From Candidatus Geocrenenecus huangii (lineage in GTDB: Archaea; Thermoproteota; Nitrososphaeria_A; Caldarchaeales; Wolframiiraptoraceae), in NCBI GenBank assembly GCA_023268155.1, contig JALNKM010000002.1, positions 124,001-188,000 on the forward strand: 64,000 nucleotides of DNA, in the 5' to 3' direction. The position numbers and the translations under genes were made by a program. The notes under the pieces were generated by a model. It saw only the letters and a program-made list of their open reading frames with translations. It had not been told where the DNA came from and ran no database searches. Each line of letters begins with the position of its first letter. Within the stretch, counting starts at the first letter, position 1. Positions 1 to 64,000 of this stretch are shown piece after piece.

Positions 1-44
1 ACAGCTTCTTCAAACAATAGTACTCTGGGTTTATTCTCAGACAT
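1..44 (-). CDS. 5' end of an unidentified gene, cut by the window edge
   Basis: An ATG at 44-42 opens a frame of 14 codons (beginning MSENKPRVLLFEEA) that runs off the left edge. An AGGAG ribosome-binding site lies about 11 bases upstream and a TATA-like stretch lies near 80-90, so the start looks real. Too little protein is visible to name the family. It is transcribed in the same direction as the NusA gene, which ends 185 bases upstream. Confidence 0.5.
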   Translation of the reverse strand, partial: MSENKPRVLLFEEA

Positions 45-229
45 ATTCAAAAACACTCCTATCTTTTTTTGTTATACTCTATATTTAATGTTTCGCTAAT
101 TATTCAAGAGTAAAACTAATATTTGAGTAGCGTTTAATAATGCAAAAGTCAAAATTAAAAGTAGGCCTAGATCATTCTCTCTGCTAATATTTAATATTTT
201 CTCGTATGTAGTATCTACAATATTCTCGG

Positions 230-664
230 CTAGGTTACGATGACGTTATCGATCTGGTGATGCCTCTTAGCTATTAAACGTATAAGCTCTATTGTTTTAC
301 CGTTCTTGCCTATTGCTACTCCTTTATCTTTAGGATCAACTGTTACAACTGCTATCTTCCTTCCGTCTGTTCTCTCGGTAACTCTGATAGGCTCGATTAC
401 TTTAGCTGGAAGAAGTGCATTCTCAATGAACTTGGAGGGGTCTGGAGAATACTCTATGACTTTTATCTTCTTCTTAACAATTCTAGAGAATTGCTGGATC
501 TTTACACCTTTTCCCGATAAAACTTTCTTAAGTTCTCCATCGCCAACTATGAAGACCATTATGTCGCCTGAATCTATGCAGTCAATAACAGATGCACCTG
601 TAGCTGCTTCAAACAATGACATATACTTGATCTCCTTGTCAGTTAATCTTACTCCTTCACTCAA
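230..664 (-). CDS. nusA: Archaeal NusA-like transcription factor (KH domains)
   Basis: The 144-residue protein has the compact two-KH-domain layout of archaeal NusA, an RNA-binding factor linked to transcription elongation or termination. The first KH-like segment has GKGVKI and the second has the classic loop GKNGKTIE near residues 118-125. The start is TTG, since the frame is closed by TGA just upstream and no ATG is available. In many archaea nusA sits between rpoA2/L30e and rps12; here those neighbours are not visible. A TATA-like element near 713-720 precedes it, with a tiny 11-codon frame (677-712) in between that may be chance. Confidence 0.85.
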   Translation of the reverse strand: MSEGVRLTDKEIKYMSLFEAATGASVIDCIDSGDIMVFIVGDGELKKVLSGKGVKIQQFSRIVKKKIKVIEYSPDPSKFIENALLPAKVIEPIRVTERTDGRKIAVVTVDPKDKGVAIGKNGKTIELIRLIAKRHHQIDNVIVT

Positions 665-1008
665 GACTACGCAACCTCAACGCAATCTTCGAATTATTAT
701 TTCATCAACCATTATAAAAGCTTAAAGCTAGAGACACAGTTAAGTGGATTCTCCTAGATTTACTTAGCTGGCCTATCATAACGTTAAGACTGATCATCTT
801 CATCCTAGAAGATAAAAGATCAGATTATGTAAACGGAACTCGAAGTTACATTCACATTTGTACACAGTTGCCTGTCTTATTAATACATGGCTTGCTAATA
901 GTTACATGAGATACCGATGCGGATTATAATATCATCGCATAAGGAGCGCTTAATATGCTGAGGCGGTATTAGGAAAAAATATAAGCCTGTGAGATCCATA
1001 CATATACT
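665..1008. other. Divergent intergenic region, nusA / AOR
   Basis: This 344-base spacer lies between two diverging genes. I see a TATA-like box for nusA near 713-720 and one for the AOR gene at 976-984. A short dyad (GATCATCTT...AAAAGATCA) lies near 795-822. I found no convincing gene in it. Confidence 0.5.
976..984 (+). promoter_or_regulatory. TATA box of the AOR gene
   Basis: The sequence AAAATATAA is centred about 29 bases before the ATG at 1009. In archaea that spacing places transcription start at or within a few bases of the start codon, so the mRNA is probably leaderless. No ribosome-binding site is seen. Confidence 0.55.
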
Positions 1009-2826
1009 ATGACTAATGAAAAACTGTATTGTTATACTGGGAGGCTTCTAAGAATCAACTTAACAAGTAAAGGCTTCAGTATCGAGAAGACGAGAAGAGA
1101 CTTCGTCGAGAAATATATCGGGGGTAGAGGGTTAGGCATCAGATATCTACTTGAAGAAGTTTCTCCGAAGATCGATCCTCTGAGCCCTGATAATAAGATA
1201 ATCATTTCTACTGGTCCACTTACCGGAACCATCGCCCCCCTCTCTGGAAGATACCCAATCATTACCAAGTCCCCTTTAACAAATACCGTGTGTGATAGTT
1301 ATAGTGGATCATACTTCGGTGTTAGGATGAAGTATTCCGGATATGATTTACTGATAGTTGAAGGCAGAGCTGATAAACCCACTTATATTGAGATTACGGA
1401 AAAAGGCGTAGAATTTCATGATGCCAAGAACTTATGGGGTTTAGGAACTCTTGAGACGTCGAGACGTATTAAAGAAGAATTAGGAGATGAAAATGCTAGT
1501 GTTCTAGCTATCGGTCCAGCTGGAGAGAACCTCATCAGATTCGCATCCGTCGTTGATAGCGGATTATGGGTGCATGGGAGAGGGGGGGCTGGAGCAGTAT
1601 TTGGATCTAAGAATCTTAAAGCACTGGTGGTTAGGAACATTAAGGGTGATGTCAGACTATACGACCCAGATAAATTCAGGGAGACCGTGGTCGAGTTAAC
1701 ACGGAATAGAGTAAAGACCTCGGAGAATCTATGGGCGCAGACCGATGGTACACCATTAATAGTTGATATTTCACATAATGCTGGAGTTCTACCAACATAC
1801 GGCTTCATGTCAGGATCATTCGAATACCATGATAAGATCAACACGGATAGAGTGAAAGAGGCCACAGCTAAGAAGTACGCTTGCCCGTATTGTCCACTCG
1901 CATGTAAAAGGATACTGAAATTCGACTCTAGACTGATCAAATCTCCAGAATATGAAACATTAGCAATGCTCGGCTCCAACACTGGTTTGAGAAATCTTAA
2001 AGATGTTGCGGAAGTAGCTGAAGTAGCTACAGACCTCGGAATGGATACGATATCTCTCGGAGCTACAATAGGTTTCACGATCCATCTCTATGAGAAGAGA
2101 ATGATTTCAGAGAAGGATCTTAACGGATTAAAGCCTTCTTGGAATGATGTCGAATTCTTAATCGAGTTGAGCGAGATGATAGCGTATAGAAGGGGGTTTG
2201 GGAATCTGCTCGCTGAGGGGACAAGAAGAGCCGCTGAAAAGATCCGTGGAGAAGCATTGAAAGAGAGATTAGACGTGAAGGGGGCTGAGATACCAGCATA
2301 CGATCCTAGGGGGACGTACGGGATGGCTCTGGCATACGCTACAGCAGATAGAGGAGCATGCCATCTCAGAGCTTGGGCAGTAGCATATGACGCATTCGGT
2401 GAAATGGACCCATACAGCTTTGTGGGGAAAGCCCAGCTCGTTAAAGACTTACAAGACCTGAATAGCATTAAATGGTCACTGATAATATGTGATTTCTGGC
2501 TTTCGAGTTATGAAGACATGGTCAAACTTCTAAGACCTGCCCTTGGAAGAGACTACACAGTAGAAGAATTAAAGATCATCGGCGAGAGAATCTGGAATAT
2601 CTCTAGAGTATTCAATCTTAGAGAAGGCTTCAAGAAGGAAGACGATACTCTGCCTCCCAAGATGTTCAATGAGCCCTTGAAGGGTGGAAAAACAGATGGG
2701 AAAACAGTTGACCTACATCAGTTCAAGGAGTCTCTCTCCGAATATTACAAACTTAGAGGATGGGATGAAGAGGGAAGACCTATAGGGGAAACATTGAAGA
2801 GACTTGAAATAGACGTTGAATATTGA
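1009..2826 (+). CDS. Tungsten-containing aldehyde:ferredoxin oxidoreductase family protein
   Basis: The 605-residue protein has the full length of the AOR family, which oxidises aldehydes to carboxylic acids with ferredoxin, using a tungsten bis-pterin cofactor and a [4Fe-4S] cluster. The N-terminal beta domain is present (YTGRLLRINL, GGRGLG, STGPLTG). The cluster cysteines appear as C292-x2-C295-x3-C299 plus C494, almost the same numbering as in the Pyrococcus furiosus enzyme. The pterin-binding DLGMD segment and RGACHLRAW are also visible. It stands alone on the + strand upstream of a convergent polyamine-type transporter operon. The aldehyde substrate cannot be deduced; amino-acid or amine-derived aldehydes would fit the neighbours. 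Confidence 0.93.
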   Translation: MTNEKLYCYTGRLLRINLTSKGFSIEKTRRDFVEKYIGGRGLGIRYLLEEVSPKIDPLSPDNKIIISTGPLTGTIAPLSGRYPIITKSPLTNTVCDSYSGSYFGVRMKYSGYDLLIVEGRADKPTYIEITEKGVEFHDAKNLWGLGTLETSRRIKEELGDENASVLAIGPAGENLIRFASVVDSGLWVHGRGGAGAVFGSKNLKALVVRNIKGDVRLYDPDKFRETVVELTRNRVKTSENLWAQTDGTPLIVDISHNAGVLPTYGFMSGSFEYHDKINTDRVKEATAKKYACPYCPLACKRILKFDSRLIKSPEYETLAMLGSNTGLRNLKDVAEVAEVATDLGMDTISLGATIGFTIHLYEKRMISEKDLNGLKPSWNDVEFLIELSEMIAYRRGFGNLLAEGTRRAAEKIRGEALKERLDVKGAEIPAYDPRGTYGMALAYATADRGACHLRAWAVAYDAFGEMDPYSFVGKAQLVKDLQDLNSIKWSLIICDFWLSSYEDMVKLLRPALGRDYTVEELKIIGERIWNISRVFNLREGFKKEDDTLPPKMFNEPLKGGKTDGKTVDLHQFKESLSEYYKLRGWDEEGRPIGETLKRLEIDVEY

Positions 2827-2898
2827 TACCCGTATCTCCATAACCAAGTCATCCCTTGAAGGTTCTCCGAAGAGGATGCTTGAACAACCATGGTAAGG

Positions 2899-3693
2899 CT
2901 AGATTATGGCGTAGATTCCTATTCCTTTCTTGACCCTGTAAGTCTCCATCAAGTAGACTATTAGAGAGCCTACTAATATAACTATGGATGATGCGGCAGT
3001 TATAACTGGGACATTAGTTGGATGCCTTAGGGATCCCCAGACCCAGATCGGGAACGTGATCTCTGAGCCTATCGTAAAAAACGTTATGATAAAGTTATCG
3101 AATGACCAAAGGAAAGTTATTAAAGCTGAGACCGATATCGCAGGATAGATTAATGGAAAAGTTACATAAGTGAATGTTTGGACTTCATTGGCCCCCAAAT
3201 CCATACTTGCCTTCTCATAGTTTGGGTTGAGACTGATCAGTCTAGCCGCCACGATTAACACTACAAGGGGTATGCTATAGATTATGTGGCTTAAGACAGT
3301 CGTTAGAATAGATAAAGGTATCCCAAGAGTGTGGAAGAATACCAGTGATGAGACACCGATTACAAGCCATGGCATGATGAACGGTATCATGATAAACCCT
3401 ACGTATAACGTGTTCCTCCTCAATCTTACAAATGCAAAAGATGCTGGAATACCTATAGACAGCGACCCAGCAGATACAGCTAACGCGATAATTATCGAGT
3501 TGATTATACTCTTCAAGAATAGGGGGTCTTCGAGTAGCCTCTCATACCATTTAAATGTGAAATTCTTAAATGGAAATATGAAGTATATGCTATCATTGAA
3601 AGAGAACAGGATGACTAATGCTATCGGTAGGTAGATAAGTAGTAGGATAACCGTTGATGTAAATATTTTAAGGAAAAGCTTGATTAAACTCAT
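2899..3693 (-). CDS. potC: PotC-like ABC transporter permease
   Basis: This 264-residue membrane protein of the spermidine/putrescine permease family has about six hydrophobic segments and the EAA-type loop (KASMDLGANEVQTF) that contacts the ATPase. It forms the inner-membrane channel with the PotB-like partner. It is the last gene of a potD-potA-potB-potC operon and its start overlaps the end of potB by 4 bases (ATGA), showing translational coupling. The real substrate could be polyamines, opines or other small cationic or organic compounds. Confidence 0.88.
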   Translation of the reverse strand: MSLIKLFLKIFTSTVILLLIYLPIALVILFSFNDSIYFIFPFKNFTFKWYERLLEDPLFLKSIINSIIIALAVSAGSLSIGIPASFAFVRLRRNTLYVGFIMIPFIMPWLVIGVSSLVFFHTLGIPLSILTTVLSHIIYSIPLVVLIVAARLISLNPNYEKASMDLGANEVQTFTYVTFPLIYPAISVSALITFLWSFDNFIITFFTIGSEITFPIWVWGSLRHPTNVPVITAASSIVILVGSLIVYLMETYRVKKGIGIYAII

Positions 3694-4559
3694 TCGTAAA
3701 GCCTCCTAACCCCTAAGAACTTGAAAAGAATAAACATAACTATCAGAGTAGTTAATATCAAACTTATGGTTGATGCTGAAGCGTATGGCCAGTTACCTAT
3801 AGTGAGATACTGCCTAACGATTAGATTTCCAAGCAGATATGTTTTCCCACCTACTAGAGCTGGAATAGCGAATTCACCCATCATCGGTATATAGATGAAT
3901 AAGAATGCTATCGCTACTCCAGGCATACTAAGTGGAAGCGTTACTCTGAAGAATACACTAATCCTATTCGACCCGAGATCCATGGCTGCCTGATACAAGC
4001 TCTCAGGAATGCTTCTAATAGTTATGTAGAGTGGGATGATAGCGTATGGCAATGCATTGTGTAGCACCACGATGATTATGGCTGGGATACTGTGGAAAAA
4101 TATTGTTAGAGGCTGCTCAACTAAGCCTAGAAACATGAGGAGACTATTCAGTAAGCCGTTCTCTCCTAACAGGTTTCTCCAGGCAAATACCCTGATTAGA
4201 TAATTCATTTCAAGAGGAATCAGTATTAGAAGAATTATTTTCAGACCTGTATCTCCTTTAACCATCCTAGCGAGGAAATACGCTATTGGATACGCTGTCG
4301 CCAGTATTACCAGGAATGTCGCGATAGATATTAGATTCGTTAATATGAAGATATTCTGAGATAATTCTTCCGTATAGAATTTTACATAATTTTCCAATGT
4401 GAAGGTTCTAACTACACGGTAGAGAGGCTCACCATGCCAGAAACTATAAACAATTATTGTGATCAGGGGAATATAAAAGAAGATTGTTAGATATATTATC
4501 GCTGGTAGGGAATATAGAAGATTTATTGATATTTTTCTACGTATCTTCTCTAAATTCAT
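3690..4559 (-). CDS. potB: PotB-like ABC transporter permease
   Basis: This 289-residue permease has about six membrane segments and the conserved cytoplasmic loop QAAMDLGSNRISVFFRVTLPLS. It pairs with the downstream PotC-like protein. It overlaps potA by 4 bases and potC by 4 bases. Both halves of the permease keep their EAA loops, so the importer looks functional. Confidence 0.88.
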   Translation of the reverse strand: MNLEKIRRKISINLLYSLPAIIYLTIFFYIPLITIIVYSFWHGEPLYRVVRTFTLENYVKFYTEELSQNIFILTNLISIATFLVILATAYPIAYFLARMVKGDTGLKIILLILIPLEMNYLIRVFAWRNLLGENGLLNSLLMFLGLVEQPLTIFFHSIPAIIIVVLHNALPYAIIPLYITIRSIPESLYQAAMDLGSNRISVFFRVTLPLSMPGVAIAFLFIYIPMMGEFAIPALVGGKTYLLGNLIVRQYLTIGNWPYASASTISLILTTLIVMFILFKFLGVRRLYE

Positions 4560-5635
4560 TCTTTAATCACAACCGCATCTTCCCTATCCCATTTCAGGAA
4601 GACCCTCTCTCCAACACGATAGGCAGGCTCAAAAGTCCTAGCAATGAAGACCCTAGAATCCTCAGTTTCTATCTTAACATCGCTGTAGGCTCCTTTATAG
4701 ATTATCTCTACCACTTTCCCTGACACGGAGTTCTTTCTATCATTTAGCGGAGTGACAGTAATTCCGATCTTCTCAGGTCTTACCAAGATATTTACCCTAT
4801 CACCTTTCTCTAGTTTTCCAGCTGTTAATCCTTCTATTCTTAAGTCTCCGCTGGAGGCTGTGAATGCGCTACCTTCTACATGGTCTACTATGCATTCGAT
4901 TATATTTACTTCTCCTAGAAACTCTGCGATGAATCTATTCTTGGGCTTCTCATATATCTCCTTGACCACCCCTACATCAATTATCCTACCAGAATTCAGT
5001 ATAGCCACTCTATCGGACATAACCATTGCTTCTTCATGGTCGTGAGTGACGTATATCCATGTAGAGTTTAATCTCTTCTGTATTCTACGTAGCTCTAACT
5101 GCATTTCCTTCCTGAGCTTCACATCTAAGGGTCCCAAAGGTTCATCAAGCAATAGTATTTCAGGCTCGAGTATAAGGGAACGTGCTAGAGCTACTCTCTG
5201 CTGCTGACCTCCACTTAACTGGGTTACCCTTCTATCTAGAAGTTCTTCAATATGTAGTAGCTCAGCCACCTCTCTTACTTTCTTTTTTATCTCATTAGAC
5301 GGCGCCTTCTTTATCTTTAATCCGTAGGCTATGTTGTTGAATACGTTTAGATGGGGGAACAATGCAAGATCTTGGAAGACCATACTTGTAGGTCTCGCAT
5401 ACGGTGGTACACCATTCATTAATTTCCCGTTAATGTATATCTTTCCTCTCGAGGGCTCCTCGAATCCTCCTATAATTTTTAGTAGAGTGCTCTTACCGCT
5501 TCCGCTCGGACCCAATATTGTTAGTAGTTCACCCTTCCCAACTTCTAGATTTATATCTTCTAGAGCGGTTATCTTCCCGTAATACTTGTATATATTTACT
5601 AGTTCAAGCAAGACCATGCCTGCTTTATCCTGCAA
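4556..5635 (-). CDS. potA: PotA-like ABC transporter ATPase
   Basis: The 359-residue ATPase has Walker A GPSGSGKST, a Q-loop (VFQDLALFPH), signature LSGGQQQRVALARS, Walker B EILLLDEPLGPLD and the switch histidine (YVTHDHEEA). The C-terminal third is the TOBE-type regulatory domain of this subfamily. It energises import by the permease pair encoded just downstream. The start region overlaps the end of the potD-like gene by 11 bases. A start at codon 7 (MVLLELVN) is also possible. Confidence 0.92.
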   Translation of the reverse strand: MQDKAGMVLLELVNIYKYYGKITALEDINLEVGKGELLTILGPSGSGKSTLLKIIGGFEEPSRGKIYINGKLMNGVPPYARPTSMVFQDLALFPHLNVFNNIAYGLKIKKAPSNEIKKKVREVAELLHIEELLDRRVTQLSGGQQQRVALARSLILEPEILLLDEPLGPLDVKLRKEMQLELRRIQKRLNSTWIYVTHDHEEAMVMSDRVAILNSGRIIDVGVVKEIYEKPKNRFIAEFLGEVNIIECIVDHVEGSAFTASSGDLRIEGLTAGKLEKGDRVNILVRPEKIGITVTPLNDRKNSVSGKVVEIIYKGAYSDVKIETEDSRVFIARTFEPAYRVGERVFLKWDREDAVVIKE

Positions 5636-6743
5636 CTATTTTCTCCCAGACCTGGAGCCACTCATCCAGATTTGGCGGATCGATTAGTGGCAAGACCTCG
5701 GATAACGTTTCCGGCCCAACTATCCCACTCTCCTTAAGCTTCTCTTCTGGAATCTTTCTGAAAACGTTTTCATTTGTTGGACCGTAAAGCCATTCATAAG
5801 CATAGTATGTTTGCGGGTCTTCAGAGATGAAGTAGTCTATGTAGAGATGTGCTCCTTCAAGGTTCTCTGATGCTTTCAAGATGCTTAAACCACATAACCA
5901 GCCTATCCCTTTACCTTCTGGGAGCACGAACTCTGCTTCTATCCCTTCAGACATCAACCAATATGATTGGGCTGGACCGCTTCCAGCAATAATCCATGCA
6001 TCCCCAGAGGCTAACAGCTCTCTGGCCTCTATATCACTTTCATAAAACTTTAAGATCACGTCTCTATGTTCCTTATAGAATTCTGCAATTCTTTGAAGAT
6101 CTCGGCTTGTTAGATTCCATGGATGTTCGTAGCCTAGAGCCCACGCAGCCATCACAATACCTATTCTCGCATCGTTAAGTATCAATACCCTATTCTTATA
6201 TGCGGGATTGAATATGTCGGCCCAGCTATTTATGGAGGAGACCTTATCTTTTCTGTATGTTACTCCTGCCTGGAGACCGAAAGCTGTTGGAACCATGTAG
6301 AGTTTCCCATCTCTCCATATTCCTGGATACTCTCTGATACTCTTGAATATGTTGTTCCAGTTGCTGAGTCGAGCCAAGTCGATAGGCTGTAGCATATCCT
6401 GCTCGATTAGTCTAGGTAGGAAATCTATGCATGGACTTACAACATCTGCTTTGAATCCCCCCATAAGTTTTGCAAGCATCTCCGGCTGAGAAGTGAATAT
6501 GTTGTTTTCGATAGTTAGTGTAGGATACTTCTTGGTGAGGGGATCGAATACATCTGGAACTGTGAAGTCTTCCCAGACAAATACTACCAGCTTGCCGGGT
6601 GAAATAATTCTAGATGTTGTTGGCGTCTGGATCTGGGTAAGAGTATATGCGGCTATCCCGCTCACAATCAAGATGACAACAATTACTATTATAAGTAAAA
6701 GCTTGGAAACACCCTTAACCTTTTTATAATACGTTCTCCACAT
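5625..6743 (-). CDS. potD: PotD-like extracellular solute-binding protein
   Basis: The 372-residue protein starts with a short basic stretch and one strongly hydrophobic segment (about residues 14-35), so it is secreted and membrane-tethered. A Thr/Ser/Pro-rich linker follows, as is usual for archaeal binding proteins. The rest resembles the spermidine/putrescine-binding family (FVWEDFTVPDVFDPLTKKYP at the start; YAYEWLYGPTN near the end). It is first in its operon, upstream of potA, potB and potC. The ligand cannot be read from sequence. Confidence 0.87.
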   Translation of the reverse strand: MWRTYYKKVKGVSKLLLIIVIVVILIVSGIAAYTLTQIQTPTTSRIISPGKLVVFVWEDFTVPDVFDPLTKKYPTLTIENNIFTSQPEMLAKLMGGFKADVVSPCIDFLPRLIEQDMLQPIDLARLSNWNNIFKSIREYPGIWRDGKLYMVPTAFGLQAGVTYRKDKVSSINSWADIFNPAYKNRVLILNDARIGIVMAAWALGYEHPWNLTSRDLQRIAEFYKEHRDVILKFYESDIEARELLASGDAWIIAGSGPAQSYWLMSEGIEAEFVLPEGKGIGWLCGLSILKASENLEGAHLYIDYFISEDPQTYYAYEWLYGPTNENVFRKIPEEKLKESGIVGPETLSEVLPLIDPPNLDEWLQVWEKIVAG

Positions 6744-6887
6744 ATTTTCTGTGCATTATGTTATTACCTTTCACTTATTAATTTTTCTTTAATCTTCAGC
6801 TTAGCTTCCACGAACTCTCTGAGCACCTTATTATGCGGATAAAGGGTCTTTACAGACGTATCTGTTTTGAAGCCGTCTCGGATAGGG

Positions 6888-8249
6888 TTAAACTGCTTCA
6901 ACCATTTCCAGTGGTTGCTTAATATCTTTAATCATTGATGCCACTTCTTTGAACGCTTCAATATGCTTTTCAACATCTTCTGAAGAGTGTTGGACCGAAA
7001 TGGTCCACTGCTCATCCGGTCCTGTCGCAGCGGGAATAATTCCCCTATTCAACATGGAGATGAAGTATCCAAACCATTTACCAAAATCGCATCTGAGTAG
7101 TTCACGATAGTTTCTAACATGTTCTTGGTCGGTGAAAAGTACTGCTCCGCTTACGCCTATAGAGCTGACCAATGCTTTTATCTTATAGTCTGTTACTATA
7201 TCCCTGTATCCGTTAGCAAGCTGTTCACCTAACCTTCCAGCTCTACTTAACGCATCTTTAGTAAGGATCTTCTCTAACGTTGTTATTCCTGCTTTGACTG
7301 ATAGAGGGTTTGCGTTAAATGTCCCTGCATGAGAGACCTTACCCGGCCCAAAAAGCTCCATGATCTCTCTTCTCCCACCTATAGCGGATAATGGTATTCC
7401 TCCCCCTATCGCCTTGCCTAAAGTCTTCAAATCAGGCTTTACACCATACTTTTCTTCTGCCCCACCAAACCATTTACCGCATGTTTTCACCTCATCATAT
7501 ATGAGGACAGAATTGTATTCATCACATAGTTTTCTCAACGTTTTCAGAAATTCTGGGTCAGGCTCTATCACGCCCATGTTCATCGCTACTGGTTCAAGTA
7601 TCACTCCAGCTATCTCATCTCCATGTTTTCCGAAGAGCTTATCTACAGATTCCACATCATTGAATTGAGCCACCACTGTGTACTTCGAGACTTCAGGTAA
7701 CAGTCCCGGCGAGGCAGGCACAGATATGGGATGCTTAATATGTCCAGTTTTTGAGAGGTGGGGTTTAACGCTTACAAGTAGATTATCGTTGCTTCCATGA
7801 TAGCATCCTTCAAACTTCATGATCTTGCTTCTACCCGTGTACGCTCGGGCCAGCCTAACAGCATACATGGTAACCTCCATGCCAGTCGAGTTGAATCTAA
7901 CCATATCTAGGTTGAACCTATTACATAGTATCTTTGCAAGCTTAACTGATTCGCTTGATTCATGTCCGAAAATTGTACCTTCTTCTAGTGCTTTCTTTAA
8001 TTCTTCAACAATTATGGGGTGGGAGTGACCTGCTACGAGGGCCCCGAAGGCCATGTTGAAGTCTATGTACTCGTTTCCATCAGCATCCCATATCCTAGAC
8101 CCTTTAGCTCTACTTACGAAGATTGGAAACGGGTCGTGGACTCTATAATTACTGTGAACACCACAAGGTGTAAAAAGCTTACTCTCCTCAAATATCCTAC
8201 ACGAGGTACTATTCTTCTTCTTGAATTTTTCATACTCCAAGTTAAACAT
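6888..8249 (-). CDS. Class III PLP-dependent aminotransferase (glutamate-1-semialdehyde aminomutase-like)
   Basis: The 453-residue enzyme shows the class III fold: YIDFNMAFGALVAGHSHP near the N terminus, PLP-binding SYDEVKT-type motif with Asp252, and the Schiff-base lysine K279 in TLGKAIGGGIP. Closest by eye is the GSA aminomutase/HemL group, but the context (polyamine-type importer on one side, carbamoyltransferase on the other) suggests a catabolic aminotransferase, for example on a diamine or omega-amino acid. No other heme genes are nearby, so I do not assign hemL. It is transcribed in the same direction as both flanking operons. Confidence 0.87.
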   Translation of the reverse strand: MFNLEYEKFKKKNSTSCRIFEESKLFTPCGVHSNYRVHDPFPIFVSRAKGSRIWDADGNEYIDFNMAFGALVAGHSHPIIVEELKKALEEGTIFGHESSESVKLAKILCNRFNLDMVRFNSTGMEVTMYAVRLARAYTGRSKIMKFEGCYHGSNDNLLVSVKPHLSKTGHIKHPISVPASPGLLPEVSKYTVVAQFNDVESVDKLFGKHGDEIAGVILEPVAMNMGVIEPDPEFLKTLRKLCDEYNSVLIYDEVKTCGKWFGGAEEKYGVKPDLKTLGKAIGGGIPLSAIGGRREIMELFGPGKVSHAGTFNANPLSVKAGITTLEKILTKDALSRAGRLGEQLANGYRDIVTDYKIKALVSSIGVSGAVLFTDQEHVRNYRELLRCDFGKWFGYFISMLNRGIIPAATGPDEQWTISVQHSSEDVEKHIEAFKEVASMIKDIKQPLEMVEAV

Positions 8250-8333
8250 TTATCCACCTCCACCAGCACAACTACTTTATCTTACGGTGATATATCTTTT
8301 TGAACTATGTGGATTGCCGGTACAGTATTATAT

Positions 8334-9284
8334 TTATGAGATTAGTGCAGCCAATATTGCTGCCTCTGTCCATAATCTGTTTTCTGCTTGGTCGTATACT
8401 ACTGACCATTTTCCTTCAATTACCTCTGTGGTCATCTCGTTTCCCCTGTAGGCTGGTAGACAATGCATGAATATTGCGTCTTCCTTAGCTAGATTCATGA
8501 TGTCGGCCGTTACCGTAAATGGTTTGAAGTCTATTTTTCTTTTCTCTTTCTCCATCTCAGGCTTACCCATGCTCCACCAAGTATTAGCATATACTATGTC
8601 TGCTCCCTTCACGGCTTCTCTGATATCGTGAACGATCTCTAGCCTTGTACCATTTCTCGAAGCTCTATCTTGACCAAACTTCCATATCTCGGGTAGAGGC
8701 TCATACCCTCTTGGAACAGCTATTATCAAATCTATACCGAATACAGGTGCTACAGTAATAAGTGAGTGACATACATTCCATACATCTCCGGTGTAAACCA
8801 TTCTTAATCCATCTAGCCTACTCTTCTTCTCTATTATAGTGAGTAAGTCGGCCATAGCTTGGCATGGATGCTCCTCGTCTGTTAAAGCATTGATTACAGG
8901 ATTCTTCATGTATCTAGCGTATTCTTCAACTTCAGCTTGCTCAAATGTTCTGATAACTAATCCATCATAATATCTATCTAGAACATTCGCTGTATCAATG
9001 ATGGGTTCGCCTCTAGCAAGCTGTAGCTCATCAGGTCTCATATATACTGAAAGTGCTCCAAGCCTACTGGCTGCAACTTGGAAAGAGTTCCTAGTTCTAG
9101 TCGAGGGCTTCTTGAAGAGTAAAGCAATATTCCTACCTTCTAAAACATCTCTAAGAGTTTTCCTCATACCTCCATAAAACATTGATTTAAAATGAGAAGA
9201 TAAATCTAGTAGAAACTCAAGATCCTCCTTCGTAAAATCTCTAGTAGTAATGAAGTCTCTACCCTTAAAATGGGAGAGAGCCAA
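8334..9284 (-). CDS. argF: Ornithine carbamoyltransferase-type enzyme
   Basis: The 316-residue protein has the carbamoyl-phosphate loop STRTR (61-65), HPCQ (139-142) and HCLP (274-277), plus the SMG loop (238-240) that closes over ornithine in this family. Usual OTC sequence near that loop is DVWxSMG; here it reads NTWWSMG, so a related acceptor such as putrescine is not excluded. It begins with TTG. A TATA-like element (TTATATAA) on the minus strand near 9315-9322 lies about 33 bases upstream. Next to an arginine-deiminase-like gene, it could run in the catabolic direction, making carbamoyl phosphate from citrulline. Confidence 0.87.
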   Translation of the reverse strand: MALSHFKGRDFITTRDFTKEDLEFLLDLSSHFKSMFYGGMRKTLRDVLEGRNIALLFKKPSTRTRNSFQVAASRLGALSVYMRPDELQLARGEPIIDTANVLDRYYDGLVIRTFEQAEVEEYARYMKNPVINALTDEEHPCQAMADLLTIIEKKSRLDGLRMVYTGDVWNVCHSLITVAPVFGIDLIIAVPRGYEPLPEIWKFGQDRASRNGTRLEIVHDIREAVKGADIVYANTWWSMGKPEMEKEKRKIDFKPFTVTADIMNLAKEDAIFMHCLPAYRGNEMTTEVIEGKWSVVYDQAENRLWTEAAILAALIS

Positions 9285-9610
9285 GATTACTCACACAAGC
9301 TTCTAACATGTTAGGTTATATAAGCTTTTAACGTTTCTTTATCTCTTCGTAAAGCTTCACCATGTTATTGATTAGGAGTGGGCCATAATGGGTTAAACTA
9401 TTTGCGGGAAAAATGTAACTTGATTATTTCTTAATGCGCTTACATCTTCAAAACCTGGTTTTCAAAGTGAATAAAGATTACCTATACGAATTAATTGAGA
9501 AAGCTACGCGAATAATAAAGTATCTATAGGTAGGCTAATAACATTCCTGAGAATCTTCGGTGAACAACTTAATAAACTTCTCAGCAAGCTAGACAGTAAC
9601 CTAAGAGGTG
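9285..9610. other. Intergenic stretch with possible gene remnants
   Basis: The part nearest the OTC gene holds its TATA-like box. On the + strand, short open pieces around 9459-9530 (FKVNKDYLYELIEKATRIIKYL) and 9530-9650, in a different frame, read like helical protein sequence, but they are separated by a stop and a frame change. I regard this as a weak remnant or chance and name nothing. Confidence 0.3.
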
Positions 9611-11035
9611 TTAACTGGAAGATCGGAGACTTGGAATATCTCTCGTAGCGCATCTAGGCCCGCCTCCACCTGCCTCAATATGTGGAATATCAACCTCGAT
9701 TAAATCTACTTTCAGCTCTTTCTCAAGATATCTATTTACTTCTTTATTGAATGAGTCAACTACGAGTTTTCCATTACCTAGGTTAAGCGCGTTTATCATG
9801 GTTATCGGGCTTCCAAGCCTTCTCGGCGGCTCATCGATGGTTAACTCAAATTCCCTAGCAAATTCTATGAAACTTTTTATCTTAAAGTTTTTAGAGTCTC
9901 TATTATACTCGAGTATAGAGTAGAACCCCATCCTAGAAGGGTCTACCAACGCTACTCTTCCCTCACCTACTTCTCCAAGATACGCAAAGACCACATCTAA
10001 GTGGACGACCCCACTCACCCAATCCTTTAGGTAGCCTGATAGAGGGACACCGAAGAATCTTACTCTTTTAGGTAGTAGGCTGTCAAGCAATGTGAATGTT
10101 TCTGGATCTGTTCCTCTTACACCTATACCTGTGATTAGAGCTGCTTCTTCATCATCCCCAACCATAAAGAAGTTTCCACCTTCCACTTTCACCCTCTTTA
10201 GACTCCCATCACTTTCCACCCATCTTAAACGAAGAATAGGCGTTAAGCCGATCTTCCAATATACTTCTGTTATTATCTCTTCTTCACCTCTTCTAAATGG
10301 TAAGGCCATGTTGGATATAATCGGTCTATTAAGCCATGAAATACTCGAGTCTCGCGGATATCCTATCTTGCATAGACCTCTACCAAAATCTACGTAGATT
10401 ACCTCCCCTCCACTTACGGGTAGCCTTCCCTCATGTACCGTGTCCGCAACTATGATTGATTTAACTCCCTCATCCACCAATACATCTGCTAGTAGAGTAA
10501 CATCCATAATCCATCCTTCAACCGTAGGAGTCTCTTCATTCTTCAGGGTTTTCTCTCTCCAAGCCAATTCACGCCATCTCCCATGAACTAGCTCAAGCTG
10601 CCTCCACGAAGGAAGAACTAGCAAGATGCTTTCCTTCCTATAATCTTCAAAGATGAGATCTTCAACTCTCACGCCATCTACTGTTTTCGAGTACTCATCA
10701 TATAGCTTACGGCTTAATGTTCTTACTATATCTAGGTCTTCATTCTTGGTTAAGGCTTCATTCAACCTTCTTAACATGTATCTAGGCATAAGTGAGATCA
10801 CTTGGTCTACTGCTAGAAAGATCTCTACACCATCCTCTCCCAAAATCTTCTTAATGGATTCTATCGAAATAGATTCTATGCTTGGTTGTGGTGGTAGAGA
10901 CTCATTAAAGCCTCTAACATACTTGGCATAATAATTTATCATCTCTAGAGATGGATTAAGGGCCAAGATGATAGCTTTCTCCAATCTATCTTCATCTAGT
11001 TCTCTAACTAGCTTGAAATACTCCTTGATCAGCAT
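9611..11035 (-). CDS. Arginine deiminase / amidinotransferase superfamily enzyme with helical N-terminal extension
   Basis: The C-terminal two thirds of this 474-residue protein carry the guanidino-modifying signature: a YPRD motif like FTRDP, RRGEEE like the RxRE of arginine deiminase, VEGGNFF (general acid Glu), HLDVVF (catalytic His-x-Asp) and GGGGPRC with nucleophile Cys462, 12 residues from the C terminus as in bacterial ArcA (406 of 418). The first ~135 residues are a mostly helical extension not found in ordinary ArcA. It likely hydrolyses arginine or a related guanidino compound, giving citrulline plus ammonia. The adjacent carbamoyltransferase supports an arginine-deiminase route. 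No carbamate kinase is present in the window. Confidence 0.75.
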   Translation of the reverse strand: MLIKEYFKLVRELDEDRLEKAIILALNPSLEMINYYAKYVRGFNESLPPQPSIESISIESIKKILGEDGVEIFLAVDQVISLMPRYMLRRLNEALTKNEDLDIVRTLSRKLYDEYSKTVDGVRVEDLIFEDYRKESILLVLPSWRQLELVHGRWRELAWREKTLKNEETPTVEGWIMDVTLLADVLVDEGVKSIIVADTVHEGRLPVSGGEVIYVDFGRGLCKIGYPRDSSISWLNRPIISNMALPFRRGEEEIITEVYWKIGLTPILRLRWVESDGSLKRVKVEGGNFFMVGDDEEAALITGIGVRGTDPETFTLLDSLLPKRVRFFGVPLSGYLKDWVSGVVHLDVVFAYLGEVGEGRVALVDPSRMGFYSILEYNRDSKNFKIKSFIEFAREFELTIDEPPRRLGSPITMINALNLGNGKLVVDSFNKEVNRYLEKELKVDLIEVDIPHIEAGGGGPRCATRDIPSLRSSS

Positions 11036-11808
11036 ATTCGAACTCCGCTGTTAAGTATACTCTAAGACTTGATAAACATTTCAACATCATATCCCTTCAT
11101 GGCCTCTGCTAGTAAAAATGATGATGTTTAGTCGTTTCCCAAAGACGTGTAGCGTATGCCACATATATTCTAACCCATCAAACATGACGTTGGAAGCCAG
11201 TCTATGAGAGATAATCTTTTATTAAAGGTTTTGGTGATTATGTGATGATAAAACCATTCTTCTTTAACTAGCTGGATCTATTTCTAAAATAGAGAAAAAT
11301 AGCATCATTAACTTAATCTATGAAGATGCATTAACGAGCTCATTTGATGCTAGAGATTTAACGAAGACAGCTGTTCTTTCTTTGAGTGGTTACGAGCAGA
11401 GTAGGATACTAGCTGGCAGTTCACAATAATTAGTAGAAGCCTTAATACAGGGAATGGCTTCAGAGACTTAGAGGAGAATATCAGTATACCGATATTTATT
11501 GTCTCTCTCAACGATGGAACCATACTACTTACATCTCTAATGATCTTATACGATATGAGAAATGACCTAAACGTCTATCTTAAGATGCTATAGAGTGTCA
11601 AAACTATTTTAGAGAATCTAACTTTAATGAAATTGACGCAATAGTTTGTCAAGATCCTTTAGTCTAGATAAGATTTCTCAGAAAGCTTTTTAACTGAGTT
11701 CCCTTCCGGAATTTTCCGATAAAACGCATTATTAAAGATGTAGTTTTAACAACATTCTTTAATGTTAGAGATTGTTTTTATTTTTCAATAACACTGTTAT
11801 AGTCAGCA
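11036..11808. other. Long non-coding stretch containing a decayed gene
   Basis: This 773-base gap holds a probable frameshifted gene remnant (11268-11593, listed separately). A TATA-like T-rich stretch (near 11770-11785) precedes the membrane-protein gene at 11809. The remainder shows no clear gene. Confidence 0.4.
11268..11593 (+). pseudogene. Frameshifted remnant of an unidentified gene
   Basis: Two open segments in different frames overlap at 11405-11429 and join into about 108 plausible residues: one ending in SLSGYEQSRILAGSSQ, the next reading WQFTIISRSLNTGNGFRDL and ending NVYLKML. The composition looks protein-like (alternating hydrophobic strands and charged turns), but there is no start codon for the first part. 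I cannot name the family. A single base change in length would restore one frame. Confidence 0.35.
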
Positions 11809-12366
11809 ATGAACCAGAACATAAAATCAGTATGGGCTTCAAGATTTATGTCTGCAGCAATAATTCAAGGCCTATTGATGACGTTGTTAACATTGTACAT
11901 AGTGATAGGTCAGATATTCTGGTTGAGACCGGAGCCAAGCAGGGTTATAGCATTCGGAAGCGCGGGTCAATGGTTTACAGTAGGCTACATAACGTATCTA
12001 ATAGTAGGAGTTATAGGCGTAGCAGTGACAGCGCTCTTCTACCTCTACATTGAAGGCATACTTGGGAAGAGATTCACAGGCATCTCGAATCTTCTAGCTT
12101 GGATACATCTCGCATTAATGAATGTGGGAGTAGTCGGCGCTACATGGATGATGATGATCGGAGGATACTTGGGTGGAGCAGCTATGCTTCCTCCCGAAGT
12201 CGGCGGGTATGGATGGAACCCCGGACAAGTGCACGTGAACATATTCTACGGTATACCAATGGGATACCCATTCTGGATAACAGTGTTCATAATTATATTA
12301 TCAATTGGAGTAATCGCAGGCGGGCTAGGATACACCATAACATGGAAGAAGAAAACTCAAACATAG
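11809..12366 (+). CDS. Four-helix membrane protein of unknown function
   Basis: The 185-residue protein has four predicted membrane spans (about residues 15-35, 55-82, 98-122 and 155-178). A Gly/Pro-rich outer loop (GGYGWNPGQVHVN) lies between spans 3 and 4. It resembles the protein encoded on the minus strand at 13341-13871: both have an aromatic GxWFxxxYIxYxIxG segment in span 2. The arrangement is reminiscent of small membrane subunits of respiratory complexes, but I see no haem or metal ligand set. It starts with ATG and has a T-rich promoter-like region about 30 bases upstream. Function unknown. Confidence 0.7.
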   Translation: MNQNIKSVWASRFMSAAIIQGLLMTLLTLYIVIGQIFWLRPEPSRVIAFGSAGQWFTVGYITYLIVGVIGVAVTALFYLYIEGILGKRFTGISNLLAWIHLALMNVGVVGATWMMMIGGYLGGAAMLPPEVGGYGWNPGQVHVNIFYGIPMGYPFWITVFIIILSIGVIAGGLGYTITWKKKTQT

Positions 12367-12441
12367 CTTACATCTTCAACCACCATCTCTTCTTTATTTT
12401 AGATAACTTTTTTAAGTGAAGAACCTCCTGGATTAAGTAGT

Positions 12442-13497
12442 GTGAAAAAGTCTCTATTGATGATAATAATATTGCTCAGCCTTCAGACAGTTATTGTAGT
12501 AGATGGATTTCAGAATAATGAAGGGAAAAATTCATGGATGGCCTTGAGATCATGGGGTCTTGGATTAACTATACCAGATGGCAGTCCTCTTGAAGATGGA
12601 TCCGTTGTTAAGTGGAGCGAGCATAAGAACGTTACAGTTCTCTATTCTATCCCCAATATCACCTACACAGACAATACAATATATTTAATCGTAAGCATAA
12701 TGACTGGGGGCGGAACAATAATACAGGTAGCTACAGGAATTTACCCAAACAGCACATACTGGTCCAGCTACTTCATGTATGTAGCAGGTATCTCCCATGG
12801 AGGTAAGACATATGTTCCGGTAAGACTTAATTGTAGACCATATTTCCACCCAAGAGATAATGTATCAATATCAATATATAACAGACATGTTGAGAATAGT
12901 TCAGTAGAATATTGGGCATCTTCAGTTACAAATCTATCAACTGGCGAGAAGGTGGACGTATACATAGTTATGGATAATAGTTCAACCTTCAAGGATGGTG
13001 AACAAGAAGTTATTGCTTTTGAATCGTATACCTATAATGAGAAGGTCTTTGAATATATGGGAGAAGCCACTCTATATTCAATATTAGTTGATGGAAAGAG
13101 AGTTTTAAATGGATGGTATATAGATGACGGGCAAGTATTTAATAGGAGACCTCTATTTGAAGTAGGCGGAGGACAGGTTCCACCATTCATCTCGATAGTT
13201 CTTAAAGAAGATAAGACTATAGCGTGGACCTATTCTAAACCTGAATGGGGTAACCCTCCTAACTCAGTAATAATTACATTCTTCATTTCAATACTGATCA
13301 TCTCCGCCACCATCACATTCTACATAGCTTATAGGATAGATTATAGAAGCCGGCTACGCGCAACTCTCCTGAGGATTGGGGCCAAACATAGTAGAGCTCC
13401 AATTATAGTAACTAGAGTTAGCACTCTTAGAGGATTTACAAAGGGCTCCAGAATACCGCGGACGCTTTCTATTGGAGCATGTATTATGTTTAGATAG
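12442..13497 (+). CDS. Secreted/membrane-anchored protein of unknown function
   Basis: The 351-residue product begins at GTG with a signal peptide (LLMIIILLSLQTVIVVDG). About 230 residues of beta-rich, Asn-rich extracellular sequence follow, with several N-glycosylation sequons (NVT, NIT, NST, NSS, NLS). A single C-terminal membrane span lies near residues 276-298. The last ~50 residues, after the span, are Arg-rich and antisense to the end of the convergent gene at 13341-13871, so the original stop codon may have been lost. It lies between two related four-helix membrane proteins and could be their extracellular partner. I do not recognise a family. Confidence 0.65.
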   Translation: MKKSLLMIIILLSLQTVIVVDGFQNNEGKNSWMALRSWGLGLTIPDGSPLEDGSVVKWSEHKNVTVLYSIPNITYTDNTIYLIVSIMTGGGTIIQVATGIYPNSTYWSSYFMYVAGISHGGKTYVPVRLNCRPYFHPRDNVSISIYNRHVENSSVEYWASSVTNLSTGEKVDVYIVMDNSSTFKDGEQEVIAFESYTYNEKVFEYMGEATLYSILVDGKRVLNGWYIDDGQVFNRRPLFEVGGGQVPPFISIVLKEDKTIAWTYSKPEWGNPPNSVIITFFISILIISATITFYIAYRIDYRSRLRATLLRIGAKHSRAPIIVTRVSTLRGFTKGSRIPRTLSIGACIMFR

Positions 13498-13871
13498 TAT
13501 CCTCCAACGGCTCCTGCCACCGCTAAAACTATCAATGTAATGTTGGCTCCGATGAATAATAGATAGAATCCGGCAACGCTAAACATATTACTAGTTTCAG
13601 TCCTCCATACTTCTTCAGCTAGATAGTATAGATAAGAGAACCCGATAAATAATAGCGGTCCAATAATAATGTAGAGGATGTAAGCTACTAGAAACCATAT
13701 TCCAGGTCCTCCCCCAACGATGATCCTCAGTAATAATGAGAAAGGCTCGAAGGGAAGTATTATTAAAACTGTCCATAAAATCGCTATTAGAGCATTAACT
13801 ATGAACCCTTTCCTGAAGAGTACATTTAAACTCTTACTCTTCTTGTATTCTTCACTGTCTTCTCCATACAT
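13341..13871 (-). CDS. Four-helix membrane protein, relative of the 11809-12366 product
   Basis: The 176-residue protein has a short charged N terminus, then four membrane spans. Span 2 (GPGIWFLVAYILYIIIGPLL) matches the equivalent region of the protein at 11809-12366, and the overall topology is the same. Its 3' end overlaps 157 bases of the convergent secreted-protein gene, and its last span lies in that overlap, so this gene appears to be the intact partner. No catalytic residues are evident. Confidence 0.7.
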   Translation of the reverse strand: MYGEDSEEYKKSKSLNVLFRKGFIVNALIAILWTVLIILPFEPFSLLLRIIVGGGPGIWFLVAYILYIIIGPLLFIGFSYLYYLAEEVWRTETSNMFSVAGFYLLFIGANITLIVLAVAGAVGGYYLNIIHAPIESVRGILEPFVNPLRVLTLVTIIGALLCLAPILRRVARSRLL

Positions 13872-14248
13872 TACTATTTACACTACCAAGTATGCTACAT
13901 CCTCTCTTAATATCTTTCTACCTTTAACTTATACCGATACGTGAAGAAATCAATATAAATATAGTATATTTTTCCAAGATAGTAAGAAGTGGATCTTGGT
14001 CAATAAGTTGAGGACCAATATAGAGAATGTCTAAAAATGAGGTGAGAGAGATTGGAAGTATTGTAGAACACTAAGCCGATTAAGAAGTGCAGAGATGCTT
14101 ATAGAAGATGTAGAGCCGATGCAAGAAAGTCTTTTAGTAGAAAGTCTATGGTGAACATATGCGTTATACAGTTTTCCTGATTTTATTAATTCTATTATGT
14201 ATGCAAACGATATATATTATGATCCCTCAAATCTAGATTAGATCGGTT
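13872..14248. other. Divergent intergenic region
   Basis: This 377-base gap holds a TATA-like stretch (TATATATTAT, 14210-14220) about 33 bases before the M20 peptidase start, and AT-rich sequence near 13950-13970. I find no gene or RNA structure here. Confidence 0.4.
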
Positions 14249-15361
14249 ATGCTGGAGGAATCCTCGATCTTCGAGAAAACCTCGAATCTTTTATCGAAGC
14301 TTATCTCTATCCCTAGCCCTTCTGGAAGAGAAGAAGCCTTATCTTACTTCATCTACGATTATCTAAGTACTATTGGATATAATCCCGAACTTCACGAAGT
14401 CTATAAGACAGGGTATAATGTAGTGGTAAGGCTTGGAGATGGAGGCAAGATTCTCATATGTGGTCATCTCGATACTATTCCGCCTTTAGACATGAAGGAA
14501 CCCTACAGTCCAACGGTGAAGGATGGAAGAATGTATGGAAGGGGTGCATGCGATATGAAGGGTGGGCTAACATCAATGCTCCTAGTTTTGGAAGAGTTAT
14601 CAAGAGCCAAAAATGAGCCGAATGTTACTTTCGCATTTGTAGTAGACGAGGAAATGTATGGGAGGGGTGCAGCCGAACTCTTGATTAGAGGTATCAAACC
14701 TAAGGATTCCATAATTCTCGAACCTACTTCTATGGATATATGTGTAGGTAATGCTGGATGCATAGAGTTTAATATTCTGTTTCACGATAAGAGTGGTCAT
14801 GGAGCATGCAGAGATGCGAAGAATACAATCCTCAGCTTTTTCGATTTCTACAAAGAACTAGAAGAGGAAACGACTAGAACGTTCACCTTCAAGGACGGTT
14901 ACTTCACGTCCCCGATATTTAATCTAGGAAAGATCGAGTCCGGATACAGCGGCTGGGTTGTACCATGGGAGGTTAAAGCAGATATACTAATACATTTTCA
15001 TCCCGGGATCTCGTACTTGAAGATGCTTGATTTCTTGAAGAATAAGATAAGAGAGTACAGTGTTAGGAAGAGTGTACGGATAGAGCTTGAGCTAATACAT
15101 GGATGTGATGGGTTTATAGCTAATTCGAGGTATGTAAGCTTACTGGATGAGGCATACAGGCAGATCTTAAAGAAAGAACCTAGACATAGAATAATAGAAT
15201 CTGAAACAGATGCTAACGCACTATACCATAAAGCTGGCATAGAATCAATAATCTATGGCCCCGGCGAGATAAAGTACGCACATTCATCCGAAGAAAACGT
15301 CTCAATAAAAGATGTAGTAGATGCGGCAAAGGTATTGAAGACGTTCCTGCAGAAGATCTAG
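14249..15361 (+). CDS. M20 family metallopeptidase / deacylase (ArgE/DapE/LysK group)
   Basis: The 370-residue cytoplasmic enzyme has the di-zinc site of the M20 family: H73 in CGHLDT, bridging D102 in RGACDMKGG, general base E134 with E135 in VVDEEMYG, and a late His in YAHSSEEN. The middle segment from about 175 to 285 is the dimerisation domain. Members remove acyl groups from amino acids (acetylornithine, succinyl-DAP, LysW-lysine) or act as peptidases; the sequence does not fix the substrate. Nearby aminotransferase genes and an arginine-related block make an amino-acid deacylase plausible. The ATG start follows a TATA-like box by about 33 bases. Confidence 0.85.
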   Translation: MLEESSIFEKTSNLLSKLISIPSPSGREEALSYFIYDYLSTIGYNPELHEVYKTGYNVVVRLGDGGKILICGHLDTIPPLDMKEPYSPTVKDGRMYGRGACDMKGGLTSMLLVLEELSRAKNEPNVTFAFVVDEEMYGRGAAELLIRGIKPKDSIILEPTSMDICVGNAGCIEFNILFHDKSGHGACRDAKNTILSFFDFYKELEEETTRTFTFKDGYFTSPIFNLGKIESGYSGWVVPWEVKADILIHFHPGISYLKMLDFLKNKIREYSVRKSVRIELELIHGCDGFIANSRYVSLLDEAYRQILKKEPRHRIIESETDANALYHKAGIESIIYGPGEIKYAHSSEENVSIKDVVDAAKVLKTFLQKI

Positions 15362-15423
15362 ACTATAGTGAACAACACAATCAAGGTTTAACATGCATCT
15401 AGATTGACTAATAGGATTTCGAG

Positions 15424-16839
15424 TCATACTTTCTTAAATTCTTTCTCCGCCATCTTTATACAATCTTCTATAACGTCAATAGCATACATTAACACTTCTT
15501 CCTCTATTGTAAGCGGCGGCTGTATTCTGAGAACCCAGTCTCCAACATCCATTAAAGGCACTACGCCCTTCTTAATAGACTCTAGATAAACAATCTTCGC
15601 AGACTCTGGATTCCTAGTTTTCTGCTTCTTATCTTTAATGAACTCTATGCCGATCACCAATCCTTTACCTCTTACATCTCCTACTATCTCGTATCTCTCT
15701 GGCCAATCTCTAATCTTCTTCAGAACCTTCTCTCCGAGTCGCGCAGCTCTATCTACTATTCCATATTTTTCCAATACTCTAATGTTCGCAATAGCTGCTA
15801 GACACCCTGCTGGATGACCACCGAATGTTGTACCGTATTCTACTGGTTCAGAGGCCATAGCTTCTTCAGATCCATACACTGCAGCTATTGGGAATATGCC
15901 GCCGCTTATTCCTTTTCCAAGAGGCATCAAGTCTACATCGATATTCCAGTTTTGGATCGCGAACCATTTACCTGTTCTACCGAATCCCGTCATTACCTCG
16001 TCAGCTATGAGAAACCATCCATACTTGCCTGCTAGCTTCTTTAACCCGTATATGAAGCTGTCAGGCGGAATCCAGACGCCTGCTTCACATGCTATAGGCT
16101 CAAACAATATCGCTGCTATTCTATCTGGAGGTGCCTGATATTTTAGAACCCATTCCTCGATATAATCTATGATGAACTTGCCCCATTCTTCACAGTTCAT
16201 ATATTCAGGTCTCCTATAAGAGTCAGGGTAAGGCAATAGGATAGCCGCGTTACCATACAGGTTTTCAAAGTATCTTCTAGCATCAGCGCTCTCTGGACCG
16301 TACCCTAACGTGCCTGTATAGTATCCATGATATTGCCCTAGGAAGCTTATTATGTGTGGCCTCTTCTTGACTTTAACAGCGAATTTCACTGCAGCGTCTA
16401 CGGCCCCTGTGCCGGAAAGCTCTAAAGCTACTCTGGTAAGATTGTTTGATGGCCTTATCCTCAGAAGTTCGGTAACTAGGTCGAAGACAGCCTTGTGGAG
16501 ATTCAAGCTGTATATTATGAAGCCGTACTGTTTTAATCCTTCGATAGCTGCTTCGAGGATTTCTCGATTAACGTTCCCCACATTGTTCGTTGACCATTGG
16601 CTCGTCAAGTCTATGAAGCGTCTCCCCTCAACATCTACTAGATACGACCCCTCTGCCTTCTCAACGATAAAGCTCGTAACAATAGTTTCAGGAGTCCATA
16701 TGCTCTTAGGAAGGAATTTACTAGCCATCTCAAAATACCTCAAAGTCTCAGAACCCGCTTCCCCATAAACCATGTAAACATGCACCCCAAAAAACGAGAC
16801 CTTCCAACCCTTGCATCTATAGAACATCTCCAGCTTCAT
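15424..16839 (-). CDS. Class III omega-amino acid aminotransferase
   Basis: The 471-residue PLP enzyme carries FIDLTSQWSTNNVGN near the N terminus, LSGTGAVDAAVKFA, ADEVMTGFGRTGKWFA with PLP-ring Asp280, and Schiff-base Lys309 in LMPLGKGISGG. The GFGRTGKWF segment is typical of omega-amino acid:pyruvate, GABA and taurine aminotransferases. The first 22-37 residues are not family-like; an internal start at Met23 (16773) or Met38 (16728) is possible. A methylmalonate-semialdehyde dehydrogenase 7 kb away would accept the semialdehydes made from beta-alanine or 3-aminoisobutyrate, which is a reasonable pairing but only inferred. Confidence 0.87.
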   Translation of the reverse strand: MKLEMFYRCKGWKVSFFGVHVYMVYGEAGSETLRYFEMASKFLPKSIWTPETIVTSFIVEKAEGSYLVDVEGRRFIDLTSQWSTNNVGNVNREILEAAIEGLKQYGFIIYSLNLHKAVFDLVTELLRIRPSNNLTRVALELSGTGAVDAAVKFAVKVKKRPHIISFLGQYHGYYTGTLGYGPESADARRYFENLYGNAAILLPYPDSYRRPEYMNCEEWGKFIIDYIEEWVLKYQAPPDRIAAILFEPIACEAGVWIPPDSFIYGLKKLAGKYGWFLIADEVMTGFGRTGKWFAIQNWNIDVDLMPLGKGISGGIFPIAAVYGSEEAMASEPVEYGTTFGGHPAGCLAAIANIRVLEKYGIVDRAARLGEKVLKKIRDWPERYEIVGDVRGKGLVIGIEFIKDKKQKTRNPESAKIVYLESIKKGVVPLMDVGDWVLRIQPPLTIEEEVLMYAIDVIEDCIKMAEKEFKKV

Positions 16840-17003
16840 AAATACATTATCGAATACCAGCCATACACAATAAATGCTGAATCCTTAACCTAGCTCTTTA
16901 TTTCTCTGATTAATTCTAGTCTCAGCTTGATAAGGGGTTCTTAAGCAAGCATAGGAGAAGATTTCTAAATATACGATATTTTCTAGAACTACGCTAATTC
17001 ATT

Positions 17004-17966
17004 TTAAATAATTTTAGGTTGGTAATCTGCACTCCTTCTTATGAGTCCCTCTACCTCATATCTCGAGGGTAGCCCTGTCTGAGCACCTATTTTCGTTATT
17101 TTTACTGCAGCTGAAGCGTTAGCCCATATTACAGCCTCTTCGATTGGATATCCTCGTGAGAGGGCCACAGCTAGACCTGCATTAAACGCATCCCCAGCTC
17201 CTGTAGTATCTGCTACATTGACTTTGAAGGGTGGATAGTAAATTGCTTTTTCAAGAGAGACCATCAACGATCCACTTGATCCTAGAGTGATTATTGCGTA
17301 TTTTACACCCTCTTCAACCAGTTTCTTACCAGCTTTTACAGCTGTTGGTATATCCGTGATATCCACCCCTGTCAATTGAGATGCTTCAACCCTATTAGGC
17401 GTTATGACCTCAATATACTTGAAGATCTCTTTCGGTAGAGTGGATACGGGAGCTGGATTTAAGATTACTTTCTTACCTTTTGAGGCCGCAAGCATGCTGG
17501 CGTAAATATTAATCTCTATAGGTATCTCTAACTGTAGAAGGATTATCTTAGAGTCGATTATAGCATTTAATGCGTCATTAACATCATTTTCAGTTATCCA
17601 GTAATCTGCTCCTGGATCGATCAAAATCATATTTTCACCCGTATTCACGTTCAAGATTATGAAAGCTACACCGGTATTGTGCTCATCGTCAATCTTCAGA
17701 TATTTTGTATCAACATTCGAGTTCCTAAAGTTATTTAACAAATACTCACTGAAATCTTTCCCAATTCTACCAACAATGTAAGTCTTCTCTCCAAGCTTAC
17801 TGCATCCAACTGCTTGATTAGCTCCCTTCCCTCCAGGAAAGATCTGAAAACCTTTCCCAAATAATGTTTCTCCAATAACAGGGAATCTATCTACCTTTAT
17901 ATAGAAATCTACATGAATGCTACCTATGACTGTTATACACATACTTCTTCTCTCATAATCTCTCAT
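17004..17966 (-). CDS. rbsK: PfkB-family sugar kinase, ribokinase-like
   Basis: The product has the two PfkB signatures: PGGKGANQAVGCSKLG near the N terminus, as in ribokinase, and DTTGAGDAFNAGLAVAL with the catalytic Asp near the C terminus. It phosphorylates ribose or a nucleoside. The annotated Met1 lies only about 14 bases from a TATA box (17975-17988), so Met9 at 17942 (MCITVIGS) is the more likely start, which gives a 312-residue protein with family-typical N terminus. A ribose-type ABC importer 1.5 kb away would supply its substrate. Confidence 0.87.
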   Translation of the reverse strand: MRDYERRSMCITVIGSIHVDFYIKVDRFPVIGETLFGKGFQIFPGGKGANQAVGCSKLGEKTYIVGRIGKDFSEYLLNNFRNSNVDTKYLKIDDEHNTGVAFIILNVNTGENMILIDPGADYWITENDVNDALNAIIDSKIILLQLEIPIEINIYASMLAASKGKKVILNPAPVSTLPKEIFKYIEVITPNRVEASQLTGVDITDIPTAVKAGKKLVEEGVKYAIITLGSSGSLMVSLEKAIYYPPFKVNVADTTGAGDAFNAGLAVALSRGYPIEEAVIWANASAAVKITKIGAQTGLPSRYEVEGLIRRSADYQPKII

Positions 17967-17974
17967 AGATTATT

Positions 17975-17988
17975 ATTATTATATATTT
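17975..17988 (-). promoter_or_regulatory. TATA box of the ribokinase gene
   Basis: On the minus strand the sequence reads AAATATATAATAAT. Transcription would begin about 26 bases downstream, near 17953, which lies inside the longest open frame. This supports ATG 17942 as the true start, with a GAGAGAAG ribosome-binding site before it. Confidence 0.5.
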
Positions 17989-18147
17989 CCTGAGTGGAAA
18001 TGGTGGTCTTCGATATTCTTCCAGTTAGAAAACCTTGGTTTAAGAGAGAAGAGATCAGGATATAACCATCGTTAGATTGTCAACATCTAGTTTAGATTCA
18101 ATAATTAAATATTAGTAACATCTAGTTAAAAAAAGGGATTGTATTTT

Positions 18148-19368
18148 ATGGAGAGATTATCGGCAGAAAACATTCGATCTGATTTTCAAGAGATTTATAG
18201 ATTTGGATGTAGATGGTTAGATACTGAGGGGGAGAGAAATACACGACAGAGTATTCTAACGAAGTTCGAAGATTCATCAATGGATAATGTTTATTGTGAA
18301 TGGTTTCAATGCCATAGGTATGTTCCTAAAGAATGCAGGTTGGAGGTATTGTCACCTATAAGTTTAGACATAAGATGTGAACCTCTTGAATACTCTGAAA
18401 ATTCAGAGATTGAAGGAGAACTTATCTTTCTAGGAGAATTTAATGAAGGTAATGCTGATACAATATCTAAGACTAATATGGACCTTGAAGGAAAGATATC
18501 TCTCATCGTTTCTGACACACCTGCTTTCTACATTTCAGAGTTAATTGAGAAAGGAGCTGCTGGAGTAATTGTCGCTACGGATGCTCCAGATAATCTGATA
18601 AGAACGCTGGCAGCGAAATCATATCCTCCTAATCTTAAAGATCCTCTCAAATGGAAAGTTAAGATACCGGGGGTTTCAATATCTAAACAAGACCTCTATA
18701 AACTCCTTTCATATATGAGTTTGGGGAAAGTTACAGTTAAAATAGAACATTTCTGGGATAGCAGAATTTCTCAAACTTGTAACATAGTAGGCATAGTAGA
18801 GGGGGGCATGGATGAGAGCATTGTCGTAGGAGCTCATTATGATTCTCAAATAAAGACTCCGGGTGCTTGGGATAACCTAACAGGTGTTTCTACATTACTG
18901 AACCTTGCGAGGATCTTCGGAAAAGCAAAAAATCGTAGAAGGATTATCTTTGTGGCTTTTGGCGCTGAAGAAATTGGATTATGGGGATCATCATTCTTTG
19001 TTGAAGAACTTAGAGAAGAACTTAGAGAGAGATGTAATGCCATGTTTTGTCTGGATGCTGTAAGTAGTGCTTTCCCTGCTGAGAGGAGTCTTTGGTCGGA
19101 AGGTTTATTAAAGAAAATCATCTTGGAGAAGGCACAACAGTACGGATACCCAATCGATAATTCAAGAGGACTTACTTTAAGTTATAGCGACTATTATCCC
19201 TTCTTCACCGAAGGTATACCTGCAGCGATGATCTGGGAATATCCTCCTATAAACCCTTACTATCACACAGAGAAAGATTCAATTAAGTATATAGATTTCA
19301 ACAAACTCTACTTAATGGGGGAGCTTTATAAAAAAATTATCCAAGAAGTAAGTAATGGATTATACTAA
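18148..19368 (+). CDS. M28 family zinc aminopeptidase with PA-like insert
   Basis: The 406-residue protein has the M28 active site: HYDS (first Zn His), GAWDN (bridging Asp), FGAEEIG (catalytic Glu-Glu), CLDAVSS (Asp) and NPYYHTEKDS (last His). Before this, roughly residues 90-190 form a protease-associated-like domain (EKGAAGVIVATD). Unlike many M28 enzymes it has no signal peptide, so it probably acts on peptides inside the cell. I prefer ATG 18148 over the TTG nine bases upstream; an AAAAAAGGG stretch precedes it. It is convergent with the ribose-type binding-protein gene. Confidence 0.85.
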   Translation: MERLSAENIRSDFQEIYRFGCRWLDTEGERNTRQSILTKFEDSSMDNVYCEWFQCHRYVPKECRLEVLSPISLDIRCEPLEYSENSEIEGELIFLGEFNEGNADTISKTNMDLEGKISLIVSDTPAFYISELIEKGAAGVIVATDAPDNLIRTLAAKSYPPNLKDPLKWKVKIPGVSISKQDLYKLLSYMSLGKVTVKIEHFWDSRISQTCNIVGIVEGGMDESIVVGAHYDSQIKTPGAWDNLTGVSTLLNLARIFGKAKNRRRIIFVAFGAEEIGLWGSSFFVEELREELRERCNAMFCLDAVSSAFPAERSLWSEGLLKKIILEKAQQYGYPIDNSRGLTLSYSDYYPFFTEGIPAAMIWEYPPINPYYHTEKDSIKYIDFNKLYLMGELYKKIIQEVSNGLY

Positions 19369-19387
19369 TTTTAATGAGGAGAATATT

Positions 19388-20620
19388 TTATCCATAGAAC
19401 CAAGGCTCTACAACGGTTGACCATACTGGAATTGTCTTATAATTTTCTGGAGTCACAGCGACGGCGCGGCAGACGATCCACCTATGACCATGTAGTTCCG
19501 AGCATACTGTTGGAGCCCAATATGCGTCTTTGAAGGGTCTAACACCTTTGGGAGTTTCTATGTCTTCCACGAACAAGTTGTAACTACCATCTTGTTGTGG
19601 ACCGAGTTTCTTGGTTGAATCAGATATTATCTGTTGACCGATTTCGGGAAGTGCTCCTTCTCCTTGTTCTTTAATTATTCTCAAGCATTTCAACGCTAAG
19701 GCTCCATAGAATAGATTTGGTTGATCCATTACTAAATCCACTAATCCTTCACCTATTAAGGGCATGATGCTTGGAGATGAATCAATTCCTATGACTGGTA
19801 TATGTCCTTGTTTACCTCTTGGAATAGCTTTATCAAGAGATTTCAATGCCTCAACGGCTCCAAGAGTTTTATTTAGATCTGTTGACATAATGAGGTCTGG
19901 CGCTCCATGTGCAAGAATTGCCTCTGTTGTTGCTTTCTTACCTGTTTCAACAGAGTGATATCCAGTAAACTCAAGAATATCAACGCCATATTTATTGATG
20001 ATATCTATGAATCCTCTCGCTCTAGCCATCTGAACAGGATTCTCGGCCACATCTCTCATCACAAATACAGTACCTTCAATCTTCTTTCCTGCACCTTCAA
20101 CTATCTTCACATATTCCTCAGCCAGCTGCTGACCTATCTTATAATTGTCTACCAGTATGCTAATACTTATCTTCTTAGTATTTGCACTTCCATCATATGT
20201 TACTACGGGGATCCCTCTACTTACTGCTTCCTCGATCACTGCTACTGCACCATCCTCTGTACATGGACACCCCATTATGCCATCAACACCTTGAGCGATC
20301 ATGTATCGGATATCTTTATTTTGAGATTCTTGAGACCCTCTCGGATCTAGAGTTAATACTGTGTCACCAACGTATTGAGCATAATATACAAGAGCTCTAT
20401 TAAGGGCAATATACCATTCGTCTGTCATAACATAGGGTGAATCACCCCAGAAATACCCTTTCTTCTCCACGACAGTAGATCTCGGTGGGGTTAGAATAGT
20501 TGAAAAATATGTTCCTAAACTTCCTGCCACGATCCCAGCAGCTACTCCAATCGCTATCTTGGCACCGGTACTTAAAGCGGTCCGTCTAGATATACGTTTA
20601 CTTGTAAAATCTCTTTTCAT
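19388..20620 (-). CDS. Ribose/nucleoside-type ABC transporter substrate-binding protein
   Basis: The 410-residue protein opens with a Tat-like signal (SRRTALS followed by a hydrophobic run to about residue 42). A Peripla_BP_4 domain follows: IAQGVDGIMGCPCTEDGAV, RGIPVVTYDGSAN, VFVMRDVAENP and APDLIMSTDLNKTLGAVEALK match the two-lobed RbsB-like fold. It lies on the strand opposite to its ATPase and permease and shares a divergent promoter region with them. Ligand could be ribose, another pentose, a nucleoside or autoinducer-like sugar. The extra C-terminal ~70 residues (from about 340) are longer than in ordinary RbsB. Confidence 0.85.
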   Translation of the reverse strand: MKRDFTSKRISRRTALSTGAKIAIGVAAGIVAGSLGTYFSTILTPPRSTVVEKKGYFWGDSPYVMTDEWYIALNRALVYYAQYVGDTVLTLDPRGSQESQNKDIRYMIAQGVDGIMGCPCTEDGAVAVIEEAVSRGIPVVTYDGSANTKKISISILVDNYKIGQQLAEEYVKIVEGAGKKIEGTVFVMRDVAENPVQMARARGFIDIINKYGVDILEFTGYHSVETGKKATTEAILAHGAPDLIMSTDLNKTLGAVEALKSLDKAIPRGKQGHIPVIGIDSSPSIMPLIGEGLVDLVMDQPNLFYGALALKCLRIIKEQGEGALPEIGQQIISDSTKKLGPQQDGSYNLFVEDIETPKGVRPFKDAYWAPTVCSELHGHRWIVCRAVAVTPENYKTIPVWSTVVEPWFYG

Positions 20621-20744
20621 GATAATGAAGGAATGTTGAGACTATTTAACTTTATCTTCAAAAATCGTAACTCATATTTTTAATAACGTATTTACGAATA
20701 ACTCTAATAGATAGTGAGATCGTAATATAATAATGTATTGCTAG

Positions 20745-21545
20745 ATGGGAGGAAATACAGGAATGAATTATGAACATGAACTTACTGAGGTGCCACTTTT
20801 AAAATTACGAAATATTCATAAATACTTTGGTAAAGTCCATGCTCTAAAAGGTATTGACCTAGATATCTACGAAGGTGAGATTATCGGACTCATAGGGGAT
20901 AATGGTGCAGGAAAATCCACTTTAACTAAGATAATCGCAGGCGCCATACGCAAAGATTCTGGAGAAATATACTGGAATGGAAGGAAGGTTGAAATTAAGA
21001 ATGTTAATGATGCGCGTAGGTTAGGAATAGAAGTAGCATTTCAAGAAATGACACTGATAGATTCGCTAGATATCGGGCTGAACATATTTCTTGGAAGAGA
21101 ACCATTAAATCACAAAATACGATTTCTGCTTGATTACAATAAGATGTATGAAGAAGCTAGGAGAATTTTAAAGCAGCTTGGATTAAGAACTTGGAATAAT
21201 CCAAAAAGAGAAGTAAGATTTCTTTCTGGAGGGGAAAAACAGGGAATAGTAGTAGCCAGAGCAATGTTATTTCAATCTAAACTAGTTATTCTAGATGAAC
21301 CCACAAGGAATCTTTCAGTAGCAGGAGTAAGGATGGTTTTGGATTTTATAAAAAGTTTAAAGGAGAAGAAAATCGCATGCATATTCATTTCACATACTCT
21401 GCATCACGTGTATGAAGTTGCTGACAGAATCGTTTTACTTTCTCTCGGAAGAAAAATACTTGATGTCCCGAAATCTCAATATACCGTTGAAGAGTTAGAA
21501 AACATCATAATAGAAAAAACGATGAAGCAGGATGTCTCAGTTTAA
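20745..21545 (+). CDS. Ribose/sugar-type ABC transporter ATPase, single-domain
   Basis: The 266-residue ATPase has Walker A GDNGAGKST, Q-loop VAFQEMTL, signature FLSGGEKQG, Walker B LVILDEPTRNLS and switch His in FISHTLHHV. It belongs to the RbsA/carbohydrate-uptake class, but has one ATP-binding domain where RbsA normally has two fused copies (about 500 residues). It would act as a homodimer. The likely start is ATG 20763 (MNYEHEL) or the upstream ATG 20745; a GGGAGG sequence lies near 20750 and would serve the internal start. Confidence 0.88.
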   Translation: MGGNTGMNYEHELTEVPLLKLRNIHKYFGKVHALKGIDLDIYEGEIIGLIGDNGAGKSTLTKIIAGAIRKDSGEIYWNGRKVEIKNVNDARRLGIEVAFQEMTLIDSLDIGLNIFLGREPLNHKIRFLLDYNKMYEEARRILKQLGLRTWNNPKREVRFLSGGEKQGIVVARAMLFQSKLVILDEPTRNLSVAGVRMVLDFIKSLKEKKIACIFISHTLHHVYEVADRIVLLSLGRKILDVPKSQYTVEELENIIIEKTMKQDVSV

Positions 21546-21606
21546 AAATATAATTATATATTCTCATTATCCTGTATTTTATCAAGATTATCGGGGTTGA
21601 ATAACT

Positions 21607-22593
21607 GTGAAAGTCAAAGATAAGGAATTCGAACTTAAACAAAACACGTTGTTATTTATGTTAGAGAATGCTGTATGGCCATTATTCATAATGATCTACC
21701 TAGTTTTAGGACTCATTCAACCAGTAATATTTTCTCCAACTTTTTTCACCTACATCATATATCTTTCAATTCCTCTAGGGTTTGCCATAATCGCACAAAC
21801 GATATGCCTTATCGGGGGTGTTCTCGATCTCTCAACAGGAAGTATTGTCGGCTTCTCGGCTATGATTGCAGGAGTCATGTTGAAAGACTTCAACTTCGTT
21901 CCCCCTTACATTTCCTTTATACTGCCCATATTCTTCGGACTTCTCTGCGGTATGTTTAATGGTTACTTTATAGGCTTTCTAAGACTTAACCCATTCATCG
22001 TAACATTAGCTACCATGATGGCTTTCCAAGGACTAAAGATAATAATTGCTGGAGGTTTTACTATACCTGGCAGCTACTTGCCAGAAATATATCTCTTCCC
22101 GGGTTCAGATACTACTTTCTCCATAACCTCATTCTTCATTACTATTTTATTGGTCTGGATATTCCTTAGATATACCAGACTTGGCATACATATTTATGTT
22201 ATAGGTGGCAGCCAAGACGTAGGACATATGATGGGGATCGATCCAAAAAAGATGCTCTTCCTGATTTTTAGTTTAAGCGGTATGTTTTCGGGGCTGTCAG
22301 GATTATACTATACTGGTTTTAATAGATCTGTACCAATAACTTTAGGAAACGAAGTACTATTTCCCACTTTTGCCGCAGCGATAATTAGTGGCGTTTCTCT
22401 AAGAGGTGGTAGAGGCAACATCTTAAACGTTGTCGGCGGTACTCTACTACTCGGGGTGATAGAAGCTTTCTTAGTAACATATGCCGTATCTCCTGAAGCT
22501 AGGATAGTAGGCTATGGTTTCATAGTGCTTATAGCTGTATTGTTCAACCAATTTAGAGATAATGTCCGAGACAGCATCCTAAGACGAATATAA
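21607..22593 (+). CDS. Ribose/sugar-type ABC transporter permease
   Basis: This 328-residue RbsC-type permease has about nine or ten hydrophobic segments and the family motifs LSTGSIVGFSAMIAG, NGYFIGFLRLNPFIVTLATM and FAAAIISGVSLRGGRGN. It begins at GTG 61 bases after the ATPase gene and is in the same operon. It forms the channel for the sugar bound by the product of 19388-20620. Confidence 0.88.
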   Translation: MKVKDKEFELKQNTLLFMLENAVWPLFIMIYLVLGLIQPVIFSPTFFTYIIYLSIPLGFAIIAQTICLIGGVLDLSTGSIVGFSAMIAGVMLKDFNFVPPYISFILPIFFGLLCGMFNGYFIGFLRLNPFIVTLATMMAFQGLKIIIAGGFTIPGSYLPEIYLFPGSDTTFSITSFFITILLVWIFLRYTRLGIHIYVIGGSQDVGHMMGIDPKKMLFLIFSLSGMFSGLSGLYYTGFNRSVPITLGNEVLFPTFAAAIISGVSLRGGRGNILNVVGGTLLLGVIEAFLVTYAVSPEARIVGYGFIVLIAVLFNQFRDNVRDSILRRI

Positions 22594-22638
22594 TCAAAGT
22601 CAAAAAAGATTTAATGGTTACGATTTTATTTCAATTCA

Positions 22639-23397
22639 TTATATTTTCTTTGTTAACCAGTTAATTATTCTTTCCCATAAGATATCATAGTATTCCCAGT
22701 TGAGAAAATCATTTGTACCCCAATGGGGTGCACAATCAGACATAAATGCCGCGGTACGTCCTTTACCAATCTCATAGACGGCTAGTATTGGATCATTATT
22801 AAACTCTGCTATTAAGGTAGCATTTTTCTTTAGTATCGTTTTATTGTAACCGAGAAGTGTAGGCCATACTTCTGGGAAATCTCTTACAATAGGATGAGAC
22901 CTATTAGTGACTATAGGATTATATCCTTCAGGTACTTCTACTCTATCATCATAATTCATTAATTCGACTGGGAGTATTTCTTCTATTGGGGTACTCTTGT
23001 AGCCAGCAATTCCATGTAAACCTTGAAAAGATAAATAGCCACCAATCATCAAAAAACCCTTACCGTGGTTTACCACATAATCTTTTATAAGCTTCAATCT
23101 GTTCGGTCTAGGTCGACTCTTTACGAAGACTTCTGGATGAAGTAGTAGAGTGTTGCTTCCAACATCACTTAAAATTACAACATCATAATTTAGGATCTCT
23201 TCCATCGTTTCTGGGAACACCGTTGCGGCAGCCATCGTTGGAATATGATGCACTTCAAACTTTGCTCTTTTCAACGCCTCTCTAAGAAATATACCATCAT
23301 CTTCAAAATTAGAAGCTATCATGAAATCTAGGATTCCTTTATCAAAGAAGCGGTGTACTACTAATGATTCACCTACAAAAAGAACCTTTGTAGACAT
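22639..23397 (-). CDS. Glutamine amidotransferase-like (GATase1_like/ThuA-related) protein
   Basis: The 252-residue protein looks like the PF07090 family of class-I-glutamine-amidotransferase-like proteins. It has VLFVGESLVVH at the N terminus, YDVVILSDVGSNTLLLHP, GKGFLMIGGYLSFQG where the nucleophile elbow would be, and GKGRTAAFMSDCAPHWG near the C terminus. The elbow has Gly-Gly-Tyr rather than a catalytic Cys, so enzyme activity by the usual mechanism is doubtful. Members commonly sit beside carbohydrate ABC transporters, as here. Function is not known. Confidence 0.75.
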   Translation of the reverse strand: MSTKVLFVGESLVVHRFFDKGILDFMIASNFEDDGIFLREALKRAKFEVHHIPTMAAATVFPETMEEILNYDVVILSDVGSNTLLLHPEVFVKSRPRPNRLKLIKDYVVNHGKGFLMIGGYLSFQGLHGIAGYKSTPIEEILPVELMNYDDRVEVPEGYNPIVTNRSHPIVRDFPEVWPTLLGYNKTILKKNATLIAEFNNDPILAVYEIGKGRTAAFMSDCAPHWGTNDFLNWEYYDILWERIINWLTKKI

Positions 23398-23591
23398 GCT
23401 CTATGTATCTTTCCGGCCTTTATATTAATATTTTCTTCAAAAGTTCTACAACGTATAGAGAAGATAGAATTAATCGATTACTCAAAATTGAACAAGGATG
23501 CCGTTGTTTAATTTAACTTAGAAGATATAAATAGAGAAGAACCTTATGATTAAGTCTCAGCTATTTCACTTTATGATGTTGGCTGCGACTC

Positions 23592-25082
23592 CTACCACCA
23601 TCTCTGCATTATTACTTTCCTGTCTGTGAAGAAGTCTAATGCATCAGTCTGTCCATGTAGTACTCCGTAGAAGCTTTTCTTTCTTCCCGGGAATGGGAAG
23701 AATTGATTCGGCTGGGCTACAGCCATGTTTACCGCTATGTTTCCAGCATTCATCCTCCTAGCAAACTCTCTAGCATACTTACCGCTCGAGGTATATATCG
23801 TCCCAGTATTTCCATACATTCTGCTATTCGCTATCTCGAGTGCTTCCTCGAAGCTTGAGGCTCTAACTATAGGCATGACTGGACCGAAGACTTCCTCTCT
23901 AGCTATCTCCATGTCTGGAGATACATTGTCTAATATTGTGGGTCCAAGATAGAATCCTGACTGGTATTTTTCATCGATTTTATATTCTCTCCCATCGATA
24001 AGAGTTTCTGCACCCTCCTCTAATGCTTTCTCAATCATCCCCACAACTTTATGTCTGCCTTTTTGAGACGCTAGAGGACCGACGTCCGTATCTTTTAGAA
24101 GCTGGTATCCAACTTTAATCCTTCTAACTCTATTAACAATCATTTCTACGAATTTATCATATGCTTCCCCTACAGTGATTAGTAGACCTGGTGCAAGACA
24201 TCTCTGACCAGCCATATCAAAGAATCCCGTAACTATGTTTTCCACTGATTGGTCTGGTGTTGCGTCAGGCATTAATACAACGGGGTTCTTTGCTCCAGCC
24301 TGGCACAATACTCTCTTTCCTCTAGAAGATGCTGCCGAGTATATTTTCTCAGCTACGGAGCTGGATCCCACGAATGCTACTCCAACTATATCTTTATGCT
24401 CTATTAGATGCTGGCTTGTAGACGCATCTCCATTGACTAGGTTTACTACTCCGTTAGGGTATCCTGCATCTTTAAACAGTTTCATAAAATACGTTATGGG
24501 TACAGGGTCTAGCTCGCTTGGCTTAACTATTACAGTGTTTCCAAGTGTAATCGCCATCGGTATAAACCACATAGGGATCATTACTGGGAAATTGAATGGG
24601 GATATTATTGCGAATACTCCTAGAGGCTCTCTAACCATCTCCATATCTATTTCAGGATCTCCTCCAGCAACGTTCATGAGCTTTCTCACCGACATGAATA
24701 AGTGAGGCAAACCTAGTGCAGAATCTACTGCTTCAATAGTTCTCTGAACTTCTCCGCGACCTTCTCTAATAGTCTTACCAACATTCTGGGCAATCATTAA
24801 AGCTAGTTCTTCACTTTTCTCTTCGATCAGGCTCCTCAACCTGATAAGATATCTCATCCTCTCGATTATGGGTATCTGAGCCCACTTCTTGAAAGCCTCC
24901 AATGCAGATGAAACAGCTACCTCAACATCTCTGCTAGATGAGACGGGTACCTCAGCGATAACTCTACCTATCCCAGGATCATACGATTTCAATAACCCAA
25001 CATAATCAGCTTCAACATATTCCCCATCTATATAGTTTAGAAGTTTACCATAATTTTCTGAAAGGCACTTAAGACTCATCAT
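23592..25082 (-). CDS. mmsA: Methylmalonate-semialdehyde dehydrogenase (CoA-acylating)
   Basis: The 496-residue aldehyde dehydrogenase has catalytic Cys295 in GQRCLAPG. Where ordinary aldehyde dehydrogenases have the general-base Glu (LELGGK), it has CQAGAKNPVVLMPDA (260-274); this Asn-containing segment is the mark of the CoA-dependent methylmalonate-semialdehyde group. It converts methylmalonate or malonate semialdehyde to propionyl-CoA or acetyl-CoA with NAD and CoA. This is the end of valine, thymine and beta-alanine breakdown. It is transcribed alone, away from the PotD2 operon. Confidence 0.9.
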   Translation of the reverse strand: MMSLKCLSENYGKLLNYIDGEYVEADYVGLLKSYDPGIGRVIAEVPVSSSRDVEVAVSSALEAFKKWAQIPIIERMRYLIRLRSLIEEKSEELALMIAQNVGKTIREGRGEVQRTIEAVDSALGLPHLFMSVRKLMNVAGGDPEIDMEMVREPLGVFAIISPFNFPVMIPMWFIPMAITLGNTVIVKPSELDPVPITYFMKLFKDAGYPNGVVNLVNGDASTSQHLIEHKDIVGVAFVGSSSVAEKIYSAASSRGKRVLCQAGAKNPVVLMPDATPDQSVENIVTGFFDMAGQRCLAPGLLITVGEAYDKFVEMIVNRVRRIKVGYQLLKDTDVGPLASQKGRHKVVGMIEKALEEGAETLIDGREYKIDEKYQSGFYLGPTILDNVSPDMEIAREEVFGPVMPIVRASSFEEALEIANSRMYGNTGTIYTSSGKYAREFARRMNAGNIAVNMAVAQPNQFFPFPGRKKSFYGVLHGQTDALDFFTDRKVIMQRWW

Positions 25083-25465
25083 AAACCTATCTCTGATAGC
25101 CTTTACTTAATCTTTTTTAATATTGCTTCATGTATTAGCTGTTCGGAGACAAGCTTTGAAAACACGTATTAAATGCTATTGGGTAGGCAGGACATTATTA
25201 ATTCGTTACTGTTTCTCAACCTTAAGAAATAATTGGTAAGTCAACTGATGACAAAATCTATTAATCTATTAAACCCATAAACGTTACCCTCCAAAACTCA
25301 GAGTCTCCATTACTGTTACAAAAAATAGGAGTAGCCAATTCTAAGCGCGTCTTCCTGCTCTCGAAACCACATATATTAAATCGGGAGAAAAACAGTTCTT
25401 GAGTTACTATATTCGTTTCCATATTTTAAAATTTTATATATCATTTTCTATGAGAAATATCTGGC
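25083..25465. other. Divergent intergenic region, mmsA / second Pot operon
   Basis: This 383-base region separates diverging genes. It has a TATA-like box at 25432-25440 for the potD-like gene. I see no gene, RNA or repeat in the remainder. Confidence 0.45.
25432..25440 (+). promoter_or_regulatory. TATA box of the second Pot operon
   Basis: The sequence TTTTATATA is centred about 30 bases before the ATG at 25466, so the first gene of the operon is probably translated from a leaderless or nearly leaderless mRNA. Confidence 0.55.
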
Positions 25466-26638
25466 ATGGTTGACAGAAGAGACGTATTAAAGATAATGGT
25501 AAGCGGAGTTTTAGGATTGGCGATTGGAGGAGTCGGAGGATATATTTCACGTCAGAGTGAAGTTGAATCTCTTAAAAAAGAAGTAGAAGCCCTCTCTAAG
25601 GAGATAAAGTTAGAAAAAGTTGAGCTTGAGCCAAACCTATACATCTACAACTGGACATATTACATCAATAGAAACATCGTTGACTGGTGGGCTAGGGAAA
25701 ATGGTGTAAGCATAGTTTACGATACATTTGAATCTTTAGATGAGGTGGTCGCTAAACTTCAAACGGGAACCAGCGGATATGACCTGGCAGTAGTATCAGA
25801 TTCACCTCTTCAAGAATTAGCTAATCTAGGAGTCTTAGAACCGATAGACTTGAAGAAGATACCTAACTTTAAGTATGTACCTGAGAGGTTTAAGAATCCA
25901 TATTACGACCCTGGAAACAAATACAGTGTAATATACAGTTATGGGACGACAGGTCTTGGATGGAATAGTCAAGAGGTTTCACCAGAGGTTACAGCGTGGG
26001 CGGACGTCTTCGAGGTCGACCGCCACCTCGAAAAATACAAAGGAAAGATAACAATGCATACAGATACTATCGAGACATTTGGAGCAGCACTGATATATCT
26101 TGGAAGAGACCCGACGAGTACTAAAGATGAAGATCTTAGAGAGGCTGTAGAATTATTGAAGAAGCAGAAGCCTTATCTTGCAGGTTATGCGTCAACAGAA
26201 GAATACATGGCGGGCCTAGAAGCTGGGAGATTCTTGATCAGTCACGCATACAATGGAGATATAGCTGGGATAATATATGCTTCAGATGAGAGGGAGATAA
26301 CGATAACCAAAAATCTCGAATACATTTCTTACACTGTTCCAGAGGAGGGGGCTCTGGCCTGGGCTGATAATTTCGTGATCCCGAAGGGGGCGAAAAACAT
26401 TGAGGCGGCCCACGCATTCATAAACTTCATACTCGACCCCGTGATATCGGCTATCTGCACTATTACTGTTAAGTATCCATTCCCTACTGGTAAAGATTAC
26501 GTGCCTGAAGAATTACGTAACGATCCTGTGATATTTACTCCTGATGAGTTATTGGATAAGCTTTACTGGACGAGACCCTTCACACCAGAAGAAAGAGCGA
26601 AGAGGGCGGAATACTGGCTTGAGCTAATGGCTGCGTAA
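25466..26638 (+). CDS. potD: PotD-like solute-binding protein with Tat-type signal
   Basis: The 390-residue protein has RRDVLK at residues 4-9 followed by a hydrophobic segment to about residue 27, a Tat-style export signal. A short coiled-coil stretch (about 30-52, SEVESLKKEVEALSKEI) follows. The core begins LYIYNWTYYINRNIVDWW, closely like the start of spermidine/putrescine-binding proteins (LYFYNWTxYI). It leads the PotD-B-C-A operon and the downstream saccharopine-dehydrogenase-like genes. Ligand unknown: polyamine, opine or another amino-acid derivative. Confidence 0.88.
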   Translation: MVDRRDVLKIMVSGVLGLAIGGVGGYISRQSEVESLKKEVEALSKEIKLEKVELEPNLYIYNWTYYINRNIVDWWARENGVSIVYDTFESLDEVVAKLQTGTSGYDLAVVSDSPLQELANLGVLEPIDLKKIPNFKYVPERFKNPYYDPGNKYSVIYSYGTTGLGWNSQEVSPEVTAWADVFEVDRHLEKYKGKITMHTDTIETFGAALIYLGRDPTSTKDEDLREAVELLKKQKPYLAGYASTEEYMAGLEAGRFLISHAYNGDIAGIIYASDEREITITKNLEYISYTVPEEGALAWADNFVIPKGAKNIEAAHAFINFILDPVISAICTITVKYPFPTGKDYVPEELRNDPVIFTPDELLDKLYWTRPFTPEERAKRAEYWLELMAA

Positions 26639-26713
26639 AGCCTCCATATGCTCTCTAGGAGGGGGGAGTAGACGGGCTTCAGCGATACTTTACTAAAACA
26701 TATAAGAAGAAAC

Positions 26714-27556
26714 GTGGTTGTGAAGATATCATTTCTTCTCACTCCGCCACTGCTATTCTTGGCAATCTGGTTTTACGCTCCATTCTTTATAGTTGGGTTA
26801 TACAGTTTCGACATGATTAATATTAATCGTCAGATAGTTTTTACACCTTCTCTAGTACATTACTCTAGGGTATTAAGCTGGACCGGGGCCATGGGAATAT
26901 TCCTTCGCTCACTCTATTTTGCAGGGGTTACTGTACTATTGTGTCTCCTCATAGGATACCCTGTAGCCTACTATATTTCTTTTAAAATCAAAAAATATAA
27001 GGACCTCTTCATAATATTGTTCATAATACCTTTCTGGGTTAGCTTCCTTCTAAGAACGTATGCGATGATGAGCATACTCGATGAAAGAAGCTTCTTGAAC
27101 ACATTGCTAACTTCGCTTGGATTAATCGATTCACCGATCAAGATAATGTATACAGACGCTGCCGTCATCTTGGTAATGGTTTATGACTACTTAGTAATGA
27201 TGGTTCTACCGCTATACGCGAATCTCGAGAAACTCGATAAGACCTTACTAGAAGCTGCATCTACTCTTGGCGCAGGACCTGTTAGAACATTCTTAAAAGT
27301 AACTCTTCCTCTAAGCATGCCTGGGATATTGGCTGGGTTCCTACTAGTCTTTATACCGACTGTAGGCGAGTTCGTTATACCCGAGTTGGTCGGAGGACCT
27401 AACAACTACATGGTCGGCAACTTGATCTACGAATTCTTTATGGGTGCAAGACATTGGTGGATAGGCTCAGCGCTCTCAATGCTGTTTATCGCTTTTATCT
27501 TATCATTAGTTATAGCTTACGTTAGGAAGATAGGGGAGAGGGGGCTAGCATTTTAA
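26714..27556 (+). CDS. potB: PotB-like ABC transporter permease
   Basis: This 280-residue permease has about six spans and EAASTLGAGPVRTFLKVTLPLS. The first standard start is GTG 26714, but the open frame extends back to 26672, and a strong AGGAGGGGGGAG ribosome-binding site lies around 26656-26668, oddly far from the GTG. A non-canonical start may therefore be used. It overlaps potC by one base (TAATG). Confidence 0.87.
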   Translation: MVVKISFLLTPPLLFLAIWFYAPFFIVGLYSFDMININRQIVFTPSLVHYSRVLSWTGAMGIFLRSLYFAGVTVLLCLLIGYPVAYYISFKIKKYKDLFIILFIIPFWVSFLLRTYAMMSILDERSFLNTLLTSLGLIDSPIKIMYTDAAVILVMVYDYLVMMVLPLYANLEKLDKTLLEAASTLGAGPVRTFLKVTLPLSMPGILAGFLLVFIPTVGEFVIPELVGGPNNYMVGNLIYEFFMGARHWWIGSALSMLFIAFILSLVIAYVRKIGERGLAF

Positions 27557-28335
27557 TGAAGGGGACAACTCCATTTCTTAAGATCTTCACTATCTTGGTT
27601 TTCCTATTCCTCTACTCTCCAATAATTGTAATGGTGGTTTTCTCATTCAATGAATCTAAGTCTATAGGGGTTTTCACGAATTTCTCATTTAGATGGTATG
27701 AGAAGGTTATCAATAATCCTGAAGTCTGGAAAGCCTTATTCAATTCCTTCTGGGTTGGAGCCGTGGTAACGATCGTCTCATTGGTCCTAGGATTAATGAT
27801 GGCCATGGCTGTTACAAGATATAGTTTTAGTGGAAAAAGCATTCTCGAAAGCTTAATACTTATACCTGTGATTATACCAGAGATTGCGGAAGCTCTCTCA
27901 CTACTAATAATGTATATTTTCTTAAATATACCTCTCGGCCCGGTAACCGTCATAATAGGTCACATAGCATTCGATGTTTCATTCGTTACAATAGTGATGC
28001 GAGCGAGGATGGCGGGATACGATAAATCAATTGAAGAAGCAGCGAGAACATTGGGAGCCAACGAGTTCCAGACCTTCTTCAGGATAACGCTACCGACACT
28101 CTATCCTGCAATACTCGCAGCGGGTCTCCTAGCATTCACGTTGAGCTTCGACGACTTGATAAAAACGCTCTTTACCACGGGTCCAGGATTCAAGACACTC
28201 CCATTGATAGTATGGTCTTCAGCCGCTAGGGGAGGGGTCTCACCAGAACTGAACTCCCTATCATCCTTTGCTTTATCTATCTCCTTCCTATTCGCAGTTT
28301 TCAGATTGAGGGCTGAGAGGAGGTTGGAGAGATGA
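27556..28335 (+). CDS. potC: PotC-like ABC transporter permease
   Basis: This 259-residue permease has about six spans and the loop EAARTLGANEFQTFFRITLPTLYPA. It is translationally coupled to both neighbours: one base of overlap with potB and four with potA. With the PotB-like protein it makes the channel of the second Pot importer. Confidence 0.88.
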   Translation: MKGTTPFLKIFTILVFLFLYSPIIVMVVFSFNESKSIGVFTNFSFRWYEKVINNPEVWKALFNSFWVGAVVTIVSLVLGLMMAMAVTRYSFSGKSILESLILIPVIIPEIAEALSLLIMYIFLNIPLGPVTVIIGHIAFDVSFVTIVMRARMAGYDKSIEEAARTLGANEFQTFFRITLPTLYPAILAAGLLAFTLSFDDLIKTLFTTGPGFKTLPLIVWSSAARGGVSPELNSLSSFALSISFLFAVFRLRAERRLER

Positions 28336-29393
28336 ATGACGTATTCTCTGTAGAGTTGGAGAACATAGTTAAAAGATTTGGGAACGTAGTGGCAGTAGAC
28401 CATGTTAACTTGAAGATTAGGGAAAATGAGTTCTTCTCTCTCTTAGGACCTTCAGGATGTGGTAAAACAACAACCTTGAGGATAATCGCTGGACTGGAAG
28501 AACCCGATGAAGGAATAGTCAAAATATATGGTGAAGACGTCACGGACGTGCCCACACATAAGAGAAACATAGGAATGGTCTTCCAGCATCTTGCATTATT
28601 CCCACACATGAATGTATTCGAAAACATAGCTTTCGGATTAAAAATGAGAAAGGTTCAAAAAGAGGAAATAAGGAGGCAAGTAAAGAAGATTCTAGAAATC
28701 GTAAAGCTTGAAGGATTAGAAAATAGGAGGGTAAACCAGCTTAGCGGCGGTCAGCAGCAGCGTGTCGCCCTAGCTCGTGCACTCGTCATTGAGCCTGAAG
28801 TCCTCCTCCTAGATGAACCGCTAGGAGCACTAGACTTAAAGATAAGACAGCATATGATGGTCGAGTTGAAGAATATTCAGAGAAGAGTCAAGACAACATT
28901 CATATATGTTACACATGACCAGACCGAGGCGATGACTATGTCTGATAGGATAGCTATAATGAAAGATGGAAAAGTACAGCAAGTGGGTACGCCTTTAGAG
29001 ATCTACTATAGGCCATCCAATACGTTCGTCGCATCCTTCATAGGCGAAGCCGTAAACCTCATTGAGGGTGAAGTTCGAGAAAACGGTCTAGTAGATACAA
29101 GCCTTGGAACAATCTACTGTACTGAGTCTTTAACAAAAGGCAGGGTGGCGGTGATGGTTAGACCGGAGATGGTTGAGATAAGCGATAAGCTACACGATGT
29201 AGATAACCTGTTTAAGGGTACAGTACAATCAATAATATTCAAGGGCTCATATATAGAGTATCGAGTGGACGTACAAGGCAATACATTCATAGTCCATAAA
29301 CATGGATCAGCAGAACTAGAGAGGATGCACCATCCCGGAGACTTTGTCGAGATAGGATGGAGAAAGAACTCAAGCCTCATAGTACCCATCTAG
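28332..29393 (+). CDS. potA: PotA-like ABC transporter ATPase
   Basis: The 353-residue ATPase has Walker A GPSGCGKTT, VFQHLALFPH, signature LSGGQQQRVALARA, Walker B VLLLDEPLGALD and YVTHDQTEAMTMSD, with a C-terminal TOBE-type domain. It is the last transporter gene of the operon, and the first saccharopine-dehydrogenase-like gene begins only 30 bases after it. Confidence 0.92.
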   Translation: MNDVFSVELENIVKRFGNVVAVDHVNLKIRENEFFSLLGPSGCGKTTTLRIIAGLEEPDEGIVKIYGEDVTDVPTHKRNIGMVFQHLALFPHMNVFENIAFGLKMRKVQKEEIRRQVKKILEIVKLEGLENRRVNQLSGGQQQRVALARALVIEPEVLLLDEPLGALDLKIRQHMMVELKNIQRRVKTTFIYVTHDQTEAMTMSDRIAIMKDGKVQQVGTPLEIYYRPSNTFVASFIGEAVNLIEGEVRENGLVDTSLGTIYCTESLTKGRVAVMVRPEMVEISDKLHDVDNLFKGTVQSIIFKGSYIEYRVDVQGNTFIVHKHGSAELERMHHPGDFVEIGWRKNSSLIVPI

Positions 29394-29423
29394 AAGAAAA
29401 CATGTAGCGGTGAGGTAGAACAT

Positions 29424-30581
29424 ATGAAGTTTCTAGTATTGGGAGGGGCTGGGGCGATAGGCTCAGTAATAGTTAGAGACCTACTATCAAGCGACAGTGT
29501 AGAAGAAGTCGTCATAGGAGAGATAGATAGAGACCGAGCTCTCAGATTCATTAAATCGATCAACGATGGTAGATTATCATTTAGGTATATAGATGTTAGA
29601 AGAGTGGATCTCCTCGCAGAAGAGATGAAGAAATATGATGTAACAATCAATTCAACATGGTTCGAGTATAACTTGGAGGCGACGAGGGCGGCTATAAACG
29701 CGAAAGCTAGACTCATCGATCTAGGTGGATTATACTATATGACTTTGAAGCAGCTGGACTTGGACGATGATGCTAGGAGAGCCGAAGCATCTATACTAAT
29801 CGGTTGCGGAGAAGATCCTGGCATAAGCAACATCTTGGCAAGATATGTTTCAGATAGACTCGATGAAGTAGACTCTATCTTGATTAGAGATGGAGATAGA
29901 GATTTAAGGCCTCCGCAGAGAGCCATATTCAAATTTTCTGTAAAAACCATGATGGATGAATGGACGAGGAACGCTGTAATCTTTAAGGATGGAAAGTGTG
30001 AAGAGGTGCCGCCACTTAGTGGAGTAGAAGAGTTCGAGTTTCCAGAACCTGTTGGGAGAGTGAAAGTTTGTTTCAGTCTTCACTCAGAGCTTGCAACCAT
30101 CCCTAAATACATTGGTAAAGGATTAAGATATGTAGACTTTAAGATAAATTACGATTTTGACATGATTGATATTCTCAAGAAGCTCGGATTCTTCTCTGAC
30201 CAGCATATAACTATAGATAATTTAGAGCTCTCCATAAAAGATTTCACAACTCATATCCTAAGGAGATGCATGTTTGATCCAACTAGAGACACGATAGATG
30301 ATGCTGCATGCATCTTTACTAAGATTATAGGTAAGAAAGATGGTAGAGATATCATCTACTCAATGTATGCATTGTCGACTTCAAAGAAGGAGTGGAATAC
30401 ATCGGCCTCCAGCTATCTTACAGGAGTCCCCGCATCAATCGCTGCTCAAATGATGGTTAAAGAAGAGATAAGATTTAAGGGGGTCAAGCCTCCTGAAGTA
30501 TGTATACCTGCAGAAAAGTTTCTAGAAAACCTAAGCCGCAAAAATATAGTGATTGGAGAAAGAATCGAGAAAAAATGGTAG
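29424..30581 (+). CDS. Saccharopine dehydrogenase-like NAD(P)-dependent oxidoreductase (paralogue 1)
   Basis: The 385-residue protein begins with a Rossmann motif (FLVLGGAGAIGSVIVRDLL) and has the long saccharopine-dehydrogenase C-terminal domain, with GCGEDPGISNILARYVSDRL in the middle. The family (COG1748) includes saccharopine reductase, carboxynorspermidine synthase and homospermidine-synthase-like enzymes, all working on C-N bonds formed from an amine and a carbonyl compound. Position in a Pot-type operon, 30 bases after potA, suggests it acts on the imported compound. The exact reaction cannot be read from sequence. Confidence 0.83.
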   Translation: MKFLVLGGAGAIGSVIVRDLLSSDSVEEVVIGEIDRDRALRFIKSINDGRLSFRYIDVRRVDLLAEEMKKYDVTINSTWFEYNLEATRAAINAKARLIDLGGLYYMTLKQLDLDDDARRAEASILIGCGEDPGISNILARYVSDRLDEVDSILIRDGDRDLRPPQRAIFKFSVKTMMDEWTRNAVIFKDGKCEEVPPLSGVEEFEFPEPVGRVKVCFSLHSELATIPKYIGKGLRYVDFKINYDFDMIDILKKLGFFSDQHITIDNLELSIKDFTTHILRRCMFDPTRDTIDDAACIFTKIIGKKDGRDIIYSMYALSTSKKEWNTSASSYLTGVPASIAAQMMVKEEIRFKGVKPPEVCIPAEKFLENLSRKNIVIGERIEKKW

Positions 30582-30678
30582 ATCTTATATTATTCATTCT
30601 AGTTAAGCCTAATTTTTGCATATTTCATCTATTCTTTATTTTTATTCATAATTAAAGAATTTATGCATGTATTACTAA

Positions 30679-31926
30679 TTGTTAGGCTTGAGTGGGAGAG
30701 GGTGTTCTTTGTCTGGAAACGTCATGGTTATTGGTGTGGGTGGGGTCGGCCACGTTATCGTCTCCACCCTCATCCCAGACCCGTTAGTAGACCAGATCAT
30801 AGCAGTAGATATATCTGAAAAGAATCTTAAACATCTCGAAGAAAAATACGGGAGGGAAAAGATATCTATACATAAAGTTGATGCGAGAAATTCAGACCAA
30901 CTAAGTAAATTAATGAAGAATGCGAGCATCCTAGTTAACGCAGCACATTATTCCTTGAATCTAAACCTTATAGAAAACTGCTTGAGGAATAAATGCAACT
31001 TTATAAGTCTAACCGGTGGAGAAGAATTATGGATAGAAGAAGGCTCCAGATTTAAGGAAATGGTTGAGCTACATCTACAGAGAGATTCTGAATGGAGAAA
31101 GAATGAGTTGACTGGGATACTGGGGTTAGGAGAAGACCCTGGCCTCTCAAATATCTTTGCAAGATACTTAGTAGAGAATTTCGATGAATTAGATGAGGTG
31201 GTGATAAGAGACGCGGACACGGTTGAAGATAATAGGTTTATCATTGTACCATTATGGAGTAGAGAAGAATTATTATTGTCAAGTATCGCTCCAGCTATAT
31301 ACTATGAAGACGGAGTATTCAAGAAGGCTGAGCCTCTAAGCATCTGCCAAGAACACGTTTTCCCTGATCCAGTAAAAGTTAAGAAAATCTATCTAAAAGA
31401 ACATCCGGAAGTCTGGACTCTCTCGGTATTCCTTCCAAAGAAAGCAAGAAGAATATCATTCTGGTATAATTATGATGGATTATCTGCAGAGATCATTAGA
31501 GCTCTGTGGAAGATGAAGCTACTATCTAGAGAGAAAGTTAACGTCAAGGGAGTGCAGGTATCACCTTTTGACGTGGTCGTCGAGGTTTTACCCCAACCAA
31601 TAGATTTAGTAGACATTCAGGGATACGCCGGCATTGAAGTAGAAGTCAAAGGAAGAAAAAATGATGCCTTTCTATCGCAGAAGATTTTCACATATATCTC
31701 GCATAAAGAAGCGTATGACAGAGTAGGAGTTAACGGTACTTCATACCTCGTGGGTTTACCTGCAGCCATAGGAGTCAGCCTACTACTTAGAGGGGAATTA
31801 AGAGGGAAAGGGTTACTCTTCCCCGAGCAGCTTAACCCCCAGCCATTCATTAAAGAATTGACGAAACATAACTTACCATTGATATTTGAAGAAAGAAGAA
31901 TATCGGAGCTCAGGGAACCCTTATAG
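30679..31926 (+). CDS. Saccharopine dehydrogenase-like oxidoreductase (paralogue 2)
   Basis: The 415-residue protein has Rossmann motif VIGVGGVGHVIVSTL at about residues 17-31 and GLGEDPGLSNIFARYLVENF, matching paralogue 1 and the gene at 35769-36941. The first ~15 residues are extra; a start at Met16 (MVIGVGG) is possible. It follows paralogue 1 by 97 bases and probably shares its transcript. The paralogues are clearly diverged, so they may act on successive substrates or form a hetero-oligomer. Confidence 0.83.
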   Translation: MLGLSGRGCSLSGNVMVIGVGGVGHVIVSTLIPDPLVDQIIAVDISEKNLKHLEEKYGREKISIHKVDARNSDQLSKLMKNASILVNAAHYSLNLNLIENCLRNKCNFISLTGGEELWIEEGSRFKEMVELHLQRDSEWRKNELTGILGLGEDPGLSNIFARYLVENFDELDEVVIRDADTVEDNRFIIVPLWSREELLLSSIAPAIYYEDGVFKKAEPLSICQEHVFPDPVKVKKIYLKEHPEVWTLSVFLPKKARRISFWYNYDGLSAEIIRALWKMKLLSREKVNVKGVQVSPFDVVVEVLPQPIDLVDIQGYAGIEVEVKGRKNDAFLSQKIFTYISHKEAYDRVGVNGTSYLVGLPAAIGVSLLLRGELRGKGLLFPEQLNPQPFIKELTKHNLPLIFEERRISELREPL

Positions 31927-32032
31927 ATGCAATATTCTTATAACACTTTCATTAACTAGAATCTTCTGGCCACCTTAGACCTTAATAAAACTCATAACGA
32001 CGCTTCGACCATACAAGATTGGGCACTGTATC

Positions 32033-33085
32033 ATGAAGATTATTCCACCTACGCCTACCTCATGCGGTATACTCTTCTCATATAGATGTAACTCTGAATG
32101 CAGGCATTGTATGTATGCATGCTCGCCTAGATGGAGTAACGATTGGATAACGATAAATGATTTAAAAACGATACTCTCCCAGCTCTCAGACAAGATCATG
32201 CCTTCACCATATGGAGTCTCTAGGGTGGGAATTAACTATGGGTTACATTTTACAGGAGGCGAGCCATTCCTAAACTACTCTCTTCTTCTGGAAGCGGTAG
32301 AAATCGCAAAAGAACATGGTATACCCTCGACCTTTGTTGAAACAAACTCTTTCTGGTGCATGGATCCCGAGAAGACTATTGAGAGGTTGAGGGAACTTAA
32401 AGAAGCCGGACTCGACGGGATACTGGTAAGTGTTAACCCATTCATAACCGAGTACATACCCTTCGAGAGAATAGAAAACAACATCATATCAAGCTTCAAA
32501 GTCTTCGGAATAAATACAATGATATATCAATACGAGTTCTATAAACAGTTTAAAGAAGCGAATCTAAGAGGATTACTCAAGTTTGAAGACTACATAAGGA
32601 TGTATGGAGTTGAGGGTTTAGAAATGGTCGAGCTCATACCTATGGGTCGAGCATGTTACCAGCTTAGACACCTATTCAATAAATATCCTGCCCACGTCTT
32701 CTTCAGAGAAAACTGTAGGTCAAGTCTTCTCAGAGAATGGCATGCGCATATCGATAACTATGGAAACTATATGACAGGATATTGTGGAGGAATATCGCTT
32801 GGAGATGCAAGAAAACTAGACCAACTAGTAGAAGAAGGAATAGAATTGGATGATAAACCGATACTAGAAATGTTGATAAACAAGAACCTAGGGGAACTCT
32901 ACAAATTTGTCGTAAAAGAATTTAACTATAAAGAAAAAGTTGGCGGCTACATATCTAAATGCCATCTATGCTTAGATATGAGGAGATGCATCGCAACACG
33001 ATCAAGAGATTATCCTGAACTCTCTCCAAGAGAATATTATCAACATCTAACCTCAAATAAAGAGTCTAGTATGCCGAACATCTAA
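32033..33085 (+). CDS. Radical SAM protein with C-terminal auxiliary cysteines
   Basis: The 350-residue protein has the radical SAM [4Fe-4S] motif C19-x3-C23-x2-C26 (RCNSECRHC) and the GGEP motif (FTGGEPF) that binds SAM. Cysteines near the C terminus (GYC, then CHLCLDMRRC) could hold a second cluster, as in SPASM-like enzymes. It follows the saccharopine-dehydrogenase-like pair on the same strand, 106 bases after the second. The substrate is unknown; it might modify a compound handled by that operon or a peptide. I see no precursor peptide gene next to it. Confidence 0.85.
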   Translation: MKIIPPTPTSCGILFSYRCNSECRHCMYACSPRWSNDWITINDLKTILSQLSDKIMPSPYGVSRVGINYGLHFTGGEPFLNYSLLLEAVEIAKEHGIPSTFVETNSFWCMDPEKTIERLRELKEAGLDGILVSVNPFITEYIPFERIENNIISSFKVFGINTMIYQYEFYKQFKEANLRGLLKFEDYIRMYGVEGLEMVELIPMGRACYQLRHLFNKYPAHVFFRENCRSSLLREWHAHIDNYGNYMTGYCGGISLGDARKLDQLVEEGIELDDKPILEMLINKNLGELYKFVVKEFNYKEKVGGYISKCHLCLDMRRCIATRSRDYPELSPREYYQHLTSNKESSMPNI

Positions 33086-33205
33086 AAATAAAATTTGTAT
33101 CCTGAAATAATGGCTTAGGAAGATAGGTTCATAACGACAGGTTGGCCGGCTACACGGGTTAAAATCTACTCGATCCGCTTAGAAGACTTGGTCACTGGAT
33201 ATCCG

Positions 33206-33427
33206 TTACCTTATCTTCTTGCCCCAATAATTTATGAATGTTTTCAAAGATCTATCGTATGTTCTCTCTATCTCAGGGGGAAAGAAACATGCTGGAAGCT
33301 CACGATGACTCCAATGATAGCGTAGACATTCACAGCATATACCTTTCCTAGGGCATGGCTCGTAAGTACAATTACAACTCTTAAGATTTGAATCAATTCT
33401 ACATATCCTCTGAGACATTACAAACAC
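33206..33427 (-). CDS. Small Cys-rich protein, DUF6485-like
   Basis: The 73-residue protein has eight cysteines, grouped as C9, C18-x-C20, C25, C31-C32-x-C34 and C47 (Cys-rich segment CNCTYEPCPRKGICCECL), followed by a conserved HWSHRELPACFFP stretch. This pattern matches the DUF6485 family as I remember it, suspected to bind metal. The more likely start is Met4 (MSQRICR). It faces the radical SAM gene in convergent orientation. Confidence 0.7.
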   Translation of the reverse strand: MFVMSQRICRIDSNLKSCNCTYEPCPRKGICCECLRYHWSHRELPACFFPPEIERTYDRSLKTFINYWGKKIR

Positions 33428-33547
33428 CTAAAAATATTCAAGAACATCTTCTACAAAAACATAACCTAAGATCTATAATCAACATATAATTTCTACACAG
33501 TTTTCTAAAATTACAATCAACAATAGTTACGACTACTTATTTGCTGT

Positions 33548-33894
33548 CTATATTGTTAGAGACCGGGTTCCGGAAACCGCTATCATCAAGTCGACGTCAT
33601 AAATCTCCTCACCTTTCAGTAATGCTTCAACCTTAATCTTGGATGCAAGTCTAATGACTTCATCATCAACGTCGTATATCGTTACCATTTTAGAGCTTCG
33701 TCAAGCCATGCAAGTTCTCTTGCATATCCGTATTTTCTCCACAGATAAAGCGCTCCAACCATAAGATAATACTCTGTTAATCTACTTATTCCTATGTCTT
33801 CCACTTTATCTTTCAGAGATTCCAGAGTTTTACGTGCTTTCAGATCTCCCTTCTTAAGAGCTATTAAGAAGCTCGTGTCAATGAGAAGCCTCAT
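33548..33894 (-). pseudogene. vapC: Broken VapC-type PIN-domain toxin
   Basis: The first part (33682-33894) encodes MRLLIDTSFLIALKKGD and LTEYYLMVGALYLW, with the PIN-domain acidic residue Asp6 and the Glu of SRLTEY; it stops at ALKW after 70 residues. In the next frame, 33548-33688 continues the PIN fold (TIYDVDDEVIRLASKIKVEALLKG then EEIYDVDLMIAVSG, with the Asp pair), then ends early after about 46 residues. A frameshift near 33685 therefore breaks the gene, and the last beta strand and helix also look lost. Usual VapC length is about 130. It sits four codons into overlap with its vapB antitoxin. Confidence 0.7.
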
Positions 33895-34117
33895 ACGTTC
33901 TCACTCTGAACTCCGCCTTTATTCTCTTTACTACTTCTAGCATTTCATCCTCACTACCCGTTAAGTAATTCGATAATGATAAAATCTTCTCAATCCTTAG
34001 CGACACATTAGACTTAATGAGAAAGTTTATGACCTCGGAGAAAGATCGTTTACCTTTTATGCTCTCTAACTCCTCATATACTTCGTCAGAGACTGTTATG
34101 GTTTTCATATAAAACAC
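33878..34117 (-). CDS. vapB: VapB-type antitoxin
   Basis: The 79-residue protein has the archaeal VapB pattern: N-terminal strand MKTITVSDEVYEELESIKGKRSFSEVI (a DNA-binding, AbrB/RHH-like fold of the DUF217 type) and a C-terminal tail that wraps the toxin. Met4 at 34108 is probably the real start. It overlaps vapC by 17 bases. With the toxin frameshifted, the module is probably decaying. Other VapB copies might persist only as unlinked antitoxin. Confidence 0.75.
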   Translation of the reverse strand: MFYMKTITVSDEVYEELESIKGKRSFSEVINFLIKSNVSLRIEKILSLSNYLTGSEDEMLEVVKRIKAEFRVRTYEASH

Positions 34118-34294
34118 ATATTAATAATATATGTTTTACTTCATTTACCAACATACTATAAAGACCCCCATGAATAAAGCCGAAGCAGCTGTCAACACTC
34201 TTCCTAAGCTTTGTATATGATGTCATCCACTCCTTAAGGATGAGGGTAATATGCTAGGAAAATTATCACTGAGTCTGAGGTTATGCCTATCTCA

Positions 34295-34499
34295 CTATCC
34301 ACGATTAATATATCTCCTCCCCCTATAGATGTTTGGGAGCAGTTTAGATTCTCTCAGAATCAGGTCTCCCTGCCTGAAGACTCTAGCCATCTCCACCATC
34401 CCTTACTTCTACTATATCTTCTAGATCGGGTGACGTAAAGAAGCAACTCAGATATTCTACCTCTACAACATCTTCATATATGTCTAAGTCTTCTTCCAT
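34295..34499 (-). pseudogene. Two overlapping fragmentary small ORFs
   Basis: An acidic 38-residue frame (34383-34499, beginning MEEDLDIYEDVVEVEYL) overlaps a 31-residue frame (34295-34390, beginning MARVFRQGDLILRES). The second seems to continue after a frame change as GDILIVDSEIGITSDSV, ending about 34245. The pieces read like real protein, but no family could be named. They may be the remains of one or two small genes. Confidence 0.3.
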
Positions 34500-34631
34500 T
34501 CTATGCGTTAGAGTATGGGATTTGTTGAGGTTCTATGAACTCGCTGGGTTCACGATATAGCGGAAGCATAGGCAGCTCGAAAAACCATCTCAAGAAGCAT
34601 ATGCTACTACCAACATAGCTCACCATATAAT

Positions 34632-34705
34632 GGGGCCGCTGGGATTTGAACCCAGGACCACGCGGGCCCAAGCCGCGTATCATAGCCATGCTAGACCACG
34701 GCCCC
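34632..34705 (-). tRNA. tRNA-Pro (anticodon UGG)
   Basis: The minus strand folds as a complete 74-base tRNA: acceptor arm GGGGCCG/CGGCCCC, D arm starting GTCTAGC, anticodon stem CGCGG/CCGCG with loop CUUGGGC (UGG anticodon preceded by U33), and T arm CTGGG/CCCAG with loop TTCAAAT. No CCA is encoded and no intron is seen. A small frame at 34501-34689 on the same strand is a by-product of the tRNA and is not a gene. Confidence 0.95.
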
Positions 34706-35001
34706 TACATTATACGAGTTTTACTATGTTATTTTTTAGCTTTGCGTATCTATGTGACGTATTATCCGTAGATTGATTAAGTTAACACTCTATTTTTCAT
34801 TGATTTTCGTCAGATTCGTCGAGTTTAATAGATCGACTGTTATCTTCTCCTCAACAATTATTACGAAGTCGTAGGCACAATCATAAAAATCGAATTCTTC
34901 GAGTGTGAAAAATATTTGCGTGGATAATCCTTCCTGCTTTCCAAGTCGATGATGACTCTAGGCTAATGCTGAGCAATTTAATTCGTTGAGATATTTAAGG
35001 T

Positions 35002-35661
35002 TCAGACACGTCTACCACCGCAAAACCTAATGATGTATTTCACTGCTAATTCTTCAGCTTCCCTTAGCTTCGGAGGGGATAACCCGGGGATACCGCAAGT
35101 CATTAGATAGATATTTCTAGTTTGTAGAGTCACCTTGCTGTAATCGGCGTCACGATAGGGGTAGATCGCTATGAGCCTCTTAGAATCTGATATTACTAGC
35201 TCTCCGCCTTTTAAGATTCTAGGCTCTTTCATGCCTATTCCATGAAAAGATTCACCCTGCTCTGCAAACCTCATCAACATACTGTCTTCGATCTTGTCAG
35301 CGTCAAAGGCCGCCAGAGCTACACCGGATTCAGCAGAGGCAAGATTGTAAGAGTCGACAAGCGTGTTTATAGTTGGAAGTTCTTCACCGCTGAGAATTCT
35401 CCGGATTAAGGCTTCGGACGCAGGTCTTATCTTTGTGGGGTCAATCCCTATCCTCCAAAAGAAGTTCCTATATAACTTGACTACCGGGTCATCTTTCAAG
35501 CTTTCCAACGTGTACCTTGACCTAACACGCTCGTAAACCTCCAGCTTAAACTTCTCTAACTCCTCTGAGACCTTTCTAACCTCCACGGAGTCTAACCTCG
35601 CTAACAAGACTAACAAGTCTGGAAAACGTTCCCTAACCTTTTCGTCGATTATTAACTCCAT
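35002..35661 (-). CDS. B3/B4 tRNA-binding-domain protein (PheRS beta-like fragment family)
   Basis: The 219-residue protein matches the stand-alone B3/B4 family (COG3382): DPVVKLYRNFFWRIGIDPTKIRPASEALIRR and INTLVDSYNLASAESGVALAAFD are typical. Members share this domain with phenylalanyl-tRNA synthetase beta and are suspected to edit or bind tRNA or amino acids, but no clear role is established. It ends with RFCGGRRV, close to the tRNA-Pro gene on the same strand. It is not in an operon. Confidence 0.82.
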   Translation of the reverse strand: MELIIDEKVRERFPDLLVLLARLDSVEVRKVSEELEKFKLEVYERVRSRYTLESLKDDPVVKLYRNFFWRIGIDPTKIRPASEALIRRILSGEELPTINTLVDSYNLASAESGVALAAFDADKIEDSMLMRFAEQGESFHGIGMKEPRILKGGELVISDSKRLIAIYPYRDADYSKVTLQTRNIYLMTCGIPGLSPPKLREAEELAVKYIIRFCGGRRV

Positions 35662-35768
35662 TCCAGCTCACTCGAAACAGGATTTGGTTAAAAGTATCTA
35701 ATTAGATTTTAGGCTTGTCCGCTTAACTTTGATCATGCATCACTACCTAGTTGATTGATTTTTATTGT

Positions 35769-36941
35769 TTAGAGATGTATTGGTGCTTCTTCTGTTACTA
35801 TTGAATGTATTCTAATATCGTATTCTGCTAGGTTTTGAAGTATGGGTGTTGGGGATAAATATTCAGGTGGATAGACTCCTCTAGCCTTGATCTCTTCTTC
35901 TCCTAGCATTATTGCGAGTGCGGCTGGAGGTGTCCCGGTTAAGTATGCTGTAGCGGTCGTATCAAATTCCTCGTATGCTTCTTCATGGCTCATCATCGTA
36001 TAGATAGTGTACTTCATATGTTTTCTACCTTTCTTTCCTTTAACTTCTACGGCTATTCCAGCATATCCCGATACTTTACCAGCAAGCTCTTCAGGATTCG
36101 GTAAAACAGCGTAGAGAACCCTGGCAGGCGAAACCTCCTGACCGTCGACCTTAACTTTCTTCTTACTGAGTAGACCAATTACTTTTAGTACTTTTAGTAT
36201 TTGGACTACATCTTTAGGTATGGAGAGCTTAAAGTCTACATATTTTATGCCTTTAATGTATTTGGGAAGCGTGAAGACTTCTTCATGTGAGACAGCGTAT
36301 ACGGGTAACCTGTTAATAGGTGATGGAAACTCGTATTCTTCATATCCGCTCAGAGGTGGAAGCTTCTTAAATCTACCATTCTGATAAATGTATGCGGATT
36401 CAAAAAGTTCTGCAAAGTATACTTCTTTAGAGAAGAGCGGTGTTAGATGGCTTCTCATGCCTTTAACTATACTGCTTTCACAGTCTCTAATCTTTATAGA
36501 TTCTACTTTTGTTAATTGGTCTGCAGCATATCTAGCGAAAAGATTAGATAATCCTGGGTCTTCACCCATGCAGATTATTCCTGTTAATCCTCCTTCTTTA
36601 AATGCTTCATGGAATTTCAGCTGCTGGTCTGGATCGTCACTTGCTAGGTCTATGTAGTGTGCTCCAGATTTAAGAGAAGCTTTCATCAACTGAATATTGA
36701 ATCTCGGGAGAGTCGCATTGATCAATACATCCGAATTCTTAGCGATTCTAACTACCTGCTCAATATTCATCGCATTTACTCTCTTTGGAATTACCTTCTT
36801 TCTACCTGTTTCTAACGCTACCTTCTTAGCTCTATCATAGTATTTATCTGCAAGTATTAATTCTTCAATTTCTTCGCTTTTCGCAAGATGTTTAGCTATA
36901 ACTGACCCTACCGCTCCTACTCCAACAATAACTGCTTTCAG
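35769..36941 (-). CDS. Saccharopine dehydrogenase-like oxidoreductase (paralogue 3), probable CTG start
   Basis: The first ATG (36770) would give 333 residues without the cofactor-binding motif. The same frame is open upstream to 36982 and encodes a proper Rossmann start, KAVIVGVGAVGSVIAKHLAK, aligned with paralogues 1 and 2. No ATG, GTG or TTG lies in that stretch, but CTG at 36941-36939 follows a GAGAGGTGA ribosome-binding site by six bases. The full protein is then about 390 residues, as in the paralogues (385 and 415). Middle motif MGEDPGLSNLFARYAADQL is conserved. A TATA-like TTTTATATG lies near 36985-36995. Role as for the other two. Confidence 0.8.
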   Translation of the reverse strand: MKAVIVGVGAVGSVIAKHLAKSEEIEELILADKYYDRAKKVALETGRKKVIPKRVNAMNIEQVVRIAKNSDVLINATLPRFNIQLMKASLKSGAHYIDLASDDPDQQLKFHEAFKEGGLTGIICMGEDPGLSNLFARYAADQLTKVESIKIRDCESSIVKGMRSHLTPLFSKEVYFAELFESAYIYQNGRFKKLPPLSGYEEYEFPSPINRLPVYAVSHEEVFTLPKYIKGIKYVDFKLSIPKDVVQILKVLKVIGLLSKKKVKVDGQEVSPARVLYAVLPNPEELAGKVSGYAGIAVEVKGKKGRKHMKYTIYTMMSHEEAYEEFDTTATAYLTGTPPAALAIMLGEEEIKARGVYPPEYLSPTPILQNLAEYDIRIHSIVTEEAPIHL

Positions 36942-37198
36942 AGTTTCACCTCTCGAAAGACTGCCCGAAAGAATAACGACTCATATAAAAGACTGTAGAA
37001 AAGAGTAGGCCGACAACAATCCATTAATCTTCACCAAACCAGTTTCCATTAGCTATCTCTATTACTGCCTACGGAGACTTATTTATCTTTCCAAGTCAGG
37101 GTAACCACAAGTTTATAAGATTAAGATTTACCGAGATATTACTTTAATAAATATTTCTCGATTCTATGTAGTCTATGAGCTCATAGATGGCTAGAATG

Positions 37199-37963
37199 TT
37201 ACGTTCCCTCTATTCTTGGTGCTATTAGGTAGTCTAGTTTTCCTGAAGGGATGGGGAAGCTGAGTTTTATGGGTTTGTTTGTTGATAGGTTCATGATTAC
37301 TTCTTCTGATAGGTCGCCTCCTGCTTTCACGATCTTGTCTAGATATGTTATGCTGAAGTTTGCCCATACTTCTTTATCCGCTTCTATCTCGTAGACTGCT
37401 GCGCCTGTTTTACTAAGCTTTGTCTGAACCGTCCCAAGCTCTCCTTTCGCCAGGAATATCACTTCCTCCGGGTTTATCGTTATCTTCACGTAGTCGCTTA
37501 CAACATCGCTATCCTTTATAGCGTCTTTCACAGCGTCTACGTTTAATCTAGCTTTCGCATCGAAGGATAGCTTGGGGGTCGTGCTCCTTGCCTCAACAGT
37601 CTCCAAAGTATTTAAGGTGAAGGTTCTCTCCCGAGAGCTCGTTGCATCCAGCAGCACTATGCTAAGCTTTCTGGCCTGGTCATCATATACTATCGTTAAG
37701 GATTCTCCCTTCTTAACCCTTCTAAGAAACTTCATCATCTCAGATATGCTTAAAGTCATCTGGAGCTCTCCACTACATTCATATTCTTCAGCCGCCGAGT
37801 TACTTAGCTCGAAGTCAACTAGAGATATGTGGGCTGGATCCATAGCTATCAACCTAATGCCTTCATCGGTAATCTTGAATGTCCCCTCATCTACAACGGC
37901 TTGTACTGCCTTCATCAAGTCCGAGAAGTAATCCGCGCTCGGTAACCTAATCCTAAAAGACAT
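37199..37963 (-). CDS. pcn: DNA polymerase sliding clamp PCNA
   Basis: The 254-residue protein has the usual PCNA length and features: an N-terminal RIRLPSADYFSDLMKAVQAVVDEGTFKITDEGIRL, a LIAMDPAHISLVDFEL strand, the interdomain loop (about 118-130) and the C-terminal LDYLIAPRIEG strand that binds PIP-box partners. It rings DNA and tethers polymerases, FEN-1 and ligase. Only one copy is seen here. A TATA-like TTTTAAAC lies about 35-45 bases upstream on the minus strand. Confidence 0.93.
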   Translation of the reverse strand: MSFRIRLPSADYFSDLMKAVQAVVDEGTFKITDEGIRLIAMDPAHISLVDFELSNSAAEEYECSGELQMTLSISEMMKFLRRVKKGESLTIVYDDQARKLSIVLLDATSSRERTFTLNTLETVEARSTTPKLSFDAKARLNVDAVKDAIKDSDVVSDYVKITINPEEVIFLAKGELGTVQTKLSKTGAAVYEIEADKEVWANFSITYLDKIVKAGGDLSEEVIMNLSTNKPIKLSFPIPSGKLDYLIAPRIEGT

Positions 37964-38206
37964 CTTCTCTCGAATTCGATGATGTAACGGGAGTTTAAAA
38001 GGTTGACTCTACCAGAAGAGATGGAGATTTTCTTTGTCTTACTTAGAGCAGGAGGGGGTCAAACTTTAGATAAAAATTCGGGCTAACCACTATAATACAA
38101 TTTAGATATTCAAAGCATTAAGAGAAGTTATCTAGCCTGTGCATGTCGAGTTATAAAAATATTTATTTTAAGAGTGATAGAGATTATTCGAACGGCGCGG
38201 CGTAGT

Positions 38207-39760
38207 ATGGAGCTCAGAATCGAGCTAGAAGGATACCTTGAGTTAACCACAGAGGTAAATAGTATAGCGTCTCAGGTATCTGAGTTAATTAGAGAAGTAA
38301 ATGAAAGATTTAGAGAAAGTATCCAAATAAAGGAAGCTGCTGAGGCTGCAATCATAGTAGAGTATGGTGGAGAAGGAAGAAGGCTTAGAGTAAAGATAAT
38401 ATCTGGGGGAAGGCTTAGAGCTCATGATGCATTTCTCAGATTGAAGAACCTGTTGGTGGAAAAGCTTGGACAATCTATGAAGGTCGGTGTGAGAGAGGTC
38501 TTCGTAGATAAGCTCGTAGTCAAGATCTCGGGGGAGCATGTAAATAGGCAATCTGCTGAAGAAAAGCTTAAAGGTGTTGCTGAAATATCAGTAGAAGACA
38601 ATACATTAGTCTTGATCTTTAGAAACCTATCCGACCACGATATACGTGATAGAATAGTGGATAGAGCGATAAGATTAGTTAGGGAGAAAGAAAAAGTTGT
38701 AGAAGAAGCTGAGAAGCTTGCACCATTCGGTACACTTTTGAGGAAAGGTGTAGAGAAAACATTTCTATTCGATGGAGAGATCTCTGCTGAAGCGGAAAGA
38801 CTCGGATGGGCTAAACGTTATCCGGGTAGAGGTCAATGGATCTTCACAGGCCCCATGACCGCTCTACTTAGAACGTTGTCAGAATTGATAATTGACTACG
38901 TTGCGAAACCGCTCGGCTTCCAGGAATGGATGTTCCCGAGACTAATGCCTTTCGATGTATTCCGGAGACTTTCAACCTACGTAGAGCATTTGCCAGAAGG
39001 ATTATTCTATGTTTGCGCTCCGCCTAGAGATCCATCAGCTTTTGAAGAATTTAAGAGAGAATATATGTTGAGGAGGGAGCTGAGGAAAGATTTACTTAAG
39101 AATATTTTAGAAGAGCCTGGATATGTTCTAGAAGCTGTACAGTGTCCACCATTCTACCAATATTTCTCAGAAGAGATTGTTAGACTAGAAGACTTGCCTA
39201 TCAAGGTCTTCGATGTCTTAGGAGGATGGACTTGGAGAAACGAGGCTGGAGGAGTCGAGGGTATTGTCAGAACAAACGAGTTCTGGAGGATGGAGATGGT
39301 CTTCTTGGCAAGCCCCGAGGAAATAATTGAGATAAGAAATAAAGTAACAGAGTTATCGATAGAGTTAATCGATAAGATTCTAGACATGGAGTGGAGGTTG
39401 GTGGCTGGAGCACCTTTCTTCTTATCCCCTGAAGAAGCTTCTAAACGTCTCATAGATGTATCAAGCCTCGACAAGATACCCACACTCGACATAGAAGTTT
39501 ACCTACCTTATAGAGGAGCGAGAGATAAAGCCGAGTGGCTTGAGATAACAGCTGCAACCGTCCATAGAGATTATTACGTTAAAGCATTCAAGATTAAAGA
39601 AGCTAAGAATAGGGAGATATGGACTGGATGCGTAGGCCATGGATTAACAAGGTGGGCTGCGGGATTCCTAGCTAGACATGGCTTCAATTTTGATTCTTGG
39701 CCTAAAGAAGTAAAGAGTAGAATAAAAGAGCTCCCGCAACCACCTAGAACAGTTACCTAG
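38207..39760 (+). CDS. serS: Type II (methanogen-type) seryl-tRNA synthetase
   Basis: The protein charges tRNA-Ser with serine. It belongs to the rare zinc-dependent class: the Zn ligands appear as Cys313 in VQCPPFYQ, a Glu in the motif-2 stretch RTNEFWRMEM, and Cys475 in TGCVGHGLTRWAAG, which also forms class II motif 3. The N-terminal domain differs from the coiled coil of ordinary SerRS. The frame opens at GTG 38174, but the TATA-like box (38148-38160) is too close to it and family members begin near MELRIELEGYLE, so ATG 38207 (517 residues) is preferred. Confidence 0.92.
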   Translation: MELRIELEGYLELTTEVNSIASQVSELIREVNERFRESIQIKEAAEAAIIVEYGGEGRRLRVKIISGGRLRAHDAFLRLKNLLVEKLGQSMKVGVREVFVDKLVVKISGEHVNRQSAEEKLKGVAEISVEDNTLVLIFRNLSDHDIRDRIVDRAIRLVREKEKVVEEAEKLAPFGTLLRKGVEKTFLFDGEISAEAERLGWAKRYPGRGQWIFTGPMTALLRTLSELIIDYVAKPLGFQEWMFPRLMPFDVFRRLSTYVEHLPEGLFYVCAPPRDPSAFEEFKREYMLRRELRKDLLKNILEEPGYVLEAVQCPPFYQYFSEEIVRLEDLPIKVFDVLGGWTWRNEAGGVEGIVRTNEFWRMEMVFLASPEEIIEIRNKVTELSIELIDKILDMEWRLVAGAPFFLSPEEASKRLIDVSSLDKIPTLDIEVYLPYRGARDKAEWLEITAATVHRDYYVKAFKIKEAKNREIWTGCVGHGLTRWAAGFLARHGFNFDSWPKEVKSRIKELPQPPRTVT

Positions 39761-39949
39761 CTTCTAGAATAAATTGATTATTTACATCGTCTAATTCCTT
39801 CATGAATGCAGATCAATAGAGGTTGTAGAAGCATAACTATTTTACTTGAGCATACTAAGCTTCTTCTAGATCTGATAAATACTAGAAAACTGGTAAAAGT
39901 ATTGATTTTCGTTAAAGTTATAGGAAAGCATACATAAATCTACCAAGGG

Positions 39950-40900
39950 TTGAAGCTCTCGGTTAGAGGCATATATTCTACAGCTTTAATCAAGCTATTG
40001 ATAGACAAGGGATTTAAGATTGTGAAACCTACGAGATCTCAGATAGAGAGGTTCGGGTTAACAAACCTGGCTGTAGAACCCGAGGCAGTTATTTCAGATT
40101 CATCTGATAGACACTTTATAGAGATAAGAGGGGTCTTGGAGGTTGTCAACCCTCTAGTAGTCGAATTGAAAAACTTCTTCGAAGACTTGATCGTCATTTG
40201 GAGAATGAAGGATGCAAATAATTCATGGGTTAGAGTAGGTTTTCCAGTTGATGCTAAGAAGAAGCTTGATGAGCTGAGATCTATGATAGCTTATACCGTT
40301 CCATGGCATCACTACTGTAGAGCAGGGGGAGAAGCGATCTCAAATATGGTTAGTTTTGCTGAAGACTTAGTTGAGAAGGGACTTGTACCTCCTGAAGAAA
40401 TGAGCAGGATGTTTGAAGAACAAGTCAACCAGTTTACTCCAAGACTTAAGTCTAGAATAAGAATAGTCCACGTAAAACTTAATGGTAAAAGAATACTACT
40501 TGGACCTGGTAAAGTTATCTGGAGAAGTGATGAGACTATTAAAATCCTTAGGAGAATCATGAGCTCGGGAGTATACGATGGTTTAGGTATACAGAAGCAA
40601 GTTGGAGATTATGCTGTTACAGAGGCCAGGAAGCTAGATGTGTGGACCAAGACAAGCTATTATAGTTTATCTGGAAATTTTAAAGGCGCCTACTATAACA
40701 TCTCTACACCCATCGCATTCTATCCTGACCATATACATTACTTCGACCTCGATGTAGACGTAGTTTACCTCCCCAATCTTGAAGTTAAAATAATCGATAC
40801 AGAACTTCTTGAGCAAGCACTTAACCAAGAAATAATAAGCGGCAAGCTCTTCGAGAAAGCGTTAAAAACAGCCGATAGGATATGTTGTGAAAAACCTTAA
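39950..40900 (+). CDS. FAU-1-like RNA-binding protein / putative ribonuclease, short form
   Basis: The 316-residue protein starts at TTG with VRGIYSTALIKLLIDKGFKIVKPT, the N-terminal signature of the FAU-1 family (AU-rich RNA binding, RNase E/G-related), and has the TVPWHHYCRAGGEAI motif like the family TVPGHH segment plus a DUF402-like C-terminal part. Pyrococcus FAU-1 is about 470 residues, so the S1-like inserted region seems absent here. A DUF402 role in nucleotide diphosphate hydrolysis is another possibility. It is followed by a convergent ECF-type membrane protein gene. Confidence 0.68.
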   Translation: MKLSVRGIYSTALIKLLIDKGFKIVKPTRSQIERFGLTNLAVEPEAVISDSSDRHFIEIRGVLEVVNPLVVELKNFFEDLIVIWRMKDANNSWVRVGFPVDAKKKLDELRSMIAYTVPWHHYCRAGGEAISNMVSFAEDLVEKGLVPPEEMSRMFEEQVNQFTPRLKSRIRIVHVKLNGKRILLGPGKVIWRSDETIKILRRIMSSGVYDGLGIQKQVGDYAVTEARKLDVWTKTSYYSLSGNFKGAYYNISTPIAFYPDHIHYFDLDVDVVYLPNLEVKIIDTELLEQALNQEIISGKLFEKALKTADRICCEKP

Positions 40901-41595
40901 TCTTTCTTCTGCTTCACTAATGCTATTATCCATGGTTCTCTAAGACTTAGGAACAAGCCTTGTTTACTGAAGTTCTTTACAAGTATTATTGATGGAAACA
41001 GGCTTAACGCTACGTGTAATGTATTGTAGATAGCGGTGAAGAATAGGATTATTAGTAAACCTCCTATTCCAGTTTCTACCTCCACGCCTAGAGCTAGAGA
41101 TAGGAATTTTACAGCATATTCTAGAAAGAAGGGCATTGTTACTGCTAGAAGCACGTAGTTAGAGATGGATGTTGCTATAATCCTCATTAAGCTACTGAAT
41201 AAGAATACCGTAAGCCATGATGCTATAAATCTTGATTTTAGCTTACAGCATATCCATAAACCAGCCAGCATAGAAGCTACTGCAATAAATTTCATAGCTG
41301 GGCCTATGGGAGCCCATTCTCCAAATATATTGAGGATCAGCCAATAAGTTAATGCAGAGATAAATCCTGGAAAAGGTCCAAAACCTAAGAAAGCTGTTAC
41401 CACAGGTATCTCAGCTATATCGAATTTTAGGTAAGGTATTAATGGGAAAGAGAAACTTAAAGGCATCATTGCAAGAACGGCTGACAATGCTCCAAAGACT
41501 GTTGATATAGCAACTAGTAGAGAAATTCTCGACTCGAGGTGTCTTGGCATATATATAACCGGTTTTCTGGAATACTTAACCCTAAGTAAATACAA
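40897..41595 (-). CDS. RibU-like ECF transporter S component (paralogue 1)
   Basis: The 232-residue protein has about six spans and the RibU-type stretch PYLKFDIAEIPVVTAFLGFGP, in which D and P are typical of riboflavin-binding S components. A start at Met16 (MPRHLESRISLL) would remove a basic leader and fits the family better. No EcfA or EcfT genes lie in the window, so it must use an unlinked energising module or work alone. It overlaps the FAU-1-like gene by 4 bases at their convergent ends. Confidence 0.72.
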   Translation of the reverse strand: MYLLRVKYSRKPVIYMPRHLESRISLLVAISTVFGALSAVLAMMPLSFSFPLIPYLKFDIAEIPVVTAFLGFGPFPGFISALTYWLILNIFGEWAPIGPAMKFIAVASMLAGLWICCKLKSRFIASWLTVFLFSSLMRIIATSISNYVLLAVTMPFFLEYAVKFLSLALGVEVETGIGGLLIILFFTAIYNTLHVALSLFPSIILVKNFSKQGLFLSLREPWIIALVKQKKD

Positions 41596-41623
41596 AAAAA
41601 TAAGTAGATTATAAAGTTTATAT

Positions 41624-42460
41624 TTACGGTAGGATGCCGTTAAAAAAATCTTTCACAGCTTTCTCGTAGTCTGATTGATCTCCAACATCTATCCAGTAGC
41701 CATTATGGAGATATGCATATAGTTTATTCTGGTCTGCAAGTTCTGGGAATACATCTTCTTCAAGTGAGGAGGGTCTGTCAGATGGTATATAATCAAATAT
41801 AGCAGGTTCAAATACATAGATGCCTGCATTAACGAATCCTGGAACAGGTTGTCTAGGTTTCTCTCTAAATGCTATAACTCTCCCTTCTTCATCTATTGAA
41901 ACCAAGCCGAATCTTCTTGCATCTTCAACCCTCGTTAAAACAATTGTCGCAATACTATTCTTTTCTCTATGATATTTAATTAAACTCGGTATGTCTAATC
42001 CAGTAAATATTACGTCTCCATTAACTGTTAGAAAGGTAGTATTCAATTTCTTTTCAGCGTTCTTCACTGCTCCTGCTGTTCCGAGAGGAAACTTCTCTAT
42101 AGAATAATCGATCGACAAACCCATATGTCTACCATCTCCAAAATATTTTATTAAATGCTCGCCGAGATATCCTATTGCTAAAATGAAGTTGTAGATCCCT
42201 TGCTTCTTCATGTACATTATAATATGTTCAAGTAAAGGCTTGTATCCTATAGGTATCATTGATTTAGGTATACTATAAGTGAGGGGGGTTAAACCTGTTC
42301 CTCTACCCCCACACAGAATTAAACATTTTAATGATTCTCTCATCAACCTTTCTCGTACTGCTTCAATAATGAATGAACTCCTCTTTCTGGCAGGCACATA
42401 TCTCTTTAACGCATCCCATAACTCTACTGGAAACTCTATGCTAGTACGGTGCTTACTCAT
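41624..42460 (-). CDS. Sugar-phosphate nucleotidyltransferase fused to a ribbon-helix-helix domain
   Basis: Residues 1-42 (HRTSIEFPVELWDALKRYV then RSSFIIEAVRERLM) read as a complete ribbon-helix-helix DNA-binding motif. From residue 45 on, the protein is a NTP_transferase domain: CLILCGGRGTGLTPLTYSIPKSM, VNGDVIF (Mg-binding Asp), FREKP, NAGIYVFEP. The pyrophosphorylase loop has G-x-G-T-G where R is usual (GTRLxPLT), so catalysis could be altered. The nucleotide sugar could be GDP-mannose or similar. A TATA box (42486-42494) about 30 bases before the ATG implies that translation starts at the RHH domain, so the fusion is real. Confidence 0.8.
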   Translation of the reverse strand: MSKHRTSIEFPVELWDALKRYVPARKRSSFIIEAVRERLMRESLKCLILCGGRGTGLTPLTYSIPKSMIPIGYKPLLEHIIMYMKKQGIYNFILAIGYLGEHLIKYFGDGRHMGLSIDYSIEKFPLGTAGAVKNAEKKLNTTFLTVNGDVIFTGLDIPSLIKYHREKNSIATIVLTRVEDARRFGLVSIDEEGRVIAFREKPRQPVPGFVNAGIYVFEPAIFDYIPSDRPSSLEEDVFPELADQNKLYAYLHNGYWIDVGDQSDYEKAVKDFFNGILP

Positions 42461-42485
42461 ACATATTGGAGAATGAAGATGTACA

Positions 42486-42494
42486 TTATAAATT
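42486..42494 (-). promoter_or_regulatory. TATA box of the RHH-nucleotidyltransferase gene
   Basis: On the minus strand AATTTATAA is centred about 30 bases before the ATG at 42460, so the mRNA should start at or near that ATG and include the ribbon-helix-helix part. Confidence 0.5.
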
Positions 42495-42559
42495 TATGTA
42501 CTAAGAAACTTAAATAGAGATACAACATAATATATAAAACTTGTTTATGCATAAAACTA

Positions 42560-42568
42560 AAAATATAG
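42560..42568 (+). promoter_or_regulatory. TATA box of the gap-pgk operon
   Basis: AAAATATAG is centred about 26 bases before the gap ATG at 42590. It lies close to the divergent nucleotidyltransferase promoter, so both genes could share regulation. Confidence 0.45.
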
Positions 42569-42589
42569 CTTCACGATAATTAAATTGAG

Positions 42590-43612
42590 ATGGTTCTGAG
42601 AGTTGGAGTTAACGGAATGGGTAGAATTGGTAGATTGTTCCTACGAGCTGCATTAGAAGATCCAAGATATGGAAAGATGTTTGAAGTCGTAGCTTTCAAC
42701 GAATTAGCAGATACGAAGACTACAGCTCTACTTCTTAAGTACGACTCAATACACCGCAGACTCAATAAAGATATCTCATATACCAATAAAAGCATAACAG
42801 TAGATGGGAAAGAGATGATAGCGTACAGTGTTAAGGATCCTTCTCAGATACCCTGGAATGAAGTCGGAGTAGAAGTGGTTGTTGAGGCAACTGGACAATT
42901 CACTTCGAAGAGTGATGCTTCAAAACATATTAGAGATACTGTTAAGAAAGTCTTGGTTACAGCACCATGCAAAGATGCGGATGTAACAATAGTGCCTGGA
43001 GTTAATGACCACGTACTAGACTTGTCTAAACATAATGTTATCTCTGCAGCATCATGTACAACTAACTGTCTCGCACCCATGGTTAAAGTACTCTTAGACA
43101 ATTTCGGCATAAAGAAAGGATTCATGATAACAGTACACGCTTATACGAACGACCAGAGAGTTCTAGACCTAGTGCATAAAGACCTGAGAAGAGCTAGAGC
43201 CGCAGCTTTATCCATAATACCTACGACTACTGGAGCAGCTTCTGCACTCCACTTAGTAATCCCTGAAGTAAAAGGAAAAATGGATGGAATAGCTCTTAGA
43301 GTACCTGTACCGGATGGTTCAGTTACAGACTTAACAGCCGTCCTCGAAAGAGAGACAACAGTAGATGAAGTTAGAAAGGCATACAAGACAGCGGCCGAGG
43401 GTAAGATGAAGAAGATAATGGAGTATACAGAAGACCCGATCGTTTCAGCCGACATAATAGGTAACCCGCACTCATGCATTATTGACGGATTAAGTATAAT
43501 GACTATCGGAGAGAGGAGTGACATAGTAAAGGTTCTCGGCTGGTACGACAATGAGTGGGGATACAGCTGCAGACTCGTCGATATAGTGAACATGATTGCG
43601 GAGAAGCTTTGA
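42590..43612 (+). CDS. gap: Bacterial-type glyceraldehyde-3-phosphate dehydrogenase
   Basis: The 340-residue enzyme is of the classical bacterial/eukaryotic class I type (GVNGMGRIGRLFLRA, then SAASCTTNCLAPM with nucleophile Cys156, HAYTNDQ with general-base His, and WYDNEWGYSCRLVD near the end). Most archaea use a distinct class II enzyme, which begins with a VAINGYGTIGKRV-like Rossmann stretch. It converts glyceraldehyde 3-phosphate to 1,3-bisphosphoglycerate. The residue after the second strand is FNEL, not the usual IND, so cofactor preference (NAD or NADP) is uncertain. It lies 50 bases before pgk on the same strand. Confidence 0.92.
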   Translation: MVLRVGVNGMGRIGRLFLRAALEDPRYGKMFEVVAFNELADTKTTALLLKYDSIHRRLNKDISYTNKSITVDGKEMIAYSVKDPSQIPWNEVGVEVVVEATGQFTSKSDASKHIRDTVKKVLVTAPCKDADVTIVPGVNDHVLDLSKHNVISAASCTTNCLAPMVKVLLDNFGIKKGFMITVHAYTNDQRVLDLVHKDLRRARAAALSIIPTTTGAASALHLVIPEVKGKMDGIALRVPVPDGSVTDLTAVLERETTVDEVRKAYKTAAEGKMKKIMEYTEDPIVSADIIGNPHSCIIDGLSIMTIGERSDIVKVLGWYDNEWGYSCRLVDIVNMIAEKL

Positions 43613-43662
43613 ATATTCGATGTATCCACAATTAAATCTTCTACATTCGAGGTTGTGAGAAT

Positions 43663-44886
43663 ATGTGGTTTAGAACGTTGGACGATGTAGTCGTGTCGGG
43701 AAAGACTGTAATAGTAAGAGTTGACCTAAACTCGCCCATAGATCCAGAAACTGGAAAAATTAGAGATAATGAAAGACTTAGAGCTCACGCTGAGACGATC
43801 AAGGAGCTATCTGAAAAAAATGGGAAAGTCGTCCTCCTCGCACACCAAGGAAGAAAAGGGGACCCAGACTTTCTCCCACTCAAAGACCACGCAGAAATAT
43901 TATCGAAACATGTGGGCAGACATGTTAAATATGTGTCAGACCTTGTAGGTGAAGAAGCAGTAAAATCGGTAAAATCATTGAAGAATGGGGAGATACTACT
44001 TCTCGAGAATGTTAGGATCCTGGATGAAGAAACCAAAGAAGCTTCTCCTGAGGAACATTCTAGAGGAAAGCTAGTATCTACTCTTGCACCTCTAGCTGAC
44101 TTATTTGTTCTAGATGCTTTCTCCGTAGCTCATAGAGCCCACGCATCAGTTGTAGGTTTCTCCCATCTACTACCAACGGTAGCTGGGAGAGTAATGGAGA
44201 AAGAACTTAGAGCTATAACTACTGTTCTAGAAGAAGATAGGAAGATAATGCTGGTTATGGGCGGGAACAAACCCGAAGAATGTATTGAAGTCATTGATGC
44301 AGTAATGTCTAAAAACATTGAGAAGATAAGCCACGTCTTGTCTGCAGGAATACTTGGACAATTGTTCTTGATGACTGAGGGAGTGAACCTAGGAGAAACA
44401 TCTGAATCTTATATTAAGAAGAAGAAATTCGATACATATATAGAACGTTTAACCAAGATACATGAAAGACTTGGAGATAAGTTGAAGAAGCCGATAGATG
44501 TAGCATATGAACAAGATGGTAGAAGAGTGGAGATAGATGTGGAGAAGCTTCCCGCATCTGGAACAATATATGATATAGGTGAAAAAACAGCTAAGAAATA
44601 TGCTGAAATTATCTTGAATACATCCCGAGAGGATGCAATAATAGTTAAAGGTCCAGCTGGAGCATATGAGAAAGAAGAATTCAGAAAAGGAACAGAAAAG
44701 ATATATCAAGCGTTAGCAAAATGTAAAGCGTTTACATTGATTGGCGGAGGAGATTCATCAACAGCCATAGAACTAGTCGGTTTAAGCCCAGCAAACTTTT
44801 CCTACGTAAGCCTTGGAGGAGGAGCCCTCATCACATACATCTCGAAGAAAACCCTCCCAGGAGTAGAAATACTAAAGAAGAAATAA
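43663..44886 (+). CDS. pgk: Archaeal-type phosphoglycerate kinase
   Basis: The 407-residue protein has IVRVDLNSPIDPETGKIRD (substrate binding) and LLAHQGRKGDPDF, the archaeal variant of the usual LxSHLGRP. C-terminal IGGGDSSTAIE (nucleotide binding) is intact. It exchanges phosphate between 1,3-bisphosphoglycerate and ADP. Paired with a bacterial-type gap, the two neighbouring genes appear to have different evolutionary origins. Confidence 0.93.
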   Translation: MWFRTLDDVVVSGKTVIVRVDLNSPIDPETGKIRDNERLRAHAETIKELSEKNGKVVLLAHQGRKGDPDFLPLKDHAEILSKHVGRHVKYVSDLVGEEAVKSVKSLKNGEILLLENVRILDEETKEASPEEHSRGKLVSTLAPLADLFVLDAFSVAHRAHASVVGFSHLLPTVAGRVMEKELRAITTVLEEDRKIMLVMGGNKPEECIEVIDAVMSKNIEKISHVLSAGILGQLFLMTEGVNLGETSESYIKKKKFDTYIERLTKIHERLGDKLKKPIDVAYEQDGRRVEIDVEKLPASGTIYDIGEKTAKKYAEIILNTSREDAIIVKGPAGAYEKEEFRKGTEKIYQALAKCKAFTLIGGGDSSTAIELVGLSPANFSYVSLGGGALITYISKKTLPGVEILKKK

Positions 44887-44961
44887 CGAAGAATAATAAA
44901 TTCAACTCTTTTTTTATAGATTTCACCTTATCTCTTAGTCAGTCACAAAATCATCTGGTTG

Positions 44962-45579
44962 TTACCTTTTTATCTTTTTGTAGAGAGTGTATATAGATGT
45001 TGCCGGGAGGAGCGATAGTGGAACGTGGAGTAGATTGAATAAAGCTGTAAAGACTACTGTTACCACTCCAACTAGAAGAGTCGATTCAAGTTCTATTCCT
45101 AAAATATTTTTCAATACTTGTGTAGAGGTGGGAAGATAGATTTCGGGGAAGATCACGTAATATAAGAGAAAAGTCGCTAGAGACATTAATCCTATTCTTA
45201 TGAGGCTTCCAGAAATAATCATGTATCCAAGGATTCTCTTATTTAGGGTTAGGTTAGGCTTGCTGAAGATTATCTTGAAACCTATCAGCATCGAGATTAC
45301 TGCAATCAACTTCATTAATGGACCTATGATTGCGTGAAACGGCCTACCAAAATTTAATGTTATCCAGTGAATTACAGCTACAGTAAAACCCGACTTGAAG
45401 TCAAAGGCCAACAATGCGAGGACTGCGGGTATTTCTGCAAGATCGAAGCTAAGGAAGGGGAGAAGAGGATATGGAAATCTGAGACGGAGGAGGGACATGA
45501 GTATTGCTGTTGAAGCTAGAAGAGAAGTTCCAGCAATCCATTTACTAACTCTAACCTGTACAGTCTGCATCGATGTCAA
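44962..45579 (-). CDS. RibU-like ECF transporter S component (paralogue 2)
   Basis: The 205-residue protein has five or six spans and the segment LPFLSFDLAEIPAVLALLAFD, matching paralogue 1 at 40897-41595 (PYLKFDIAEIPVVTAFLGFG) and RibU-type riboflavin S components. The two paralogues flank the nucleotidyltransferase-gap-pgk block in the same direction. No ECF energising genes are nearby. Confidence 0.7.
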   Translation of the reverse strand: MTSMQTVQVRVSKWIAGTSLLASTAILMSLLRLRFPYPLLPFLSFDLAEIPAVLALLAFDFKSGFTVAVIHWITLNFGRPFHAIIGPLMKLIAVISMLIGFKIIFSKPNLTLNKRILGYMIISGSLIRIGLMSLATFLLYYVIFPEIYLPTSTQVLKNILGIELESTLLVGVVTVVFTALFNLLHVPLSLLPATSIYTLYKKIKR

Positions 45580-45725
45580 AAAAAATCCAGGTTATTCTTA
45601 TATAAGCATTACACTATAGTCTTTGATAATGGTTAGGAGAATTTGAAGATATTGCCCATCATTTAACAATCTGAGATTCTTATCTTGATTTTCTATTCTC
45701 GAATCATTTAACCCTAATTTTTATA

Positions 45726-47627
45726 TTAAATGATTCTTGAGAGTATTTCTTTTAATTCTGCTCTCGCTACGCATACATACGTGTCTGCTCCACCATAATA
45801 GAGATAGACCATGCCGTTTCTTACTACTGCACCACATGGGAATACTACGTTTTTCACGTATCCTTCTTTCTCGTAGTATTCTACTGGTTCTAGAAGTGGG
45901 TTAAGTGCTCTGCCTATAATTTTTTCAGGTGTCTCCAAGTCTAGTAAGAATGCTCCGACTCTATAGACATTATCATGTGAGACGCCATGATAGAATACTA
46001 GCCATCCCATCTCAGTCTTTATAGGGGGAGCTGCTAGGCCAACCTTCTTTCCATCCCACATTCCAACCCTCGGTGATAAAAGAGTTATGCTTAACAACTC
46101 GTTTATATTGATCGATTCAAAGTCTCTGATATAGTCGTATCCCATGTGTATACCTCCTGCTCTATGAATAAAGAAGTATGCATCGTTGATCTTTTCTGGG
46201 ATTATACATGCATTCTTATCGTCTGTGTCTGGTGGCGAAATTATCCTTGGTGTGGCCCACCTCCAATCCATCTCTAGGAAGTCGTCTACATATATCCATG
46301 TTAATGCAACCTTGGGTGGATGAACATTATTGTAGGCTGTATAAAACATATATAGTTTATCGTCTAATCTTATTACTCTAGGGTCTTCACAGCCTGAATG
46401 CCCTGGAGTGAGCTTCATCTCGAACTTCTCGCGTGGAACGTATACTGGTTTATCGAGTCTTTCATCTATGTTGAATCCATCTCTTGATATTGCTAAACCT
46501 ATCGATGATGTTTTGTCACTTGATAGAGCTCGATATAAAATGTAGATTCTTCCTTCAAGTTCTATTGCTGCCGGGTTGAACGTACATAAACTCTCCCAAT
46601 CATGTTCAGGATCAGGGGTTATGATAGGGTTCCAGGGACATCTTTCAAAAATCTCATTTGCTCCTCCATCCATGATTTTAGTAATTTCATTGACCTTGGA
46701 TGTCAATAGGCAACACGTGGTATCTGCAGCACCATAATATATTCTTATGGTATTTTTCCTCAGAATAGCGGATGTTGGGAAGACTACGTTAGGCACATTT
46801 CCATATTTTTCATATAATTCTTCTGGAACAATAAATGGATAGCTAGTTTTCCTGATTACTTTTCTCGGATCATCTAGATCTAGGAGGAGCGCTTCTACTC
46901 CGAAGACTCTATCTTCTATCTTAGGTGAGAAATAGTTCTGTATGTAGGAGTATATTAAGAGCCAACCATCATCTAGTTTTATGGGCGGTGCTCCAACTTC
47001 TATATGGTCTAACTGTGATCTTCTAGGATCAGGTGTAAGTATGTGATCGGTGAGTTCACGATACCATTCATCCATTTCGTAGACCCAGTTAGATGGATTA
47101 TCGCTTAACTGAGCTACAGCGATGTATGCTGGAGGCTTATCTGTGTGGACCGTGAGTACTGTTGTGAGTTTCTTATTAATTCTTTTTGGGAAGAGGGCCA
47201 TGGCTTTAGCGTTAAAGGAAGTTACTAGATATTTTTCTTCGATTTGTTTTAAGTCTCTGGTTATTGCTACTCCGACTCTAATTCCTTCAGCTGTTGGTGG
47301 GAGAGTAGATATAGCTGTATAGAAGATGTAAAATCTACCTTCTAGATATGTTGCTCTAGGGTCTTCGCATCCGAATAATTCCCAATCTTTCTCAGGGACG
47401 ATGAATCTTCTACGTTCATAAAAGTGTACTCCATCTCTACTTTTAGCTATACCTATTGAGCTGTAGCTTGACCCCTGCCTCTTCAATAAATCAGAGGAGG
47501 AAACAGCACGATAGATCATGTAGTAATATCTACCCTTCTTAACTACAGATGGATTAAAGACTGCGTATGCTTCCCATGAATGCTCTCTTACAGGATAAAG
47601 TATAGGATTACGACTATTTCTCCTCAT
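45726..47627 (-). CDS. Tandem GH130-type glycoside phosphorylase/hydrolase
   Basis: The 633-residue protein is two complete five-bladed propeller domains of the GH130 family joined head to tail (about 1-315 and 325-633). Each has the family signatures: FNPSVV or FNPAAI, YRA, and GCEDPR holding the catalytic Asp (Asp89 and Asp415), then GAPPIK or AAPPIK, and the final YYGAADT or YYGGADTYVCVA. GH130 enzymes cleave beta-mannosides by phosphorolysis. Single-domain members are about 320-400 residues; here two active sites are present on one chain. No signal peptide, so intracellular. It diverges from a related gene at 47833. Confidence 0.85.
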   Translation of the reverse strand: MRRNSRNPILYPVREHSWEAYAVFNPSVVKKGRYYYMIYRAVSSSDLLKRQGSSYSSIGIAKSRDGVHFYERRRFIVPEKDWELFGCEDPRATYLEGRFYIFYTAISTLPPTAEGIRVGVAITRDLKQIEEKYLVTSFNAKAMALFPKRINKKLTTVLTVHTDKPPAYIAVAQLSDNPSNWVYEMDEWYRELTDHILTPDPRRSQLDHIEVGAPPIKLDDGWLLIYSYIQNYFSPKIEDRVFGVEALLLDLDDPRKVIRKTSYPFIVPEELYEKYGNVPNVVFPTSAILRKNTIRIYYGAADTTCCLLTSKVNEITKIMDGGANEIFERCPWNPIITPDPEHDWESLCTFNPAAIELEGRIYILYRALSSDKTSSIGLAISRDGFNIDERLDKPVYVPREKFEMKLTPGHSGCEDPRVIRLDDKLYMFYTAYNNVHPPKVALTWIYVDDFLEMDWRWATPRIISPPDTDDKNACIIPEKINDAYFFIHRAGGIHMGYDYIRDFESININELLSITLLSPRVGMWDGKKVGLAAPPIKTEMGWLVFYHGVSHDNVYRVGAFLLDLETPEKIIGRALNPLLEPVEYYEKEGYVKNVVFPCGAVVRNGMVYLYYGGADTYVCVARAELKEILSRII

Positions 47628-47832
47628 ATAATACTCTATACATAGATTGATGATCGTTATATACGTATTTCTAGAAGACTAACATTTCCACCCTTATAAT
47701 AGTTAAGATATTATTCCAGATTATAAGCACATAAATTGATCTGAATGTGTATATTTTATATGAGTCTTTATAAAAAGTTTTTGTATATGTAGAATAATGT
47801 TTGACGTGAAAGCATGAGGCGAAAGTCGAAAA
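47628..47832. promoter_or_regulatory. Shared promoter region of two divergent GH130 genes
   Basis: This 205-base AT-rich gap has a TTATAAAAAG box (about 47767-47777) that could serve the + strand gene. I see no other structure. Common control of the two genes is inferred from the layout only. Confidence 0.4.
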
Positions 47833-49056
47833 ATGAAAACTAGGGGGTCTAGAAAATCAAGACAGAAAACTTCGGCAGGAAAACTAAGGACTCGTTGCTT
47901 TTCAAGGAAGCCACATATAACTCGGAGAAAGACTGAGAAGCTGCAGAGTAGAACTTCTGAGCAGACATTAGTAGTAGAGACCGTTGCAGAAAGTATTCCG
48001 AGAATTGATGAGTGGAAAGCTTTTGGAAAGAAGCTATTATTGACAAAGTCTCCAGTTAACCCGATAGTTAAACCTAGGCTTGAGAATTTTTGGGAAGCTT
48101 ATCAAACATTCAATCCAGGAATTCTTCTTCTAGATGGGAAGATCCACATAGTTTATAGAGCTATCGGTTTTGACGGAATATCTAGGTTTGGGTATGCCGT
48201 TTCAAGTGATGGGTTCAAAGTAGATGAACGGCTACCTTACCCAATATATCAACGTGAGATGAGTAGTCTTTCATATAATCCGTCTCCTTCAGGTGGAGGA
48301 TATGGTGGATGCGAAGACCCTAGAATAGTTGTGATGAAAGAAGATAACAAGGTCTATATGACGTATAATGCTTTCGGGCCAGATGGGCTGAGAGTAGGCT
48401 TAACATCTATACCTATGGATGATTTCGTAAATAGGAGATGGAATTGGAGAGAGGAGAAAATAATATCAAAGCCAAACGAAGTTCATAAGAATTTTGTACT
48501 CTTTCCAGAGAAGATTGATGGGAGATATGCTATACTGCACAGCATCTCTCCTAGAATCCGGATATGCTATCTGGATAAACTCGAGTTCAACGACGGAGAA
48601 TACATAGAAAGTCATTATACACCATACTCTAACTCTAATGGATGGGAGGAAAGAATTAAGAGTCCTGGAGCACCACCGATAAAAACAGATGAAGGATGGC
48701 TCCTATTCTATCATGGACTAAGTAAGAGAGAGCCATGGAAGTACAAGATAGGCGTTATGCTTCTAGACCTAGATAAGCCTGAAGAAGTACTCTATGTTTC
48801 GAGTTTTCCAGTTATCGAACCCGACCAACATTATGAGTATACTGGGTTTAAGCCAGGCGTTACATACACGTGTGGGGCCGCGATAAGAGATAGAGAACTT
48901 CTTGTATACTATGGTGCGGCAGACACATACGTATGTGTAGCTCGTACACCTCTAGACGAGTTTCTGGATGCATTGAGGGAAGACAGGGAATTTAAAGAGA
49001 GGGCAGGTCTAGGCAAACTTTTCATCAACGGATTTAATGGAAGTAATGGATCCTAG
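47833..49056 (+). CDS. GH130-type glycoside phosphorylase with basic N-terminal tail
   Basis: The 407-residue protein is a single GH130 propeller from about residue 70, with FNPGILLL, VYRAI, GCEDPRIV (catalytic Asp162), GAPPIKTDEGW and YYGAADTYVCVA. The first 40 residues are unusual: 16 are Lys or Arg, like a nucleic-acid- or membrane-binding tail. The tail may be an artefact of choosing the longest frame. An internal TTG near 48033 (LTKSPVNP) would give a family-like start. Confidence 0.82.
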   Translation: MKTRGSRKSRQKTSAGKLRTRCFSRKPHITRRKTEKLQSRTSEQTLVVETVAESIPRIDEWKAFGKKLLLTKSPVNPIVKPRLENFWEAYQTFNPGILLLDGKIHIVYRAIGFDGISRFGYAVSSDGFKVDERLPYPIYQREMSSLSYNPSPSGGGYGGCEDPRIVVMKEDNKVYMTYNAFGPDGLRVGLTSIPMDDFVNRRWNWREEKIISKPNEVHKNFVLFPEKIDGRYAILHSISPRIRICYLDKLEFNDGEYIESHYTPYSNSNGWEERIKSPGAPPIKTDEGWLLFYHGLSKREPWKYKIGVMLLDLDKPEEVLYVSSFPVIEPDQHYEYTGFKPGVTYTCGAAIRDRELLVYYGAADTYVCVARTPLDEFLDALREDREFKERAGLGKLFINGFNGSNGS

Positions 49057-49103
49057 GATTAGAATTCTAAAATATCTGGATAGCTACTTCTGTTCGGTAT
49101 ATT

Positions 49104-49706
49104 ATGGGGGGCGGAGTTTTCATATCTATCGAGGGGATAGATGGAAGCGGGAAGACAACTCATTCCAAGAAGTTAGTTAAGTGGTTAAGCAAACATGGTG
49201 TACGGTCTCTGTATACCAGAGAGCCTACTAATGGAGCTGTAGGTAGAATATTGAAGAGTATAGTTAAGCGGAGAGATGTAGACTCTAGAGTTGAGGCATT
49301 GCTCTTCGCTGCAGATAGACTGGAGCATTTGAATAGAATTATCCTACCATATCTCGAGAAGAGCTACGTAGTCGTCTCAGATAGATATGTTTACTCTTCT
49401 CTAGCATATCAGACCGTAACGACGGGGGAACGGAAATGGGTTAGAGAAATAAATAAGTTTGCTCGTAAACCTGATTTGACGCTCCTCTTAGATGTTGAGC
49501 CGAAGGTCGGGTTGAGTAGGATTAGAAGACATAGGACGAGATTTGAAGAAGAAAGCTTCCTAGAAAGGGTTCGAGAGGAGTACTTGAGGCTGGCTGAAGA
49601 AGATGGTTTGATAGTAATCGACGCTTCGAAAAATATTGGAGAGGTATTCCATGAAGTAGTCAGAGTTGTCGGGGAACACTTAAAGCATGAGTCCCCCCTA
49701 GCTTAA
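49104..49706 (+). CDS. tmk: Thymidylate kinase
   Basis: The 200-residue kinase has the P-loop EGIDGSGKTTHSKKL, REPTNG and SDRYVYSSLAYQ motifs of TMP kinase. It phosphorylates dTMP to dTDP for DNA synthesis. The P-loop is two residues inside the usual pattern. It follows the GH130 gene by 48 bases on the same strand. Confidence 0.92.
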   Translation: MGGGVFISIEGIDGSGKTTHSKKLVKWLSKHGVRSLYTREPTNGAVGRILKSIVKRRDVDSRVEALLFAADRLEHLNRIILPYLEKSYVVVSDRYVYSSLAYQTVTTGERKWVREINKFARKPDLTLLLDVEPKVGLSRIRRHRTRFEEESFLERVREEYLRLAEEDGLIVIDASKNIGEVFHEVVRVVGEHLKHESPLA

Positions 49707-49737
49707 TAACCAGACGTACCATAGCCTAGCATTGATG

Positions 49738-50952
49738 TCATTCCACTACATGCTTATTCTTCAGTGTTCTTATTTCTTCATCTGTGAAGCCTAGCTCTCT
49801 AAGTATCTCATATGTGTGTTGACCCCTTGTCGGCGGGGGAGTTCTGAGACTACCAGGTGTTTCAGATAGCTTGAATGGTGTTCCAAGCATCTTGATGAAG
49901 CCTGCTTCTGGATGCTGCACCTCGACTACCATCCCACGATATTTTACATGCTCGTCATTTAATGCTTGACCAACGGTCAAGATAGGCGCAGCTGGTACCC
50001 CAGCCTTCTCCAATACTTCTAGCCAGAAGTCTGTAGGTTTAGATCTGAGGATTCTGCTTAATTCCTCTATGAGTTCTTCTCTATTGATTACTCTATCAGC
50101 ATTTGTTCTAAATTTGGGGTTTTCCATGAGGTCGGGTCTCCCTATAGCCTTACAGAATTTCTCCCATAGTTTCTCGCTTCCAACCGTTACCACGATGTAT
50201 CCATCAGCAGTTTGGAATGCTTGGTATGGAACGATGTTTGGGTGAGCTGAACCCATCCTCTCAGGCTCCGTACCTGTTGCGAAATAGTTGAATGCTTGAT
50301 GAGTTAAGAGTAGGATCTGGACATCTAGTAAGGCCATGTCTATGTATTGGCCTCTACCAGTCTTCTCTCTCCAGTAGAGTGCTGAGAGTATTGAGATGAC
50401 CGCGAACAACGCCGTGGTCAGGTCTGCTATCGGTACACCAAATTTCACCGGAGGCCTCTTGGGCTCTCCAGTAATACTCATGAGCCCGCTCATCGCTAAA
50501 GCGATCAAGTCGTATCCAGGCTTATCACGATATGGCCCGCTCTGCCCGAATCCCGATATGCTACAATATATTATTCTAGGGTTTATCTGTGAGAGCCTAC
50601 TGTAGCTTATGCCTAGTTCTTCTGCTACCCCGGGTCTAAAGTTTTCTACTACTATGTCGGATTTCTTAACCAGCTTCTTTACTATCTTCCAGCTCTCAGG
50701 CTTCTTTAAGTCTATGATTATGCTTCTCTTGTTTCTGTTAACGCTCATGAAATATCCGGAGTCTCCACCTATCCATGGTGGCCCCCAACCTCTAGTATCG
50801 TCTCCACCTGGAGGTTCAACCTTGATGACGTCTGCCCCTAGATCTCCTAGGAGCATCGTTGCGAAGGGGCCGGCCATAACTCTTGTGAAATCCAGTACCC
50901 TAACTTCTTCAAGAGGTAAAGCCATGATGCAGGTCCTCCAACGGAGATCCAT
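49738..50952 (-). CDS. Class III CoA-transferase (CaiB/BaiF family)
   Basis: The 404-residue protein has the family N terminus (LPLEEVRVLDFTRVMAGPFATMLLGDLGADVIKVEPPGGDDTR) and GYDLIALAMSGLMSITGEP with the catalytic Asp that carries the CoA-mixed anhydride. Members transfer CoA between carboxylic acids. A start at Met10 (MALPLEEVR) fits the family best. It lies 44 bases after an AOR/BamB-like oxidoreductase on the same strand, so the pair probably turns an aldehyde or acid into an acyl-CoA. Confidence 0.88.
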   Translation of the reverse strand: MDLRWRTCIMALPLEEVRVLDFTRVMAGPFATMLLGDLGADVIKVEPPGGDDTRGWGPPWIGGDSGYFMSVNRNKRSIIIDLKKPESWKIVKKLVKKSDIVVENFRPGVAEELGISYSRLSQINPRIIYCSISGFGQSGPYRDKPGYDLIALAMSGLMSITGEPKRPPVKFGVPIADLTTALFAVISILSALYWREKTGRGQYIDMALLDVQILLLTHQAFNYFATGTEPERMGSAHPNIVPYQAFQTADGYIVVTVGSEKLWEKFCKAIGRPDLMENPKFRTNADRVINREELIEELSRILRSKPTDFWLEVLEKAGVPAAPILTVGQALNDEHVKYRGMVVEVQHPEAGFIKMLGTPFKLSETPGSLRTPPPTRGQHTYEILRELGFTDEEIRTLKNKHVVE

Positions 50953-50996
50953 GAAGAAAAGATTATTGAAAAATAAAATGGATTTAGGGTTTATTC

Positions 50997-52862
50997 CTAC
51001 CAGATATCTTTAATGTACTCTTCTAGCCCAGCTTTCTTTAACGTGCTCTTTAATGGTTTACCCGTCTTCTCATCCCATCCTAGAAGCCTATAGGTTTCTT
51101 TAACCATCCACTCTACATACGGGGCCATGGGTTTGCCTGCAGCTTTACCACTAGGTGGAGCCTCAACTATTCTGGGTGGAACACATGTATCATCTTCTAC
51201 TGTTAATCCATGTTTTACATTGAATACTCTCTCTAGATGTACTAATCTTTCACCTACTTGTAATGCCTCTTCAGCAGTGAAGTCCCATCCAGTAGCCGCG
51301 GCCACCGCTCCTGAAGTAAATCTTAATGCTCCAGGCACACCCCATGTGGCAAACCAGCATGTACCATTACAGTCATCCCAATACTTCTTAGGCCACGTCT
51401 TAGCTACCGCTAACGGTTTAAGCCTTGGATTGACCGGGTCTTCATACTCTGGGTAACCTACGTCCGGTTCCGTAGCCCATGCATCAGCTGCAGGAGCTGG
51501 CCATCCTGATCCTCCACCCACTATCTGCCCAAGCATTATGCCCATGGCCGCTCTCCAATCATGTAGATTCATGCCTGTCCCCTTAACATGTATGGTATAC
51601 TTCCATGCATCTCCACCTATATACTCTGCTGCACCTTTAGGTCCTAGAGCGAGTAGTTTACCTATTTTTCCTTCTTTCTTCGCAGCCATATGTAGGAGCC
51701 TATCTATTAGTTCAGGGTCTCCCCATCTCAGTTCTATACCGTCTATTTCTTCTTTCTTCAGTAAACCTTTCTCATAGCATTCTATGCATAGTGCTATAGT
51801 GCATCCTATCGTGCTGGATTCGAATCCGAGTCTATCGCATAGATCTATCAAGTAGAAGACCCAGTTACTATCATATACTCCTACTATCGATGCTGCTCCC
51901 TCAAGATTTTCTCCTCCGCCTGCGGGTGTTGCTACATATCCTTTCTTAGGTCCTTCAACTATCTCTATATCATAGCTACATGCTATCGGGCAAGCGAAGC
52001 AAGGCTTAGGAGTTATCTTGTGTTTAGACATTCCCACGCCCCATTGTGGTGGACTCACTTCTAGAAAGTTTTTAGCGGATGTTATCGACATGGATTTAGC
52101 ATAATTGTATTCGTCTCTTGGTATTCCTCCTCTCGCTAAGCCTTTAGCTACATCGCTCTTGAATAAATTTTCATGCCACATCTTTGCAACTTCTCTCAGT
52201 TTTTCTTCATCATATACTGGGACCCTCCCCGTTCCATAGACAGCTATAGCTTTAAGCTTCTTGCTGCCCATAACACGTCCTACACCAGAATGAGAGAACG
52301 AGTGGTTCTTGTCATTCTCGATTAATGCACCATGACATAGGTTCTCGCCAGCAGGCCCAATAGCTGCAACACTCGCCTTAGGTTCACCGACATCTTGCTT
52401 AACTAAATCTTCTGTTTCATGAGTGTCTTTTCCCAGGAATTTACTAGAATCTCTAAGCTCTACTTCACCATCATTGATCCAGAGATAGACCCACTCATCA
52501 GAAGCACCAGTTATTATTATCCCATCGTACCCAGCGAATTTTAGGTTTGGACCAAACCATCCATGTGTATGAGACCTACCAGCTGTGAATCCAGTATCCC
52601 CATTAAGAGTAGTCAAAGTAGTGTTATTAGCCGCTGGGATACCTGGTATCCCTGTAAGCGGCCCAGTCATAAATATTAGTGGATTGCTAGGTTCTAGCGG
52701 GTGAATTCCCGGAGGACACATATCATAGAGAAGCTTTAAGCCGAGCCCCCAGCATCCAACAAACTTTCTGAGTATAGGATCTTCGGGCAGAGGTTCAAAC
52801 CATATCTTTTGACGGGATAAGTCAACTCTAAGAATTTTTCCTACAAAACCACCTTTAACCAT
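50997..52862 (-). CDS. Aldehyde ferredoxin oxidoreductase/BamB-type tungsten enzyme
   Basis: The 621-residue protein has the AOR fold from start to end: GGFVGKILRVDLS, FMTGPLTGIPG, KFAGYDGIIITGASDEWVYLWIND, AAIGPAGENLCHGALIEN and the cluster motif C288-x2-C291-x3-C295 (CFACPIAC), with C498 or C502 in the DCNGTC stretch as the fourth ligand. The VYLWINDGEVELRDSS segment is reminiscent of BamB and BamB-like enzymes of aromatic-acid degradation. With the CoA-transferase just downstream, it could oxidise or reduce an acid-derived compound, with ferredoxin as partner. Confidence 0.87.
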   Translation of the reverse strand: MVKGGFVGKILRVDLSRQKIWFEPLPEDPILRKFVGCWGLGLKLLYDMCPPGIHPLEPSNPLIFMTGPLTGIPGIPAANNTTLTTLNGDTGFTAGRSHTHGWFGPNLKFAGYDGIIITGASDEWVYLWINDGEVELRDSSKFLGKDTHETEDLVKQDVGEPKASVAAIGPAGENLCHGALIENDKNHSFSHSGVGRVMGSKKLKAIAVYGTGRVPVYDEEKLREVAKMWHENLFKSDVAKGLARGGIPRDEYNYAKSMSITSAKNFLEVSPPQWGVGMSKHKITPKPCFACPIACSYDIEIVEGPKKGYVATPAGGGENLEGAASIVGVYDSNWVFYLIDLCDRLGFESSTIGCTIALCIECYEKGLLKKEEIDGIELRWGDPELIDRLLHMAAKKEGKIGKLLALGPKGAAEYIGGDAWKYTIHVKGTGMNLHDWRAAMGIMLGQIVGGGSGWPAPAADAWATEPDVGYPEYEDPVNPRLKPLAVAKTWPKKYWDDCNGTCWFATWGVPGALRFTSGAVAAATGWDFTAEEALQVGERLVHLERVFNVKHGLTVEDDTCVPPRIVEAPPSGKAAGKPMAPYVEWMVKETYRLLGWDEKTGKPLKSTLKKAGLEEYIKDIW

Positions 52863-53024
52863 ATTTTATTTATCTGCTTGGATGCTAATATAATTTTTTC
52901 CTCCACGGATATCGTCTCTAAGCGAATGTTCTCCATATATCCCATCAACATCTTCTTCAGCATTCTCATCAAACGGTGCAGTATTCTTTTATACCTTCTG
53001 TAGCTGATTATTTGTTGGTCTGAG

Positions 53025-54209
53025 ATGGATCGATCTAAACTGGTCAAAGACCCTGTTCATGGATACATTATTCTAGACGAAGATATGTTGAGGATCGTTG
53101 ATTCAGCGGCTTTTCAGAGGCTTAGGAGAATAAGTCAACTGCCCTTCGTTTACCTGGTTTATCCTGGCGCTAGGCATACTCGATTCGACCATTCTCTTGG
53201 ATGCATGCATCTAGCCAGGATATTTGGAGAAAGACTTGGACTCGATGAGTATAAGCTTCAAGTCCTAGCTATCGCAGGGCTAGTCCACGACATAGGCCAT
53301 ACACCTTACTCACATCTCCTAGAAGCCTTGCTTAGAGAGAAGGGGATAAGCCATGAAGATATGACTTTAAGAATATTGGGAGATAATGAGGTTTCTAACG
53401 CTATTGAGGGATGCGGAGTATCAGTTAAAGATGTTAAAAGAGTTCTTGAGAAAGAAGATCCTCTCGGAAGCATTATTAGTGGGCCTGTAGATGTTGATAA
53501 GCTAGATTTCCTACTTAGAGATTCTTATTTCACAGGTGCATTCTACGGTGTAATAGATATTGCTAGGATAATATATACGAGTAGGCTTGTCAACGGCAAG
53601 GTTGCGTTAAGCACTAGGGCTCTAGGAGTACTAGAAGAGCTAGCTATAGCGAGATACCAAAGCTTCGTAAACATATACTTTCATCATACTGTTAGAGCTG
53701 CTCAGACAATGTTTCTAAGAGGCGTTAAGATGCTTGGAGACCTCCTCGACTTCTCCCAAATGAGTGTGGAAGAATATTTAGGCTACGATGACCTTACTGT
53801 ATGGTGTCTAATGCGTCAGAATGAGAAAACCAGAGAAGTAATTAGAAGAATAGAGAGCAGGGTCCTACCGAAGGTTGCATACGAGTATAGAGCTCACGAG
53901 AGAAAAGAGCATCTAGAATTGATTAGGAGTGCAGAAGCAATAAGGAATATTGAAGAATTGATCGCTGAAGAGGCAGGAGTTTCCAATAAATATGTCTGGA
54001 TAGATACACCGTATATCCCTCCTTTACCATACGTCGACCAAGATAGAATAGAATTCTACGTGGAGGAAGAAGGAAAGACGATATTGAGAGAGTATATTTC
54101 GCCGCTCCTCAAGTTCACTTCAGAGATATACGGAATCCTCAGAGTATACACTTTGAAAGAGTATCTAGATAAGGTTAGTCAGGCCTCAGCTAAGGTTCTT
54201 AGAAGATAA
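53025..54209 (+). CDS. HD-domain phosphohydrolase (dGTPase/SAMHD1-like, COG1078)
   Basis: The 394-residue protein has the HD motif in order: HTRFDHSLG (His), LVHDIGHTPYSH (His-Asp), and DVDKLDFLLRD (Asp), the set found in COG1078/SAMHD1-like dNTP triphosphohydrolases. It begins KDPVHGYIILDEDMLRIVD, typical of the group. The substrate may be dNTPs or a signalling nucleotide. It starts on the + strand opposite the oxidoreductase at 50997-52862 and is convergent with ilvD, with no gap between stop codons. Confidence 0.88.
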   Translation: MDRSKLVKDPVHGYIILDEDMLRIVDSAAFQRLRRISQLPFVYLVYPGARHTRFDHSLGCMHLARIFGERLGLDEYKLQVLAIAGLVHDIGHTPYSHLLEALLREKGISHEDMTLRILGDNEVSNAIEGCGVSVKDVKRVLEKEDPLGSIISGPVDVDKLDFLLRDSYFTGAFYGVIDIARIIYTSRLVNGKVALSTRALGVLEELAIARYQSFVNIYFHHTVRAAQTMFLRGVKMLGDLLDFSQMSVEEYLGYDDLTVWCLMRQNEKTREVIRRIESRVLPKVAYEYRAHERKEHLELIRSAEAIRNIEELIAEEAGVSNKYVWIDTPYIPPLPYVDQDRIEFYVEEEGKTILREYISPLLKFTSEIYGILRVYTLKEYLDKVSQASAKVLRR

Positions 54210-55901
54210 TTATTCTAAGCCTGCTCCGAGAGATGATGAGAGAGCGTATTTGGAGTATCTTGCAAGTATCCCCGAGGTATATCTTGGTTTCGCGGTAGAC
54301 CATTTTGAAAGTCTTTCCTTTATCTCTTTCTCGTCCAATTCTACGTCGATCCTCCTATTTAGAACGTCTATTATGATGGTGTCTCCATTTCTTAGAATTG
54401 CTATTGGGCCGCCGACTGCTGCCTCAGGAGATACATGTCCGACCATTAATCCTCTCGTGGCCCCCGAGAACCTTCCATCTGTGACTAGCGCTACCTTATC
54501 TCCCAAGCCTTGACCGACGAGTATTGCTGTAACCGAGAGCATCTCCCGCATACCTGGCCCTCCACGTGGCCCCTCATACCTTATTACTACGGTGTCTCCC
54601 GGCTCTATCTCCCTATCTATTACTGCCTTGAACGCTTCCTCTTCTGAATTATATACTTTGGCTGGGCCTCTATGGGTTAGATACTTTACACCGCTTATCT
54701 TCACCACTGCTCCTTCAGGCGCTAGATTGCCTCTCAGGATCACTATAGACCCATGCTTGGAGATCGGGTTAGATGTTTCTCTAACTACATCGCCTGTTTC
54801 TCTTACCGGAGGCTGGAATTCTTCTAGATTCTGTTTAACTGTTTTTCCTGTTACTGTTAACGCTTCACCGTTTATAAGCCCTGAATGTAGAAGCTTCTTC
54901 ATTACTACTGGTAGACCTCCAACTCTATCGAGGTCTTCTACAGGATGTCTTCCTCCAGGGATCAAGTCTACGATGTAGGGCGTCTTCCTACTTAATCTAT
55001 CAAAATCATCTAGCGTGAGCTTTACTTCTGCTTCTCTAGCTATAGCTAAGAGATGTAAGATGGCGTTCGTCGATCCACCCATAGCCGCGTCAACAACTAT
55101 AGCGTTCTCAAATGCTTCAAACGTGAGGATGTCTCGAGGTTTCAAGCCTACCTCAAGCATATTCATGAGAGCCAGCCCTGTATTGTATGCTGCTTCAAGC
55201 CTCCTCGAGTCTACGGCAGGTATAGTTGAGACTCCTGGAAGAATCATTCCAAGCGCTTCAAATAGTATGGCCATAGTGTTGGCAGTATACAGTCCAGCAC
55301 AAGACCCTGGTCCTGGGCAAGCATATCTCTCGATAAGCTTTAATTCTTCTAGAGTCATCCTCCCCGTAAAGTATCTTCCAACGGCCTCGAATACTTCTCC
55401 CGTACTTAATCTCTTATCTCCTAGTTTTCCTGCACACATTGGTCCACCGTTCAAGAATATCGATGGAATGTTTAGACGGGCGATAGCCATCATCATGCCA
55501 GGTTCAATCTTGTCACAGCTTGAAAGAGCGGCGAACGCGTCAAATTTATGTGCTTCGACCATTATTTCAACACTATCTGCGATCACCTCTCTACTGACGA
55601 GACTGAAGCGCATACCTTCATGTCCCATCGCTAAGCCATCACATACAGCTATAGTGCTGAATTCGAGTGGGGTTCCTCCACCATCCTTTACACCTTCCTT
55701 AATCTTCCTACTAATCTTGTCTAGATGGATGTGGCCCGGGACTACCTCGTTCCATGAATTAGCTATACCGATCATGGGCTTAGAGAATTCCCGGTCTGAT
55801 AAGCCGAGAGCTCTTAGAAGAGCACGATGCGGAGCACGTTCTATGCCTTCCGTAAGAACACTACTCCTATGCTTCAATCTCCGTTCACTCATTTTACTCA
55901 A
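54210..55901 (-). CDS. ilvD: Dihydroxy-acid dehydratase
   Basis: The 563-residue enzyme has the iron-sulfur ligands in [13 protein letters not shown] and [28 protein letters not shown], and the C-terminal [23 protein letters not shown]. It dehydrates 2,3-dihydroxy-isovalerate and methylvalerate in valine and isoleucine biosynthesis. The start [14 protein letters not shown] may be at Met4 instead. It lies immediately downstream of the V-ATPase E subunit gene on the same strand. In some archaea the same family also dehydrates gluconate, which I cannot exclude. Confidence 0.92.
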
Positions 55902-55946
55902 ACCTTCTTTACGGAATTAATTAAGAATTTCTATACTGCCCTCTAT

Positions 55947-56543
55947 CTATGATATAAGTGTGGCCACTGCTTTTCTTATCTGCGGCTTCATCTTCTCTAG
56001 TCTCGCTTCGACTGTATTATCGTAGCTGACTAGGTCGTCTATGCTTTTAACTATGACTCCGAATACTGTCTCAACGGGCTCTTCTTGAATGGTTACCTCG
56101 ATGCCTCTCTCGCTTAATACCTTCTCTGAAAACTTCTTCAACTTCTCTCTGAGAAGAGTGTTAGTGTATGCTTTCACTTTTCTAGCGTTAACTATGTCTA
56201 CAGCTTCCTCAAGCATTTTCTCAAGATATTCGTCTAGTTCTCCTCTAGACGCTTTCTCTCTTATTACTTTTAAGACCTCCTTGATTACTTCATCTACGCA
56301 TTCTTCCAGTTGCTCGAGTTTCCTCCCTCTAATCTTTACCTGACTCAAGCTGAGCACCCTAGATTTTATCATCTCACTTCTCTTATCAGCTTGCTCGACC
56401 ATCTCATCAACGATCTTCAAGGTTTCTCCACGTTCATTCTCGATAAGCTTCCTGACTTCTCCCGATAATTCCTGGAAGGAAGATTCAATCCTTTCTATAA
56501 TTTTTTCAGCAACTTCATCTATTACTCTAGCTAAGCCACTCAT
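55947..56543 (-). CDS. atpE: A/V-type ATP synthase subunit E
   Basis: The 198-residue protein has a long helical N-terminal half with heptad-like repeats, the peripheral-stalk part of subunit E. A globular C-terminal domain follows (VEPVETVFGVIVKSIDDLVSYDNTVEARLEKMKPQIRKAVATLI). It anchors the catalytic head to the membrane part. It is transcribed after subunit F. The A, B, C, D and K genes are not in the window. Confidence 0.85.
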   Translation of the reverse strand: MSGLARVIDEVAEKIIERIESSFQELSGEVRKLIENERGETLKIVDEMVEQADKRSEMIKSRVLSLSQVKIRGRKLEQLEECVDEVIKEVLKVIREKASRGELDEYLEKMLEEAVDIVNARKVKAYTNTLLREKLKKFSEKVLSERGIEVTIQEEPVETVFGVIVKSIDDLVSYDNTVEARLEKMKPQIRKAVATLIS

Positions 56544-56632
56544 AGAATATGCTACACGCTCCTCAAACCTGTATTACAACACTACAATTTATATTGTTAC
56601 GTATATCATTCACCGATGAGTAAGTAGAGAAG

Positions 56633-56929
56633 CTAGACTCCCAGAATCTTTCTAAGAGCTGCCCTATAATCTATTTTTTCCTTTCCGAGTTTAATCCCGG
56701 ACAACTCATATATTAGCGGGATTGGTCTTTCAGCTCTAATCCTATTTAATCTATCTCTAACATATTTAGACAGGTCTTCATCTAGTATTATTAAGCCGAC
56801 GTCTCCTTTAACTATGCTTCTCTCGACTTCCTTAATTAATTCTTCGGGTGTACTAACTTCTATGCCTCCAACACCTGAGAGCCTAAAACCTGAAATAAAC
56901 GGTTTACTTCCAATAGCTACTACCTTCAA
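56633..56929 (-). CDS. atpF: A/V-type ATP synthase subunit F
   Basis: The 98-residue protein has the F subunit size and strand pattern: VVAIGSKPFISGFRLSGVGG, VGLIILDEDLSKYVRDRLNRIRAERPIPLIYELSG. This is the small central-stalk subunit. It is upstream of the subunit E gene and diverges from subunit I, with a shared promoter region between 56930 and 57193. Confidence 0.85.
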   Translation of the reverse strand: MKVVAIGSKPFISGFRLSGVGGIEVSTPEELIKEVERSIVKGDVGLIILDEDLSKYVRDRLNRIRAERPIPLIYELSGIKLGKEKIDYRAALRKILGV

Positions 56930-57193
56930 GACATCTCAGCATCTCTCAGAATCCAATTATCTATATTTATGGATTCTTTATATGCATGCTACTCTCCTCG
57001 TCGATGCTCAGCTTCGATTATGAATGAAGCGCCAGAATGGGGAAAACTTATAATTGTCTCCAGATCCATCAATTCGACCATCTTCACAGACATGTCAAAC
57101 GGGGGAATTATTGAAGATTCATATTTCCATTATAAGATGCGTTTATATTGTGCAATCATTTTAACGATTTTAGAAGGTCAAGGGAGATCCTCT

Positions 57194-59221
57194 TTGGGAT
57201 TAACCGAGCTTGTGAAGACTATTGTGATAGTTCCAGAGTATAAGATTACCGAGGTTATTAGAGAACTTTATGATTTTGAATGGTTCCACGTTGAGGAAAA
57301 AGAAACAGGGCTAGATGAGAAGATAGTAAAAGTCCATGATGATTTGAGAAAACTCGGTCTAGAGCTCGATACCTTGATATCTTCACTCAACATATCTGTA
57401 GAAGCCGGGATACTGGTTCAACTTGTTGGGAAATACCGCGTCCAAAAAGAGAAGATAGAGGTTGAAGATGTTGAAGACCTGGTGGGGAAGCTGGAGAACG
57501 ATGCTGAGCCACTTATACGCCAAGCTAAGGATTCCATGGAGATTCAGAGAAGAAATAGAGAAGAACTTAAACAGTTGGAAACACTTTATTCAACCTTAAA
57601 GACTCTGCTCAACTTCGACATAGATCCCGCTAGGATCCAGAAGCTCAAAAGATTCTATGTCGTCTTCACGGTAGCTGAGGCGGGGGCCATAAACGAGATT
57701 AAGAGAAGTCTACCTGCATCCTACGTAATAGATGCTCCGGTGAGTAAAAATCTAGCAGGTCTCCTAATAGTATCCATGAGAGAGGATGAAGAAAAAGTCG
57801 ATAGAGTTCTAAGAGGATTCGGCATCAAGCCATTCACCATACCCTCAGATTTTCCACAGGATCTCAATGAGGCGTATAATCTAGTTGTTGAGAAAAAGAA
57901 GAGGCTGGAAGAAGAATTAAAGAAGGCCGAAGAAGAACTTGAGAAGATTAAAGAAGAAGCTGGACCAAGAATCGTGGCTTTGAGAGAGGCTGTACGTGTA
58001 GTCGAAGAACTTCTAGATAGGCTTGGGAGAAAAAGCGGTCTGAAGAGGTTTAGAATCATAAATGGATATATTCCTAGAGATATGAAGAAACAATTCGAAT
58101 CAAGGTTTGGGGAAAGATATGGAGTATTCTTCGAGGAGGAGAAGCATGAGCATCATGCTCCAACCCTCTTAAACAATAAAGGCGTAGTTAAGAGCTTCGA
58201 GAACATTACATTGATCCAAGGATATCCTAGAAACGATGAAATCGACCCCACACCATTCATAGCAGTATTCTTCTCAATATTTTACGGTATAATGTTTGCA
58301 GATTTAGGCCAAGGCCTCGTGCTAGCATTGTTCGGTCTATACATGTATAGGAGAGTTAAGGGCAGCCTCAGAGAATGGGCTAAGCTCCTCACTATCTTAG
58401 GATTATCTGCGGCTATAGCGGGATTCATAATTGGAGAGGCATTCGGATTCAAGATACATTTCCCATTCCCTAAGCCTGAAGTACTCCATCTGGTTGAAGA
58501 ACATGCTGAGACAACCCAGTTCAACATGTCTGAAGTCCTCAAGCTTATTCAGTTCACGTTATTCCTAGGGGCCACGCATCTAACGATAGGATATACTCTA
58601 AGCTTTAGGAAAGCATTAAGACATAGAGAGTACGTTGAGGCATTAACCGGTAAGCTTCCAACGATAACAATGTATCTTTTCGGCATACTTTTCGCATTAT
58701 GCTTCTTCGGAGCAGGTGGAGATATGGCTACATTAACTTCTTCAGAAAACCCTGTACCATACCTCGGCATACCTACGAAAACTCTTGCACCAATCGCTAT
58801 CGGTGGAGCAGTATCAAGCATGTTCATAATAATCTTGGGTAGAGCCATTATAGAAGGAATCATCCAGAAGAAAGGGGGGATAGTCGGATTGATGGGGGGA
58901 GGACTACTAGAAGTGTTGGAGAACATCATCCACTTCATGTCCAATAGTCTTAGCTATGTTAGGATAACAGTGCTGTTCCTAGTTCACACAGCTTTATTGA
59001 TGTTGCTGAACGCTTCATGGCATGCACTCGGATTGACCAGTCTACCCATACTTATAATCGGCAACCTCGGGATCATGGCCTTAGAGGGGCTAATGGTGTT
59101 CATCCAATCTCTGAGGCTTCATCTATACGAGTTCTTTACAAAATTCTATGAAGGAGTAGGTACACCATTCAAGAAGATAAAACCAGATACAAGCTACGTA
59201 GAGATAGTTTTCAGGAAGTAA
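57194..59221 (+). CDS. atpI: A/V-type ATP synthase subunit I (membrane stator, subunit a)
   Basis: The subunit holds the proton or sodium half-channels. The N-terminal soluble half has coiled coils (long helices around KKKRLEEELKKAEEELEKIKEE), and the C-terminal half has about seven spans (SIFYGIMFADLGQG, ENIIHFMSNSLSYVRI with the functional Arg). The longest frame begins at 56969, but the first 75 codons are not family-like. TTG 57194 (LGLTELVKTIVIVPEYK) lies seven bases after a GGGAG site and aligns with other I subunits, giving 675 residues. TATA-like TTTATATT near 57142 also fits that start. Confidence 0.87.
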   Translation: MGLTELVKTIVIVPEYKITEVIRELYDFEWFHVEEKETGLDEKIVKVHDDLRKLGLELDTLISSLNISVEAGILVQLVGKYRVQKEKIEVEDVEDLVGKLENDAEPLIRQAKDSMEIQRRNREELKQLETLYSTLKTLLNFDIDPARIQKLKRFYVVFTVAEAGAINEIKRSLPASYVIDAPVSKNLAGLLIVSMREDEEKVDRVLRGFGIKPFTIPSDFPQDLNEAYNLVVEKKKRLEEELKKAEEELEKIKEEAGPRIVALREAVRVVEELLDRLGRKSGLKRFRIINGYIPRDMKKQFESRFGERYGVFFEEEKHEHHAPTLLNNKGVVKSFENITLIQGYPRNDEIDPTPFIAVFFSIFYGIMFADLGQGLVLALFGLYMYRRVKGSLREWAKLLTILGLSAAIAGFIIGEAFGFKIHFPFPKPEVLHLVEEHAETTQFNMSEVLKLIQFTLFLGATHLTIGYTLSFRKALRHREYVEALTGKLPTITMYLFGILFALCFFGAGGDMATLTSSENPVPYLGIPTKTLAPIAIGGAVSSMFIIILGRAIIEGIIQKKGGIVGLMGGGLLEVLENIIHFMSNSLSYVRITVLFLVHTALLMLLNASWHALGLTSLPILIIGNLGIMALEGLMVFIQSLRLHLYEFFTKFYEGVGTPFKKIKPDTSYVEIVFRK

Positions 59222-59238
59222 GACTGGCTGTTACGCCT

Positions 59239-60723
59239 CTACATAAACTTTTTCAATTTGGCAGATAGCGTTTTCAGGTTTAACAAGACTACTGTTCCCA
59301 CTGTCGGTTCTAAGCCTACTTCTCTCTGATAACTTGTCTGCTCCTGCCATGTACCACTATTAACCAAGACTACCTCACGATAGTTTCCAGTGTATGCAAC
59401 ATGTACATGACCAGTATGTAGTATATCTGGAATATCTTCTATGACTAGCAAGTCTTCCTGAGTGGGTAGGATAAGCGTGTTCTCGCCATATATAGGTGCG
59501 AGATGTCTACATTGAATTAAGGTTTCTAGAACATTCTTGATCTCTCTTTCTAGCATAGAGTAGGATATGTTTGGGAGATACTGTATAATATCGTCTAGGC
59601 TTTGACCGTGATATACGAGTAGACTTCTATTCTCAACCTTGATATATGCAGGGTTACCTACGAATATGTATTCACGGTCTTTCTCCAGCTTCTTTCTATG
59701 CTTGTCAGGTAGAGGAGGCTGGGGGAGAGCCCTCACCACCGGGTCATGGTTTCCAACGGAGATTATCAACTTGATCTCTTTAGGTATTTCTGAGAAGAGA
59801 CCAGCCGCTTCTTCTATTTGCTGCGTAATCGAAGTATGTTCAAGCTCTTTCTCCTGCTTCGGGAAGACTCCTACTCCATCAACGATGTCTCCCGCTACGA
59901 CCAGGTATCTAAGTCTTTTTACTTCCGGGTCACGAGAGTTGCTTAACCAGTCTAGGAAGTTCTCCCACAAATCTCTTCTAAACTTCTTGCTGCCTATGTG
60001 AAGGTCTGAGATTAAAGCGATATAGACTTCGGGAATACTTTCTTCATCTACATTCCTCCACTTAATGGGTACATCTGGCATGAAGACGTCTCTAACGATA
60101 AAGGTATTATCTATCTTGGAGACTCTGACTCCGAAGACTTGGTCAACTACGAGTCTTTCAGCCTTCTTAGCTAGCTCAAGGTCTCTTTTAGGGGCCATGA
60201 GTCTAGCTGTACCTGTATCATCCTCAACTCGAAGTATTATCGACTGCTCTTTCTCTATCTTCTCCAACAGTATTACCGCTAATGTGGCCTCACTACCCCT
60301 AGGATTCTTCAATAGGTCGATTATCCTCGAGAAATGTTCTCCCCTCTTCTCTAGAATACTTTTGATCTTCATGTACCTATTCTTAAAATAGTTTTGGAAT
60401 TCGTCTATCTCTCCTTTAATCTTGTAATGTCTTAGAAATCTTTCATCGACTTCGATTTTCGGAATCCATTCTTCTAGAGGAGCTTTCTCAATCACTATAT
60501 CTGAGACGGCATACCCAGCATCGACAACCTTTAAACCTACTTCTCTGAGGTGGCTAGAGTCAACTATTATTACTTCTGGTCTACTTGTCCTTAGATACTT
60601 GATAATGTATCTAAGCGTCTCCAGAGGGTTCTGCTGTGATTCAAGTATAGATATGGCCTCTGAAGTTAGATTATATCCTTCTCTTAAAGCTTCTTCGACG
60701 AGCCTCCTCCTGAGATACTCCAA
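59239..60723 (-). CDS. polB: DNA polymerase D small subunit (DP1)
   Basis: The 494-residue protein has a helical N terminus, an OB-fold region (about 140-220), and the calcineurin-like exonuclease domain: SDLHIGS (240), GDIVDGVG (278), GNHD (325), YHGQS (370) and TGHVH (436). All nuclease motifs appear, so proofreading is likely active. It partners with the large subunit DP2, absent here. PolD is lacking in typical Crenarchaeota. It lies just after orc1/cdc6 on the same strand, a frequent archaeal layout for replication genes. Confidence 0.92.
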   Translation of the reverse strand: MEYLRRRLVEEALREGYNLTSEAISILESQQNPLETLRYIIKYLRTSRPEVIIVDSSHLREVGLKVVDAGYAVSDIVIEKAPLEEWIPKIEVDERFLRHYKIKGEIDEFQNYFKNRYMKIKSILEKRGEHFSRIIDLLKNPRGSEATLAVILLEKIEKEQSIILRVEDDTGTARLMAPKRDLELAKKAERLVVDQVFGVRVSKIDNTFIVRDVFMPDVPIKWRNVDEESIPEVYIALISDLHIGSKKFRRDLWENFLDWLSNSRDPEVKRLRYLVVAGDIVDGVGVFPKQEKELEHTSITQQIEEAAGLFSEIPKEIKLIISVGNHDPVVRALPQPPLPDKHRKKLEKDREYIFVGNPAYIKVENRSLLVYHGQSLDDIIQYLPNISYSMLEREIKNVLETLIQCRHLAPIYGENTLILPTQEDLLVIEDIPDILHTGHVHVAYTGNYREVVLVNSGTWQEQTSYQREVGLEPTVGTVVLLNLKTLSAKLKKFM

Positions 60724-60860
60724 GTCCTTTACACCATCCTAGAACACAGCGTGACTAGACTAAGAATATTCCATTACCGTATTAAGATGTTTTGCCACTC
60801 CATGTCAACGGACATGTACACTTATAAACACACCTGTATAAAACTGGAATTTATAGAGTA

Positions 60861-62177
60861 CTACTTAGTAGAGGCTTCTTTCTTGACGGTATATAGGTTT
60901 TTCACATCTTTCAAGATAGTTTTAAGGAGGTCGTCGTTCTCTAACACTTGTTCAATTTCGTCAATTGATGTCATGAGTGTTATCTTCCTAGACCTACCAT
61001 ACCTGCCCATACTTACAACCTCACTTTTGAGAACACCTAGCATATCGAGTTCTGATATAAGCGTGCTAACTCTTCTATCACTTAACGGTTCTATACCTAA
61101 TAGAGAGCATACTTGACGGTAGGCTTCGTAGAGTAATCCCGACATAGAGTTCTGCACATTATTTCTCGCTAGGAGATATAGGGATGTCAGAACAAGCTTG
61201 CTGTGAAGCGGAAGTGTAGATAATGCTTCGAAAACTCTACCTCTCTCAATCATGTTCTGAGCTAACCTAACATGTTTTTCTTCGACCACAGAGGCCCCGC
61301 TCCTCTCAGCTATCTCGGCTGCAACCCTTAGTAGATCTATAGCCCTCCTAGCATCTCCATGCTCCTGTGCTGCGAGGGCAGCGCACAGTCTGATTACTTC
61401 TTCTGGGACCGCCTCAGGATAGAAGGCCATGGCCGCTCTCTCCATCAGTATGTCGACTAACTCTAGTGCAGTGTATGGATGGAAGACGAGTTCCTCCTCG
61501 CTTAGACTACTCAGTACTCTTGGGTCTAGTAGCTCTTTGAAGTGGAGGTCATTCGATACACCGACAAGATTTAATCCTCCAGCCTCAAAGCCTTCATTAA
61601 TTCTAGTCAATTCATATAGGAGATTGTCTCCATAATTTTTTACTAGTACATCTATCTCGTCTAAGCATGTTATCAAGAACATGTTCTTCTCCTTCAGTGA
61701 ACTCCTAAACCTATTGAATACCTCTGCTTTAGACAAGCCTGTAAAGGGTACTCTAACACCGATTGAATCACATAGTTCAGCAAGTACTCGATATTCTGTT
61801 CCAGCAATACGACAGTTAATGTAAGAGAACTGTAGTGGCAACCTCTCGAGGTCGGCGACCTCCTTAAATCTTTTGAAGACATACTTAACGACGGCCGTCT
61901 TCCCTGTACCAGTCTTACCATAGATGAAAACGTTACTTGCTCTAGAGAAACGTAGAGATGGAGAAAGAATCTCTCCCAGCCTTCTAATATGTTCAGACCT
62001 GTGAGGAAGATTTCCAGGGATGTAATCTGAACGCATAACTTGCCTATCTTTGAAGATTTTAGGTCTCTGTAAAGCCTTATTAACAACGTCCCGTAAAGGA
62101 TCCTCCAAACCCCTTTTGTTCAAGTGGAGATAAGCCTCCTGAAGATGAATATTCTTGCTTATTGTAGATTTTTTCAA
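60861..62177 (-). CDS. cdc6: Replication initiator Orc1/Cdc6
   Basis: The 438-residue AAA+ initiator has Walker A YGKTGTGKT (86-94), Walker B ITCLDEID (Asp173, Glu174), sensor motifs in the AAA+ lid, and a C-terminal winged helix (about 345-430). It binds ORB elements to load the MCM helicase. The gene reads away from a 775-base gap with two ORB-like sequences, consistent with the usual origin next to cdc6. The start (MKKSTISKNIHLQEAYL) fits family length. Confidence 0.93.
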   Translation of the reverse strand: MKKSTISKNIHLQEAYLHLNKRGLEDPLRDVVNKALQRPKIFKDRQVMRSDYIPGNLPHRSEHIRRLGEILSPSLRFSRASNVFIYGKTGTGKTAVVKYVFKRFKEVADLERLPLQFSYINCRIAGTEYRVLAELCDSIGVRVPFTGLSKAEVFNRFRSSLKEKNMFLITCLDEIDVLVKNYGDNLLYELTRINEGFEAGGLNLVGVSNDLHFKELLDPRVLSSLSEEELVFHPYTALELVDILMERAAMAFYPEAVPEEVIRLCAALAAQEHGDARRAIDLLRVAAEIAERSGASVVEEKHVRLAQNMIERGRVFEALSTLPLHSKLVLTSLYLLARNNVQNSMSGLLYEAYRQVCSLLGIEPLSDRRVSTLISELDMLGVLKSEVVSMGRYGRSRKITLMTSIDEIEQVLENDDLLKTILKDVKNLYTVKKEASTK

Positions 62178-62300
62178 GTTCTAGCCTCCAACAGATAGTT
62201 CTTTCAAAGATTTTAGAATCTGATCCATTAATTTTCTGTACCTCTTGTACTATTCTCCCAAAGATGTATTTTCATACGGTATATCTATGGTTGAATATTC

Positions 62301-62320
62301 TCCAATGGAAATAGTGGGGT
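62301..62320 (+). repeat. ORB-like origin recognition element 1
   Basis: Reads TCCAATGGAAATAGTGGGGT, fitting the archaeal origin recognition box: a dyad TCCAnTGGA, an A-rich step and a GGGG string. It has 17 of 20 positions identical to the second element. Confidence 0.7.
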
Positions 62321-62468
62321 GGATGAGTGTTTCTCTAGCTTTCCACTATGATATCTACTCTTCACAGATTGTTAAAGGGATTGTAGTATCAAGGCCAGAG
62401 AAGCTTTATTCTAGCTCCTCTAGGATGGAAAGCCGCTATATTGAGTTTCTTCACAGGAAATCTGGCTA

Positions 62469-62488
62469 ACCCCTCTCTTTCCACTGGA
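62469..62488 (-). repeat. ORB-like origin recognition element 2 (inverted)
   Basis: On the minus strand it reads TCCAGTGGAAAGAGAGGGGT, with the classic TCCAGTGGA dyad and GGGG string. Its orientation is opposite to element 1, so the G strings face each other across about 150 bases. Confidence 0.75.
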
Positions 62489-62952
62489 AAACAGTTATCT
62501 TCTAAAGTATATCGGGCTAGCTACATGTGAAAAATACCAAATCCGAATCAAGAGCATAGCTTGAGATTAATACCCATGCATGTAAGCCTCTTCTTCTTAT
62601 CATTTATTAAAAAGATAGGTTTGAACATGTCAATGGAGATACTCAAAATATGGTTATGAACTTTGGCCACTCTTCTTACATGCTCTTTCTTCAACATTTC
62701 ACGTATAGTTGAACGTCCTAGCTTGAGCATATCGGAACATATACCACCAGCTTACTCATTCGATACTTTTGGTAGACATTCATGTAGATTTCTTCACTAA
62801 TTTTTCTGCGTCTTCCTAGCTCTCTTTAATATTAATCTTAACTTGGTTCAAGATATATTCCACAATTGGGTGTCGTAGTAGATAAGTAATTGATATTATT
62901 GTTCTGATGTGGCCATTACGGAGACGGAATATGTGCTACTATACGTGTATTC

Positions 62953-63330
62953 CTAACTTTCTTCTTCTCTTAGAAGCTTTCTTACTTTAAGTGTTTGTTC
63001 AAGGGTCTTAAGCAATATTTCAAGGGTCTCGGAAAGTCTCTTTACTTCGTCCACCTCGACCGCTCTAGAGAGGAGTATTGTTAATTCTTCTATCTTTACC
63101 GCTAATGTCGACGCAGTAATCGTTAATGTGTAAACTGATAATGCTTGACCAACTTCTTCATCGGACTTGACTTTCACCACTCTTTTATTACATCTTAGAC
63201 ACCATAGCTCTTCCTTTATCTCGAAGATGGGGCTCCCGCATATAGGACAGTGTTCAGAGAGCATCTTGGCCCCACTTCTCAAAGCATTCGTCATCCTCTT
63301 CATGTAATCGTCATCACTCTTCTCGACCAT
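62953..63330 (-). CDS. Small zinc-ribbon protein (Sjogren/scleroderma autoantigen 1-like)
   Basis: The 125-residue protein has a zinc ribbon CPICGSPIFEIKEELWCLRC (CxxC...CxxC; residues 28-47) after a short acidic start containing GAKMLSEHCP, typical of the archaeal members of the Auto_anti-p27 family. A helical C-terminal half follows. The function is unknown. Start ATG 63330. It is separated from the next gene upstream by 155 bases. Confidence 0.75.
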   Translation of the reverse strand: MVEKSDDDYMKRMTNALRSGAKMLSEHCPICGSPIFEIKEELWCLRCNKRVVKVKSDEEVGQALSVYTLTITASTLAVKIEELTILLSRAVEVDEVKRLSETLEILLKTLEQTLKVRKLLREEES

Positions 63331-63485
63331 ACTTCTACACCTATCCCTATATTCTCCAATTAATATCTCCTCATTCTTATTAAAGTTGACTTCTTCTATC
63401 TAGAGGACAACATAATAAGACTCGCAAAAAGGGTTCAACTCCACATACACTTCACTTAGAATACTCTCTTCTATACGAAGCATTT

Positions 63486-64000
63486 TCACTCGTATTTCTT
63501 AAGCCTCCTCCTAAGTGCTGGGTCTCTATCTCTCAGATAATCTAGTATGTCTTCGAAGTTCTCTTCTCTTGATACTTCTATCTCTCTGTAGACTCCAGTT
63601 CTACCATGCTCTCTCCTTTTCTCCAAGACTCGTATTCTATTCCTAATAGTCTGAGGATCTACTCCTATAATCTTTGCAGCTCTCTCTATGTTCATTTTTA
63701 CAGGCATCTCTATATGTCCATCCTCTACTGGAACTATGAACAGTAGGTCTTTATTTATCCCTGGAACCCTGCCACCTTCCCTGAGCCTATTGTAGTCAAG
63801 TTGACCGGCTAGCTTGTAGAATTCGATTTCCTCTTTCTTCATCTTAGCTAGTGGAAAGCTTATTGAAGTTAATTCCTCTTCGTCTAAGTAGATATACGCT
63901 TTCGGAACATAGCTTGGAGTTGCCTGAACTAAGACTTTCCTATAGATTTTGAATCCATTTTCCTCTAAGTATACCTGTAGTATCGCTGAGCTTACAGGAT
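63486..64000 (-). CDS. Archaeal protein with helix-turn-helix-like segment, cut by the window edge
   Basis: The first ATG at 63842 gives 118 residues, but the frame is open upstream to the window end, with sensible sequence (VYLEENGFKIYRKVLVQATP and AYIYLDEEELTSISFPLAK), so the gene runs past 64000. The visible C-terminal part has an HTH-like motif (ERAAKIIGVDPQTIRNRIRVLEKR). It may be a regulator or a nucleic-acid-binding protein. I could not name a family. Confidence 0.6.
   Translation of the reverse strand, partial: PVSSAILQVYLEENGFKIYRKVLVQATPSYVPKAYIYLDEEELTSISFPLAKMKKEEIEFYKLAGQLDYNRLREGGRVPGINKDLLFIVPVEDGHIEMPVKMNIERAAKIIGVDPQTIRNRIRVLEKRREHGRTGVYREIEVSREENFEDILDYLRDRDPALRRRLKKYE

Follow-up and report, generated by a model that had tools for sequence, protein, structure and literature searches.

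A ribbon-helix-helix domain fused to a nucleotidyltransferase fold in Candidatus Geocrenenecus: a candidate autoregulated one-component regulator with relatives in Patescibacteria and Asgard archaea

What does a protein do that carries a ribbon-helix-helix (RHH) DNA-binding domain on a sugar-nucleotide enzyme fold, and does it read a metabolite or make one? The gene that raises this question lies in what is here called the window, a stretch of 64,000 nt from contig JALNKM010000002.1 (positions 124,001-188,000, forward strand) of the hot-spring archaeon Candidatus Geocrenenecus huangii. A preliminary description of the locus had given the reading frame, strand and coordinates, which proved right when checked. 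The gene and its surroundings comprise the following features:

41624-42460, minus strand: RHH-nucleotidyltransferase fusion gene, an open reading frame of 278 amino acids with its ATG at 42460
42332-42460, minus strand: RHH DNA-binding domain, residues 1-43 (orthologues, NikR profile match, AlphaFold2 helices)
41624-42331, minus strand: NTP_transferase domain, residues 44-278, of the GMPP/HddC/RmlA fold (PF00483, NF052502, PDB matches, column counts)
42482-42500, minus strand: candidate operator, dyad TACAT-AAATTTATA-ATGTA (orthologue comparison, exact-pattern scans)
42486-42492, minus strand: TATA box TTTATAA within the dyad spacer (from the sequence)
40897-41595, minus strand: gene for a RibU-like ECF transporter substrate-binding (S) subunit, 28 bp downstream of the regulator and co-directional
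42590-43612, plus strand: gap (glyceraldehyde-3-phosphate dehydrogenase), divergent from the regulator
43663-44886, plus strand: pgk (phosphoglycerate kinase), following gap

The identity of the larger domain agrees with the preliminary description, as PF00483 (NTP_transferase) spans residues 46-271 of the window protein (E=1.5e-47), and the Pfam scan returned PF00483/PF12804 only. The best NCBIfam profile is that of mannose-1-phosphate guanylyltransferase (NF052502; 219 bits, E=6.6e-65), whose curated cut-off of 440 bits the window protein does not reach, and GDP-mannose pyrophosphorylases (GMPP; PDB 8x7s / 7x8j) are among its best solved relatives. A fold search with the window protein likewise returned matches to the enzyme domain alone. 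Profile search of each half, which the preliminary description had proposed, was less direct for the RHH segment: Pfam RHH_1/RHH_4 stay below threshold on single sequences, and the window RHH alone reaches E=0.067 against RHH_4 (residues 1-45), a weak match for which independent support is required.

Several lines of evidence provide it. The full-length fusion occurs in 16 genomes of the window's archaeal family (Candidatus Geocrenenecus and relatives; named records place the protein in Candidatus Geocrenenecus / Aigarchaeota), and all 16 orthologues are conserved from residue 1, with an identity of 61-90% for the fifteen others. A start near residue 45, which according to the preliminary description would speak against an RHH at residues 1-42, was found among unfused paralogues only. 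The stretches KHRTSIEFP...LW..L and RKR/RRR...FI..A are near-invariant across the 16 orthologues, the strand shows no variation at positions predicted to face DNA, and the nonsynonymous/synonymous ratio is 0.244 in the RHH part vs 0.215 in the adjoining enzyme part. In an AlphaFold2 monomer model of the whole window protein (mean pLDDT 92.5), the strand segment KHRTSIEF is followed by helices at residues 12-21 and 24-43, and the residues before 12 are extended and unpaired, while the RHH segment folded separately from its single sequence gave a moderate pLDDT of 79.7. A profile built from 18 fused RHH segments matched the E. coli NikR RHH (1q5v), the closest solved RHH by profile, over 42/44 positions (E=5.6e-5); since these segments are for the most part bacterial, the match lends more weight to the family than to the window sequence on its own. 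Judged by this sequence and model evidence, the RHH part of the window protein is real and translated, and the preliminary reading of an RHH fused to a sugar-nucleotide enzyme fold is borne out, probably in the role of a regulator.

Whether the enzyme fold still works as an enzyme is the next question. One explanation is that the protein remains an active pyrophosphorylase for a GDP-sugar or another NDP-sugar and that its RHH serves autogenous repression, a moonlighting arrangement like that of trifunctional PutA. Much of the active site fits this explanation: K66, D149, E200 and K201 are each missing from at most one of the 50 fused proteins and D258 from none, the catalytic Lys, the two metal Asp and EKP hardly vary if at all, and the window protein keeps K66 (the Lys of PK), D149 and D258 (the metal Asp pair), E200-K201-P202 and W256. 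Its E122-K-F-P-L-G-T-A-G-A segment is the counterpart of the guanine-recognition motif EXXPLGTGGA of HddC (PMC6981941), and retention of this E122-xx-PLGTAGA base motif, a further point for an active enzyme, suggests a guanine nucleotide as the likely ligand.

The nucleotide-binding loop argues the other way. GxGxR is the canonical nucleotide-binding signature of the nucleotidyltransferase fold (PMC6981941), yet the window loop reads GRGTGL, with Gly56 in place of the catalytic arginine, and this signature (here GRGTG) is absent from the window protein. The change from GTR to GTG, to which the preliminary description had drawn attention, extends to 16/16 family orthologues, all with Gly at this position. 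Loss of the arginine is shared by most fused proteins and is no one-off: the residue is present in 54/55 unfused relatives vs 9/50 fused proteins (Fisher test, 4e-19, a value that overstates the difference because the rows are related). Mapped on the tree, the arginine underwent at least five changes but offers only 1-2 independent pairs, so the comparison is phylogenetically clustered; a tree-based test of independent loss was dropped because these pairs were too few. Six of the nine fused proteins that keep the arginine have an otherwise normal loop, a further point in favor of an active enzyme, and three have an otherwise degenerate one; GxGxR persists in, e.g., L161, L181 and L182, and most of the Asgard fusions read keep the arginine (GARL). 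Loops such as GGKPVFFESEKKS in the Doudnabacteria fusions, on the other hand, are degenerate and again speak against catalysis. Because several fused members keep the arginine, loss of catalysis would be common but not universal. Weighing these points, we regard an active pyrophosphorylase as an unlikely account of the window protein, and favor a mostly non-catalytic nucleotidyltransferase domain that acts as a sensor.

The preliminary description had also suggested a search for other proteins with both domains, and these were found well beyond the window's family. Counting matches that reach the profile's first residues and have an open frame of ~275-325 amino acids, the same architecture is present in three Thermoproteota genomes outside the window's family, in 18/119 from Asgard archaea and in 34/287 sampled from the tiny-genome Patescibacteria. 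At the threshold applied, none was recovered from 146 Micrarchaeota or 151 Chloroflexota genomes; the Chloroflexota zero is the weaker one, as that search had no internal positive control. The enzyme-domain tree places the 19 Thermoproteota fusions in one supported group and the 30 Patescibacteria fusions in another, and it neither demonstrates nor rejects that the fusion arose only once (AU p=0.195). The literature searched, which lacks most subscription journals, yielded no description of an RHH-nucleotidyltransferase fusion, and the family appears not to have been described previously.

For DNA binding by the RHH, the preliminary description had pointed to the intergenic region 42461-42589. 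A candidate operator is indeed present there. The TATA box, which spans -32 to -26 relative to the ATG and so lies close to the ~30 bases noted in the preliminary description, would fit a leaderless transcript with the RHH part included, and it sits in the spacer of an inverted repeat. This dyad, with the core CAT-N9-ATG(T) at -35 to -44 from the start codon and the TATA box in its spacer, recurs in 13/16 orthologues (11 by a stricter pattern, plus L003 and L007 by core match); the three without a clear dyad include two with a rearranged promoter region (L002, L014). The exact pattern for most genera, RCATANNNNTTATATGTR, has 10 matches in 22 genomes. Eight are at the fusion gene's promoter, a ninth is at a copy of this promoter that has been displaced and lies beside gap (G005), and the tenth is elsewhere. 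The Geocrenenecus version, CATANANTTATAATGTAC, has four matches in five Geocrenenecus genomes, all at the fusion gene's promoter. In these exact-pattern scans the dyad is almost confined to its own promoter. The looser dyad TRCATN9ATGYA shows no genome-wide excess (17 vs 16 in the control), and a broad regulon based on it is not claimed. This near-confinement is what single-site autoregulation predicts, and gives no regulon.

In G005 (contig C80, L261, ~3.2-12.2 kb), the promoter and first ~9 codons of the regulator gene are split off by an insertion of ~9 kb, beyond which lies what looks like the complete gene. Both flanks of the insertion carry ~23 bp from the gene start, as if the regulator gene had been the target site of an integrating element. 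In the G. arthurdayi relative (L031, 4129-5365), Rieske-like and GalT-like proteins are encoded between gap and the regulator, and the promoter dyad is absent.

The bacterial branch offers a different candidate site. Within the 150 bases that precede the fusion genes of Patescibacteria, no hexamer is more enriched than GTATGA, with 31 occurrences where the remainder of the loci predicts 2.2; GTATGA is present at 20/34 loci, at a density of 6.1/kb vs 0.37/kb upstream of genes in control loci. The E. coli NikR half-site is GTATGA, and the RHH strands of the Patescibacteria fusions follow the R-x-T-x-T pattern of NikR. A candidate site of this branch, from a Doudnabacteria member, is GTATGATATTATCATAC. 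Inverted repeats upstream of individual Patescibacteria genes were too varied to define one dyad, and the hexamer count was used instead. At L191, L201, L208 and L189, the upstream GTATGA copies are direct repeats spaced by exactly 10 bases, about one helical turn. The archaeal dyad and GTATGATA partly overlap ordinary promoter sequence (BRE/TATA in the case of the dyad), and both therefore remain candidates.

These sites also bear on the explanation that the RHH is a dimerization module only, in an enzyme or scaffold that has no DNA target. The RHH fold is an obligate dimer, which together with the weak Pfam scores would suit such a role, but the invariance of the strand positions expected to face DNA, the promoter-specific dyad and the GTATGA enrichment in the bacterial branch all speak against it, and we consider this explanation very improbable.

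Which genes a DNA-binding fusion protein would control is addressed by its neighborhood. The regulator and the ECF S-component, which matches the riboflavin uptake protein 3p5n (phmmer, E=8.6e-10), probably form an operon. Gene order is largely conserved in the family (serS, DUF402, ECF S-component, regulator, and divergent gap and pgk), and the divergence from gap-pgk reported in the preliminary description is seen in the window, with gap kept divergent in most family genomes; genus g4 has pgk-gap with no regulator adjoining. Two paralogous ECF-type S-components flank gap-pgk in the window, both on the minus strand; nearly all relatives retain the one adjoining the regulator, and some retain the other (44962-45579). 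A DUF402 protein with a ~200-residue N-terminal extension (39950-40900, plus strand) adjoins serS in nearly all relatives.

Linkage to central carbon metabolism extends to other lineages. In G081 and G067, gap, pgk and the fusion gene follow one another in the same orientation, and arrangements in Patescibacteria include fusion-gap, fusion-pgk-gap, gap-pgk-aldolase-PfkB-fusion, fusion-GlpX, fusion-transketolase and phosphoglucomutase-fusion, so that gap, pgk, fba, fbp, tkt, pgm and pfkB stand in operon-like order with the fusion. Central-carbon genes lie near 12/34 fused loci vs 0/20 unfused nucleotidyltransferase loci of the same phylum (Fisher 0.002), a count in which no locus is scored through its own seed, GHMP kinases are left out and phosphatases of the inositol-phosphatase family are included; some of the 12 loci are closely related to each other. 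GHMP-kinase neighbors were dropped from the argument, as 5/20 control loci have them too. At the Asgard fusions examined, no central-carbon neighbors were found, gap/pgk included.

The protein's main task might accordingly be seen as control of gap-pgk in response to a sugar nucleotide, a reading that overlaps with autoregulation and draws on the adjacency of gap/pgk in Caldarchaeales, G081/G067 and several Patescibacteria as well as on the excess over control loci. Yet the window dyad lies on the regulator's TATA box and not demonstrably on that of gap, exact-pattern scans gave no further operator copies, and most Patescibacteria fused loci have no gap/pgk within 5 kb; as the main task, it is possible but rather doubtful. 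The suggestion in the preliminary description that the regulator could control gap-pgk thus stands in part: recurrence of the linkage in unrelated lineages keeps such control plausible from gene context, and the position of the single dyad does not extend it to the gap promoter. As the candidate operator overlies the regulator's own TATA box and no second one was found, the nearer inference is that the protein regulates the operon to which it belongs.

Known systems offer partial parallels. Trifunctional PutA (RHH-PRODH-P5CDH) carries an N-terminal RHH on a metabolic enzyme and is an autogenous repressor (PMC5293562). The two share an N-terminal RHH joined to a metabolic enzyme fold, but the fold of PutA is a different and fully catalytic one, whereas the fusion family usually lacks the signature catalytic residue, and PRODH and P5CDH domains are absent from the window protein by Pfam scan. 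NadR, BirA and RbkR are one-component regulators that combine a DNA-binding domain with a cofactor enzyme domain as sensor; unlike the fusion, they use HTH rather than RHH domains, and other enzymes. NikR resembles the bacterial branch in its strand pattern (QR/ERxTITL) and in the enriched hexamer, but the fusion has no nickel-binding domain and a nucleotidyltransferase fold in the place of the sensor, and in the window's branch both the strand (RTSIEF) and the dyad are different. HddC, RmlA and GMPP share the domain fold and most active-site residues, and differ in having no RHH and an intact GxGxR. GMPPA, a non-catalytic paralogue of GDP-mannose pyrophosphorylase, is a GDP-mannose-binding regulator (PMC11228364); it is a precedent for a nucleotidyltransferase fold as regulator, and GMPPs are among the best PDB matches of the window protein, but the target of GMPPA is an enzyme partner, and GMPPA carries no DNA-binding domain. 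Most likely, by analogy, the fusion follows the principle of PutA or NadR, with an enzyme fold as sensor for a DNA-binding domain, and is a member of neither family.

The fusion, its conservation, the loss in the loop, the promoter-specific dyad and the operon and glycolytic neighborhoods are established at the level of sequence, and from them we infer that the window protein is probably an autoregulated one-component regulator. The RHH domains of a dimer would bind the ~19-bp dyad on the regulator's own TATA box and, by blocking TBP/TFB, repress the operon of regulator and ECF S-component, and perhaps the divergent gap-pgk as well. The nucleotidyltransferase-like domain, which has lost the pyrophosphorylase arginine and presumably catalysis while keeping metal- and substrate-binding residues, would sense a nucleotide or sugar nucleotide, with a guanine nucleotide or a GDP-sugar as the likeliest ligand, and ligand binding would change the spacing of the RHH pair or its affinity for DNA.

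Very little is known of how Patescibacteria and Caldarchaeales regulate their central carbon metabolism. We tentatively propose, as a conceivable if by no means settled wider reading, that the fusions of Patescibacteria, Asgard archaea and Thermoproteota make up a hitherto undescribed family of one-component regulators that spans bacteria and archaea. In its members, a pseudo-nucleotidyltransferase that reads sugar-nucleotide levels would be coupled to an RHH dimer, and the protein would control glycolytic/gluconeogenic or sugar-phosphate genes together with its own gene. The CAT-N9-ATG dyad of the archaeal family and the GTATGA repeats of the bacterial branch provide testable candidate operators. 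If this is true, a decayed sugar-nucleotide enzyme would serve as a sensor that ties glycan-precursor supply to glycolysis/gluconeogenesis.
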